Below are positions 1 through 44,966 of a stretch of 44,966 nucleotides of DNA, in pieces; positions within the stretch are counted from its first letter, which is position 1; every line of letters begins with the position of its first letter. Position numbers and translations under genes: made by a program. Below the pieces are notes generated by a model, which ran no database searches, was not told where the DNA came from, and saw nothing but the letters and a program-made list of their open reading frames with translations. Source of the stretch: a bacterium (GTDB taxonomy: Bacteria; Deinococcota; Deinococci; Deinococcales; Deinococcaceae); assembly GCA_021810505.1 (NCBI GenBank), contig JAJZIR010000019.1, positions 1 through 44,966 of the forward strand, written 5' to 3'.

Positions 1-2
1 TG

Positions 3-311
3 CTCTACCAGTCGGTCACCCACTCGCGGGCTCAGGCCGCCACCGCCTACCTGCAGCGCGAGTTCGCCCGCCACCACGCCTGGGTCCCAGCCTCTCCTGG
101 GGGGGCGAGGGGGGTGCTGGAGCGCTATCTGGCGGCCTGGGGCCTCCCGGCCCTAGCGCAGCTGCGCGGCCTGCCCCGCTCGGGGACCCTGACCCGGGGC
201 GAGGCGGCCGCCTGGATGTGGGCCGTCTACCGCAGGATCGATCGGCGCCGCCTGGACGTCCGAGCCGGGCGCGAGCTGGGGATCGACGCGCCGCCTGGTG
301 CACAGTCCTAG
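3..311 (+). CDS. C-terminal fragment of an unidentified protein (5' end outside window)
   Basis: The frame is open from the first bases of the window to a TAG at 309-311, giving about 102 C-terminal residues. It is rich in Arg, Ala and Leu. Near the end it has a stretch reading TRGEAAAWMWAVYRRIDRR, which loosely recalls the last helix of an SLH domain, but the flanking residues do not confirm that. No catalytic motif is visible. The stop is followed after 26 bases by the next gene, so the two may be co-transcribed. I do not recognise the family; an internal GTG at 114 could mimic a start but is probably not one, because the frame continues upstream without a stop. Confidence 0.55.
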   Translation, partial: LYQSVTHSRAQAATAYLQREFARHHAWVPASPGGARGVLERYLAAWGLPALAQLRGLPRSGTLTRGEAAAWMWAVYRRIDRRRLDVRAGRELGIDAPPGAQS

Positions 312-337
312 ACCTCTACGCCCCGGGTAGGAGAGCG

Positions 338-838
338 ATGCCGAACTATTCTGAACTGTCCGAAGTCAGGCGTACCCTAGACCTGATCCAAAAGGCCTTG
401 ATCGTGCTCAGCGCCGCCGGGCTGCTCGGCCTGGGCTTCGAGTTGGTTTTGGTCAACCACTGGTACCTGCTGGCCCAGCTGATCCCCTTCGTGGCCATCG
501 GAGGCGCGGTGGCCTGCATGCTGCTCTACCTGCTGCACGAGCGGATGTGGACGCTGCGGCTGCTGCGGCTGGTGGGTTGGCTCCTGATCCTCACCGGATT
601 GGTGGGCGCCTACTTCCACCTCAAGTACAACCCGGCGCTGATCGCGGCCGGCCACCCCAACATCTCGGCGGTCCCTCTGGGCATGCACCCGTCGAGCCCC
701 ACCGCGCTCGGCCTACCCCACATCGCCCCCAGCCCGCTGAGCGGTCCCGCTCCGGTCAGCGCCCCGCTGGCGATGAGCGGCCTGGGGGTGATCCTGCTGC
801 TGGCCTTGGTCGGCCGCCACCGCTGGCTGATCCGCTGA
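338..838 (+). CDS. Small integral membrane protein of unknown function (166 aa)
   Basis: ATG at 338 is preceded by a GGTAGGAG ribosome binding site at 326-333, so this start is preferred over an upstream in-frame GTG at 218. The protein starts with a short polar segment (MPNYSELSEVRRTLDL). It then has hydrophobic stretches at about residues 20-37, 45-68, 73-93 and 142-160, which predicts four membrane helices. The loop between helices 3 and 4 is rich in Pro, Ser and Gly. I see no conserved residues that identify a family. It follows the preceding fragment by 26 bases. A 381-base non-coding region follows, so it probably ends its transcription unit. Confidence 0.65.
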   Translation: MPNYSELSEVRRTLDLIQKALIVLSAAGLLGLGFELVLVNHWYLLAQLIPFVAIGGAVACMLLYLLHERMWTLRLLRLVGWLLILTGLVGAYFHLKYNPALIAAGHPNISAVPLGMHPSSPTALGLPHIAPSPLSGPAPVSAPLAMSGLGVILLLALVGRHRWLIR

Positions 839-1219
839 GGGCGCCGCCTCCCGGTACCGAGGGTGTGCTTGGCATGCGGCAGGGTAACGCGCCTAGGAAA
901 AGCCTGCGCGTAAATCCTAAGCTCCTGTAAGCCTAGCAAACGCTGGGTTCGGTACCGGGCACTTGCGGACGATTCCGATCGGATTGTTCTGGCTATCACC
1001 GCCCTCTCATGGCCGGCGGCTAATCTCCAAGCGTTATTCAGTTCACCACCAGCGGGAGGTGGATTCGGGAAACTGAGCGATCTTCAGGGGCCGAGGTTTC
1101 TGTGACCGGCGCCCCCAAGGCTACCCCAGTGGTACAATGCCAATGTCAGGTAGGTAGAATCGGAGCTTCTCACGCAACCATAAAGATTCCCTGGCTCCGC
1201 ATTCGGAAGGAGAGGTTGG
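839..1219. other. Non-coding region with nested inverted repeats and a promoter
   Basis: No credible gene lies in these 381 bases; the minus-strand open frame that crosses it is a shadow of the neighbouring membrane-protein gene. An 11-bp perfect inverted repeat (CCCGGTACCGA at 850-860, TCGGTACCGGG at 949-959) brackets a shorter hairpin at 887-911 (ACGCGC/GCGCGT arms with an inner AGG/CCT). The right part holds an extended -10 promoter at 1130-1138 for the binding-protein operon. The inner hairpin has no T-run but could end transcription of the membrane-protein gene. Confidence 0.45.
1130..1138 (+). promoter_or_regulatory. Extended -10 promoter for the peptide-importer operon
   Basis: TGGTACAAT matches the extended -10 form (TGnTAnnnT) with TACAAT at 1133-1138. 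No good -35 box lies 16-18 bases upstream, as expected for extended -10 promoters. Transcription would start near 1145, giving a leader of about 75 nt that ends with the AAGGAGAGG ribosome binding site at 1206-1214. Confidence 0.45.
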
Positions 1220-2869
1220 ATGAAACGACAAGGGATATTGGGACTCGCCGTTCTTGCCGGGTTAGCCGCGGCGCCAGCTCTGGCCCAGACCGTCAATTAC
1301 GCGCTGCCCCCGCAGACGCGGATCACCTCGCTGCTGCCGATCGCGGCGGCCAACATCGAGAGCCTCTACGATGGCCAAGCCGCCGAGCTGCTGTACCGGC
1401 CTCTCCTGTGGGTCGACCACAACATCCAGATTGACTACGCCCGCTCCATCGCCAGCTCGGTGACCACCAAGGACGGCCAGCACTACTTCGTCAAGCTGAA
1501 CCCCAAGTGGCACTGGTCCAACGGCCAGCCGGTCACCGCCCAGGACGTAGCTTTCTCGTTCGACCTGATCAAGGGTATCTCGGCCAAGAACGCCGCTACC
1601 TACTACGCCTGGGGCATCGGCGGGATCCCCAACAACGTGGTCTCGGTCAAGGTGCTCAGCGCGCACGAGCTGGAGTTCGTCACCGACCACCCCTACAGCA
1701 AGCAGTGGTTCGAGCTGAACGGCCTGGCCCAGCTCTTCCCGCTGCCTAAGGCGTCCTGGGACAAGTACCCCGGCCACCCCTACAAGACCCTGCTCTACCT
1801 GCAGAAGAACCAGGCCAACATCCCCTTCTTCAAGAGCAGCCCGGTCGACGGCCCCTTCATGGTCAGCCGCTTCGTCAACAACCAGAGCTACAGCTTCGTC
1901 CCCAACCCGCACTACGACGGCCACAAGCCCAGCTACAGCAAGCTGGTGCTGCGCTACTTCACCAGCTCGGACGCCATCTTCAACGCCATGCGGGTCGGCC
2001 AGCTCCAGGTCGGCATCCTACCCTTCCACCTCTACGCCGAGCGCAGCCAGCTCAGCGCCTACACCTTCCACTCCGAGCCGCAGTGGTCGATCAACTACAT
2101 CTACGTCAACTTCGCCAACCCCAAGGATCCGGCCTTAAAGAGCCTGACCGTGCGCAAAGCCCTGCAGATGGCGGTCGATCAGCCGGCCATGCTCAAGGTG
2201 ATCGTGAACGGCCAGGGTGTCGATCAGTACGGCCCGGTGCCCTACCAGCCCTCCACTTACCTGAGCCCGCTGCTGAAGAGCGGCTACGTCCCCTACGCCT
2301 ACGATCCGGCGGCTGGCAAGGCCCTGCTGGAGAAGGCCGGCTGGCACATGGTGAACGGCGTGATGCAGAAAGGCGGTATGCGCCTGGCCTTCAACCTGCA
2401 GTACAGCGCCGGCCAGGCCATCTTCGAGCGCGAGACCCAGCTGATCCAGCAGGCCGCCGCCAAGGAGGGGATCAAGCTCACCCTGGCTCCCAAGCCTTTC
2501 GATACCCTGATCGGCGAGCTGGGCAGCCCCAAGACCTGGAGCCTGATCGACTACGGCGGTTGGATCTACCAACCCGACTACTACCCCACCGGCTTCGGGC
2601 TGTTCAACAGCCAGGGCGGCTCCAACCAGCAGGGCTACTCCAATCCGGTGATGAACCGCGCCACGGTCAACACCCACTCCTTCTACGCCACCAGGCAGCA
2701 GTCGCTCACCGCCCTGTTCGACTACGAGAACTACACCGCCCTGCAGCTGCCGCTGATCTGGCTGCCCGGGACCAACCAGCTCCAGGAGATCTCCAAGCAG
2801 CTCAGCGGGGTCTTCGCCCACTACAACCCCACCGGCAATTGGTCTCCGCAATACTGGCAGTTCAAGTGA
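1220..2869 (+). CDS. ABC transporter substrate-binding protein, family 5 (oligopeptide/dipeptide type), copy 1
   Basis: A 549-residue secreted binding protein of the SBP_bac_5 family, which captures peptides or similar solutes outside the inner membrane. ATG at 1220 has a good AAGGAGAGG site 5 bases upstream. The signal peptide runs to an ALA-Q cleavage site at about residue 23 and has no lipobox cysteine. Family landmarks include WHWSNGQPVTAQDVAFSFDL around residue 95, YVNFANP, and SLTVRKALQMAVDQPAML around residue 310. The length fits the family (500-600). It is the first gene of a unit with a close paralogue and two permeases. The specific ligand cannot be told from sequence. Confidence 0.92.
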   Translation: MKRQGILGLAVLAGLAAAPALAQTVNYALPPQTRITSLLPIAAANIESLYDGQAAELLYRPLLWVDHNIQIDYARSIASSVTTKDGQHYFVKLNPKWHWSNGQPVTAQDVAFSFDLIKGISAKNAATYYAWGIGGIPNNVVSVKVLSAHELEFVTDHPYSKQWFELNGLAQLFPLPKASWDKYPGHPYKTLLYLQKNQANIPFFKSSPVDGPFMVSRFVNNQSYSFVPNPHYDGHKPSYSKLVLRYFTSSDAIFNAMRVGQLQVGILPFHLYAERSQLSAYTFHSEPQWSINYIYVNFANPKDPALKSLTVRKALQMAVDQPAMLKVIVNGQGVDQYGPVPYQPSTYLSPLLKSGYVPYAYDPAAGKALLEKAGWHMVNGVMQKGGMRLAFNLQYSAGQAIFERETQLIQQAAAKEGIKLTLAPKPFDTLIGELGSPKTWSLIDYGGWIYQPDYYPTGFGLFNSQGGSNQQGYSNPVMNRATVNTHSFYATRQQSLTALFDYENYTALQLPLIWLPGTNQLQEISKQLSGVFAHYNPTGNWSPQYWQFK

Positions 2870-2909
2870 GCGCGCTACACTACGCTCAAGTGAGCGCGCT
2901 ACACTACGC
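2862..2909 (+). repeat. Perfect 24-bp tandem duplication across the stop codon
   Basis: Two identical head-to-tail 24-base units, 2862-2885 and 2886-2909. The first contains the TGA of the upstream binding-protein gene. Each unit has the palindrome AGCGCGCT flanked by GTG and CAC. The duplication lengthens the spacer to the second binding-protein gene and places a second in-frame TGA behind the first. Confidence 0.85.
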
Positions 2910-2946
2910 CTGAGACAACGTCCTCTTGTCCGAAAGGAGATCTCTG

Positions 2947-4632
2947 ATGAAACTACCCCGCCTCTCCCTCCTCACCCTAGCCGGCGCCCTCGCCGCCACC
3001 GGCCTCAGCTTCGCTGCCGGCTCCACCATCACCACCCAGCTCACCGCCGCCAAGATCGACTACCTGTTTCCGCTGACCACCACCACCAGCAACACGCTCT
3101 ACAACGCCCAGGCCATCGGCTACATGTACAAGGGGCTGTTCCACGTCGGCAACAACGGCGCCATCGACTACGCCAGGTCGGTGGCCTCCTCGATCACCAG
3201 CTCGGACGGCGGTCTGCTCTACACCATCAAGCTGAACCCCAAGTGGCACTGGTCCACCGGCCAGCCGGTCACCGCGCAGGACGTGGTCTTCACCTGGAGC
3301 CTGATCAACGCCGACTGCAATAGGCCGAACGGCGCCGGCACCTACGCTGCCTGTGGCCAGGGCGGCATCGGCGCCCCGGGCAAGCCGCCCACCAAGACCA
3401 TCATCACCTCGGTGAAGGCGGTGGGGAAGTATGAGGTCCAGGTCCGTATCGACACCAAGACCAACCCGCTGTGGTTCGAGTACAACGGCCTGGGGCAGTT
3501 CGAGCCCCTGCCCAAGTTCTACTACGACAAGTTCCCCGGCCACCCGGCCAAGACCTACGCCTACTGGACCAGCCACGGCGGGGACGTCTCCCTGTTCACC
3601 CACGCCCCCATCGACGGCGCCTTCAGGGTGGTCAAGTTGGTGCAGGGCCAGGAGTACGATTTCGCCCGCAACAGCAAGTACAACGGCCACATGCCCAGCT
3701 ACCAGAACCTGGTGATCAAGTCCTTCACCAGCTCGGACGCCGAGTTCAACGCGCTCAAGGCCGGCGAGATCGACGTCGGCTTCGTGCCCACCCACCTCTA
3801 CGCCGAGCACAAGATCAGCGGCTACAAGTTCTTCACCACTCCGGTCTGGGGCTTTAACTACATCTACGTCAACTTCGCCAACCCGGCTGCTCCCTACCTG
3901 AAGAGCCTGACCGTGCGCAAGGCGCTGCAGATGGCCATCGACCAGCCGGCCATCGTCAAGGCCATCTTCCACGGCCTGGGCGCCCCGCAGTACGGGCCGA
4001 TCCCGCTGTTCCCCAGGACCCAGTACGTCAGCCCCAACATCTTGGCCGGCAATCCCTACCCCTACAATCCGGCCGAAGGCAAGAAGCTGCTGGAGCAGGC
4101 CGGCTGGACCATGCACAACGGGGTGATGACCAAGGGCAAGGAGAAGCTCGCCTTCACCATGCTCTATACCAGCGGTGTCACTGCCACCCAGCTGCAGGAC
4201 GAGCTGCTCCAGGCTGCGGCCGCCAAGGAGGGCATCAAGATCACCCTGGCTCCCGCGCCCTTCGACACCCTGATCGGCGACCTGAACAGCCCCAAGAAGT
4301 GGGTGCTGATGGACTACGGCGGCGTCTCCCAGGGCGCCTTCCCCTCCATGCACGGTATTTTCGCCTGCCACAGCGGCTTCAACCAGCAGGGTTACTGCGA
4401 CCCCACCGCCGACGCCTTGATGAAGGCGGCCTCGCAGCAGTACTACCCTTCCATCAAGCAGACCCTGCAGGCCTTCTACAACGCCGAGAACTACCTGTCG
4501 CTGCAGCTGCCGGTGCTCTACCAGCCCATCAACTTCGGTCTGCAGGAGTCCTCGCGCAAGGTGAAGGGCGTGCAGGCCAGCTTCCAGGCGCTGGCTGACC
4601 GCTTCGCCCCGCAGTACTGGAGCCTCCGCTAG
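2947..4632 (+). CDS. ABC transporter substrate-binding protein, family 5, copy 2
   Basis: A 561-residue paralogue of the preceding gene, with the same family 5 peptide-binding fold. ATG at 2947 is chosen because AAAGGAGA (2933-2940) lies 6 bases upstream; the TTG at 2926 sits before that site and would add seven residues ahead of a clean signal peptide ending LSFA-AGS. Long blocks match copy 1, for example KLNPKWHWS.GQPVTAQDV, SLTVRKALQMA.DQPA and APFDTLIG.L. Differences include an insertion with three Cys after the SLINAD segment and another Cys pair near FACHSGFNQQGYC. The pair looks like a tandem duplication followed by divergence, possibly widening ligand range for one pair of permeases. 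Confidence 0.92.
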   Translation: MKLPRLSLLTLAGALAATGLSFAAGSTITTQLTAAKIDYLFPLTTTTSNTLYNAQAIGYMYKGLFHVGNNGAIDYARSVASSITSSDGGLLYTIKLNPKWHWSTGQPVTAQDVVFTWSLINADCNRPNGAGTYAACGQGGIGAPGKPPTKTIITSVKAVGKYEVQVRIDTKTNPLWFEYNGLGQFEPLPKFYYDKFPGHPAKTYAYWTSHGGDVSLFTHAPIDGAFRVVKLVQGQEYDFARNSKYNGHMPSYQNLVIKSFTSSDAEFNALKAGEIDVGFVPTHLYAEHKISGYKFFTTPVWGFNYIYVNFANPAAPYLKSLTVRKALQMAIDQPAIVKAIFHGLGAPQYGPIPLFPRTQYVSPNILAGNPYPYNPAEGKKLLEQAGWTMHNGVMTKGKEKLAFTMLYTSGVTATQLQDELLQAAAAKEGIKITLAPAPFDTLIGDLNSPKKWVLMDYGGVSQGAFPSMHGIFACHSGFNQQGYCDPTADALMKAASQQYYPSIKQTLQAFYNAENYLSLQLPVLYQPINFGLQESSRKVKGVQASFQALADRFAPQYWSLR

Positions 4633-4649
4633 GCGGCACGCTGCCTAGG

Positions 4650-4685
4650 CGCCCCGGCGGAAGCTCCCTGCTTCTTGCCGGGGCG
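4650..4685 (+). other. Strong intercistronic hairpin between binding-protein and permease genes
   Basis: CGCCCCGGC (4650-4658) pairs perfectly with GCCGGGGCG (4677-4685), and an inner GAAGC/GCTTC stem (4660-4664, 4670-4674) closes a TCCCT loop. There is no T-run, and it lies 18 bases after the binding-protein stop and 19 before the permease start. Structures in this place in importer operons commonly stabilise the upstream binding-protein mRNA or attenuate read-through; either role here is inferred. Confidence 0.6.
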
Positions 4686-4704
4686 TGCCGATAGGAGGCT
4701 CAAG

Positions 4705-5667
4705 GTGTTGATCTATACCCTCAAGCGCATCCTGCAGTCGATTCCGGTGATCATCGGGGTGGCCATCATCGGCTTCATCCTGCTGCACCTGCTCCCGGGC
4801 GGGCCGGCCCGGGCGATCATCGGGACCAACCACCCCAGCCCGGCCAAGATCGCCGCCCTGAACCACCAGCTGGGCCTGGACAAGCCCTTGGTCGAGCAGT
4901 TCCTGATCTGGTTCTTCAACCTCATCCGCGGCCACCTGGGGCAGTCCTACGTGCAGAACACCTCGGTGGCCAACCTGCTGGCCGAGAACCTGCCCCAGAC
5001 CCTCTGGCTGATCGGGCTCAGCCTGGTCATCTCCTTGATCCTGGCCATCCCGGTGGCCATCTACCAGGCCACTCACCGCAACCGTTTCGGCGACCACCTG
5101 CTCACCGCGGTCAACCTGTTCCTGTTCGCGATGCCCTCCTTCTGGCTGGGCCTGCTGCTGATCATCTGGTTCGGGATCGACCTGCGCTGGTTTCCGGTGG
5201 GTGGGATCGTCAACTCCAACGCCAGCGGCCTCTTCCCGGTCCTGCTCAGCCGGCTGCACCACATGTTCTTGCCGGCTTTGGTCTTGGCCCTAGGCAGCGT
5301 GGCTGGCTGGAGCCAGTACCTGCGCTCCAGCGTCCTAGACGCCATCACCCAGGACTACGTGCGGACCGCCCGGGCCAAGGGGGTGGCCGAGCGGGTGGTG
5401 CTGTACAAGCACATCCTCAGGAACTCGCTGATCACGGTGATCTCCCTGATCGGCCTGTCGCTGCCGGCGCTGGTCGGCGGCGCGGTGATCATCGAGAACG
5501 TGTTCAACTACCCGGGGATGGGGCTGCTCTACGTCCAGTCGGCCGAGCAGTACGACTTCCCGCCCATGCTGGCCTTGATCGTGATCATCGCGGTATTCAC
5601 CGTCGCGGGGAACCTGCTGGCCGACCTGCTCTACGCCGCGGCTGACCCGCGGGTAAGGTTCGACTGA
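4705..5667 (+). CDS. Peptide-type ABC transporter permease (DppB/OppB family)
   Basis: A 320-residue inner-membrane permease. GTG at 4705 is chosen because AGGAGG (4693-4698) lies 6 bases upstream; the frame extends to 4675 but that part crosses the hairpin. The protein begins LIYTLKRILQSIPVIIGVAI, typical of the DppB first helix. It carries the LPGGPARAI segment, and the cytoplasmic coupling loop DYVRTARAKGVAERVVLYKH with the conserved Ala-Lys-Gly. It ends with NLLADLLYAAADPRVRFD, the usual C-terminus of this family. It forms the channel heterodimer with the next gene, overlapping it by one base (TGATG). No ATPase genes accompany it here. Confidence 0.93.
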   Translation: MLIYTLKRILQSIPVIIGVAIIGFILLHLLPGGPARAIIGTNHPSPAKIAALNHQLGLDKPLVEQFLIWFFNLIRGHLGQSYVQNTSVANLLAENLPQTLWLIGLSLVISLILAIPVAIYQATHRNRFGDHLLTAVNLFLFAMPSFWLGLLLIIWFGIDLRWFPVGGIVNSNASGLFPVLLSRLHHMFLPALVLALGSVAGWSQYLRSSVLDAITQDYVRTARAKGVAERVVLYKHILRNSLITVISLIGLSLPALVGGAVIIENVFNYPGMGLLYVQSAEQYDFPPMLALIVIIAVFTVAGNLLADLLYAAADPRVRFD

Positions 5668-6575
5668 TGCAGCAGACCCAGACCCCCACCGGCCTGCAGG
5701 GCCAGACCGCCAGCCCCTACCGCAGCTACGCGGCCATCGTCCTCCGCTCCTTCATGCAGAACAAGCTGGCGGTGATCGGCTTCATCCTGTTGATTTTGGT
5801 GATCCTGTTCTCCTTCGTGGGTCCCATCATCTACGGGGTCAGCCCCTACCACACCAGCATCCTGAAGGCCCTGCAGCCCCCTTCGGCCAAGCATTGGCTG
5901 GGTACCGACGATCTGGGCCGGGATGAGCTGTCCAGGATGATGTACGGCGGCCAGAGCTCCTTGATCGTCGGCTTCGCCTCGGCGGTGGTCAGCATGATCA
6001 TCGGGGTGATCTACGGAGCGGTCTCCGGCTACATCGGCGGCTTCTTGGACAACATCTTGATGCGCGTCATCGACATCCTGCTGGCCATTCCGGTGCTGCT
6101 CTTGCTGATCCTGCTGGTCTCGATGTTCCGCCCCAGCGAGTCGCTGCTGATCATCGTCCTGGCGGCTACCGGCTGGTTCGGCACCGCCCGGCTGATCCGC
6201 GGCGAGGCGCTCTCGCTGCGCAACCGCGAGTACGTCGACGCGGTCAAGGCCCTGGGCGGCAGCGACGGCCGGATCGTCTTCCGCCATATCCTGCCCAACG
6301 CCATCGGGGCCATCACCGTGACCGCGGCCTTCCAGATCGGGGGCACCATCCTCACCCTGGCCGGCCTGTCCTTCCTGGGTTTGGGGGTGCCGCCCCCTAC
6401 CCCCAACTGGGGCTCCATGCTCTCCGGCGCGGCCACCAACTACATCTACCAGAACTACTGGTGGCTCATCTATCCCCCGGGAATCGCCATCCTGGTCACC
6501 ACCATCGCGTTTTTCCTGATCGGTAACGCCCTGCGGGACGCCTTCGACATGCGCTTGCGCACCAGCGGCAACTGA
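5667..6575 (+). CDS. Peptide-type ABC transporter permease (DppC/OppC family)
   Basis: A 302-residue partner permease. Its ATG shares one base with the upstream TGA, so translation is probably coupled. The N-terminal cytoplasmic stretch (about 25 residues) is followed by the first helix, then the family marker HWLGTDDLGRDELSRMMYGG around residue 75. The EAA-type coupling loop reads NREYVDAVKALGGSDGRIVF, and the end of the channel domain reads LSFLGLGVPPPTPNWGSML. The C-terminus DAFDMRLRT matches the family (typical DALDPRLR). The pair needs two ATPases (DppD/DppF type) that are not in the window, so they must be encoded elsewhere or upstream. Confidence 0.93.
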   Translation: MQQTQTPTGLQGQTASPYRSYAAIVLRSFMQNKLAVIGFILLILVILFSFVGPIIYGVSPYHTSILKALQPPSAKHWLGTDDLGRDELSRMMYGGQSSLIVGFASAVVSMIIGVIYGAVSGYIGGFLDNILMRVIDILLAIPVLLLLILLVSMFRPSESLLIIVLAATGWFGTARLIRGEALSLRNREYVDAVKALGGSDGRIVFRHILPNAIGAITVTAAFQIGGTILTLAGLSFLGLGVPPPTPNWGSMLSGAATNYIYQNYWWLIYPPGIAILVTTIAFFLIGNALRDAFDMRLRTSGN

Positions 6576-6588
6576 GCTAGCCGGCCTG

Positions 6589-6597
6589 TGCTAGCAT
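6589..6597 (+). promoter_or_regulatory. Extended -10 promoter for rpmB
   Basis: TGCTAGCAT fits TGnTAnnnT. The predicted start near 6604 gives a leader of about 29 nt that contains the AGGAGG ribosome binding site at 6621-6626. The box overlaps a GCTAG/CTAGC inverted repeat (6576-6580, 6591-6595) that starts at the upstream permease stop. Confidence 0.45.
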
Positions 6598-6632
6598 GCG
6601 TGCTCTGGGGCCCGCCCCTGAGGAGGTCTGAG

Positions 6633-6854
6633 GTGTCCAAAGTCTGTGAACGGTGCGGCAAGGGTCCGCAGGTGGTCAATGCGGTGACCCGCCGCGGCAA
6701 GGCCAAGGCTCAGGGAGGGGTGGGCCGCAAGGTCACCGGCGTCCACCGTACCCGCCAGCTCCCCAATCTGCAGCGGGTGCGCCTGCGGCAGGGCGGCGCG
6801 GTGCTCAAGGTCAAGCTCTGCGCCCGCTGCCTGCGCGACCTGCAGCGGACCTGA
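6633..6854 (+). CDS. rpmB: 50S ribosomal protein L28
   Basis: A 73-residue basic protein of the large ribosomal subunit. GTG at 6633 follows AGGAGG by 6 bases and gives the expected N-terminus SKVCERCGKGPQVVNAVTRR; the frame open from 6588 would add 15 unlikely residues. Two CxxC pairs (CERC near the start and CARC near the end) form a zinc-ribbon type L28. The core VHRTRQLPNLQRVRL corresponds to the family's RRFxPNLQ segment. It is a single-gene unit with its own extended -10 promoter and a strong hairpin after the stop. Confidence 0.93.
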   Translation: MSKVCERCGKGPQVVNAVTRRGKAKAQGGVGRKVTGVHRTRQLPNLQRVRLRQGGAVLKVKLCARCLRDLQRT

Positions 6855-6866
6855 GCGGAGCGCTCG

Positions 6867-6895
6867 GGGGCCGGGGGGCTTTGCCCCCCGGCCCC
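6867..6895 (+). terminator. Hairpin terminator after rpmB
   Basis: A perfect 13-bp all-GC stem (6867-6879 with 6883-6895) closes a TTT triloop 12 bases after the rpmB stop. There is no T-run after it, so termination by the hairpin alone is an inference. It ends 5 bases before the lspA -10 box, insulating the two genes. Confidence 0.65.
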
Positions 6896-6900
6896 TCGCC

Positions 6901-6906
6901 TATACT
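6901..6906 (+). promoter_or_regulatory. -10 box of the leaderless lspA promoter
   Basis: TATACT at 6901-6906 lies exactly 6 bases before the GTG start at 6913, so the predicted first transcribed base is the first base of the start codon. No -35 match is clear because the upstream DNA is the rpmB hairpin. Confidence 0.6.
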
Positions 6907-6912
6907 GCCCGG

Positions 6913-7413
6913 GTGTTCCGCGTCCTCCCGCTCAGCCTGATCGCCCTGATCCTGGCCGCCGACTTGGCGCTGGGAGCTTGGGCTAGGGCGACTCTGCAGC
7001 CAGGTCAGTTCCAGGTAGTGATCCCCCACGTGCTGGCTCTGGTGCTGGTGTACAACACCGGAGCGGCTTGGAGCAGCCTGAGCGGCCAGGTGAACTGGCT
7101 CTCGCTCCTGCGGCTGCTGGTCGGTTTGGCCCTCCTGATCGACCTGGCGCTGCGCCGCAGGCCTGCCAGCTGGCAGATCGGCCTAGCCCTGATCGCCGCC
7201 GGCGCCCTGGGTAACGCTGTGGACGGCCTGCTGCACGGCCGGGTCACCGACCTGCTCTACAGCGACTGGCTGTCTTGGCTGACCCTGCACCTCTACCGCC
7301 AGAGCTTCCCGGTCTTCAACCTAGCCGACAGCGCCCTGGTCGCCGGGGTGATCTGGACCTTGCTGCTCAGCGCCTGGCCTAAGCGGGCGGCTAGCCCAGA
7401 GCGGCCCGCTTAG
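6913..7413 (+). CDS. lspA: Lipoprotein signal peptidase (signal peptidase II)
   Basis: A 166-residue inner-membrane aspartyl protease that cleaves signal peptides of lipoproteins after diacylglyceryl transfer to the lipobox Cys. Visible landmarks are NTGAAWS (residues 48-54), GNAVDG with catalytic Asp104, and FPVFNLADSAL with catalytic Asp139. Hydrophobic segments fit the four-helix topology and the length fits the family (150-170). The usual Arg after the first catalytic Asp (GNxxDR) is Gly here. The gene is predicted leaderless with GTG as start and no ribosome binding site. Its likely substrates in this window include four or five lipoproteins, among them the pullulanase, the amylase-like protein and the RND adaptor. 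Confidence 0.93.
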   Translation: MFRVLPLSLIALILAADLALGAWARATLQPGQFQVVIPHVLALVLVYNTGAAWSSLSGQVNWLSLLRLLVGLALLIDLALRRRPASWQIGLALIAAGALGNAVDGLLHGRVTDLLYSDWLSWLTLHLYRQSFPVFNLADSALVAGVIWTLLLSAWPKRAASPERPA

Positions 7414-7419
7414 GCCAGG
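7373..7419 (+). terminator. 16-bp perfect hairpin enclosing the lspA stop codon
   Basis: CCTGGCCTAAGCGGGC (7373-7388) is the exact reverse complement of 7404-7419, with a 15-base loop. The lspA stop (7411-7413) lies inside the right arm, so the last dozen codons form the structure. No T-run follows. It is the likely end signal for lspA. Confidence 0.65.
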
Positions 7420-7460
7420 GCGGCGTGCCCGCCGAGCTCAGGGCGGCGTGCCCGCCGAGC
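7416..7460 (+). repeat. 22-bp tandem duplication between lspA and luxS
   Basis: CAGGGCGGCGTGCCCGCCGA begins at 7416 and again at 7439; 22 bases are identical with a period of 23. Each copy can fold a GGCGG/CCGCC mini-hairpin. The first copy overlaps the lspA terminator and the second ends one base before the luxS extended -10 box. Confidence 0.85.
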
Positions 7461-7461
7461 C

Positions 7462-7470
7462 TGCTAGAGT
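7462..7470 (+). promoter_or_regulatory. Extended -10 promoter of leaderless luxS
   Basis: TGCTAGAGT: TG at 7462-7463 and TAGAGT at 7465-7470, exactly 6 bases before the ATG at 7477. The transcript should begin at the start codon. Confidence 0.6.
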
Positions 7471-7476
7471 CTGGCC

Positions 7477-7926
7477 ATGCCGCTGGAATCCTTTGAACTC
7501 GACCACCGCCGGGTGCGCGCTCCCTACCTCCGGGTCGCCGCCTCGGCCCCCGGCCTCACCAAGTACGACCTCCGCCTCTGCCAACCCAACCAGGAAGCCC
7601 TGCCCACCGCTCCGCTGCACACCTTAGAACACCTGCTGGCCGGCCTGCTGCGGGAGCGCCTGCCGGTGTGGGACCTCTCGCCGATGGGTTGCCGGACCGG
7701 CTTCTACTTGAGCGTTCTGGCCGAACCAGCCCCCCAAGAGGTGCTGGAGGCCTTCCGGTGGTCTCTCACCCAGGTGCTGGAGGCGGGGGAGATCCCCGGG
7801 GCCAGCCCGCTCAGCTGCGGCAACGCCGCCGATCACGACCTGGCCGCCGCCCAGCGGTGGGCAGCGAAGGTCTTGGAGCGCGGCCTCCGGGTCCAAGAGA
7901 CCGTCCGCCTGGACTCCCTGGCGTGA
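7477..7926 (+). CDS. luxS: S-ribosylhomocysteine lyase
   Basis: A 149-residue cytosolic metalloenzyme that cleaves S-ribosylhomocysteine to homocysteine and the autoinducer-2 precursor DPD in the activated methyl cycle. The metal ligands are His48 and His52 (HTLEH) and Cys114 (CGN). The catalytic Cys72 is in SPMGCRTGFYLS. The N-terminal ESFELDHRRVRAPYLR and KYDLRLCQPN blocks are also typical, and the length is slightly short of the usual 150-160. It is predicted leaderless. Its last four bases overlap the GTG of tgt, so the two are probably translated together. Whether it signals or only recycles sulfur cannot be judged from sequence. Confidence 0.96.
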   Translation: MPLESFELDHRRVRAPYLRVAASAPGLTKYDLRLCQPNQEALPTAPLHTLEHLLAGLLRERLPVWDLSPMGCRTGFYLSVLAEPAPQEVLEAFRWSLTQVLEAGEIPGASPLSCGNAADHDLAAAQRWAAKVLERGLRVQETVRLDSLA

Positions 7927-9080
7927 GCCAGGAGGCTCCGTTCCGCTTCGAGCTGCAGGCTCACAGCGGGGCGGCCCGCGCCGGCCTGCTCTCCACCCCT
8001 CGCGGGCCGGTCCCCACTCCCTGCTTCATGCCGGTGGGGACTCGGGGTAGCGTCAAGGGGATCAGCCCCCGGGAGCTCCGCGAGGTAGGCTCCCGGCTGG
8101 TCTTGGCCAACACCTACCACTTGATGCTGCGCCCCGGCGAACAGCTGGTGGCCGAGCACGGGGGTCTACCCGGCTTCACCGGCTACCCTGGCCCGTTCCT
8201 GACCGATTCGGGCGGCTTTCAGGTGCTCAGCCTAGGCGCCCTGCGCCGCATCGAGGAGCGCGGGGTGTTCTTCCGCAGCCACCTGGACGGCCAACCGGTC
8301 CTGCTCACTCCGGAGCGCTCGGTGCAGGTGCAGCAGGCCTTGGGGGCCGACCTGATCATGGCCTTCGACGAGTGCCCGCCCTATCCGGCCGAGGCCAGCT
8401 ACCTGCGCCCCAGCCTGGAGCGGACCCTGCGCTGGCTGGAGCGCTGCCTCCAGGTGCCCCCTAAGCCGGACCAGGCCCTCTTCGGGATCGTGCAGGGAGG
8501 CACCGATCTCGAGCTCAGGGAGGTCAGCCTTAGGGAGACGGTGGCGATGGGCCTGGCCGGCTACGCCATCGGGGGCTTGGCGGTGGGGGAGTCCAAAGAG
8601 GAGATGTACCGCACCCTGGCTTGGACCGCCCCCCGCCTCCCGGGGGACCGCCCCCGCTACCTGATGGGGGTGGGCCACCCCGAGGACCTGGTGGCCGCCT
8701 CCGCCCTGGGCATCGACCTGTTCGACTGCGTCTACCCCACCAGGACCGGCCGCTTCGGCTACGCCCTGACCGACGCGGGCCGGTTGAACCTGCGCTCCTC
8801 GGCCTGCCGCAGCCAGCTGGGGCCGGTCGATCCCAGCTGCGACTGCGAGACCTGCCGCAGCTTCAGCCGGGCCTACCTGGCCCACCTGATCCACGCCGGC
8901 GAGCTGCTGGCCCCGCGGGCGATCTCGCTGCACAACCTCCGCTACCTGCACCGCCTGATGGAGCGGGTCCGCTCGGCCATCGCCCAGGGCGCGCTCCGCG
9001 CCTGGGCGGAGTCCTGGGGGGAGGCCTACTTCGGGGCGGCCCCGCCGACCTGGTTCTGCGCGGCCGTCCGGGCGGCTTGA
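7923..9080 (+). CDS. tgt: tRNA-guanine transglycosylase
   Basis: A 385-residue enzyme that swaps guanine 34 for preQ1 (queuosine pathway) in GUN-anticodon tRNAs. GTG at 7923 overlaps the luxS TGA; the frame is open further upstream but that stretch is antiparallel noise inside luxS. DSGGFQV contains Asp95 and DLFDCVYPTR contains the nucleophile Asp268. Substrate-pocket motifs FDEC (149-151), GIVQGG and GGLAVGE are intact. The zinc site is Cys306, Cys308, Cys311 and His337. The length matches the bacterial family. An internal in-frame AGGAGG just after the start is coding and not an obvious signal. Confidence 0.95.
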   Translation: MSQEAPFRFELQAHSGAARAGLLSTPRGPVPTPCFMPVGTRGSVKGISPRELREVGSRLVLANTYHLMLRPGEQLVAEHGGLPGFTGYPGPFLTDSGGFQVLSLGALRRIEERGVFFRSHLDGQPVLLTPERSVQVQQALGADLIMAFDECPPYPAEASYLRPSLERTLRWLERCLQVPPKPDQALFGIVQGGTDLELREVSLRETVAMGLAGYAIGGLAVGESKEEMYRTLAWTAPRLPGDRPRYLMGVGHPEDLVAASALGIDLFDCVYPTRTGRFGYALTDAGRLNLRSSACRSQLGPVDPSCDCETCRSFSRAYLAHLIHAGELLAPRAISLHNLRYLHRLMERVRSAIAQGALRAWAESWGEAYFGAAPPTWFCAAVRAA

Positions 9081-9274
9081 GCACATCCCTCGCCTTTATC
9101 GGCCAGTCATGTTAAGTGTTTCTTCATGACTTGACCGCACAGACACCGGAGGGTCGGGGGGAGTGTCCCATAAAACTGTGTCTCACACGCCATTGGTTTT
9201 GAGATCCCCATTGGACTGCTCCCCTAGAAGCTTGCCCCGGCGCTCAGGAAGTCTGTTCTGAGCGCTTCTGGGTG
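9081..9274. other. Non-coding region upstream of the slpA promoter, with inverted repeats
   Basis: No gene is visible. AGTCATG (9105-9111) and CATGACT (9125-9131) form a 7-bp inverted repeat. GCGCTCAG (9240-9247) and CTGAGCGC (9258-9265) form an 8-bp hairpin just before the slpA -35 box; it could end read-through from tgt or bind a regulator. GAGTGTCCCATAAAACTGTG at 9161-9180 resembles the terminal inverted repeats of IS256-type elements, but no partner end or transposase was found. CCATTGG occurs twice (9190-9196, 9208-9214). Confidence 0.4.
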
Positions 9275-9304
9275 TTGACCGCCCGCGTCTCACCTGTGTA
9301 TCAT
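9275..9304 (+). promoter_or_regulatory. slpA promoter (-35/-10)
   Basis: TTGACC at 9275-9280 and TATCAT at 9299-9304 are separated by 18 bases. This is the best -35/-10 pair in the plus strand of the window. It suits a very abundant envelope protein. The predicted start near 9311 leaves a leader of about 170 nt. Confidence 0.6.
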
Positions 9305-9310
9305 CACGCT

Positions 9311-9480
9311 GGTTTGCCCTGCTGCCTCCTATCAAGGTCCCCCTGGGGGAGCGATGGAGGGCAGGAGAGCGCCGCAGGCGCGAGAGCAGTGTGCGGCCTG
9401 CTGAGGGGAGAGGAAACTCGGGAACTCGCCCCCAGACGCAGCCAAGCGATGACTCGGACGCCACTCAGGGGGTAGGAAGC
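9311..9480 (+). promoter_or_regulatory. Long structured 5' leader of slpA
   Basis: The leader holds several complementary blocks. TGCCCT (9315-9320) can pair with AGGGCA (9358-9363), enclosing TCCCCC/GGGGGA (9338-9343, 9345-9350). GCCGCA (9371-9376) can pair with TGCGGC (9392-9397), and GCAGG (9361-9365) with CCTGC (9397-9401). The ribosome binding site is weak (TAGGAAG before 9481). Long regulated slpA leaders are known in Thermus thermophilus; that this one is regulatory is inferred. Confidence 0.4.
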
Positions 9481-12400
9481 ATGAAACTACGGTCCGTTGT
9501 GGCACTCACCGCCGCGTTGGCGTTTGGAGCCGCCTTTGCGCAAGGCTCCACGTCCGCGCCCACCTTCAGCGACGTCCCGGCTGGTTTCTGGGCGGCCGCT
9601 GCGGTGAACCAGCTGGCTGCCGATGGGATCCTGCTCGGCTTCCCGGACGGCACCTTCCGCGGCAACCAGCCCCTCACCCGCTACCAGGCCGCCGAGCTGA
9701 TCCAGCGCGTTTTGCAGTACATCGCTGCCGGCAAGTTGCACTTGAACTCCCAGCAGCTGAGCACGCTGCAGAAGGCGGTTCAGGAGCTCTCCGCCAACCT
9801 GGCTGCTTTGGGAGTGCGCGTCTCCAACCTGGAGGCCAACTCGGTCAGCAAGGCCGAATTCGACGCGCTCTCCTCCAAGGTGTCCAACCTGCAGTCTGAG
9901 CTGCAGTCTGGGATGGGCCAGATGCACACCCAGATGCAGCAGCTGATGCGCCAGATGCAGAAGCGGGTACCGGGCGCCAGCACCCAGGCCATGACCGACC
10001 TGAGCAACCAGGTCGAGGCGGCCAGCATCACCGCCGACTCGGCCCTGGCCAAGTCCCAAGCCCTGCAGTCCAAAGTCAACGCCCTGAACGGCAAGGTGTC
10101 CAAGCTGCAGAGCGAGCTGGGCGCCCTGGGCAAGAAGGTCGCTACCAACGCCGCCAACATCGCCTCGCTGAACAACCTGACCGTCCTGCTCAACCAGGAC
10201 ATCCTCAACCTGCAGCAGCGGGTGGGCGCCCTGGAGTCCCAGAAGGCTCCCTCGGCTCCCAATCTGAGCCAGTATGTCACTAAGAGCCAGCTCAGCAGCC
10301 AGATGAGCCAGTACGCCACCCAGGGCGAGCTCAGCCAGTACGCCACCCAGGGCGAGCTCAGCCAGTACGCCACCCAGGGCGACCTCTCCTCGCTGCGGGC
10401 CTTCGACACCGTCACCCGCAACGAGGTCACCGCGCTGCAGGGCCAGGTCAAGACCCTGCAGGGCCAGGTCAACGGCATCCTGACCGGGCCGCAGTACAGC
10501 GTCTCCGGGACCCTGTCGGCCACCTACGGCCAGATCGGCTTGACCAAGGGGACCACCGAATTCAGCTCGGGCCGGCTCTTCCCCAACGACAACTTCTCGC
10601 CCAGCTTGAGCGCGACCGACACGGCCCAGACCTTCACCGGCGGTAGCGCCAGCGTGACCTTCGGCCTGAAGAACCTCAACATCGCCAACAGCGGCGTGAC
10701 CGTGACCTCGGCTTCGGCCACCGCCAACATCGGTACCACCTTCCCTTCGCCGGCGGCTGGTAGCACCGCCGCGGCCAGCCCGATGGTCACCCTCTCCAAT
10801 GTCACCGTGAACGGCACGGCCAACAAGTCCAACTTCAGCATCAACTACAACGACGGCGCGACCAACGAGAGCAACTTCAGCTTCAACCCCTACCTGTTCA
10901 ACAACAACATCGACACCAACACCCAGCGCCAGGGTGTGGTGGCCATGTTCACCGCCGGCGACCTGCCCTTCGCCCCCAGCCTGGAGTTCGTGACCGGCAC
11001 CAGCTACCCCTACGATCTGAGCAGCAGCTACGTGGTGCCGCTGTACGGCTCCTACTACGGCGTGCGCGCGGTGGTCCACCCCGGCGGCATGAACAACAGC
11101 CTGGGCCTCTCCTACGCCCAGGACTACCTGCCAGCCTCCAGCGCGGCGGCGGGTTACGCGCTCAACAACCGGGACGCCGGCGGCGTGGACGGCAACTTCA
11201 ACGTCGGGCCGGTCAACCTGAGCGGCCTGTACATCGCCAGCTTCGCCCAGGGCAGCGGCGTCAACAACGGCGCCGGCTACGTGATGGCCAACGTCAAGCT
11301 GGGCGGCCTGACCCTGTCCGGTAACTTCCGGGCCATCGACCCCACCTACGGCAACGGCGTCGCCAGCATGTCCAATAACGCTTCCTACTACGACGGCGGC
11401 CTCAGTTCGGGCAATGACCCGGGCGCTCCCTTCGGCAGCAACGAGGTCGGTTACGGCGCTAGCCTGAGCGGCAACCTGAGTATCTTCAGCGTCGACGCCT
11501 ACTTCCGCAGCTTCTCCAACTACTCGCCCACCACCAACAGCAACTTCATCAATCCCTCGGTCAACTTCGTCCAGCAGACCGCCTACGGCGTCAGCCTGAA
11601 CGCCAACCTGTTCCGCGGCTTCAGCCTGGGCGGCTTCTACGACAGCGCCAGCGTGGGCGGCAGCCAGGCCACCCAGCTGTTTGGCAACAACCCCGGCCTG
11701 AACTACAACGCCGGCGGCTCGATCTACGACAACAACTACAACACCTACGGCTACGCCACCGGTGTCGACCAGCAGAACAGCAGCAACTTCGGTCTGGCTA
11801 TCGCCCACAACGGCTCGGCGGCCAACGCGCTGATCCCCAACCTGAACCTGGGCCTGACCTACATCCGCTTCTACGACGACAACCCCAACGTCGCCGCCTA
11901 CACCCTGGGTGACCTGCAGGCTTACGCCAGCTACGATCTGAACGTCGGGGCGCTTACCCTGCAGCCGATCGTCCGCTACCACTCCTTCACCAACCCCAAC
12001 GGCGGTGAGGCGGTCGCGGCCAACCCCTACTCCTCGATGGCCAGCTTCAGCGGCTTCACCAACGAGCCTTACAGCTTCAATACCCTGAAGTTCGGCGTGG
12101 CTCTCTCCACCAAGCCGCTCAGCTTGCCGCTCTCGCCCAGCTTCAACGCGGCCATCTACGACCGCAACACCAACTTCCTCACCCCCGGGTCGACCCCAGC
12201 CAGCGAGCTCTACTACACCGCCGGCATCACCCTCAACAACTTCTTCTCGCCGGCCAGCGTGCTCAGCGCCGCCTACGCCTACTACTCGGGCAGCGGCCTC
12301 AGCAGCGACTTCTCGACCGGCAACGGCAATAACTACGCGAACGCTACCGGAGCGGGAGAAGGCTACATCTACAACACCCCCGGCGGCTTCCTGGCCACCC

Positions 12401-12561
12401 CGTCCTCCTTCCCTTACAGCGGCAACGAGAACGGCATCTACCTCAACTACGGCTACCTGGGCTTCACTACCTCCTACGGGCTGTTCTTCTTCAACGATAC
12501 CAGCACCGGCAACAGCTCCATCGCCCAGGCCTTCCGGGTGGCCTACAGCCTCAACTTCTAA
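9481..12561 (+). CDS. slpA: SlpA-type S-layer homology / outer-membrane porin protein
   Basis: A 1026-residue envelope protein. ATG at 9481 gives a clean signal peptide (MKLRSVVALTAALAFGAAFA-Q); the frame upstream to 9391 is leader. One SLH domain occupies about residues 28-85 (FSDVPAGFWAAAAVNQLAADG, then GFPDGTFRG and LTRYQAAELI) and in this family binds the peptidoglycan-linked polymer. A Ser/Gln/Leu-rich coiled coil spans about 95-335. It includes three exact QYATQGELS-type nonapeptides. The rest is Asn/Tyr/Gly-rich beta-barrel with alternating strands and a terminal Phe (AYSLNF), the outer-membrane assembly signal. This architecture ties the outer membrane to the wall in Deinococcota. It is monocistronic: strong promoter, long leader and canonical terminator. 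Confidence 0.93.
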   Translation: MKLRSVVALTAALAFGAAFAQGSTSAPTFSDVPAGFWAAAAVNQLAADGILLGFPDGTFRGNQPLTRYQAAELIQRVLQYIAAGKLHLNSQQLSTLQKAVQELSANLAALGVRVSNLEANSVSKAEFDALSSKVSNLQSELQSGMGQMHTQMQQLMRQMQKRVPGASTQAMTDLSNQVEAASITADSALAKSQALQSKVNALNGKVSKLQSELGALGKKVATNAANIASLNNLTVLLNQDILNLQQRVGALESQKAPSAPNLSQYVTKSQLSSQMSQYATQGELSQYATQGELSQYATQGDLSSLRAFDTVTRNEVTALQGQVKTLQGQVNGILTGPQYSVSGTLSATYGQIGLTKGTTEFSSGRLFPNDNFSPSLSATDTAQTFTGGSASVTFGLKNLNIANSGVTVTSASATANIGTTFPSPAAGSTAAASPMVTLSNVTVNGTANKSNFSINYNDGATNESNFSFNPYLFNNNIDTNTQRQGVVAMFTAGDLPFAPSLEFVTGTSYPYDLSSSYVVPLYGSYYGVRAVVHPGGMNNSLGLSYAQDYLPASSAAAGYALNNRDAGGVDGNFNVGPVNLSGLYIASFAQGSGVNNGAGYVMANVKLGGLTLSGNFRAIDPTYGNGVASMSNNASYYDGGLSSGNDPGAPFGSNEVGYGASLSGNLSIFSVDAYFRSFSNYSPTTNSNFINPSVNFVQQTAYGVSLNANLFRGFSLGGFYDSASVGGSQATQLFGNNPGLNYNAGGSIYDNNYNTYGYATGVDQQNSSNFGLAIAHNGSAANALIPNLNLGLTYIRFYDDNPNVAAYTLGDLQAYASYDLNVGALTLQPIVRYHSFTNPNGGEAVAANPYSSMASFSGFTNEPYSFNTLKFGVALSTKPLSLPLSPSFNAAIYDRNTNFLTPGSTPASELYYTAGITLNNFFSPASVLSAAYAYYSGSGLSSDFSTGNGNNYANATGAGEGYIYNTPGGFLATPSSFPYSGNENGIYLNYGYLGFTTSYGLFFFNDTSTGNSSIAQAFRVAYSLNF
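10306..10386 (+). repeat. Three 27-bp tandem repeats inside slpA coiled coil
   Basis: Units 10306-10332, 10333-10359 and 10360-10386 encode the nonapeptide SQYATQGEL; the third ends GDL. Units 1 and 2 are identical at DNA level, suggesting recent expansion. A degenerate unit (SQYVTKSQL) precedes them. The repeats sit at the end of the coiled coil just before the barrel, where they would change stalk length in nine-residue steps. Confidence 0.85.
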
Positions 12562-12575
12562 GCCTCCTCTCTCCG

Positions 12576-12605
12576 AAATCCCCCGGCAGCGCCCGGGGGA
12601 TTTTT
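12576..12605 (+). terminator. Intrinsic terminator of slpA
   Basis: An 11-bp stem (AAATCCCCCGG at 12576-12586 with CCGGGGGATTT at 12593-12603), six-base loop, and a T run to 12605, 14 bases after the slpA stop. This is the only fully canonical intrinsic terminator seen in the window. Confidence 0.9.
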
Positions 12606-12626
12606 CATGTGCAGCAAGCCGGTTCG

Positions 12627-12635
12627 TGATAGCCT
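12627..12635 (+). promoter_or_regulatory. Extended -10 promoter of the leaderless TPR gene
   Basis: TGATAGCCT: TG at 12627-12628 and TAGCCT at 12630-12635, exactly 6 bases before the GTG at 12642. It lies 22 bases after the slpA terminator. Confidence 0.55.
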
Positions 12636-12641
12636 GCCGGG

Positions 12642-13346
12642 GTGAAGTGGGCCCTCCTGTCCGCGCTGCTCTGGCTGAACTTGGCCCTGGCCGGAACGCT
12701 CAGCTACGCCAGCCAGCTGCTCTCCGAAGGAGAGCCCAGCTTGGCTGCTCTGCAGATCGCCGAGTACTTGAAGGCGCACCCCGGCTCGCAGCGCGGGGAG
12801 ATCCTGCTGGCTAGGGCTGAGCTGCTGCAGGGACACCCGGCTAGGGCCAGCCGGGAACTGGCCAAGATCCCCACCATCACCCACCCCAGCGGCTGGTGGG
12901 TGAAGGGCCTCACCCTCTACGAGCTCGGCCACAGCCGCGCCGCCCTGGTCTGGCTGGGGAAGGCTGCCCTGCAGGGCCAGCGCTACCCCTACGCCATGGA
13001 CTGGGGGACGGTGGCCTGGCAGGCCGGCCAGGTCGCCTTAGCCGAGCAGGCCTACCTGCTGGCGCTGCAGCTGGAGCCCACCCAGGCCTGGCCGCTGATC
13101 GACAGCGCCATGATCGCCATCTCGCAGCGCCAGCTGTCCCTGGCGGCCACCTTCCTGTCCCAGGCGGCGGGTATCCTGCGCGCCCACCCCAACTCCGCTG
13201 CTCTGCCCGAACTGGATTACTGGCAGGGCGAGCTGGCGGCCAAGCAGGGCCGGACCCAGCAGGCCCGGGCCGACTGGAAGCGGGCGCTGCGGCTGGAACC
13301 CGGCGACTTGGAAATCGAGCGAGCTCTGGACGGTTTGGGGAATTAG
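12642..13346 (+). CDS. Exported tetratricopeptide-repeat protein
   Basis: A 234-residue protein with a signal peptide (MKWALLSALLWLNLALA-GT), so it acts outside the cytoplasm. The remainder is helical with TPR-like units, for example AALQIAEYLKAHPG, VALAEQAYLLALQLEP and QQARADWKRALRLEPGDLE at the end. TPR proteins bind other proteins and often serve envelope assembly. GTG at 12642 is predicted to be the first transcribed codon. Its stop TAG shares a base with the GTG of the MFS gene, implying coupling. A partner is not evident; location right after slpA hints at an envelope role, but this is weak. Confidence 0.82.
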   Translation: MKWALLSALLWLNLALAGTLSYASQLLSEGEPSLAALQIAEYLKAHPGSQRGEILLARAELLQGHPARASRELAKIPTITHPSGWWVKGLTLYELGHSRAALVWLGKAALQGQRYPYAMDWGTVAWQAGQVALAEQAYLLALQLEPTQAWPLIDSAMIAISQRQLSLAATFLSQAAGILRAHPNSAALPELDYWQGELAAKQGRTQQARADWKRALRLEPGDLEIERALDGLGN

Positions 13347-14671
13347 TGTTAGACACGGTCCACAGGGCCATCCAGCGCACCATGCGGATCTCCCTCCTAG
13401 AGGGGAGCGTCACCCAGATATTCCTGAATTGGACCACCGGCAGCGTGCTGGTCGGCTACATGGTCTACCTACACTCCAGCCCAATCGACCTGGCTCTGAT
13501 CTCCAGCGTACCGCTGTTGGCTCAGATGGTCAGCCCCTTGGCCGGCTGGTGGGCCGGTCTGCTGGGGCGCCGCAAGGGCCTGACTGCTCTGACCGCGGTG
13601 ATCGGCCGGGGGGTGTGGGTTTTAGCGGCCACGCTGCCGCAGCTGGGGATTCCCCCCCATCTGGAGCCGGCCTTCATGGTCTTGCTGGTGCTGGTCTCTA
13701 GCCTGTTTCAATCCCTGACCGGGGTGTTGTGGACTTCCTGGATGGGGGACGTGGTCCCCGGGGAGCAGCGCGGGCGCTACTTCGGTTTCCGTACCGGCTG
13801 GACCAACCTGGTCGGGATGCTGGGCAACTTAGCTGCTGGGAAGTACTTGGACCACCACGTCGCCCCGATGAGCTTCCAGGTCCTGCTCTGGATCTCGGTG
13901 GGGATCGCTGCGGTGGGGATCGGGCTCTACTTCCTGCACTACGAGCCCCCGGTGCGCACCGGCCCCACCTCGCTGGCCAAGAACCTCAGCGTCCCCCTGG
14001 CCGATCCGGACTTCCGCGTCTTCCTGCGCTTCGCGGTGTTCTGGCAGCTGGCGGTGATGACCGGCTCCCCCTTCGTCTACCCCTATTTCCTGACCCAGCT
14101 CAAGCTCAGCTACGAGGACATCGCCATCTGGAGCGCGATATCGGCCAGCTGGGGCCTGCTGGTGACTTGGCTGTGGGGTCGAGTCGCCGACCGCTTCGGG
14201 AACAAGGCGGTGTTGGCTATCGGCAGCTTCCTGGCCGGAACCGCCCTGCCGCTGTCTTGGGTCTTGGCCGGCTTGAGCGGGAATATCGGCTGGATCTGGG
14301 TGGCCGGCGTCCTGGACTCCACCTGCTGGGGCGCGATCAACCCGGCCATCTTCAACCTGGCCCTAGTCAACTCCCCGCGGGAGGACCGGATGGCCTACGT
14401 CGGCGTCTACAGCCTGACCAGCGGCCTGGCTGGCTTTCTGGGTGGGCTGATCTCGGGCCCGCTGCTCTCGGTGCTGCTCCGGGCCCACCTCACCCTGCTG
14501 GGTATCCCGTGGACCGGCTATTACAGCCTGTTTGCCATCTCCGGCCTGCTGCGCAGCCAAGCCTGGCGGCTGCTGCGGCCGGTCAAAGAAACCCACGCCT
14601 GGCGGACCAGGGACGTCCTGCGGGAGCTACGCCCCTGGAAGTTCCTGGGGATGCCTTGGCGGGGATCCTGA
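13346..14671 (+). CDS. Major facilitator superfamily transporter
   Basis: A 441-residue inner-membrane protein with about 12 hydrophobic segments. GTG at 13346 overlaps the upstream TAG by one base; an ATG at 13382 is an alternative that would drop 12 residues. The N-terminal half has the GWWAGLLGRRKGLT loop between helices 2 and 3 (MFS motif A position). WMGDVVPGEQRGRYFGFR follows, a common block in permeases of the BtlA/MFS_1 type. The mid loop is short, followed by a second six-helix half with a GRVADRFGNK loop as the second motif A. Substrate cannot be assigned. The frame upstream of 13346 belongs to shadow coding. Confidence 0.85.
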   Translation: MLDTVHRAIQRTMRISLLEGSVTQIFLNWTTGSVLVGYMVYLHSSPIDLALISSVPLLAQMVSPLAGWWAGLLGRRKGLTALTAVIGRGVWVLAATLPQLGIPPHLEPAFMVLLVLVSSLFQSLTGVLWTSWMGDVVPGEQRGRYFGFRTGWTNLVGMLGNLAAGKYLDHHVAPMSFQVLLWISVGIAAVGIGLYFLHYEPPVRTGPTSLAKNLSVPLADPDFRVFLRFAVFWQLAVMTGSPFVYPYFLTQLKLSYEDIAIWSAISASWGLLVTWLWGRVADRFGNKAVLAIGSFLAGTALPLSWVLAGLSGNIGWIWVAGVLDSTCWGAINPAIFNLALVNSPREDRMAYVGVYSLTSGLAGFLGGLISGPLLSVLLRAHLTLLGIPWTGYYSLFAISGLLRSQAWRLLRPVKETHAWRTRDVLRELRPWKFLGMPWRGS

Positions 14672-14798
14672 ACCCGCTGGCCGGGCCGCTGCGCGCAATG
14701 TAACTATTCTGCTACTTCGGCGCGGCGCTTTGCGGGAAGATGCGGCCCGGTTGACCTACCTATCCGGTTGGTCAGCAGATACGCCGATGGAGGAACCC

Positions 14799-16166
14799 GT
14801 GGACATGCCCGCCCGCTCCGGTGGATCCCTAGCGCCCTTTCCCGCCGGCCGCAGCTGGTGGGCCGCAGCCGCCCTGGCACTGGCCTTAGGGGCTACGGCC
14901 CGCGCTAGCGGCAACCCCTGGCAGCCGCTGTGGAGCAGGTTGCGGCGCGACCCCTCGGTGCAGGCGGCTGGCCTGCAGCTGCAGGCCGCCCAGGCGGCCC
15001 TGACCGCCCAGGAAAGCCCCGTGTCCCTGCAGCTGCAGGCCAGCCGGGACAGCTTCTCCTACCAATCAGGGGGTTGCCCTTACCCCAGCAACCTGGCGTT
15101 CCTCTGCCAGAGCGGACCGGCCCAGGAGGAGCAGCTAGGGGTCAGCCTGGTGCTCACCCCCTATCCCTACGGCAGCGTGGCCGACAGCATCCGCTCGGCC
15201 GAGCTCTCCCTGGCCCAAGCCCACTATGCCCAGCGCCAGGCGGTGGTGGCTGCCCAGGTCAGCGCGGTGACCGACCTGTTCCAGCTGCACCTGGCTGAGC
15301 GCAACTTGCAGGTGGCGCTGCAGGGCCTCCAGGTGGCGGTGGCCAGCGATCGGGCCAGCCGCGCGGAAGAGAAAGCCGGCCTGATCACCTCTCTGCAGCT
15401 CGGACAAGCTGGTCTCTCCCTGGCCCAGGCCCGCTTGGCGGCTGAGCAGGCCGCCCAGAACTTGCGCCTGGCCAAGGTCGATCTCAGCGCGCTGATCGGG
15501 CACCTCCGCCCCCCGCTGCCGCCCTTCCCGCCGCTGCCCAGCCCGGCCCCGTCCTCGGCGCAGCTGCAGGCCCGGATTTCCCTGGACCAGGCTGAGCTGC
15601 AGGCCGCCGCCGCGCTGCGCAGCGTCTTGCCGGTGGCCAGCCTCAGCTACACCGATAACTTCAGCAAGACCTCCAGCTTGAGCCTGTCTCTTAGCTCGCA
15701 AACCCTCCAGCCCACGGTGAGCTTGACCTACGCCAACCCCTCGCTGCCTAGCCAGGGCACCGTCCCCATCCAGCAACAGCTGCAGCTGGCCCTGAGCGTG
15801 GGTCTCTCCGGCGGCGCCTTGTCGGCCTTGGGTGCAGCCAAGGCGCAGGTTCAGGGAGCTGAGCTGCAGCAGAGAGCTGCCGATCAGCAGGCCGCGCAGC
15901 AGCGCTACGCCCTGCAGCTGGCCGACCGCCAGGCCCAGGCTGAGCTCCCCTTGGACCGCGCCGACCTGAAGCAGGCCGAGCAGTTCTTGGCCGCTGCGAG
16001 AGCCCAGCAGCAGCTGGGGCTCACCACCCCCCTAGCGGTCTCGCAGGCGGCGCTAGCGGTCTCCCAGGCCCGCTTGTCCCTGTCCAGCGCGGAGCTCTCC
16101 GCGCTGAAGAGCCGCTTGGCGCTCTACCAGTACTTCGCAGTTCCCCTCTCCGAGGTGCTCAAATGA
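14799..16166 (+). CDS. TolC-like outer-membrane efflux protein 1
   Basis: A 455-residue outer-membrane factor. GTG at 14799 follows GGAGGA (14789-14794) by 4 bases; ATG 14787 overlaps that site and ATG 14805 is a close alternative. A signal peptide ends near ALGATARA-SG. The body is Ala/Gln/Leu-rich helix with two OEP-like halves, for example LAQAHYAQRQAVVAAQVSAV, LQLGQAGLSLAQARLAAEQA and LAVSQARLSLSSAELSALKS, as in the TolC tunnel helices. A central Ser/Tyr-rich segment (about 270-330) could be the beta strands. Its ATGA overlap with the next gene begins a four-gene operon of a tripartite pump. No convincing promoter was found in the 127 bases upstream, although TTGACC occurs at 14751. Confidence 0.85.
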   Translation: MDMPARSGGSLAPFPAGRSWWAAAALALALGATARASGNPWQPLWSRLRRDPSVQAAGLQLQAAQAALTAQESPVSLQLQASRDSFSYQSGGCPYPSNLAFLCQSGPAQEEQLGVSLVLTPYPYGSVADSIRSAELSLAQAHYAQRQAVVAAQVSAVTDLFQLHLAERNLQVALQGLQVAVASDRASRAEEKAGLITSLQLGQAGLSLAQARLAAEQAAQNLRLAKVDLSALIGHLRPPLPPFPPLPSPAPSSAQLQARISLDQAELQAAAALRSVLPVASLSYTDNFSKTSSLSLSLSSQTLQPTVSLTYANPSLPSQGTVPIQQQLQLALSVGLSGGALSALGAAKAQVQGAELQQRAADQQAAQQRYALQLADRQAQAELPLDRADLKQAEQFLAAARAQQQLGLTTPLAVSQAALAVSQARLSLSSAELSALKSRLALYQYFAVPLSEVLK

Positions 16167-17167
16167 AACGGATTCCCGCTGCGCTCGGCCTCCTCGCCGC
16201 CTCGCTGGCCCCCGCTCTGGCGACCAAGGCTCCCCCCTTCACCCTGCAGTCCGCCCTCGCCTTGGCCGCGCAGCAGGGAGCGGTCAGGATCGCCCAGCTG
16301 GCCCTGCGCAACGACCGAGCCGACCTCAAGAGAGCTCAACTGAACCCCTTGGAGACCCGCCTGCCCCTCTTGCAGGCCGAGCAGGCGGTGGCCTTGGACC
16401 AGGCCAAGCTCGTCGGCGCCCTGAGCCAAGCCCGCTCCCAGATCGTCACCGCTTACTGCGGCGTCCTAGAAGCCGAGCAGCAGCAGTCCTTGGCGACCCT
16501 GGCGGCCTCAGTGGCCGGCGAGAGCGTGAAGATCGCCCAGATCCAACTGGCCAACGGTAGCTCGACCCAGCTCAACCTGCAGAGCGCCGAGCAGAGCCTG
16601 GCCTCCAGCCAGAAGAACCTGCTGGCCGCGCAAAACGGCCTGGCCCTGGCGGATGCCGACCTGGTCAACCTGATCGGCCCCTTCTTGAAGCTGGCTGGCT
16701 TAGGCCCGCTGCCGCCCCTGCCCGATTCGGGCGTCCTGAAACCCCTGCTGGCCCAGAACAGCTCGCTGCTGCAGGCCGAGCAGCAGGTCGCGCTGGCGAA
16801 AACCCAGCTGGCCATGCTGAATCCGGCTTACTCCTCCCTGCAGCAGATCGCTACGGCCAAGAGCGCGCTATCGCAGGCCAGGCAGGCCAGGAGCGACGCC
16901 CAGAGCAGCCTGCTGCTGCAGCTCAAGAACCTCTATGACCAGGTGGTCTCGGCCCACAAGGCCCTCAAGGTGGAGAGCGAGGCCCTCTCGGTCGCCCAGG
17001 CCCAGCTCGCTACCGACCAGCAGCGCTACCGGGGCGGCTTGATCAGCCAGATCCAGCTGCTGCAGAGCCAGCTCTCCGAGGCCCAGGCGGCCGTGGCCGA
17101 GCGCCAAGCCAAGGACGCTTACCTGGAGGCGATCTACGCCCTGCAGGCTGACGGTGGGCAGGGATGA
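16163..17167 (+). CDS. TolC-like outer-membrane efflux protein 2 (short)
   Basis: A 334-residue protein starting with ATG that overlaps the previous stop (ATGA). Signal peptide MKRIPAALGLLAASLAPALA-T. Helical, Gln/Ala/Leu-rich segments such as LQSAEQSLASSQKNLLAAQN, then a Pro-rich linker (LGLGPLPPLPDSG-like) and a second helical half, TKAQLSEAQAAV-like near the end. This is the OEP pattern of two structural repeats, but the protein is about 100 residues shorter than usual TolC proteins. The likely beta-strand parts are reduced. It overlaps the adaptor gene by four bases. It may form a mixed trimer with protein 1, or serve as an alternative channel. Confidence 0.75.
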   Translation: MKRIPAALGLLAASLAPALATKAPPFTLQSALALAAQQGAVRIAQLALRNDRADLKRAQLNPLETRLPLLQAEQAVALDQAKLVGALSQARSQIVTAYCGVLEAEQQQSLATLAASVAGESVKIAQIQLANGSSTQLNLQSAEQSLASSQKNLLAAQNGLALADADLVNLIGPFLKLAGLGPLPPLPDSGVLKPLLAQNSSLLQAEQQVALAKTQLAMLNPAYSSLQQIATAKSALSQARQARSDAQSSLLLQLKNLYDQVVSAHKALKVESEALSVAQAQLATDQQRYRGGLISQIQLLQSQLSEAQAAVAERQAKDAYLEAIYALQADGGQG

Positions 17168-18369
17168 AGCCCTACCTGCTGGCCCTGGCGGCGCTGGCCC
17201 TGCTGGCCGCCTGCAAGGGGCCGGTGCAGCGATCCGAGAAGACCCAGAACCCCCTTTCCAGCGCGCTGCGGGTCACGGTGGTATCTGTTCCCGCCGGGAC
17301 GCTCTACAGCTCGCTGCGGGTTCCGGTGACACTGAGACCCGTGCTGCAGAGCGACGTGGCTGCCCGGGTCGGCGGGGTGGTCCGCTCGGTCTTGGCCCAC
17401 GCCGGCGACCAGGTGGCGGCCGGCCAGCTGGTGGTGGCGCTCTCTAACGGCAGCCAGCAGGACGCGGTGCAGTCGGCTTCGGTCAACCTGCAGACCGCCC
17501 AAGTCAACCTGCGCAAGGCGCTGGACCAGCGCAGCAGCGCCCAGGCCCAGGCCCAGGCCCAGCTGCAGGCTGCTCAATTGGCCCTGCAGCTGAGCCAGCA
17601 GCAGGCAGCGCAGGACCGGGCCCTCTACGCCCAGGGGGGGTTGGCCAAGCTGGCGCTGATGCAGCAGAACAGCGCGGTGGCCCAGGCCGAGCAGTCCCTG
17701 CAGGCGGCCCGCAGCGCCCTCAATCAGGCCACCGCGGTGCAGGGCCAGGACCTGGCCCTGCTGCGCTTGCAGGTCCAGGCTGCCCAGGTGCAGCTGCACT
17801 CCGCCGAGCTGTCCCTGCGGGATACCCAGGTGCGCGCGCCCTTTGCCGGGGTGATCTCCCACGTCGCGGTCAGCCAGGGCGAGTACCTGCCAGCTGGCGG
17901 CACCGCGTTCACCCTGGCCGATCCCAGCCGGCTGGAAGCCCGCTTCGACCTGCCCACCGCCCAGGCGGCCAAACTCAGCGCCCAAGTCCCGCTCACCATC
18001 TCGGGAGCGGGCCAGAGCGTGCCGGCCAAGCTGCTGCGCAACGGCCGCCTGCCGCTGAGCAGCGGGCTGGTCCAGCTGGTGGCCGAGCCGGCCGGCCCCC
18101 TGGCGCTGCCGGCCGGCTCGGTGGCCAACCTGCGCTTTCGCCTGCCCCAAGCCAGCGGCACGCTGGTTCCGGACAGCGCCCTGCAGCAGGTCGGTGGCCA
18201 GACCGTAGCCTATACGGTCAGGAACGGCAAGGCCGCGGCCGTCCCGGTGGAGGTGCTGGCCGACAACGGGAGCCGCTCGGCGGTGCGCGGCCTGCCGGCC
18301 GGCAGCCAGGTCATCGACCCGGTCTCCAGCCAGCTCAGCTCCGGCCAGCCGGTACAGGTGGTGCGGTGA
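17164..18369 (+). CDS. RND efflux periplasmic adaptor (membrane fusion lipoprotein)
   Basis: A 401-residue adaptor linking pump and outer-membrane channel. The N-terminus has a lipobox (LLAAC, Cys17), so it is a lipoprotein and an LspA substrate. Domain order is a first half-lipoyl strand set (VAARVGGVVRSVLAHAGDQV, then AGQLVVAL) and a long alpha-hairpin of Gln/Ala-rich helices, about 100-215. The second half-lipoyl (RAPFAGVISHVAVSQGEYLP) and barrel and membrane-proximal domains follow. The coiled hairpin is long (about 55 residues per arm), as needed to reach a TolC tip. It overlaps both neighbours by four bases. Substrate unknown. Confidence 0.92.
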   Translation: MKPYLLALAALALLAACKGPVQRSEKTQNPLSSALRVTVVSVPAGTLYSSLRVPVTLRPVLQSDVAARVGGVVRSVLAHAGDQVAAGQLVVALSNGSQQDAVQSASVNLQTAQVNLRKALDQRSSAQAQAQAQLQAAQLALQLSQQQAAQDRALYAQGGLAKLALMQQNSAVAQAEQSLQAARSALNQATAVQGQDLALLRLQVQAAQVQLHSAELSLRDTQVRAPFAGVISHVAVSQGEYLPAGGTAFTLADPSRLEARFDLPTAQAAKLSAQVPLTISGAGQSVPAKLLRNGRLPLSSGLVQLVAEPAGPLALPAGSVANLRFRLPQASGTLVPDSALQQVGGQTVAYTVRNGKAAAVPVEVLADNGSRSAVRGLPAGSQVIDPVSSQLSSGQPVQVVR

Positions 18370-21300
18370 GCCGGCCCGGCCCCCTGGAGGTGACCTCGGA
18401 GCGGGTCAGCCCCATCGTCAAGTTTTTCGTCGACCGCTTCGTGCTCTCCATCGCCGTCTTCGGGGCGCTGGTCCTGTTCGGCCTGATCACCCTCCCTAGG
18501 CTGGGCGTCGACCTGCTGCCCAGCTTCAACGTCCCCATCGTGGCGGTGACCATCAGCGATCCCGGAGCCGCCCCCTCGGTGGTGGCCAACCAGATCTCCA
18601 AGCCGGTGACCAATACCTTGGCTACCCTGACTGGGGTGAGGAACATCACCTCTCAGAGCACTGAGGGCTTCTCCACCGTGGTGGTCCAGTTCCACTCCGG
18701 CCAGAGCATCAACCAGCTGGCGGTGAACGTGCAGCAGCACCTGGCCGGGATCCGGGCCAGCCTGCCCCCCGGGACCAAGTCTCCGGTGGTGAGCAAGTTC
18801 AACCCCAACGGCGCTCCGATCCTCTCGGTGGCGCTGAGCGCCCCGGGCGTGCCGCTGACCCAGCTGGCCGACTACGCCAGCAACACCCTGCAGCCGACCC
18901 TGCAGCGGGTCCCTGGGGTGGCCGATATCCAGGTCCAGGGGGCCCCGCAGCGCCAGATCCAGGTGCTGCTGAACCCGGACACCTTGACCGTTTTCCACCT
19001 GACTCCCACCCAGGTGGCGAGCGCCATCGGGGCGGCCAGCGTGTCCGAGGCGGCCGGCAACGTCAACGAGGGCGGCCAGCAGGTGCTCTACGCGGTCGAC
19101 AGCAGCGCGCATCGGGCCAGCCAGGTAGCGGCCCTGCCGGTGGACCCCCAGCTGGGCATCTCGGTCGGCGACCTGGCCACGGTGACCGACCGGGGTGCGG
19201 TGGCCACCAGCTACGCGCGCGTGAACGGCCAGCCGGTGGTCCTTTTGGGCGTGATCAAGGCGGCCGGCTCCAACGCGGTGGCGGTGGCGGCCGGCGTCAA
19301 GGCGGTGGTAGCCAAGCTGCCGCTGCCGGCCGGCTACCACGCCCAGATCGTCGACGACACCACCAGCTTCATCAAAGCCTCGGTCAACAGCACCTTCGCC
19401 GAGATCGTCGCGACCGTCTTGGTGGTCTCCTTGGTGGTCCTGATCTTCCTGGGTCGGCTGAACACCGTCTTCTCGGTGATTCTGGCTATCCCCATCTCGC
19501 TCTCCGGGGCGCTGGTGGTCTTCGGCCTGCTGGGTTTCACCTACAACATCATCTCGCTGCTCTCCCTGGTGGTCGCGGTCGGGATCGTCGTGGACGACTC
19601 CATCGTGGTAGCCGAGAACATCGAGCGCTACCGGGCGCTGGGTTTCTCCAACAAGGACTCGGTGCTGCGCGGCGCCGGCGAGGTGGTCAGCGCGGTCACC
19701 GCAGCCAGCCTCTCCCTGCTGGCGGTGTTCCTACCCATCAGCTTCCTGCCCGGGGTGATCGGCCACGTCTTCCGGCAGTTCGGCATCGGCCTGGCCGCCA
19801 GCGTGTTCTTCTCCTGGACCGAGGCCCTATTCTTCCTGACCGTGCGCATGGCCTACTTGCCCGACCTGCCGCTGCTGCCTTGGAGGGAAGCCCTGGGCCG
19901 CGTCTTCTCGCTGCGCCCTTTTCGCCTGGCCTTCTCGGTCTGGTACCGCAGCGTCTGGTCCTGGCTGGGCTTCCTGCTGCTAGGCGCCCTGCTGCTGCGG
20001 CTGGGAACTCCCTGGCTGCTGCTCTTGCTGGCCTATCCTCTGTGGCTGGGCGTCTTCCTGTACTTGGTAGGGCTGCTCTACGCCCTGCTCTCGGCCCTGG
20101 CTGGCAGCCTGCACCGCGCCTCGGAGGCCGGTTTCCTGGCCCTGCAGCGCGGTTACCTGCGGGCGCTGCGCGCGGTGCTGCGGGCCCCGGGGGTGACCCT
20201 GGCCGTGGCCGGCCTGCTGCTGCTCAGCGTGGGGATCGTAGCCCCCCGGATTCCCTTCAACTTCATCCCTAACACCGACAGCGGGACCATCCAAGTCCAC
20301 CTGACCATGCCGCGCGGCACCGCGCTGGCCCAGACCAACCGCTTGGCCAGGGAGGCCGAAGCCTACTTGCTGGCCCAGCCCGGCGTCAAGACCGTGCAGT
20401 CGGCGGTCGGCGTCTCCAGCAGCGTGCTGGCGGCCCCGAACAGCGCCAAGGCGACCCTGGTCACCACCTTGACGCCGCTCGGGACCCATCCGCCGATCGC
20501 CCAGCTCATCGCCCGCTACCGGGCCGGCCTCGCCCGGGTCTTCGCGGCCGAGCCGGCCCTGCGCCTGAGGGTCTCGGCCACCTCCGGGGCTCCCGGGGTG
20601 AGCACCAATCTGCAGCTGGTCCTGAGCGCCCCCACCCCCAGCCTGCTGTCCCAGCGCAACGCCGAGGTGATCGCCTACCTGCGCAGGGATCCCAGCCTGG
20701 TCAACGTGCGCTCGGCGCTGAGCCAGACCACCCCCGAGCAGGCCTTCCTGCCCAGAGCGGCCAGCTTGCGAGGTACTGGGCTGAACGCCCTGGACATCGC
20801 CCAGGCCCTGCGGACCTACCTGGTGGGTAGCCGGGCCGCCCTGCTGCGCCAGAACGGCCAGGACTACCCCATCTTGGTGATGGCCGCTCCCCGCTTCGTG
20901 GCCAACCAGTCCGAGCTGCTCTCGCTGCCGATCTACGCCCCGGCCCTGGGGACTACCCTCCCTCTGGGTGACCTAGGTCACTTCCAGATCCGCCAGAGCC
21001 CGGCGGCGCTGTCCCAGACCAACCAGGCCTACTCGGCAGCCATCACCGCCACCTTGGCCCCCGGCAGCAAGGCTGGGCTGCTGCAGGTGCAGTCGGCCCT
21101 GATCTCCAAGCTGACCCAGCGCGGGGTGGTGGGCGGAGCGGTGACGCTGGGCCCACCGGCTGGCAGCAACTTCGTGGGCCAGCTGGCCACCGACGCGCCG
21201 ATCGCCTTCGGCTTGGCCCTGCTGCTCAATTTCTTGGTCATCGCCAGCCAGTTCAACACCTTCCGCTACCCCCTCTACATCCTGATCCCGGTGCCTTTGG

Positions 21301-21722
21301 CCTTGGTGGGCGCCTTCTGGCTGGCCTACGCGGTCGGGACCGGCCTGGACGTGATCAGCGCCTTGGGCACGGTGCTCCTGATCGGTTTGGTCACCAAGAA
21401 CGCCATCTTGCTGCTGGACTTCGCGGTCCGGGAGGCCCAGAACCTGGAGCTGGTAGACGCTTTGGTGGAAGCCGGCCGGTTGCGGCTGCGGCCGATCCTG
21501 ATGACCACTGCCACGGTGGTGATCATCAGCTTCCCGCTGATCTTCGGTGCCGGTCAGGGCGCGGCGCTGCGCAGGCCGCTGGGCGTGATCACCTTGGGCG
21601 GTCTGCTCAGCTCGACCCTGCTGACCCTGTTCGTGGTGCCGGCCGCTTTTTACCTGTTCGAGCGCCGCCGCCGGCAGCCCTCAGCCCAAGCCGCCCTTCC
21701 GGTGGCCGACGCCGGAGGCTAA
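18366..21722 (+). CDS. RND family multidrug-type efflux pump with extra hydrophobic insert
   Basis: A 1118-residue proton-driven inner-membrane pump (AcrB/HAE1 type). GTG at 18366 overlaps the adaptor stop. TM4 carries the proton-relay Asp pair in GIVVDDSIVVAENIERY. The C-terminal half has LIGLVTKNAILLLDFA with the conserved Lys. Periplasmic loops follow TM1 (DLLPSFNVPIVAVTISDPGA) and TM7 (NTDSGTIQVHLTMPRGTALA). The protein is 70-90 residues longer than usual. The excess lies between TM6 and TM7 (about residues 535-580), where canonical pumps have one amphipathic helix. Here there are two or three strongly hydrophobic stretches ending near ALLSALAGSLHRASEAG. Cargo unknown. Confidence 0.94.
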   Translation: MSRPGPLEVTSERVSPIVKFFVDRFVLSIAVFGALVLFGLITLPRLGVDLLPSFNVPIVAVTISDPGAAPSVVANQISKPVTNTLATLTGVRNITSQSTEGFSTVVVQFHSGQSINQLAVNVQQHLAGIRASLPPGTKSPVVSKFNPNGAPILSVALSAPGVPLTQLADYASNTLQPTLQRVPGVADIQVQGAPQRQIQVLLNPDTLTVFHLTPTQVASAIGAASVSEAAGNVNEGGQQVLYAVDSSAHRASQVAALPVDPQLGISVGDLATVTDRGAVATSYARVNGQPVVLLGVIKAAGSNAVAVAAGVKAVVAKLPLPAGYHAQIVDDTTSFIKASVNSTFAEIVATVLVVSLVVLIFLGRLNTVFSVILAIPISLSGALVVFGLLGFTYNIISLLSLVVAVGIVVDDSIVVAENIERYRALGFSNKDSVLRGAGEVVSAVTAASLSLLAVFLPISFLPGVIGHVFRQFGIGLAASVFFSWTEALFFLTVRMAYLPDLPLLPWREALGRVFSLRPFRLAFSVWYRSVWSWLGFLLLGALLLRLGTPWLLLLLAYPLWLGVFLYLVGLLYALLSALAGSLHRASEAGFLALQRGYLRALRAVLRAPGVTLAVAGLLLLSVGIVAPRIPFNFIPNTDSGTIQVHLTMPRGTALAQTNRLAREAEAYLLAQPGVKTVQSAVGVSSSVLAAPNSAKATLVTTLTPLGTHPPIAQLIARYRAGLARVFAAEPALRLRVSATSGAPGVSTNLQLVLSAPTPSLLSQRNAEVIAYLRRDPSLVNVRSALSQTTPEQAFLPRAASLRGTGLNALDIAQALRTYLVGSRAALLRQNGQDYPILVMAAPRFVANQSELLSLPIYAPALGTTLPLGDLGHFQIRQSPAALSQTNQAYSAAITATLAPGSKAGLLQVQSALISKLTQRGVVGGAVTLGPPAGSNFVGQLATDAPIAFGLALLLNFLVIASQFNTFRYPLYILIPVPLALVGAFWLAYAVGTGLDVISALGTVLLIGLVTKNAILLLDFAVREAQNLELVDALVEAGRLRLRPILMTTATVVIISFPLIFGAGQGAALRRPLGVITLGGLLSSTLLTLFVVPAAFYLFERRRRQPSAQAALPVADAGG

Positions 21723-21753
21723 GGCCGCTGCCGGAGTCGGGTGCCCGGTGGCG

Positions 21754-22338
21754 CTAGCTCCGCTCGCCGATCCGCCGCTCGCTCCCCGACTGCAGCCGGC
21801 TCAGGTTGCCCCGGTGGGTCCAGAAGATTAAGCCTCCCAGGACCGCCACCACCAGCAGCTCGGTCACCGGCCGATCGCCGATCCAGGCCAACAAGACCCC
21901 GCTGATCCCGGTGGTCAGGCTGCCCGCTGAGACGTAGCGGGTCAGCGCCATCACGCTCAGGGCGATGATCAAGACCGCGCTGCCCAGCGCTGGATCCAGG
22001 AAGATCAGCGCCCCCAGGGTGGTGGAAACCCCCTTGCCGCCGCGGAAGCGCAGGAACAGGCTGTAGTTGTGGCCCAGCACCGCGGCCAGGGCGGTGGCGG
22101 CCAGCAGCAGCGGCGCGCCGCCCAGCAGCCTGGCCGCTTCCACCGCCACCCCGCCCTTGAGGCCGTCGAACAGGGCCACCAGAACCGCTGGGCCCCAGCC
22201 CAAGGTCCGCAGCACGTTGGTCGCCCCGGTATTGCCCGATCCCACCTGGCGCAGATTCCTCTGGTAACGCGCGGCGATCCAACTCCCCGGAGAGAGGCTG
22301 CCCAGCAGGTAGGCGGCTAAGACGATGAACCAGATCAC
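21754..22338 (-). CDS. plsY: Glycerol-3-phosphate acyltransferase PlsY
   Basis: A 194-residue integral membrane enzyme that moves an acyl group from acyl-phosphate to glycerol 3-phosphate, the first step of phospholipid synthesis. Conserved blocks are LGSLSPGSWIAAR, RQVGSGNTGATNVLRTLGW, FDGLKGGVAV and GHNYSLFLRFRGGKGVSTTLG. These cover the family's three catalytic cytoplasmic loops. The GTG start is predicted to be leaderless. The stop is convergent with the RND pump gene only 31 bases away, with no convincing shared terminator between them. Confidence 0.95.
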   Translation of the reverse strand: MIWFIVLAAYLLGSLSPGSWIAARYQRNLRQVGSGNTGATNVLRTLGWGPAVLVALFDGLKGGVAVEAARLLGGAPLLLAATALAAVLGHNYSLFLRFRGGKGVSTTLGALIFLDPALGSAVLIIALSVMALTRYVSAGSLTTGISGVLLAWIGDRPVTELLVVAVLGGLIFWTHRGNLSRLQSGSERRIGERS

Positions 22339-22344
22339 CCTGCC

Positions 22345-22350
22345 ATCATA
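22345..22350 (-). promoter_or_regulatory. -10 box of leaderless plsY
   Basis: On the minus strand TATGAT lies 6 bases before the GTG of plsY. It falls in the 21-base gap to the ABC permease stop upstream, so plsY has its own promoter there. Confidence 0.55.
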
Positions 22351-22359
22351 GGCGGCGGA

Positions 22360-23508
22360 TCAGTTGCGGAACAGCACCTCCTCGCGCTGGAAGCTGCGCA
22401 GCGCGGAGCGGAGCGCCAAGGCGCCGTAGGCCAGGGTGGTCGACCAGGTCAGCAGCAAGGGGCCTAGCTGGCCGCGGCCCAAGATAAGCCGCTCTAGGCT
22501 CAGCAGGGTGTTCAACACCGGCAGGGCCGACCACCAGGCCGCTGGGTGCAGGAAACCGGCCAGTTCCAGCAACAGGGCCGGCAGCAGGGTGATCAGCTGC
22601 AGGGGGGCCAGAGCGCTCTGGGCTTCCTTGTAGCTGCGGCTGCGCAGGGCCAGCGCCACCTGCACCGCCGAGGACAGCGCGGCGAAGCTGAGCGCGGTGA
22701 CCAGAAGCCCCAGCAGGCTGGATAGGCTGAGGGACAGCCGCCCGGTCAGCTGGGTTGCCGAGCCGGCCAAGCCCAGCAGCGCGCCTCCCAGAAGCAGCCC
22801 CAGCAGGCCGGTCAGGGTAGCCAGGGCGGACATCACCCAGGTGGCGGTGAACTTGCCCAGAGCGATCTGGGAGCGGCGGACCGGAGCGGCCAACAGGGCC
22901 TCCAGGGTACCCCGCTCCTTCTCGCCGGCGGTGCCGTCGATGGCGACACCCATACCGCCTAACTGCACGAAGACCAGCAGGAAATAGGGGATCAAGAAGG
23001 CCAGCGGGCCAGCCCGGCGGGCGGCTGGGCTGGAGAGGTCGACCACCCTGAGCGCGAAGGGGTGGAGTAGCCCTGCCGGCAGGCCTCTTTGGCGCAGCGC
23101 GGAGCGGAGCAGCTCCCGGCGGTAGGCTCTGAGGGCCGAGCGCAGCTTCTGCACTGCCAGGCTGCTCAGGCTCACCTCGTTCGCCAGCCGGCCCAAGATG
23201 GTGACCGACCTCCCCGAGACCAGCAGGCCGGCCGGGAAGCGGCGCTCCCGGACTGCCTGGGCCGGATCCGGCGTGTTCACTGGCCGCAGCCGCTCGGCCA
23301 GCAGAAGCTTCCGGAGCCCCTTGGGTGCGCCCTGGATCGCGACTGGCTGGGCGGCGCGCAGTCCCCCGGACACGGTGGATCCCAGCAGCAGGGCCGGCGC
23401 GTAGGCCAAGACCGGGATCAGCAGCAGCGGCAGCAGCAGGGTGAGCACCAGGGTCCGCCGCTCCCGGAGAGCCGAGAGCAGGTCGCGCTTGGCCAGGGCC
23501 CAGATCAC
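22360..23508 (-). CDS. ABC-2 type exporter permease (NatB-like)
   Basis: A 382-residue inner-membrane component. TM1 (LVLTLLLPLLLIPVLAYAPA) is followed by a large extracytoplasmic domain of about 130 residues, then a cluster of five to six helices. The EKERGTLEALLAAPV block after TM2 is the hallmark of ABC-2 permeases such as NatB and YhaP. GTG at 23508 overlaps the stop of the ATPase gene (GTGA). Sodium export is the classical function of NatAB, but the sequence does not establish the cargo; related pairs export peptides or drugs. Confidence 0.88.
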   Translation of the reverse strand: MIWALAKRDLLSALRERRTLVLTLLLPLLLIPVLAYAPALLLGSTVSGGLRAAQPVAIQGAPKGLRKLLLAERLRPVNTPDPAQAVRERRFPAGLLVSGRSVTILGRLANEVSLSSLAVQKLRSALRAYRRELLRSALRQRGLPAGLLHPFALRVVDLSSPAARRAGPLAFLIPYFLLVFVQLGGMGVAIDGTAGEKERGTLEALLAAPVRRSQIALGKFTATWVMSALATLTGLLGLLLGGALLGLAGSATQLTGRLSLSLSSLLGLLVTALSFAALSSAVQVALALRSRSYKEAQSALAPLQLITLLPALLLELAGFLHPAAWWSALPVLNTLLSLERLILGRGQLGPLLLTWSTTLAYGALALRSALRSFQREEVLFRN

Positions 23509-24209
23509 CGCACCCGCTCCAGAAAGGCCCGCTCCAGGCTCCCGAAAGCCGCTACGGCCTCCTGCACCGGACCCTGCCAGATCAGGCGGCCTTGGTGGAG
23601 GAAGCCGGCGGCGGTGCAGACCTCCTGGGCCTCCTCCATGGCGTGGGTGGAGTACAGCACGGTGTGCCCAGCTTCCCGGTAGGCGGTCACGAAGTCCAGC
23701 AAGGCCCGCCTAGCCAAGACGTCCAGCCCGGAGCTGGCTTCGTCCAGCAGCAGGGCAGCCGGCTCGTGCAGGATCGCCCGGGCGATCACCACCTTCTGGC
23801 GCATCCCGGTGGACAGCTCGCGCACCGGCCGGTCCATCACCTCCCCTAAGCCCAGCCAGCTCGCGGCCCAGTCCAGGCGCGGTTTGGTCCTGGGACCTAA
23901 GCGGTAGAGCGCGGCGAAGAACTCCAGGGTCTCGCGCACGCTGAGCCGGTCGGCCACCCGCATCCCGCTGCTCACGATCCCGATGTTGGCCCGCACCTGC
24001 AGGGGTTCGAGCAGCAGATCGGCGCCGGCCACCTTGGCGGTCCCCGAGCTGGGCCGGACCAGGGTGGAGAGCATGCGCAGCGTGCTGGTCTTGCCCGCCC
24101 CGTTGGGGCCGAGCAGCCCGTAGCTCTGGCCCGGAGCGACCTGGAAACACAGGTCTGAGACGGCCTCCACCTTGCGGTAGCGCTTGCCCAGGTGGAGCAC
24201 CTCGATCAC
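23505..24209 (-). CDS. ABC transporter ATPase (NatA/CcmA type)
   Basis: A 234-residue cytosolic ATPase. Walker A is GPNGAGKTS (34-42), the signature is LSTGMRQK, Walker B is ALLLDEASSGLD and the switch His is in YSTHAMEEA. Walker B ends in DEASSGLD where DEPTNGLD is common; the catalytic Glu is kept. GTG at 24209 is predicted leaderless. It overlaps the permease gene, forming a two-gene export unit divergent from the DUF4258 gene. Confidence 0.93.
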   Translation of the reverse strand: MIEVLHLGKRYRKVEAVSDLCFQVAPGQSYGLLGPNGAGKTSTLRMLSTLVRPSSGTAKVAGADLLLEPLQVRANIGIVSSGMRVADRLSVRETLEFFAALYRLGPRTKPRLDWAASWLGLGEVMDRPVRELSTGMRQKVVIARAILHEPAALLLDEASSGLDVLARRALLDFVTAYREAGHTVLYSTHAMEEAQEVCTAAGFLHQGRLIWQGPVQEAVAAFGSLERAFLERVR

Positions 24210-24215
24210 CCGCGC

Positions 24216-24238
24216 ACTATAGCCCCTGCTGCTATACT
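24216..24238. promoter_or_regulatory. Back-to-back leaderless promoters
   Basis: The minus-strand box TATAGT (24221 to 24216) lies 6 bases before the ATPase GTG at 24209. The plus-strand extended box TGCTATACT (24230-24238) lies 6 bases before an ATG at 24245. Only 11 bases separate the two -10 boxes, so polymerases cannot occupy both at once. Confidence 0.6.
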
Positions 24239-24244
24239 GCGGCC

Positions 24245-24262
24245 ATGATCCTGCAGGCGTAA
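24245..24262 (+). CDS. Five-codon leaderless leader frame (MILQA)
   Basis: ATG ATC CTG CAG GCG TAA begins exactly where the extended -10 box at 24230-24238 predicts transcription to start. It ends 51 bases before the DUF4258 gene. It could be an upstream leader peptide that loads ribosomes on the transcript. The frame is too short for coding statistics, so it rests on promoter spacing alone. Confidence 0.35.
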   Translation: MILQA

Positions 24263-24313
24263 GTCCCGATCGGCCGAGGTCCCACCAGCTATTAGACGCG
24301 TTGGGGGTGAGCG

Positions 24314-24775
24314 ATGCAGGAGCAGGCGCGGTTTCAGAGCGAACCCGAGACCAGAGATTTTTTGCTCAAGCGGGCCTTGGAGCGCTTGCGCGCGGCCATG
24401 TGGGAAGGCCGTTACGCCATCTTGGAGCACGCCCAGTGCCACGCCCGGGCCGAGGGCTTCGCCGAGCGCGACGTCATCTGGGTGCTGCAGACCGGTCGGG
24501 TGCGGGCGATCTACCCCGAGGAGGACCGCTGGCTGGTAGGGGGGGAGTTCGCGGTCGCTGGGTTGCGGCTGCCGCTGCACGTGGTGGTGGATTTCGATAT
24601 CCAAGATGGCTGGATCGACGTGGTCACCGCCTTCATCCCCAAGCAGCCCTACCAGATCGTCTCGCGCGGCCGCCTGGCCCTGATGCTGCGCCACGATCAG
24701 AGCGACCTGCGCGCCAAGCTGGTGGGGCCGGGCCGGCGGCGGCGGCGCTGGCACAGCCTGCGCGGCCGGGCCTGA
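24314..24775 (+). CDS. DUF4258-domain protein
   Basis: A 153-residue cytosolic protein. The block ILEHAQCHARAEGFAERDVI, then WVLQTGRVRAIYPEEDRWLV, and later LHVVVDFDIQDGWIDVVTAF and IPKQPYQI, match the DUF4258 pattern (a His-x(n)-Arg helix followed by strands). Some relatives of this small fold are thought to resemble RelE-like toxins, but no cognate antitoxin is adjacent here. The basic C-terminal tail (GPGRRRRRWHSLRGRA) could bind nucleic acid. ATG at 24314 has only a G-rich GGGGGTGA as possible ribosome binding site. Its stop codon lies inside a hairpin shared with livF. Function unknown. Confidence 0.75.
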   Translation: MQEQARFQSEPETRDFLLKRALERLRAAMWEGRYAILEHAQCHARAEGFAERDVIWVLQTGRVRAIYPEEDRWLVGGEFAVAGLRLPLHVVVDFDIQDGWIDVVTAFIPKQPYQIVSRGRLALMLRHDQSDLRAKLVGPGRRRRRWHSLRGRA

Positions 24776-24792
24776 GCGGGGCGGCTCAGGCC
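24769..24792. terminator. Bidirectional hairpin between DUF4258 gene and livF
   Basis: GGCCTGAGC (24769-24777) and GCTCAGGCC (24784-24792) form a perfect 9-bp stem with a six-base loop. The TGA of the plus-strand gene lies in the left arm and the TGA of livF in the right arm, so one symmetric structure ends both convergent genes. No T-run on either side. Confidence 0.65.
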
Positions 24793-25502
24793 GCTCCGGT
24801 TCCCAGGTAAGCCTGCTGGACCCTGGGGTCGCCCATCAGCTCGCTGCTCCGCCCCGAGAGCAGGATGCGCCCGGCCTCCAGGACGTAGGTGCGGTCGGAG
24901 CGGCGCATGGCCAGCTGGGCGTTCTGCTCGACCAGCAGGATGGAGACCCCTTGGCGGTGCAGCTCGGCCAAGATGTCGAAGATCTCGCGCACGATCAAGG
25001 GGGCCAAGCCTAGGCTGGGTTCGTCCAGCAGCAAAAGCTTGGGCCTGCTCATCAGCGCCCTGGCGATGGCCAGCATCTGCTGCTCGCCGCCGGAGAGCGT
25101 CCCGCCCAGCTGCCTGCGGCGCTCGCGCAGCCTGGGAAACAGCTGGTACTGCCGCTCCAGGTCGGCGGCGACTTCCTTGTCCCGGCGCAGGTAGGCTCCC
25201 AGCCGCAGGTTGTCCTCGACGTTCATCCGGGAGAGCACCTGCCGCCCCTCCGGGCAGTGGGCGATCCCCAGGCCGACCACCCGGTCGGGCGGCAGGCCGA
25301 GCAGGTTCTGGCCGCCGAAGCGCAGTCCCCCGCGCAGCGGCCGGAGCAGCCGCGAGATGGCCCGCAGGGTGGTGGACTTGCCCGCCCCGTTGGCCCCGAT
25401 CAGGGTGACCAGCTCGCCGGCCTCCACCTCTAGGCTGACCCCCTCTAGGGCGGCGATGGCCCCGTAGTTCACCGAGAGCCGCTCGACCTCCAGCAGGGCC
25501 AT
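24786..25502 (-). CDS. livF: Branched-chain amino-acid ABC transporter ATPase LivF
   Basis: A 238-residue ATPase. Walker A GANGAGKST, then EGRQVLSRMNVEDNLRLGAY (a LivF marker), signature LSGGEQQMLAIARAL and Walker B LLLLDEPSLGLAP with IVEQNA-type His-lacking switch (LLVEQNAQLA). ATG shares a base with the livG stop (TGATG). It is the last gene of the livKHMGF operon and ends in the hairpin shared with the convergent gene. It powers uptake of Leu, Ile and Val or related amides. Confidence 0.95.
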   Translation of the reverse strand: MALLEVERLSVNYGAIAALEGVSLEVEAGELVTLIGANGAGKSTTLRAISRLLRPLRGGLRFGGQNLLGLPPDRVVGLGIAHCPEGRQVLSRMNVEDNLRLGAYLRRDKEVAADLERQYQLFPRLRERRRQLGGTLSGGEQQMLAIARALMSRPKLLLLDEPSLGLAPLIVREIFDILAELHRQGVSILLVEQNAQLAMRRSDRTYVLEAGRILLSGRSSELMGDPRVQQAYLGTGAA

Positions 25503-26260
25503 CAGCTACCTCCTAAGTAGGCCTCGATCACGGCCGGGTCCTGCTGCACCTCGCCGGGTTTGCCCAAGGCGATCAGCTGCCCGAAATCGAGCACCGCCAC
25601 CCGGTCGCACAGCCCCATCACCAGAGGGACGTGGTGCTCGATCAGCAAGACGGTGAGGTCGAAGCGGCGGCGGATCTCCTTCACGAAGGCGCTGAGCTGC
25701 TGCTTCTCGCTGGGGTTCATCCCCGCGGCCGGCTCATCCAGCAGCAGCACGCTGGGCCGGGTAGCCAGCGCCCTGGCGATCTCCAGGCGCCTTTGGTCGC
25801 CGTAGGGCAGGCTGGAGGCCGGATCCCGCTGCCGGCCCAGCAGGCCGACCAAGCTGAGCAGCTGGTCGGCCTGCTCCTGGGCGGAGCGCTCGCTGCGGGC
25901 CGCCCCCGGCGTGTTCAGCAGGCTGGCCAGCGAGCCGGCCTTACCCTGCAGGTGCAGCCCGACCAGCACGTTCTCCCGGACGCTGAGGTTGGGGAACAGC
26001 CGGATGTTCTGGAAAGTCCGGGCCAGGCCGGCCCGGGCCACCTGGCTGGGCCGCAGCCCGGTGAGGACCCTCCCGCGGAAGCGCAGCTGGCCGGAGCTGG
26101 GCGGGATCATCCCGGTGATCAGGTTGAACAAGGTGGTCTTGCCGGCGCCGTTGGGCCCGATCAGGCCGAAGATCTCCCCCTCCGAGACGGTGAAGGAGAC
26201 CCGGTCGACCGCCAGCAGGCCGCCGAAGTGGCGGCTCAGAGCGTCAATCTCCAGGCTCAC
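25502..26260 (-). CDS. livG: Branched-chain amino-acid ABC transporter ATPase LivG
   Basis: A 252-residue ATPase. Walker A GPNGAGKTT, then LVGLHLQGKAG (loop typical of LivG), LPYGDQRRLEIARALATRP as signature and LLLDEPAAGMNPSEK as Walker B. The C-terminus (VAVLDFGQLIALGKP then EVQQDPAVIEAYLG) is the classic LivG ending. GTG at 26260 overlaps the end of livM by 17 bases, so the pair is probably coupled. It dimerises with LivF under the LivHM channel. Confidence 0.95.
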   Translation of the reverse strand: MSLEIDALSRHFGGLLAVDRVSFTVSEGEIFGLIGPNGAGKTTLFNLITGMIPPSSGQLRFRGRVLTGLRPSQVARAGLARTFQNIRLFPNLSVRENVLVGLHLQGKAGSLASLLNTPGAARSERSAQEQADQLLSLVGLLGRQRDPASSLPYGDQRRLEIARALATRPSVLLLDEPAAGMNPSEKQQLSAFVKEIRRRFDLTVLLIEHHVPLVMGLCDRVAVLDFGQLIALGKPGEVQQDPAVIEAYLGGS

Positions 26261-27158
26261 GGATCGCCCTGTTCCGCTTGGGCGCCCCTCTCCTCAGGCG
26301 CAGGCCGCTGATGCCCCTGGGCAGGAAGATGGTGACCAGGACCAACAGGGCCCCGTCCACGATCAGGCGGAAGTTCTGCAGGAAGCGCAGCACCTCGGGC
26401 AGCAAGGTGAGCAGCGTCGCGCCCAAGATGGGCCCCAGGAAGCTCTGCGAACCGCCCACGATCACCCAGGACAGCTCGTCGATGGAGCCGTTGAAAGTGC
26501 CCTGCGAGGGGTTCCAGGTGTTCAGGAAGTGGGCCCCCAGCACGCCGGTGATGCCGGCCAGGATAGCGCCCAGGGTGAAAGCCATCACCTTATAGTGGGT
26601 GGTATCCACCCCCATGGCCTCGGCCGCCACCTCGTCCTCGCGGATGGCCCGGAAAGCGCGCCCCACCCTGGAGCGCTCCAGCCTCCACAGCAGCAGCGCC
26701 GCCACCAGGAGCACCGCCCAGATCTGCCAGGAGTTGCTGAGTCTAGGGATGCTGAAGATGCCGGTGGCGCCGCCGGTGACGATCAGGTTATTGGCCACCA
26801 CCTGCACGATCTCGATCAGGGCGATGGTGGCCAGCGCTAAGTAGATCCCCCGCAGCCTAAGCGCTAGGATGCCCACCACCAGCCCGACCACCCCGTCGAT
26901 CAGGATGGCGAGCACGAACTCCAGCAGGTAGACCCCACCTAAGCCCAGCTGCTGGTGCAGCCAGGCCAGCGAGGCGGCGTGGGCCGGGTTGACCGAGAGG
27001 ATCGCCGCCACGTAGCCGCCGATGGCGAAGAAAGCCGGGCTGGCCAGGCTGAGCTGCCCGGTGCTGAAGGGTAGGTAGAGGCTCAGGGCCAACAGCGCCG
27101 ACTGGGCCACGAAGAACAGCAGGTCGGGGTTGTTCTGGAAGAAGGTGAGGACCGCCAT
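26244..27158 (-). CDS. livM: Branched-chain amino-acid ABC transporter permease LivM
   Basis: A 304-residue inner-membrane permease with about eight to nine helices. GQLSLASPAFFAIGGYVAAI is the LivM entry block; the coupling loop includes SRVGRAFRAIREDEVAAEAM and GVDTTHYKVMAFTLGA, followed by SWVIVGGSQSFLGPILGA near the end. The basic C-terminal tail (LRLRRGAPKRNRAIREPGD) is short. Start ATG shares one base with the livH stop. Confidence 0.94.
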   Translation of the reverse strand: MAVLTFFQNNPDLLFFVAQSALLALSLYLPFSTGQLSLASPAFFAIGGYVAAILSVNPAHAASLAWLHQQLGLGGVYLLEFVLAILIDGVVGLVVGILALRLRGIYLALATIALIEIVQVVANNLIVTGGATGIFSIPRLSNSWQIWAVLLVAALLLWRLERSRVGRAFRAIREDEVAAEAMGVDTTHYKVMAFTLGAILAGITGVLGAHFLNTWNPSQGTFNGSIDELSWVIVGGSQSFLGPILGATLLTLLPEVLRFLQNFRLIVDGALLVLVTIFLPRGISGLRLRRGAPKRNRAIREPGD

Positions 27159-28108
27159 CAGACTCTCTGCACCAGCTTGCGCCCCAGCAAGCCCTGGGGC
27201 CTGAACAGCAAGACTAGCAGCAGGATGCCGAAGGAGATGGCGTCTTGGTAGCCGGAGCCGACTCCGCTGATGTAGAAGTCCAAGACCCCCACGGTCAGCG
27301 CCTCGATCACCCCCATCACTAAGCCGCCCACCACCGCTCCTGGGATGTCCCCCAAGCCGCCCAGGACGATCACCGCCAAGCCGATCAGCCCGTAGTTCTG
27401 CCCGAAGTAGGGGCTGATGCTGTAGCTCAGCCCCACCAGGGTGCCGGCGATCCCGCCCAACAAGCCGGAGAGGAAGAAGGTCCAGACGATGTAGCGGCTC
27501 ACCGAGATGCCCAGCAGCGAGGCGACGGCCGGATTCTCGGCCACCGCGAACAGCGCTTTGCCGTAGCGGCTCCTAGAGAACAGCCACAGCGCCGCCAGGG
27601 CCAGCAGGGTGACGCCCAAGATGATCAGCTGGATGCTGCGCACGATCACCGGCCCCAGGTAGACGACCGGAGGCAGGCTGCCCAAGGCGTGGAAGGGAAA
27701 GTTGTGGTTCTGGGCGCCGTAGATCAGCTGCAGGGCGTTGACCAGCAGGGTAGCCAGGCCGATGCTGGCGACCAAGGCCAGCAGCGGATCGGCTCTGCGG
27801 CGGCGCAGCGGCCGGAAGACTAAGAACTCGATGGCCACCCCCAGCAGTCCGGAGATCAGCGCGCCCGCCGTAAAGGCCAGCCAGAGCGGCAGGCGCAGGC
27901 CCAGGTGCAGGTGCAGCTGCCCGCCGCCGATGTGGCCGGTCATCAGGCTGTAGGTCAGATACGCCCCTACCGCGAAGACGGCCCCCTGGGTGAAGTTGAG
28001 GATGTCCAGGATGCTGAAGACCAAGGTGTAGCCCAGCGCGAAGATGGCGTAAACGGCCCCATTGCTGAGGCCGTTGGCGAGTTGCTGCAGCAGGTAGCCG
28101 GCGGTCAT
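27158..28108 (-). CDS. livH: Branched-chain amino-acid ABC transporter permease LivH
   Basis: A 316-residue inner-membrane permease. LANGLSNGAVYAIFALGYTL and ILNFTQGAVFAVGAYLTYSL are the usual LivH N-terminal blocks. SRYGKALFAVAENPAVASLL is the coupling loop, and GLIGLAVIVLGGLGDIPGAV lies near the end. ATG at 28108 follows the livK stop by 6 bases, with no strong ribosome binding site, which implies coupling to livK. It partners LivM. Confidence 0.94.
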   Translation of the reverse strand: MTAGYLLQQLANGLSNGAVYAIFALGYTLVFSILDILNFTQGAVFAVGAYLTYSLMTGHIGGGQLHLHLGLRLPLWLAFTAGALISGLLGVAIEFLVFRPLRRRRADPLLALVASIGLATLLVNALQLIYGAQNHNFPFHALGSLPPVVYLGPVIVRSIQLIILGVTLLALAALWLFSRSRYGKALFAVAENPAVASLLGISVSRYIVWTFFLSGLLGGIAGTLVGLSYSISPYFGQNYGLIGLAVIVLGGLGDIPGAVVGGLVMGVIEALTVGVLDFYISGVGSGYQDAISFGILLLVLLFRPQGLLGRKLVQRV

Positions 28109-28114
28109 CCGGCT

Positions 28115-29302
28115 CTACTTGACGTAGACGAAGCTACCGCTCTTGCCGCTGCTGTTCATGTGGATCTGGGCGACGTAGAAGTCCTTTTGGTTGAGCTCGC
28201 CGCCGCCGTTGGGAACCTTGTAGATGCTGATCGCTCCCAGCGGGGTGACGAAGTTGGTGGTGGTCTGCACCGCCTGGTTCAGCTTGACCCGCAGCGCAGC
28301 CAGGTTCATGCCGACGATCTTCTGGTGGGCACTCGCGGCGACCCGGCTCAGAGCGTTGGCGAAGACCAGCACGCCGGTGAAAGCCTGGGCGGTGAGCTGG
28401 GGTACGGCGGCGTGGTACTGGGCCCGGTAGTGCTGGCCCAGCCAGCTGTTGACCGCGTTCTTGAGGCTGGGGCTGTAGGCCTCGGCGATGTAGATACCAC
28501 CGCAGTACTTCTGGCAGACCGGGAAGATCGCCGGGGTGTTGAGCCCGTTGCCGCCGATGATCTGGCCGGTGTAGCCGAACTGCCGGAGTTGCTTGACCAG
28601 GTTGGCCCCGTCGGCGGCCAGGGTGGAGATCTCGATCAGCTGGGGGTGCTTGGCCAGTGCGGTGGTGATCTGAGAGGTGAAGTTGGACTGCCCGGTCTTG
28701 GTCTTCTCCACGTCGACCAGATTGAGCCCGACCTTCTTGAAGGCCTGGCGGAAGGTCCCCGCCTCCGACTTGCTGAAGGCGTCGTTCTCGGCGTAGAACT
28801 GAGCTACCCGGGTGATGCCCTTGTGGAAGGAGAGCACGGCCTTGAGCGCGTCAGGCGCGTAGGCCGAGACCGGAGCCGAGACCCGGCTGACGTAGGGGCC
28901 GATCTCCGGGATCCCGTTGGCGGTGTCGCTGGGCCCGATCACCGGGACCTTGGCTTGCACGGCGATGGGGTCGGCCCCGAAAGCCTGCTGCGACAAGGTC
29001 GGTCCGACGATCCCGACCACGTGATCCTTGTTCATCAGCAGCTGGAAAGCGTTGATCGCCCCGGTCACGTTGCCGCCGGTGTCTTCCAGGATCACCTTGA
29101 TGGGGGTGCCGTCCACGCCGCCGTGGCTGTTGACATAGCTTTGGGCCAGCTTGACCCCGACGACCTCTTCTTGGCCCAGCAGGGCCACGTTGCTGGTCTC
29201 AGCCAGCGCCGCCCCGATGGGGATAGGGGAGCTGACGGTCTGGGCCAGTGCAGCGGGGAGGGCGAGGAGTGCCGTGAGCAGCGCGATGCGTTCCAGTTTC
29301 AT
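28115..29302 (-). CDS. livK: Branched-chain amino-acid type periplasmic binding protein
   Basis: A 395-residue secreted binding protein (peripla_BP_6 family). ATG at 29302 follows a GGAGGAAA site and gives a signal peptide ending ALAQ; the frame open to 29419 would run through promoter DNA. IPIGAALAETSNVALLGQEE and LILEDTGGNVTGAINAFQLL-like blocks, VVGIVGPTLSQQAF and VPVIGPSDTANGIP are typical of LivK/AmiC relatives. There is a Cys pair in FPVCQKYCGG. It captures substrate for LivHMGF and leads the operon. Exact ligand (Leu/Ile/Val, urea or amides) is not settled by sequence. Confidence 0.93.
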   Translation of the reverse strand: MKLERIALLTALLALPAALAQTVSSPIPIGAALAETSNVALLGQEEVVGVKLAQSYVNSHGGVDGTPIKVILEDTGGNVTGAINAFQLLMNKDHVVGIVGPTLSQQAFGADPIAVQAKVPVIGPSDTANGIPEIGPYVSRVSAPVSAYAPDALKAVLSFHKGITRVAQFYAENDAFSKSEAGTFRQAFKKVGLNLVDVEKTKTGQSNFTSQITTALAKHPQLIEISTLAADGANLVKQLRQFGYTGQIIGGNGLNTPAIFPVCQKYCGGIYIAEAYSPSLKNAVNSWLGQHYRAQYHAAVPQLTAQAFTGVLVFANALSRVAASAHQKIVGMNLAALRVKLNQAVQTTTNFVTPLGAISIYKVPNGGGELNQKDFYVAQIHMNSSGKSGSFVYVK

Positions 29303-29351
29303 AGCTTTCCTCCGGTCTTGCGAGGCGGCGTAGCGCGAAAAAACCTGAATT

Positions 29352-29407
29352 GCCAGCGTCCAACTTGTTGCTGGCCCATTATCCCCAGACCAGCCAGCTG
29401 CTGTCAA
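29352..29407 (-). promoter_or_regulatory. liv operon promoter with overlapping inverted repeat
   Basis: On the minus strand TTGACA (29407 to 29402) and GATAAT (29383 to 29378) are separated by 18 bases, close to consensus. The predicted start near 29371 falls in an inverted repeat GCCAGC/GCTGGC (29352-29357 and 29370-29375). The repeat could be a repressor operator or a short 5' hairpin. The leader to the livK ATG is about 70 nt. Confidence 0.65.
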
Positions 29408-29444
29408 GCGCTCTATCATGAAAATTCCATCTTTTCTGAAGGCT

Positions 29445-30575
29445 CTATTCGGGTTTCTCGGCCTCTCCGCCGGCTGATTGGAGCGCGCCTACCTGCTCCT
29501 GGTAGAGCGCGCCGGCCTGCTCCTGGTAGAGCGCGACCACCTGCTGCAGCAGCTCGCGCCCCCGCTCCAGGCTGCCCGGATTGACCCACTCGTCGCGGCG
29601 GTGGGAGTGTCCGCCCTGATAGACCCCCAACCCGACGGCTGGGATCTGATAGAGCGCGGCGGCGTTGGCATCGGTGGAGCTGGCCCCGGCCCGCAGCTCC
29701 AAGCTGCAGCGCTTGGCAGCTCGCCGGACCAGGCTGGCGAGCCCAGCGTTGTGCAGGGACCCAGCCGGCCTATCGCCCACCAGCTCCAGCTCCAGCTGGG
29801 CGCTCACCTGCTCGGCCGCGCCCTGCAGGGCCCGGAGCGCGGCAGCCTCCAGCTGCGCCAGGTTCTCTGCGCTGAGCGAGCGCAGGTCGAGCAGCAGCTC
29901 GGCTTCGGCGGCGATGCTGTTGACGGTAGTGCCGCCGCGCACCGTGCCGACGTTGAGCGTGCTGCGCTCCCCCTCGGGTTTGGGCAGCTGGTAGAGCCAG
30001 CTCACCGCCAAGGCCAGGGCGTGGACGGCGCTGGGCCCGCTGTCCCCCCAGGAGTGCCCGCCGGGAGTGCGGAAGGTGGCCCGGTAACGGCGCACCCCCA
30101 CCGGCTGCTCGACGATCTGTCCCAAGTAGCCGTCGACAGCGATCAGCGCCCCGATGCGCCCCCCGCGTTCCGCCAGCAAGTGCTTGATCCCCCGCAGGTC
30201 GCCCAAGCCCTCCTCGCCGACGTTGCCTACCAACCAGAGCGGGAACTTTAGGCTGCCCCGGTCCAGCTCGGCCAACAGGGCGGTCAGCACCGCCAGGCTG
30301 GAGCTGTTGTCGCCGATCCCCGGCCCGACTAGGCGCTCTTCCTCCCAGGTGAAGGTCAGGGGTACCTCGGGGCCGAAGACGGTGTCTAAGTGGGCGGCGA
30401 GGACCAGAGCCTGGCCTCCCGCCGGCCCCAGCTCGGCGATGACGTTGCCGACGCCGTCCTGGCTGACCTCGGCGCCCAGCTTCTCCCACAGCGAGCGGAC
30501 CAGGGCGCCGCGCGGCGCTTCCGAGAAGGTGGGGGCGGGGGTGCGCGCGATCTCTAGCAGGTAATCGAGAGCCAT
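29445..30575 (-). CDS. M20 family metallopeptidase / amidohydrolase
   Basis: A 376-residue cytosolic zinc hydrolase. Landmarks of the M20 fold are AAHLDTVFG (His ligand and Asp), GPGIGDNSSSLAVL (bridging Asp), VGNVGEEGLGDLRG (general-base Glu) and a lid domain starting FRTPGGHSWG. A C-terminal YQGGHSHRRDEW supplies the last His ligand. It resembles PepT/DapE-type dipeptidases or deacylases. A C-terminal extension carries two ALYQEQxG units. ATG at 30575 is near-leaderless. Its location beside the liv operon suggests amino-acid salvage, which is only inference. Confidence 0.88.
   Translation of the reverse strand: MALDYLLEIARTPAPTFSEAPRGALVRSLWEKLGAEVSQDGVGNVIAELGPAGGQALVLAAHLDTVFGPEVPLTFTWEEERLVGPGIGDNSSSLAVLTALLAELDRGSLKFPLWLVGNVGEEGLGDLRGIKHLLAERGGRIGALIAVDGYLGQIVEQPVGVRRYRATFRTPGGHSWGDSGPSAVHALALAVSWLYQLPKPEGERSTLNVGTVRGGTTVNSIAAEAELLLDLRSLSAENLAQLEAAALRALQGAAEQVSAQLELELVGDRPAGSLHNAGLASLVRRAAKRCSLELRAGASSTDANAAALYQIPAVGLGVYQGGHSHRRDEWVNPGSLERGRELLQQVVALYQEQAGALYQEQVGALQSAGGEAEKPE
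29492..29535 (-). repeat. 20-bp direct repeat in the M20 gene 3' end
   Basis: CCTGCTCCTGGTAGAGCGCG occurs at 29492-29511 and again at 29516-29535, period 24, encoding two in-frame copies of ALYQEQ plus two residues on the minus strand. It lengthens the C-terminal tail by eight residues per copy. Confidence 0.8.
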
Positions 30576-30584
30576 GGTGCGGCC

Positions 30585-30612
30585 AGTCTACCTGGGCTGG
30601 ACCAGGTAGTGT
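30585..30612. promoter_or_regulatory. Divergent promoter pair bridged by a perfect palindrome
   Basis: CTACCTGG (30588-30595) and CCAGGTAG (30602-30609) form a perfect inverted repeat with a six-base spacer. Its outer ends are part of both -10 boxes: TAGACT reading to the M20 gene (30590 to 30585) and TAGTGT reading to ispF (30607-30612). Each lies 7-9 bases before its start codon. It could be an operator or just two promoters sharing the same upstream sequence. Confidence 0.5.
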
Positions 30613-30619
30613 GCTGTCC

Positions 30620-31105
30620 ATGGACTTCCGCATCGGCTTCGGGGAAGACGCCCACCTGCTGGTGGCCGGCCGCCCGCTGATCCTAGGTGCTGTGCGCCTG
30701 CTCTCCGAGCGCGGTCCGCGCGCGCACAGCGACGGGGACGCCCTGCTCCACGCCCTCTCGGACGCCCTGCTTTCGGCTGTCGCCGAGGGCGACATCGGCG
30801 ACTGGTTCCCGGTCGGCGCCGAGCGGACCAAGGACCTGAGCAGCCAGCAGATTCTGCGCTTCTGCCTGGACCGCGTCGCCGCCCAGGGTTGGTCCTTGGT
30901 CAACCTCAGCGCTGTGGTCACCCTAGACCAGCCCAAGCTGGCGGCGCGGCGCGCGGAGATCGCCGCTTCGCTCGCGGCCCTGACCGGCCTGGCACGAGGT
31001 CGGGTGGGCCTCGGCTTCAAGACCAGCGAGGGTCTGGCCCCCGACCACCTCCAGGCCCGGGCTACCGTCCTGATCGCTGCGCGGGCACCGGCCCGGACTG
31101 GATAA
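30620..31105 (+). CDS. ispF: 2-C-methyl-D-erythritol 2,4-cyclodiphosphate synthase
   Basis: A 161-residue zinc enzyme of the MEP isoprenoid pathway that cyclises CDP-ME-2-phosphate with loss of CMP. The N-terminal FRIGFGEDAHLL gives the Asp-x-His zinc ligands and AHSDGDALLHALSDALL gives the third His and the Asp pair. GDIGDWFP and KTSEGLAPDHLQARATVLI are the other blocks; GIAAQA of most homologues is replaced by HLQARA. ATG at 30620 is preferred to GTG 30611 because the -10 box lies 7 bases upstream and the N-terminus then aligns with the family. Confidence 0.93.
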   Translation: MDFRIGFGEDAHLLVAGRPLILGAVRLLSERGPRAHSDGDALLHALSDALLSAVAEGDIGDWFPVGAERTKDLSSQQILRFCLDRVAAQGWSLVNLSAVVTLDQPKLAARRAEIAASLAALTGLARGRVGLGFKTSEGLAPDHLQARATVLIAARAPARTG

Positions 31106-31253
31106 AGTGACTTTGTTTACATAAATCCCCACAGCGGTGTGGTTGAGTTGGCGTTTGGAAGTGATTCCATACGCGAGGCCGCTGGCACGGCTGTGCCGGA
31201 AGGCCGGTGCTCCTGCGCTGGGCTCACGACCGACCCAGAGGGGAGGGTGGGGT

Positions 31254-33899
31254 GTGCGATTCCGATCTAGAAACCTCCTAGCAGCGCTCGCTCTTTTGGC
31301 CACCGTAGCTCTGGTGGGTTGCGGCCAGGTGGCCCAGCCAGCCAAGCCACCGCCCAGCCCACCCCCCGCGGCGCCGAGCTCGCCCTTCCCCAGCCTGGCA
31401 GCTGGCAAGACCGCGGCCGACTTCGGCGCCAAGACGGTGTTGATCGTGCACTATTACCGCTACGACCACAGCTACAGCGGCTGGAACCTGTGGGTCTGGC
31501 CCAACGCCCCCCAGAGCCTGGCCGGCGCCTCCTACACCTTCACCCAGTCGGACAGCTTCGGCCCAGTCTCCGTAATCAAATTCCAGCAGAGCTACACCCA
31601 GCTCGGCTTCATCGTGCGCCTTTCGACCTCTTCAAACCCTTGGGCGGCCAAGGACGTCTCGGAGAACCGCTACGTCGGTATCCCCCATTCCGGCGTCGCC
31701 GAGATCTGGGTTTTAGAGGGCCAGCCCAGCTTCTACACCAGCCCACCCCCGGCCAGCGTGCAGCAGAACCGGGTGACCGCCGCTTTCCTCGACTCCTTCG
31801 ACCTGATCCACGCCAACCTCACCGAACCAGATCCCAGCCTGACGGCCCAGCAAGTCAGCCTGACCATCGCCGGGGTGCCTGCCCAGGTCACCCAGGTGTC
31901 TCAGAACGGCACCGACCCCAACGTCCTCGACATCACCCTGGCTCAGCCAGTCACGCCCGCGCAGATCGACCAGCCCATGCAGCTCTCGGTTGCCGGTTAC
32001 CAGCCCGCGATCGTCTACGCCAGAGACGTGCTCAACGCTTCCCAGTTCTTCTACCCCGGCCAGCTCGGTCCGATCTATAGCCCGGCTGAGACGATCTTCC
32101 GGCTCTGGTCGCCGCCTAGCTCAGCCGCGTCGGTGCTGCTCTACAGCAGCCCGGGGGCGACCACCCCCTACGCCAGCTACCCGATGGCCCAGCAGGGCCA
32201 GGGGGTCTGGCAGGTCAGCGTCGGCGGCAACCTGAACGGGGCCTACTACCTCTACCAGGTCACCCGTTACGGCAAGACGGTGACGACCCTGGATCCCTAC
32301 TCGCTGGCGGCCAGCGCCGATAACACCAAGTCGGCGGTGGTCGACTTGGCGGCCACCGATCCCCCCGGCTGGACCCAGGACGCCTACCAGGGCCCGGCGC
32401 ACCGCAGCGGCGTGGTCAGCTACGAGCTCGATGTCCGAGACTTCACGGTAGACCCCAGCGCCAACCTCCCGGTACCCGCGGACGCCGGGACCTATCTGGG
32501 CCTGTTGCAGACCGGCAGCAACGACGGCCAGCCGACCGGTCTGGGCCACCTGCTGCAGCTCGGCGTCAACATGGTCGAGCTGATGCCGGTGCAGGACTAC
32601 TGGAACGTCCCCTTCAGCGCCTACAATTGGGGCTACAACCCTCTGCTCTACAACGCGGTAGCTCCCTATTACTCCACCAATCCGAGTGACCCGGCGCAGA
32701 CCATCTCCGAGTTCAAGCAGATGGTGCTAGGCCTCCACCAGCAGGGTATCGGCGTGATCATGGACGTGGTCTACAACCACACCTATCAGGCTGGCCCGGG
32801 CTCTGGCTCCCCCTTCCGGGAGCTGGTGCCCTACTACTACCACCTCACCGACAACGCCGGAAACTTGATCGACGAGACCGGGACCGGGAATACCCTGGCT
32901 ACGGGAAACACCATGGTCCGGCAGTTCATCATCCAGTCGCTGCTCTACTGGGTAGATCAGTACCACATCAACGGCTTCCGCTTCGACCTGTTGGGGACCT
33001 TCGACCCCGCGACGGTGCACGCCATCGTCGCCGCCCTGACCGCGGCCGATCCGCAGATCGTCCTCTACGGGGAGCCCTGGACCGGTGCCGGCCCGGTCTC
33101 CTTCGGGCCCGGTGCCCAGCAGGGCCTCAAGCTGGGCGTCTTCAACGGGACCTTCCGCGACGCTATGGCCGGCTCGGTGTTCGACATCGCCGCCCCTGGC
33201 TACATCGAGGGGGCGCCGGGGAATTTAGCCAATATCCAGACCGGCGTGGTCGGCAGCCTGCAGGGCTACCCAGGTGTCAGCGGCGGCTTCACGCTGAATC
33301 CGGGTGAGAGCGTCAACTACGTGACCAGCCACGACAACTGCACCCTGTGGGACCGCATCGGCGCCGCTGAGCCGAGCTGGACCACTGCCCAGAAGATCAT
33401 CCCCCAGAAGTTCGCCGGGGCCATCGTGATGACCGCTCAGGGCCTGGCCTTCATGACCGAAGGCGTCGAATTCGCCCGCACCAAGGGAGGTAACTGCAAC
33501 AGCTACAACGCCGGGGACGCGGTGAACGAGCTGCGCTGGTCGCGAGTGGCCCAGTTCAGCGGCCTGAATGCTTACTGGGCCGGCCTGATCCACCTGCGCC
33601 TGGCCCACCCAGTCTTCCAGTTGGCCACCGGGGCCGCCGTCCAGCAGGACCTGAGCTTCTTATCCGGCCTCCCTGCCCACGTGCTCGGTTTTACGCTGAA
33701 TGGTCAAGCCGCCGGGGACAGCTGGAGTGAGGTATTGGTCTACTACAACGGATCTACCGCCCAGCAGGCGGTGACCCTACCCTCCGGCAGCTGGACCGAA
33801 GTGGTGGACGGCAGCCAGGCCGGAACCGCCCCGCTGGTGTCCGGCCTCAGCGGATCCTTCCAACTGAGCCCGCTCTCCGCCTTCGTGCTCTACCAGTGA
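31254..33899 (+). CDS. pulA: Type I pullulanase lipoprotein
   Basis: An 881-residue debranching enzyme that cuts alpha-1,6 bonds of pullulan and starch. GTG at 31254 follows GAGGGGAGGG and yields a lipobox (ALVGC, Cys23), then a Pro/Ser linker. A CBM41-like starch-binding domain (HYYRYDHSYSGWNLWVWPNA) follows at about 65-170, then an E-set domain and a CBM48-like part. The GH13 barrel shows the pullulanase signature YNWGYNP, region I DVVYNHTY, region II FRFDLLG with the nucleophile Asp, region III GEPWTG with the acid/base Glu, and region IV TSHDNCTLWD. Upstream DNA (31106-31253) has an AT-rich patch and a TGGAA/TTCCA repeat at 31156-31169, but no clear promoter. It heads a three-lipoprotein locus. 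Confidence 0.95.
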   Translation: MRFRSRNLLAALALLATVALVGCGQVAQPAKPPPSPPPAAPSSPFPSLAAGKTAADFGAKTVLIVHYYRYDHSYSGWNLWVWPNAPQSLAGASYTFTQSDSFGPVSVIKFQQSYTQLGFIVRLSTSSNPWAAKDVSENRYVGIPHSGVAEIWVLEGQPSFYTSPPPASVQQNRVTAAFLDSFDLIHANLTEPDPSLTAQQVSLTIAGVPAQVTQVSQNGTDPNVLDITLAQPVTPAQIDQPMQLSVAGYQPAIVYARDVLNASQFFYPGQLGPIYSPAETIFRLWSPPSSAASVLLYSSPGATTPYASYPMAQQGQGVWQVSVGGNLNGAYYLYQVTRYGKTVTTLDPYSLAASADNTKSAVVDLAATDPPGWTQDAYQGPAHRSGVVSYELDVRDFTVDPSANLPVPADAGTYLGLLQTGSNDGQPTGLGHLLQLGVNMVELMPVQDYWNVPFSAYNWGYNPLLYNAVAPYYSTNPSDPAQTISEFKQMVLGLHQQGIGVIMDVVYNHTYQAGPGSGSPFRELVPYYYHLTDNAGNLIDETGTGNTLATGNTMVRQFIIQSLLYWVDQYHINGFRFDLLGTFDPATVHAIVAALTAADPQIVLYGEPWTGAGPVSFGPGAQQGLKLGVFNGTFRDAMAGSVFDIAAPGYIEGAPGNLANIQTGVVGSLQGYPGVSGGFTLNPGESVNYVTSHDNCTLWDRIGAAEPSWTTAQKIIPQKFAGAIVMTAQGLAFMTEGVEFARTKGGNCNSYNAGDAVNELRWSRVAQFSGLNAYWAGLIHLRLAHPVFQLATGAAVQQDLSFLSGLPAHVLGFTLNGQAAGDSWSEVLVYYNGSTAQQAVTLPSGSWTEVVDGSQAGTAPLVSGLSGSFQLSPLSAFVLYQ

Positions 33900-33910
33900 G
33901 GAGGCTTGCC

Positions 33911-35275
33911 ATGCACCGCTTTGCCCTTCCGGTCACCCTGCTGGGCTGCTGCCTGCTGGTCGGTTGCAGCCAGCCGCTGAGTCCCTCCTCGCCGAGCTCG
34001 GCCACCTCCTCGGCGGTCACCCTGGCCTTCAATTTCGACAGCCCGGCTTTCTCCAGCTTGCCCAGCGGGATCCGCGCGGTGGCTCCCACCGTCCTGTCCG
34101 ATGGCCAGCCGCTGACCTTCCAGAACGGTCAAGTCTCTGCGGCAGGTACTGCGCTCCCGCCCCTGACCCCCTCCTCGCCCAGCGAGACGGTCCAGCTGCC
34201 ACCCGGGACCTACAGCTTCTCGGAGTCGGCTCAGAACGCCTCCGGGCTGGAGCTGGCCTGGGGGGAGGTCAGCCAGCAGATCCAGGCCGCGGCGACGGTA
34301 AGCCCTACCCTCTACCCGGTGATCGCCAAGGCGGTGCTCAGCCCCGCCCAGGGCCCCTACCAGACCGGCCAGGGGGTAAACCTCGCGCTTACGGTCTTCG
34401 ACGCGGCCGGCGGGGTGATCCCGCCGGTGGGCGGCAACTACGCCGTCACCTACAGCGCCACCCCCTCGGCCGCGGCCACCCTGGCCCCGCTGGGCTCCGG
34501 TCTCTCCGGGGCAGTCGCCAGCTTCAGCAGCCCGCAGAGCTACCTGGTCAGCGCGGCGGTGACCGGGACCGGAGCCAACCACCAGGCGGCCGACATCTTC
34601 TCGGCCCAGGCCGGTCCCTTGGCGGTCAGCGCCCCCCCGCTTCCCAAGCTGCCAGCCCTCCAGGGGACTTGGAATCCCAGCGGGACCGGAGTCAGCGAGT
34701 TCGCCGCTAGCAGCTGCACCACCCAGATCGAGCCGACCGGGTTCGGTTCGTCTAACTCCATCAGCCGAGTCTGCCTCGCGGGGGGTACCAGCCACCTCTA
34801 CCTAGCGGTCCAGTACGATCAGTCCGGCAACGACTTGATCAACTACCTCTCGGTCGGGAGCACCCCCTCCCAGGCCGCCGTCTCGCTCGCCGGCCTGAGC
34901 AACTACCCTACCGACACCACCTACCAGGCCGGCCTGGTCCCCCCTAGCTTCTTCCTGGTCTCGGGGGCGCACGCTGCCACGCCCGGGATCTATAAGATCT
35001 CGGGCACGACGGCGACGTTCCAGAGCGGCGCCTCGATCCAGGTCAACTCGGCGAACGGCGGCTACACCCTCAAGGCCGAGGTGCCCTATACCACCTTGGG
35101 GGTCTCTGCCGGGCAAGCGCTGTCCTTCGCCGGAGGGGTTTACGGCGGTGGGCAGAACTATGCTTACGGCGCGGGGACCATCTACCCCTACACCTCCAGC
35201 GACGGCAACGGCTTCGACAGCAGCAACAACTACGCGGTGACCTTGGCCAGCTTGCTGGGTTACTCGGTGCCCTGA
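33911..35275 (+). CDS. Lipoprotein with C-terminal carbohydrate-binding-like domain
   Basis: A 454-residue lipoprotein. ATG at 33911 follows GAGGAGG, which overlaps the pullulanase stop. The lipobox is LLVGC (Cys19). A Ser/Pro-rich N-terminal part of Ig-like strands (about 40-245, FTYSFSESAQ-like and YAVTYSATPS) is followed by a beta-sandwich from about 250 on. The SHLYLAVQYDQSGNDLINYL strand pair and a later YTLKAEVPYTTLGV with Tyr/Asn-rich end recall CBM9/DOMON-type sugar-binding domains. That match is by pattern only. Lying between two glucan hydrolases, it may hold starch at the surface. Not certain. Confidence 0.7.
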   Translation: MHRFALPVTLLGCCLLVGCSQPLSPSSPSSATSSAVTLAFNFDSPAFSSLPSGIRAVAPTVLSDGQPLTFQNGQVSAAGTALPPLTPSSPSETVQLPPGTYSFSESAQNASGLELAWGEVSQQIQAAATVSPTLYPVIAKAVLSPAQGPYQTGQGVNLALTVFDAAGGVIPPVGGNYAVTYSATPSAAATLAPLGSGLSGAVASFSSPQSYLVSAAVTGTGANHQAADIFSAQAGPLAVSAPPLPKLPALQGTWNPSGTGVSEFAASSCTTQIEPTGFGSSNSISRVCLAGGTSHLYLAVQYDQSGNDLINYLSVGSTPSQAAVSLAGLSNYPTDTTYQAGLVPPSFFLVSGAHAATPGIYKISGTTATFQSGASIQVNSANGGYTLKAEVPYTTLGVSAGQALSFAGGVYGGGQNYAYGAGTIYPYTSSDGNGFDSSNNYAVTLASLLGYSVP

Positions 35276-35328
35276 ACGGCCGGCCCCTGCTGCTGTGGCA
35301 GCGCCCCTGAGCAGATCGAGGTGGAAAT

Positions 35329-37077
35329 ATGCGCTCCTCTTCCCTGATACCCCTGGCCGCCCTGCTCCTGCTGGGACTGGTCGGCTGCGGCCAGCCCGCT
35401 GCCCCGGTGAACCCGCCCGCGGGCGGTTCCGCGGCGAACGGCGCGCCGGAACCGCTGGCAGCCGTCGACTGGCGGGCCGGCTCCATCTACTTCCTGATGA
35501 CCGACCGGTTCTATAACGGCAATCCAGCCAACGACAACGGCGGCCCTGGGGACAACCAGCCTGCCCAGACCGATAACCCCATGGCCTGGCAGGGCGGCGA
35601 CTTCCAGGGGGTCATCGACAAGATCAACGCCGGCTACTTCAATAAGTTGGGGGTGACGGCTATCTGGATGACCCCCGCCTACCTGCAGGGTCCACCCCAG
35701 CCCGGACCCAGCACCGATAATCCCCAGAACCTGCTCAATTACCCCTACCACGGCTACTGGCCCTGGAATTTCCAGTACCCCGATCCCCACTTCGGCCGCC
35801 CGGCGACCTTGCAGGCTCTGGTCCAGGACGCCCACCAGCACGGCCTGGCGGTGATCCTGGGGCAGATCGTCAACGACGCCGGCTACGGCTATCCCGCCTA
35901 TCAGCGGGAGCGACAACAGATCGCCTCCGGCCAGCTCACCCTGAGCAACAGCGCCCAGGCCCTGCAGACTTTCCAGTTCCACCACCGGGCGGCCAGCGGC
36001 CTCTGCGAGCCCTACAGCGGCGCCTACAACGCCAGGTTGGACTGCCCGCTGTCCAATCTGCCGGACTGGAACTCGGACAACCTGCAGGTGCAGCGCTACC
36101 TCGACCAGTCCACCTCCTACTGGCTCTCCACCTACGGCTTAGACGGTATCCGCTTGGACGCGGCCATGTACGTGCCGAACACTTTCTGGGCGCAGTACTT
36201 CAGCTACCTGCACGCCCAGGGCGAGCACCCCTTGGCTTTCGGCGAGGTCTTCAACGGCTCTCCCAGCTTCGTCGGCAGCTTCACCCAGCCCCAGGTCGGC
36301 TTCAGCAGCGCCGAGAACTATCCCCTCTACTTCGCCATCACCCAGTCTGGCCTAGTCCCTGGCCAATCCGCTTTTTACGGCTACAGCAACCTGGCGGCGG
36401 TCAACTACGCCGTCGAGCAGAACCTCAAGGCCGACGCCCACCCTAACTTGATGATCAACTTCATCGACGATCAGGACGTGCCCCGTTTCACCAGCTTGCT
36501 CAGCAACAACGGGGTTGCGCCCGGGCAGATCCTGCCCCGCTGGCAGATCGCCGAGCTGCTCAGCTACACCCTGCCCGGTATTCCGGTGATCTACTACGGC
36601 GACGAGGCCGGCATGACCGGGACCTATGACCCCTACCAGGCGGTCGCTTCCGGGGACCCTTCCAATAACGATCGCCAGCCGATGACCGTCTGGACCTCTG
36701 CCCAGCGCCAAGCGGCCGGCGTCCAGGATTACTACAGCTGGCTGCAGGATCTGAACGGCCTCAAGGCCAGCCAGGCTGCCCTCCAGACCGGGAGCTATGC
36801 GCCGCTGTTCGTCCCGAGCAGCTCGGATCCCAATCTGTTCGTCTACGCCCGCAGCAGCGGGAGCCAGACTCTGGACGTGCTGATCAACGCTACCGGGAAC
36901 GCGGTCACCCTGGATCAGCTCCCCGGTGAGGGCAACGGAATTCCAGAGACCGGTCTTCCCGCCGGCCCCACCACCGACCTGCTCGGCGGCAGCTCGCCTG
37001 TCACCGTGACCGCCAGCGGCTCCGGGACTGCGCTCAACGGCACCCTGCCAGCTTGGAGCGCTCTGGTCCTGAAGTGA
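35329..37077 (+). CDS. GH13 alpha-amylase-like lipoprotein with altered active site
   Basis: A 582-residue lipoprotein (LVGC, Cys20) with a complete GH13 barrel. ATG at 35329 follows GAGGTGGA. Catalytic residues are kept: Arg275/Asp277 (GIRLDAAMY), Glu306 (AFGEVFNG) and Asp383 (FIDDQD). The fold marker YHGYWPWNFQYPDPHFG is intact. Region I, normally DxxxNH, reads GQIVND (178-183), losing both Asp and His. The region II His is Tyr281 and the region IV His is Gln382. All three active-site His of ordinary amylases are therefore replaced. It could be a transglycosylase, a narrow-specificity hydrolase or a weak binding protein. It follows the CBM-like gene by 53 bases. Confidence 0.88.
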   Translation: MRSSSLIPLAALLLLGLVGCGQPAAPVNPPAGGSAANGAPEPLAAVDWRAGSIYFLMTDRFYNGNPANDNGGPGDNQPAQTDNPMAWQGGDFQGVIDKINAGYFNKLGVTAIWMTPAYLQGPPQPGPSTDNPQNLLNYPYHGYWPWNFQYPDPHFGRPATLQALVQDAHQHGLAVILGQIVNDAGYGYPAYQRERQQIASGQLTLSNSAQALQTFQFHHRAASGLCEPYSGAYNARLDCPLSNLPDWNSDNLQVQRYLDQSTSYWLSTYGLDGIRLDAAMYVPNTFWAQYFSYLHAQGEHPLAFGEVFNGSPSFVGSFTQPQVGFSSAENYPLYFAITQSGLVPGQSAFYGYSNLAAVNYAVEQNLKADAHPNLMINFIDDQDVPRFTSLLSNNGVAPGQILPRWQIAELLSYTLPGIPVIYYGDEAGMTGTYDPYQAVASGDPSNNDRQPMTVWTSAQRQAAGVQDYYSWLQDLNGLKASQAALQTGSYAPLFVPSSSDPNLFVYARSSGSQTLDVLINATGNAVTLDQLPGEGNGIPETGLPAGPTTDLLGGSSPVTVTASGSGTALNGTLPAWSALVLK

Positions 37078-37091
37078 GCGGTTCGGGAGGT

Positions 37092-37111
37092 GGGGGCGGG
37101 CGCCCGCCCCC
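37092..37111. terminator. Perfect 20-bp GC palindrome after the amylase gene
   Basis: GGGGGCGGGC followed directly by its reverse complement, with no spacer, 14 bases after the amylase stop. A second GGCCG/CGGCC repeat follows. It may end transcription of the saccharide locus; in the absence of a T-run this is inferred. Confidence 0.45.
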
Positions 37112-37246
37112 GGCCGCTGCTGCCGGCCGCAGGACGCCCTGCCCGGCGATCTCCGGAGGGCGGGTGGGCAGCGGCGCCCTTCGGCTTCGCCGCCGGGGCT
37201 CTGGTAGGGGCGCGCTCCGCGGCTGAGTTGGGGAGAGGCGAGCGCT

Positions 37247-37744
37247 TCAGCTGGCTCCTGGGCGCCGCCTGGGGATGCTCAGCGAGCGGAAGCCGCTGCC
37301 AGCTGCGCATTTAGCCAGGTACACGATCTGCCCGACGTGGTAGGCGGTGTGGCAGGCTGAGCGGGTGAGCCCCTCGAGCAGGCTGAGCGGCTGGCCGCGG
37401 ATGGTGATGGTCTGCCCCAGCTGCTCGTCTCTGAGCTGGCCCAGAGCGCCGAACAGCACCGAGAACCCCAGGTCCCACTGCGCGCGGACCGAGCGGACGC
37501 TGTCCTCCGGAAGGAGCTCGAACTCCTGGTCGCGCTCGCGCCCCGGCTTCTCGCCGTCGCTTCTTAGGACGTCCTGCCAGCGGGAAGCCAAGTTCCCCCC
37601 CACGTGCTTCATCACCAGGGCGATGGAGTTGGACTCCGAGCCGAACTGGGCGAAGTAGTCGGCAGGGGAGATCTGCTCCAGGGCGGCCTCAGCCAGGCTG
37701 CGGTACTTGGAGAACTCGGCGGTGACGGCGGATAGGGTGGACAT
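37247..37744 (-). CDS. DinB-like / DUF1572 protein
   Basis: A 165-residue four-helix-bundle protein of the DinB/YfiT superfamily, DUF1572 branch. Typical blocks are NSIALVMKHVGGNLASRW, RSDGEKPGRERDQEFE and CHTAYHVGQIVYLAK; His residues of the first and last block form the predicted metal site. Relatives include bacillithiol and other thiol transferases, but the substrate here is unknown. On the minus strand TATAAG (37758 to 37753) lies 8 bases before the ATG, so the gene is close to leaderless. The last residues overlap GC-rich repeated DNA and look poorly conserved. Confidence 0.83.
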   Translation of the reverse strand: MSTLSAVTAEFSKYRSLAEAALEQISPADYFAQFGSESNSIALVMKHVGGNLASRWQDVLRSDGEKPGRERDQEFELLPEDSVRSVRAQWDLGFSVLFGALGQLRDEQLGQTITIRGQPLSLLEGLTRSACHTAYHVGQIVYLAKCAAGSGFRSLSIPRRRPGAS

Positions 37745-37789
37745 GCCCGCAGCTTATACCCGGCCGAGCGGCCGTCCAGGATTCCTTCC

Positions 37790-38842
37790 TCAGGGAGTGA
37801 AGCTCTGGTAATCGGCGCTGAGTTCGAGGGTTTGCCCCAGCGCTACGTTGGTGGTCAGCGTCTGCTGAGAGCTGGTGGAGCCGAAAGAAGTTCCGCTGCT
37901 GCCGACTTGCTCGAGCACGACTTGGTAGTGTCCGCTGGCGCCTTGCGCGTAGGTGGTGGCAGCCAGGGTGTAGGTGCCGGGGAGGAGCGCCAGGCCGACC
38001 ACGCTCCCGTTGCTGGCAGCGCTGTAGACCGGTAGCGAGCCGCCCTGTTCGGTCAAGCTGACCGTGGGATAGCTGACCGGGTTGCTGGGGATTCCGCTGA
38101 TTTCCAGGTCGAATCCGGCGACTGGGTCGACCCGCACTGCCAGTTCCTGCTGGGCGCTCGGGTACCCGCCGTTGCCCAGCGCGCGCAGCGTGAAGCGGTA
38201 GGTGGCGGCGGCTTGGGCGATGTCGACCGGCAGCTGGATAGTCGCTGAGCTCGCGCTGCTGGAGAGGTTCTGGACCTGGGGCGAAGCGCCGCCTGGCGCC
38301 TGTTCGGTCAATTGGTACCCGGAAGCGTTGCTGGCCTGCCAGCTCAGCGTCACCGGAACGCTGGCGTTCCCGGCCTGCTCGGAGGCGGTCACCCGGCTCA
38401 GCGAGTCGGTCAAACTGGCGACTGCTGGGCCAGGCCCCACGGTGACGGTCAGCGACTTGCTGATTGCCGGCCCCCCGCCCGGGCTGAAGCCGGTCAGGAT
38501 GATGGTGTACACCACGTCCTGAGCGGAGCTGCTGGCCGGCAAGGTGAGGGTGGTGGACTGCTGCGAGACCGGCAGCTCGCCGCTAGGCAGGCCCTCCACC
38601 CCCTCGGATGGGGAAACGCTCAGCGCGTAGCCGGTGAGTGCCGTCCCCTGCCAGTGCAAGCTGACTTGTCCCGGCTGGTCCAGGGCGCCGATGACCAGGC
38701 CACCCTGGACTTGGGTCGCACCGGACAGATCGGCGCGGAAGGAGGTGACCTGGCTGGCCGGGATCCCAGAGAGGCCGCAGCCCACCAGGGCAAACAAGCT
38801 GGCGCCGCAGAGTGCCGCTAACTGTACTGACCGAGCCCGCAT
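37790..38842 (-). CDS. Lipoprotein with Ig/fibronectin-like repeats, function unknown
   Basis: A 350-residue lipoprotein. ATG at 38842 follows GAGGGGGTGGT; an in-frame start at 38869 would lie before that site. Lipobox LVGC (Cys21). Two repeated beta-sandwich modules are suggested by PVTLSWQASNASGYQLTEQA and VSLHWQGTALTGYALSVSPS, which share the W-x(n)-GY-L pattern of fibronectin-type or PKD-like folds. The final third is Ser/Thr/Tyr-rich. No catalytic motif. It lies between ffh and the DinB-like gene and has its own promoter. A surface-exposed structural or binding role is possible. Confidence 0.75.
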   Translation of the reverse strand: MRARSVQLAALCGASLFALVGCGLSGIPASQVTSFRADLSGATQVQGGLVIGALDQPGQVSLHWQGTALTGYALSVSPSEGVEGLPSGELPVSQQSTTLTLPASSSAQDVVYTIILTGFSPGGGPAISKSLTVTVGPGPAVASLTDSLSRVTASEQAGNASVPVTLSWQASNASGYQLTEQAPGGASPQVQNLSSSASSATIQLPVDIAQAAATYRFTLRALGNGGYPSAQQELAVRVDPVAGFDLEISGIPSNPVSYPTVSLTEQGGSLPVYSAASNGSVVGLALLPGTYTLAATTYAQGASGHYQVVLEQVGSSGTSFGSTSSQQTLTTNVALGQTLELSADYQSFTP

Positions 38843-38878
38843 ACCACCCCCTCGAAGCCCTACCAACACTTTGGGATG

Positions 38879-38907
38879 AGATTACCCCGCTCGCTTGGGA
38901 GTTGCAA
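38879..38907 (-). promoter_or_regulatory. Promoter of the Ig-like lipoprotein gene
   Basis: On the minus strand TTGCAA (38907 to 38902) and TAATCT (38884 to 38879) are separated by 17 bases. The predicted start near 38872 gives a leader of about 30 nt with the GAGGGGG site. Confidence 0.55.
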
Positions 38908-38918
38908 GCTCAGAGGCC

Positions 38919-40226
38919 CTAGCGCAGGGGCCAGCCGGGGAGTTTCTTGCTCCCCGGCCCAGAGAGCAGCTTGGCTAGCCCCTTCATCTGCTCGTGCATC
39001 CTGAGCAGCTGATTCACTTCCTGCACGGTGGTCCCGGACCCGGCGGCGATGCGCTTGCGCCGTGAGCCGTTGATCACGCGGGGTTCGCGGCGCTCTTTTT
39101 GGGTCATGGAGCCGATCATCGCCTCGATCCTGACCAGCTGCCGCTCGTCGACCTTGGCGTCCTTAGGGACCATCCGCGACATCCCTGGGATCATCTTGAT
39201 CACGTCCCCCAAGGGCCCCATCTTGCGGATGGTACGCAGCTGCTGGACCAGATCCTCTAGGTCGAACTCGCCCGGCTTCTTGGGCAAGCTGGCGCTCAGC
39301 TCAGCCTGTTCGGCTCGCTCGATCAGGGTGAGAACGTCGCCCATGCCCAGGATGCGGCTGGCCACCCGGTCGGGATGGAAGGGCTCTAGGCCGCTGAGCT
39401 TCTCGCTGGTGGTGGCGAAGTAGATCGGTACCCCGGTGACGCTGCGGGCGCTCAGCGCCGCGCCCCCGCGGGCGTCGCCGTCCAGCTTGGTCAGGATCAG
39501 GCCGCTGAGCCCGATTTTTTCCTGGTAGGTCTGGGCCACCGAGAGGGCGGCCTGGCCGATCATGGAATCCACCACCAGGACCGTCTCGCTGGGCTGCAGC
39601 GCCGCCTTGAGCGCGGCGAGCTGCTCCATCAGCTCGGCCGAAGTCTCCAGCCTGCCGGCAGTATCCACCAGCACCAGGTCGCGGAAGTCGCTCTCCAGCT
39701 GCGCTTTCAGCCTCCCGGCTGTGACCGAGGGCGCCTCCTGATCGGCGACCTCCAGGACCGGGACGCCGACTTCCGCGGCCAAGACCTTGAGCTGCTGGCG
39801 GGCGGCTGGCCGCTGGGTATCCGCAGCGACCAAGAGCACCCGGCGCCCTCTCGACTTGTAGAACTGAGCCAGTTTGCCGGCGGTGCTGGTCTTCCCGGCC
39901 CCCTGGAGGCCCACCAAAAACCAGACGTTGCGGTCCCCCTGCAGGACGGGCTGTCTGGACTCGCCGCCCAGCACCAAGGTCAGCTCGTCGCGGACGATCT
40001 TGACCACCTGCTGGGCGGGGTTGAGGCTGCTGAGCACCTCGCTGCCGACCGCCTGCGCGCTGACCTTGGCGACGAAGTCGCGGACGACCGGCAGGCTGAC
40101 GTCGGCTTCCAGCAGCGCGACCCGGATCTCGCGCGCGGCCGAGCGGACCTGGGCCTCGGTGAGCCGCCCGCTGCGCCGCATGCCCTCGAAGATGTCTTGG
40201 AGCTTCTGGCCGAGTGCTTCGAACAT
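38919..40226 (-). CDS. ffh: Signal recognition particle GTPase Ffh
   Basis: A 435-residue cytosolic GTPase that binds signal sequences and delivers ribosomes to the membrane through FtsY. The N domain ([16 protein letters not shown]) is followed by the G domain: GLQGAGKTS (106-114, Ala in place of the usual Ser), DTAGR and [10 protein letters not shown]. The Met-rich M domain has [20 protein letters not shown] and the KRIAAGSG helix that binds 4.5S RNA. It is predicted leaderless: TAAAAT lies 6 bases before the ATG. It is transcribed from a promoter in the 24-base gap after bamA. Confidence 0.97.
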
Positions 40227-40232
40227 TCCTGT

Positions 40233-40238
40233 ATTTTA
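40233..40238 (-). promoter_or_regulatory. -10 box of leaderless ffh
   Basis: TAAAAT on the minus strand, 6 bases before the ATG at 40226, in the gap between the bamA stop and ffh. Confidence 0.6.
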
Positions 40239-40250
40239 GGCGGCCCCAGC

Positions 40251-42797
40251 CTAGAAGAACGGCCCGATGCTGAAGGTGAACAGGCCGGTGGGGTTGGCGG
40301 CGCTGAAGCCGTAGTCGAACTGCAGGGCGGGCAGCAGGGCGCTGCCGAAGCCCAGGTTGAGCTCCACGCCGATCCCGTACCCCAGGTGCAGGGCGAAGTT
40401 CTGCGGGCCGGTCCAGGCGTCGCCGGCGTCCAGGAAAGCCACGCCGTAAAGCCCTTGGGCGATTCCGGCCTTGAGGTGGAAGTTGTAGCGGTACTCCAGG
40501 CTGCTGCTCAGGAAGTTCTGGCCGGTGAAGGCGTTGGTGCTGTAACCGCGCAGGGTGTAGATGTTGTTGGGATCGACCCCGCCCACCGAGAATAGCCGGC
40601 TGGTCGGCGGGTTTCCCGGCAGCGTCCCGGCGTCTAGGCGGAAAGCCAGGACCTGCTGGCTGTGCCCGTTGCTGAAACGGTGGCCGAAGCCCAAGTAGGT
40701 GCTCCCTCCGCCGGTCAGCTGGAACCAGGACAAGGGCTGGCTGCCCTGCGCCCCAAAGCCGTAGCCGACGCTGGTTCCGGCCCGGTAGCCGGAAGTGGGG
40801 AAATTGACGCTGTTGGTGCTGTCGAAGCTGTAGGAGTTGGTCACCAGGGTGGTGAGGCCGTCCTGGGGGAGGTTTTGGGTCACACTGGGCGAGCTCGGGC
40901 TGGGAGCGCCGGGCGAGCTGGAGGGCTGCAGGTAGTACTGGTTGTACTGGGTGTTGACCGACAGGCTGCCCTGCAGGTCAGGGGTCAGCTGGCGCCCGAT
41001 CCCGAAGCTGGCTCCGGTGGCGCGCTGGCTGTAGTCCAGCCCCACTTGGCTGCCACTGGAGTTCACGACCGGCAGGTTGGGGGTGACCAGGCTGAAGACC
41101 GAGAAGCTGAGCGAGGTGGGGACTTTGCGGAAGTCCAGGAAGTGGATGTCCAGCCAGGGGATGGTCAGGGAGGCCTGGCCGCCTAGGTCCTGGCCGGTCG
41201 GATTGGGGGCGGCGGTGAGCTGGATGTTGGTCCCGTAACCCAGGCCGAACAGGTCCTTGTCAATGTAGGCGATCTGCCCGCTCAACCCGCTCAGGGTGCT
41301 GTAGGAGATGGAGGGCTCGAAGAAGCGGGTGTTGGCCTCTCCCAGGCTGAGCACGGCGGTGAGATCCTCGGGTTTGCTGGCTGCCTTGAAGGTGTAGGTC
41401 GGTGAGGTGACCAGCCCGGTCCGGTACAGGGTCAGCAGGCCCTTCTGGAAGGATCGGTCGTTGAAGACCGAGCCAGGGGAGGGCAGGTAGCGGGTGATTA
41501 CCCGGTTATGGGCGCGGTGCGGCCCCAGCCAGTGCAGCTGGTAGCCGGCGATGCGCACTTCCCTGAGGTGGTAGGTCAGCACGCCGTGGCGAAACTGGAT
41601 GGGGTTGGGGCGGGTGCTGAGGTCGTAGCCGTGAGCGTTGAAGACCTTGCGCATGGCCAGGTAGTCCTGCTGGGCCAGCTGCAGGTTGAAGATGTCGCCG
41701 GCTCGCAAGTGCAGGGCGCTGGTCAGGTCGCGCAGCGGCAAGACGGTATCCCCTTCGATCACCACTCGGCGGATCGGCCCGGTGGCTTGCGCGCTGGGGA
41801 CGAAGCGGACATCGACCCCGGCGGGATCGTTGGGGTCCTGGCTGAAACGCACTTTGACGTAGCGCTTCAGGCTGTCTCCGATGGCCTTCAAGGCGGCGTT
41901 GATCTCTTTAGTGTTGAACAGCGATCCCAGCCGCAGGTGGCCATAGACCCCTAAGCCCAGCGCGCTGGTGTCCACCGCGACGATGCGGAGCTCCCGCATC
42001 GGGATGGTCAGCACGCCGTTCCTCAGGCGCACCCGGTTCAGGGCTGGCCCGCTGCCCTGGTAGCCTAGCTGGCTGTAGTCGGCGAACAGCGCCTGCAGGG
42101 CCTGGTCGTAGAGCTTGGCTCGGAAGTGGCGGGCGTTGGCCAACGGCTGCAGCGCGCTGCGGATCTGAGCGTTGGACAAGACGGTGTTCTTGGTGGCCAA
42201 GATCTTGGTGATCTTGGCGTCGGTCTTGATCTGATAGTGCACGGTGACGCCGTGCTTGCCGTAGCTCAGGCTGGTCTGTACCACCGGTGCGAAGGGCAGA
42301 CCGGCACTCTGGTAGGCCTGGACCAACAGGGTCTTCGACTGGGCGATCCGGGCGGTGTTGAGCTGGGTTCCTGGAGTGATGTTCAGCTGTTGGGCCAAGG
42401 CGCTCTTGAGCTTGGAGGCCGCGATGAAGCTGCCGGCCTGCACCACCACGTTGCGGATGGTGGGGTTGTTGACTACCGTGATGATCAGGACGTTTTTGCC
42501 GTTCTGGGAGACCAACTGGTCTTGGACCGACTTGAAGAAACCCAATCCCAGGGTAGTTCGGTCGATGGCCTTGAGGTCAACCTGGCTCAGCGGGCTGCCC
42601 TGGCTGACCGGCAGGTTGACGGTGATCAGGTCGCTGAGGATCTGGTCGGTCCCCTTGACCACGATCTGGTTCAGCACCGGGGCGGAGGCGGCCCGGGCGG
42701 ACGCCAGGGCCAACAGGCCAGCCAGGGGCCAGATCCTGCCCAGGCGCTTTCTGGACCGTAGGTGGCGCAGCGGCGAGATCGGTCGTGGGTGTGGCAA
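40251..42797 (-). CDS. bamA: BamA/Omp85 outer-membrane assembly protein
   Basis: An 848-residue outer-membrane protein that folds beta-barrel proteins into the outer membrane. TTG at 42797 is chosen: AAGGAG (42809 to 42804) lies 6 bases upstream and a signal peptide follows (basic RSRKRLGR, then PLAGLLALASARA). The frame is open much further upstream but without any such signal. POTRA-like domains fill about residues 35-400, for example LNQIVVKGTDQILSDL and IRRVVIEGDTVLPLRDLTSA. The C-terminal barrel includes the conserved LRGYST of the lid loop and ends in FSIGPFF with terminal Phe. SlpA is one likely client. It lies 24 bases upstream of ffh. Confidence 0.9.
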   Translation of the reverse strand: MPHPRPISPLRHLRSRKRLGRIWPLAGLLALASARAASAPVLNQIVVKGTDQILSDLITVNLPVSQGSPLSQVDLKAIDRTTLGLGFFKSVQDQLVSQNGKNVLIITVVNNPTIRNVVVQAGSFIAASKLKSALAQQLNITPGTQLNTARIAQSKTLLVQAYQSAGLPFAPVVQTSLSYGKHGVTVHYQIKTDAKITKILATKNTVLSNAQIRSALQPLANARHFRAKLYDQALQALFADYSQLGYQGSGPALNRVRLRNGVLTIPMRELRIVAVDTSALGLGVYGHLRLGSLFNTKEINAALKAIGDSLKRYVKVRFSQDPNDPAGVDVRFVPSAQATGPIRRVVIEGDTVLPLRDLTSALHLRAGDIFNLQLAQQDYLAMRKVFNAHGYDLSTRPNPIQFRHGVLTYHLREVRIAGYQLHWLGPHRAHNRVITRYLPSPGSVFNDRSFQKGLLTLYRTGLVTSPTYTFKAASKPEDLTAVLSLGEANTRFFEPSISYSTLSGLSGQIAYIDKDLFGLGYGTNIQLTAAPNPTGQDLGGQASLTIPWLDIHFLDFRKVPTSLSFSVFSLVTPNLPVVNSSGSQVGLDYSQRATGASFGIGRQLTPDLQGSLSVNTQYNQYYLQPSSSPGAPSPSSPSVTQNLPQDGLTTLVTNSYSFDSTNSVNFPTSGYRAGTSVGYGFGAQGSQPLSWFQLTGGGSTYLGFGHRFSNGHSQQVLAFRLDAGTLPGNPPTSRLFSVGGVDPNNIYTLRGYSTNAFTGQNFLSSSLEYRYNFHLKAGIAQGLYGVAFLDAGDAWTGPQNFALHLGYGIGVELNLGFGSALLPALQFDYGFSAANPTGLFTFSIGPFF

Positions 42798-42935
42798 GCG
42801 AGACTCCTTGGGAAGTGGCTGGGCCCTAGCCCTGGCCTTACTATCTCCGCCCCAGGCAGTGAGAAGGGTGAAGCACGCCTGGCTTCCTAACTGTCTCCTT
42901 TCGGTCAGGCGGCGGCTGGGGCGGCTTACCCCTAG

Positions 42936-42944
42936 TGCTATACT
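42936..42944 (+). promoter_or_regulatory. Extended -10 promoter for the Ugp-like operon
   Basis: TGCTATACT with TATACT at 42939-42944. The predicted start at 42951 leaves a 12-nt leader without ribosome binding site before the ATG at 42963. It lies in the 165-base gap to the divergent bamA start. Confidence 0.55.
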
Positions 42945-42962
42945 CCGGACGCGTCCTTCCGT

Positions 42963-43895
42963 ATGGCTACCTCGACCGCTCTTTCCACCACTGAAGCCCA
43001 GAGACGCCGGGCCCGGCGTCTGACCGGCGAGGTCTTGGCCTCTTGGCTGTTCCTGCTCCCGGCAGGCCTGCTGCTGCTGGCCTTCGTGTTCTACCCCTTG
43101 TTCTACTTGCTCTACGTCAGCCTGCTGCACTGGAACCTGATCGGGCGGGCGCGCTTCGTAGGCCTGGCCAACTACAGCTCGTTGCTCCAGAGCGTCTACT
43201 TCTGGCAGGCGGTCTGGAACACGGTGTGGATGACCGCGGGGACTCTGGTGATCACCCTGCCCCTGGCCTTCTTCACCGCCCAGTTCGTCCACTTGGAGCT
43301 GAACCGCCGGCTCTCCGGTCTGTACCGCAGCGCCGCCTTTGCCCCCTACGTCTTCCCTCTGGTCGCCTCGGGGGTGGTCTGGAACCTGATGCTCCAGAAG
43401 CAGGGGATCGCCAACTGGGCGCTTTCCCTCCTGCACCTAGCCGGCCCCCACTGGCTCAGCCAGGGGGTCTGGCCGCTGGTCTCGATCATCCTGGTGACCA
43501 CCTGGCAATTCTTCGGCTACTACACCGTGATCTTCCTCTCGGGGCTGCAGGGAGTCCCGCCCACCCTCTACGAGGCGGCGGCCATCGATGGGGCCAGCGC
43601 CTGGACCAGGCTCACCCGCATCACCTTGCCGATGATCTCGCCGACCCTCTTCTTCGCCACGGTGATCCTGGTCCTGCAGGGCTTCCAGACCTTCACCCAG
43701 GCCTACGTGATGACCAGCGGCGGCCCCAACGGCGCCACCACCACCCTGGTCTACTACCTCTACCAGGAGGCCTTTCAGTTCTTCAATATCGGCCGGGCCG
43801 GCGCCGTCTCGGTGATGCTGCTGATCCTGCTGGTCGCCATCACCCTGGTGCAGTTCTGGCTCTCGAGGAGGTGGGTCAACTACGATCAGCTCTGA
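42963..43895 (+). CDS. Sugar/glycerol-phosphate ABC transporter permease (UgpA/MalF family)
   Basis: A 310-residue inner-membrane permease with six predicted helices. The N-terminus (about 25 residues, Arg-rich) precedes LFLLPAGLLLLAFVFYPLFY. The EAA coupling loop is YEAAAIDGASAWTRLTRITL, and YVMTSGGPNGATTTLVYYLY is the usual UgpA-type C-terminal block. It is first in an operon with a second permease and a UgpB-like binding protein; no ATPase in the window (a shared MalK/UgpC type is common). The neighbouring saccharide locus suggests maltodextrins as possible cargo, but the binding protein looks closer to UgpB. Confidence 0.9.
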   Translation: MATSTALSTTEAQRRRARRLTGEVLASWLFLLPAGLLLLAFVFYPLFYLLYVSLLHWNLIGRARFVGLANYSSLLQSVYFWQAVWNTVWMTAGTLVITLPLAFFTAQFVHLELNRRLSGLYRSAAFAPYVFPLVASGVVWNLMLQKQGIANWALSLLHLAGPHWLSQGVWPLVSIILVTTWQFFGYYTVIFLSGLQGVPPTLYEAAAIDGASAWTRLTRITLPMISPTLFFATVILVLQGFQTFTQAYVMTSGGPNGATTTLVYYLYQEAFQFFNIGRAGAVSVMLLILLVAITLVQFWLSRRWVNYDQL

Positions 43896-44754
43896 GCTGC
43901 GCCCCGAGCCGCCGCGCGGCCCCGGCCTGTCCAGGAGCGCCTGGGCGCTGTGGGGAGGGCGGGCTTTCCTGACCCTGGTCGCGCTGTTCAGCCTGTTCCC
44001 GCTGTACTGGATCGTGGTCAACTCGATCGAGCCGCTCCGGCACGTGCTCAGCGTTCCCCCGCACTTCCTGCCGCTCCACCCGGAGGTGGGGCCCTACGCG
44101 GGGGCCTGGAACTCCGCTCCTTTCGGCCTGTTCTACCTGAACACCCTGTTCATGGCCAGCGCGATCGTGTTGGGCCAACTGGTGACCTCCACCTTGGCCG
44201 CCTACGCCCTGACCTGGCTGCGGATTCCGGGCAGGCAGGCGGTGTTCTTCCTGATCCTGATCGGCCTGATGGTGCCCGAGCAGCTCACCGTGGTCCCGGT
44301 CTTCCTGGAGATGCGCACCCTGGGCTGGATCAACAGCTACCAGGGACTGATCGTCCCCTTCCTGGGCAGCGCCTTCGGGATCTTTTTGCTCCGGCAGAGC
44401 TTCCTGCAGATTCCCCTTCCCCTGATCGAGGCGGCTAAGGTGGACGGGGCCAGCCGGCTGCAGATCCTCACCAGGGTGATCCTGCCCAACAGCAAGTCGG
44501 CCCTGATCACCCTGGCTATCCTCAACTTCATCTGGCACTACAACGACTTCTTCTGGCCGCTGATCATCACCAATACCAACCACTACCGCACCCTGGCGGT
44601 GGGGCTCAGCATGTTCTTCCAGTCTGGGAGCGGCCTCACCCCCTGGAACCAGCTGATGGCGGCCGACGTCTTCATCGCGGTGCCGCTTTTCCTGCTATTC
44701 TTCCTGGGACAACGCTACTTGGTCCAAGGGGTGATGACTTCGGGCATCAAGTAG
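43885..44754 (+). CDS. ABC transporter permease (UgpE/MalG family), non-canonical start
   Basis: A permease of about 289 residues. The coupling loop IEAAKVDGASRLQILTRVIL and the end YLVQGVMTSGIK are typical. Helix 1 (FLTLVALFSLFPLYWIVV) lies before the first in-frame GTG at 44014, and there is no ATG, GTG or TTG between the upstream stop (43822) and 44014. AGGAGG at 43866-43871 sits before ATC 43885 (13 bases) and CTG 43897. I place the start at ATC 43885, overlapping the previous gene by 11 bases, but CTG 43897 is also possible. Starting at 44014 would delete helix 1. A sequencing error is the main alternative. Confidence 0.75.
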   Translation: MSSELRPEPPRGPGLSRSAWALWGGRAFLTLVALFSLFPLYWIVVNSIEPLRHVLSVPPHFLPLHPEVGPYAGAWNSAPFGLFYLNTLFMASAIVLGQLVTSTLAAYALTWLRIPGRQAVFFLILIGLMVPEQLTVVPVFLEMRTLGWINSYQGLIVPFLGSAFGIFLLRQSFLQIPLPLIEAAKVDGASRLQILTRVILPNSKSALITLAILNFIWHYNDFFWPLIITNTNHYRTLAVGLSMFFQSGSGLTPWNQLMAADVFIAVPLFLLFFLGQRYLVQGVMTSGIK

Positions 44755-44782
44755 CGGCTGCTCCCTGCGTTACGGAGGAACC

Positions 44783-44966
44783 ATGGGTAGAAAATGGTGG
44801 TGTCTCGCTTCGGCGGTCGCGCTCTCGGCCTCCTTCTCCGCTTCCGCCTCCCCGGTCCAGCTCAGCTTCTGGTACGGCCTGGGGGGTAACCTGGGCCAGA
44901 CCCTGCAAGCCATCGTGGCCAAGTTCAACGCCAGCCAAAGCGCCATCCACGTCACCGCTACCTACC
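44783..44966 (+). CDS. Extracellular solute-binding protein, UgpB-like (3' end outside window)
   Basis: ATG at 44783 follows GGAGGA (44774-44779). A signal peptide (MGRKWWCLASAVALSASFSA, cleavage near ASA-SP) is followed by VQLSFWYGLGGNLGQTLQAI and VAKFNASQS. These match the N-terminus of UgpB-type family 1 binding proteins (FW.g..G..l...v..FN.SQ). About 61 residues are in the window. It supplies ligand to the two permeases just upstream, 28 bases after the second one. Glycerol-3-phosphate or a sugar is the likely ligand class. Confidence 0.85.
   Translation, partial: MGRKWWCLASAVALSASFSASASPVQLSFWYGLGGNLGQTLQAIVAKFNASQSAIHVTATY

Follow-up and report, generated by a model that had tools for sequence, protein, structure and literature searches.

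The window, which is the whole stretch of 44,966 nucleotides analysed here, carries a gene for a 582-aa GH13 lipoprotein at 35329..37077 on the forward strand. It is an open frame from ATG, and residues 55-480 of its product match PF00128 (E 2e-43). A lipobox, LVGC (residues 17-20; 35377..35388, +), was read from the sequence and predicts a lipid anchor with a surface or periplasmic location. A signal with a box of the LAGC/VGC type is also found at the start of the Pseudomonadota homologues described below. Upstream in the same cluster is a type I pullulanase lipoprotein (31137..33899, +) with PUD, CBM48 and GH13 domains. It scores 577.7 bits against TIGR02104 (cut-off 504.5) and keeps the canonical YNHT and SHDN motifs, so the initial annotation was right to describe a normal pullulanase beside the GH13 gene. 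Between the two is a lipoprotein without a known family (33896..35275, +). Its frame shares 4 bases with the end of the pullulanase gene, and a gap of 53 bases separates it from the start of the GH13 gene, of which it is a probable operon partner. Searches of Pfam, NCBIfam and PDB returned no match to this lipoprotein, which is possibly a glucan-binding partner. Only 5.4% of its residues are charged. To judge from their sequences, all three products look like surface lipoproteins. A downstream scan for terminators and promoters found nothing.

GH13 is among the best-studied enzyme families, and the Asp and His of region I and the His of region IV are treated as near-universal for sugar binding at the cleavage site. 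The two His residues hold glucose at subsite -1 and aid transition-state stabilisation, while the chemistry is done by the catalytic triad. The region I Asp is said, in the title of a paper (Leemhuis 2003), to be fully conserved in the alpha-amylase family and crucial for the site architecture and activity of CGTase. The motifs of the window protein were assigned by alignment with its closest PDB relatives by sequence, which are Anoxybacillus and Geobacillus alpha-amylases and CGTases, and with ~85 other GH13 loci. The conserved YHGYW (residues 140-144; 35746..35760, +) includes H141 and Y143. Region I reads GQIVND (178-183; 35860..35877, +), where Gly178 replaces Asp, Asp183 replaces His, and Asn182, at a Ca ligand position, is kept. 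Region II, DGIRLDAAMYVP (272-283; 36142..36177, +), keeps R275 and the nucleophile D277, and the canonical Lys-His pair is M280-Y281. Region III, FGEVF (304-308; 36238..36252, +), contains the acid/base E306. Region IV, NFIDDQD (377-383; 36457..36477, +), has Gln382 in place of His and keeps Asp383. The catalytic residues, YHGYW and the unusual motifs of regions I and IV are thus where the initial annotation had placed them. Its title counted His residues only; these changes are real, but the loss of the region I Asp, visible in the motif that it quoted, was passed over. In an alignment of 40 sequences, conservation reaches at least 90% at each of D178, H183 and H382. Two proteins differ at all three positions together: the window protein and L007, from a Pseudomonadota metagenome-assembled genome (MAG; contig JAKAZT010000027.1).

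L007 is 70% identical to the window protein and carries GQIVND and DNQD. In total, eight further copies were found, 63-71% identical to the window protein and all from one Pseudomonadota genus. The sample of 198 genomes from the family of L007 gave eight genomes with copies, including the MAG of L007, all in that genus; among 369 genomes of the Pseudomonadota class, the only one with a copy was G111. In a scan of named genomes, L007 was the only member among the matches listed. No locus in plasmid records exceeded 60% identity, and the best two, L096 and L097, are canonical. Gly178, Gln179, Asp183 and Gln382 are present in all nine copies. The same pattern in nine independent genomes rules out sequencing or assembly error and chance. 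Region II behaves differently. Position 281 is Tyr in eight copies and His in L106. At position 280, where canonical relatives have Lys, the copies carry M, Q, S or T, and the canonical Lys-His has become M-Y, S-Y, T-Y or Q-H across the clade. The same His position is Tyr or Glu in some other GH13 proteins of the ~85-locus alignment. The region II His is therefore outside the clade signature. The claim that all three His are lost holds for the window protein, where His183, His382 and the His at 281 are all replaced, but not as a signature of the clade.

The remaining active site is strictly conserved. Y143, N182, D246, R275, D277, E306, D383, D434 and R449 are invariant in the nine copies, against a background of just 242 invariant columns out of 537 in the clade. 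Pairs with dS below 0.8 have dN/dS ratios of 0.12-0.42 (Nei-Gojobori); in more distant pairs dS is saturated and the lower ratios are not trustworthy. Decay of the gene is ruled out by the nine genomes and by dN/dS, and the earlier view of an otherwise intact protein agrees with this purifying selection and with the invariance of all seven other active-site residues examined for it (Y143, R275, D277, E306, D383, D434 and R449). Five canonical relatives share 126 invariant columns; the clade retains 67 of these, varies at 46 and has a different residue fixed at 13. The 13 include D178, H183 and H382, with a hypergeometric P of ~0.0009 for the three named columns, or P = 0.10 when all 59 changed columns are counted.

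The AlphaFold2 model, built with 40 sequences, has a mean pLDDT of 77 and a pTM of 0.83 and shows the GH13 fold with a confident barrel. Residues 1-44, 77-81, 127-137, most of 219-241 and 430-441 are poorly modelled; of these, 127-137 and 219-241 lie in domain B and help to form the cleft. The (beta/alpha)8 barrel with domains A, B and C, expected of GH13, is indicated by PF00128, by the model and by the top 50 PDB matches, which are all GH13. The Foldseek matches are GH13 amylases, CGTases and neopullulanases (best E 1.6e-32), and the top ones are the Anoxybacillus and Geobacillus alpha-amylases, with TM-scores of 0.83-0.84 normalised by target. No shifted His was seen that could substitute for those missing: the alignment is gap-free across the motifs, and the model places strand beta-3 (174-179) with high confidence where it is expected. 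The other conserved His residues of the clade are H141 and H169, which are family-wide, or lie in domain B (FHH, 217-219). In the Anoxybacillus structure, Ca1 is coordinated by the side chains of conserved Asn and Asp residues and by main-chain oxygens, one of which belongs to a His (PMC4791539). The side-chain ligands appear to be kept in the window protein as N182 and D246. If so, as the alignment suggests, a Tyr at the His position of region II would be tolerable.

All nine copies carry the Asp nucleophile, Glu acid/base, Asp stabiliser and region II Arg of GH13 (D277, E306, D383 and R275). The family-typical endings NH in region I and NHD in region IV are absent from all nine, which have Asp183 and Gln382. 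These endings are typical of most GH13 subfamilies (PMC11239784). Since they are typical and not universal, the window protein stays in GH13. The canonical secreted GH13 proteins of Deinococcota (L006, L087, L088, L096 and L097, some from Deinococcus) are ~32-35% identical over the whole catalytic part. They share with the clade LPD in region V, two conserved Cys and the triad, but in all five, regions I, II and IV read D...NH, K-H and DNHD, respectively. The Anoxybacillus ASKA, Geobacillus GTA and BaqA enzymes, the top PDB matches by sequence and fold, also share LPD in region V with the clade, but have canonical NH and NHD. Region V of their subfamily is defined by LPDIx (PMC4791539). The window protein has LPDWN and the other eight copies LPDFN or LPDFD. 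A single W265 is present in 249-271, in contrast to the Trp pair of that subfamily between regions V and II. The subfamily is further defined by an extended C-terminal region in which five aromatic residues are conserved.

The Agt/AmyD proteins, fungal GPI-anchored 4-alpha-glucanotransferases, resemble the window protein in their surface anchor, intact triad and replaced region I His. This His is Asn in Agt/AmyD and Asp183 in all nine copies, and the likeness is a functional analogy only. The fungal proteins are related to Taka-amylase. The accessible parts of the Agt/AmyD reports describe very low hydrolysis and marked transglycosylation (PMC10512346, PMC10512252) and report no loss of the region I Asp or the region IV His. 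The BmaN1 group of Bacillus amylases is likewise a GH13 clade in which positions kept elsewhere in the family are replaced, and it is reported to be active. In this group, however, the nucleophile position is Lys and the stabilising Asp is His, whereas the clade keeps D277 and D383. In GlgE and in GH70 and GH77 enzymes, all of them transferases, the region I His is replaced and the region IV His-Asp is kept. By its fold and triad the clade is placed in GH13, and by their defining residues it falls outside the BaqA/ASKA/GTA, Agt and BmaN1 groups. As far as the accessible parts of the sources go, the nearest described cases are Agt/AmyD, with His to Asn in region I, and BmaN1, with different residues changed. 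The Gly/Asp/Gln pattern was not found as the standard of a described GH13 subfamily in the open-access literature.

In the tree, the nine copies form one clade (support 100/100). The window copy is nested among Pseudomonadota copies, with L106 outside at 99/98. This nesting indicates gene transfer between phyla, and the likely direction, read against a long outgroup branch, is from Pseudomonadota to the lineage of the window. Mis-binning is unlikely because the gene, with a GC content of 65.5%, fits the 67.2% of the window, and because orthologues of nearby genes such as that for the pullulanase occur in Deinococcota. A lipoprotein gene on the reverse strand of the window (37790..38869, -) encodes two copies of a ~85-aa module (best pair E 6e-11). 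The same module is fused to the N-terminus of the GH13 protein in the Pseudomonadota orthologues, and it may have been split from, or joined to, the enzyme around the time of transfer. In two Pseudomonadota loci, read by eye, the gene is solitary, outside starch clusters and amid housekeeping or metal-resistance-like genes. The different chromosomal places of orthologues within one genus suggest a mobile history. L112 and L118 (G210 and G111) have plsY-birA-coaX surroundings, and L115 (G155) has peptidase and copper-resistance-like genes nearby.

The clade is depleted in charged residues. D+E+K+R make up 8.7-11.0% of the nine copies vs 14.2-23.6% of canonical relatives, and K+R 1.7-3.5% vs 6.4-10.2%. 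The window pullulanase has 9.9% charged residues vs 19.6-22.1% in five orthologues. Such depletion in the clade and in the pullulanase is as expected of acid-exposed proteins. Few positive charges are a described trait of acid-stable amylases, and a B. subtilis amylase engineered to carry Asp for His in its catalytic domain became more stable in acid and more efficient at low pH (PMC6172347). Acid mine drainage is among the habitats in which Deinococcota MAGs occur (PMC9734747). The window genome encodes a second secreted GH13 (L119, G000:C7:89557-91695; also L101:4537-6696), which has DFVPEDTGL in region I. Nine orthologues with a readable motif, ~48-50% identical, have DFVPNHTGL. This protein has thus changed His to Asp, and Asn to Glu, independently, and it keeps the region IV His. 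Its charged residues are 15.8% vs 22.4-24.0% in the orthologues. By these alignments, two secreted GH13 proteins of the window genome have each made the region I His-to-Asp change. Another secreted GH13 of the Pseudomonadota genus, with 14-16% charged residues, keeps FNHT and THD. Since this protein and the charge-depleted pullulanase keep their His, acid exposure does not force the change.

The strict conservation of the triad makes it most likely that the window protein is active on alpha-glucan as a retaining enzyme; we consider activity itself probable, and an alpha-1,4-glucan substrate rather likely. The reading that we prefer, to which we give an even chance as a whole, is a secreted, retaining GH13 enzyme on a lipid anchor, in which subsite -1 has been rebuilt. 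It would act on starch, glycogen and maltodextrins beside the pullulanase, by standard chemistry with Asp277 as nucleophile, Glu306 as acid/base and Asp383 as stabiliser. In subsite -1, Gly178, Asp183 and Gln382 would take the places of Asp, His and His. Asp183 and Gln382 could still form hydrogen bonds with sugar hydroxyls and, unlike His, would add no positive charge in acid. The new residues may slow hydrolysis and, with less than an even chance, favour glycosyl transfer to another sugar. The weak hydrolysis and transglycosylation of Agt/AmyD, as far as those sources describe them, make such a bias a reasonable guess, and it is put forward tentatively on this analogy. Activity could be very low, given that the region I Asp is reportedly crucial in CGTase.

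The initial annotation favoured altered specificity, which is possible. The strong signature of acid exposure and the region I His-to-Asp change in the second secreted GH13 mean that adaptation to low pH rivals, or accompanies, such a change; low pH as one driver of the substitutions has, on the sequences, slightly less than an even chance. Acid adaptation could also be the whole story, with ordinary alpha-amylase specificity and the subsite -1 His removed since protonated His would be harmful at pH 2-3. Charge depletion in the clade and other secreted proteins of the window, the independent NH to ED step in the same genome, the B. subtilis engineering and the acid mine drainage MAGs all agree with this explanation. 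The adjacent pullulanase retains both His, however, the second GH13 retains its region IV His, and charge gives no account of the change from Asp178 to Gly. As a sole cause, acid is considered unlikely.

The loss of three of the most conserved GH13 residues, one of them reportedly crucial in CGTase, would also fit a glycan-binding pseudoenzyme that cleaves nothing and captures surface alpha-glucan for the pullulanase and uptake. In a binding protein D277 and E306 would be expected to drift, but they and the further active-site residues are invariant in nine copies at 63-71% identity to the window protein, and we regard a pseudoenzyme as quite improbable. Still less probable is a substrate other than plain alpha-1,4-glucan, such as an exopolysaccharide or a mixed alpha-glucan. 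The choice would then be made by the new residues at -1 and by M280-Y281, which replaces the Lys-His pair on the acceptor side. The replacement of Lys-His at 280-281 and the solitary orthologues away from starch clusters point in this direction, but the window copy is clustered with a pullulanase and the closest structures are starch enzymes.

The preferred reading of an active enzyme with a rebuilt subsite -1 can be extended, with clearly less than an even chance, to a new GH13 subfamily of acid-exposed bacteria. In such a subfamily Asp/His/His would have become Gly/Asp/Gln and activity would be kept by another hold on the sugar, with the second GH13 of the genome having arrived at His-to-Asp on its own. 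A clade that crosses phyla, keeps its catalytic acids and has three near-universal positions fixed for other residues is a natural test of the role of those residues. It is also a candidate source of starch enzymes for strong acid or for transfer.

The window contig also carries an SlpA S-layer gene (PF21620). This gene and the Deinococcus records among the canonical relatives suggest a Deinococcota host, in a phylum with 111 species in the genome collection. At 1220-4632 of the window, tandem family-5 solute-binding proteins, both with a predicted pI above 9, lie ahead of an Opp/Dpp-type permease pair.
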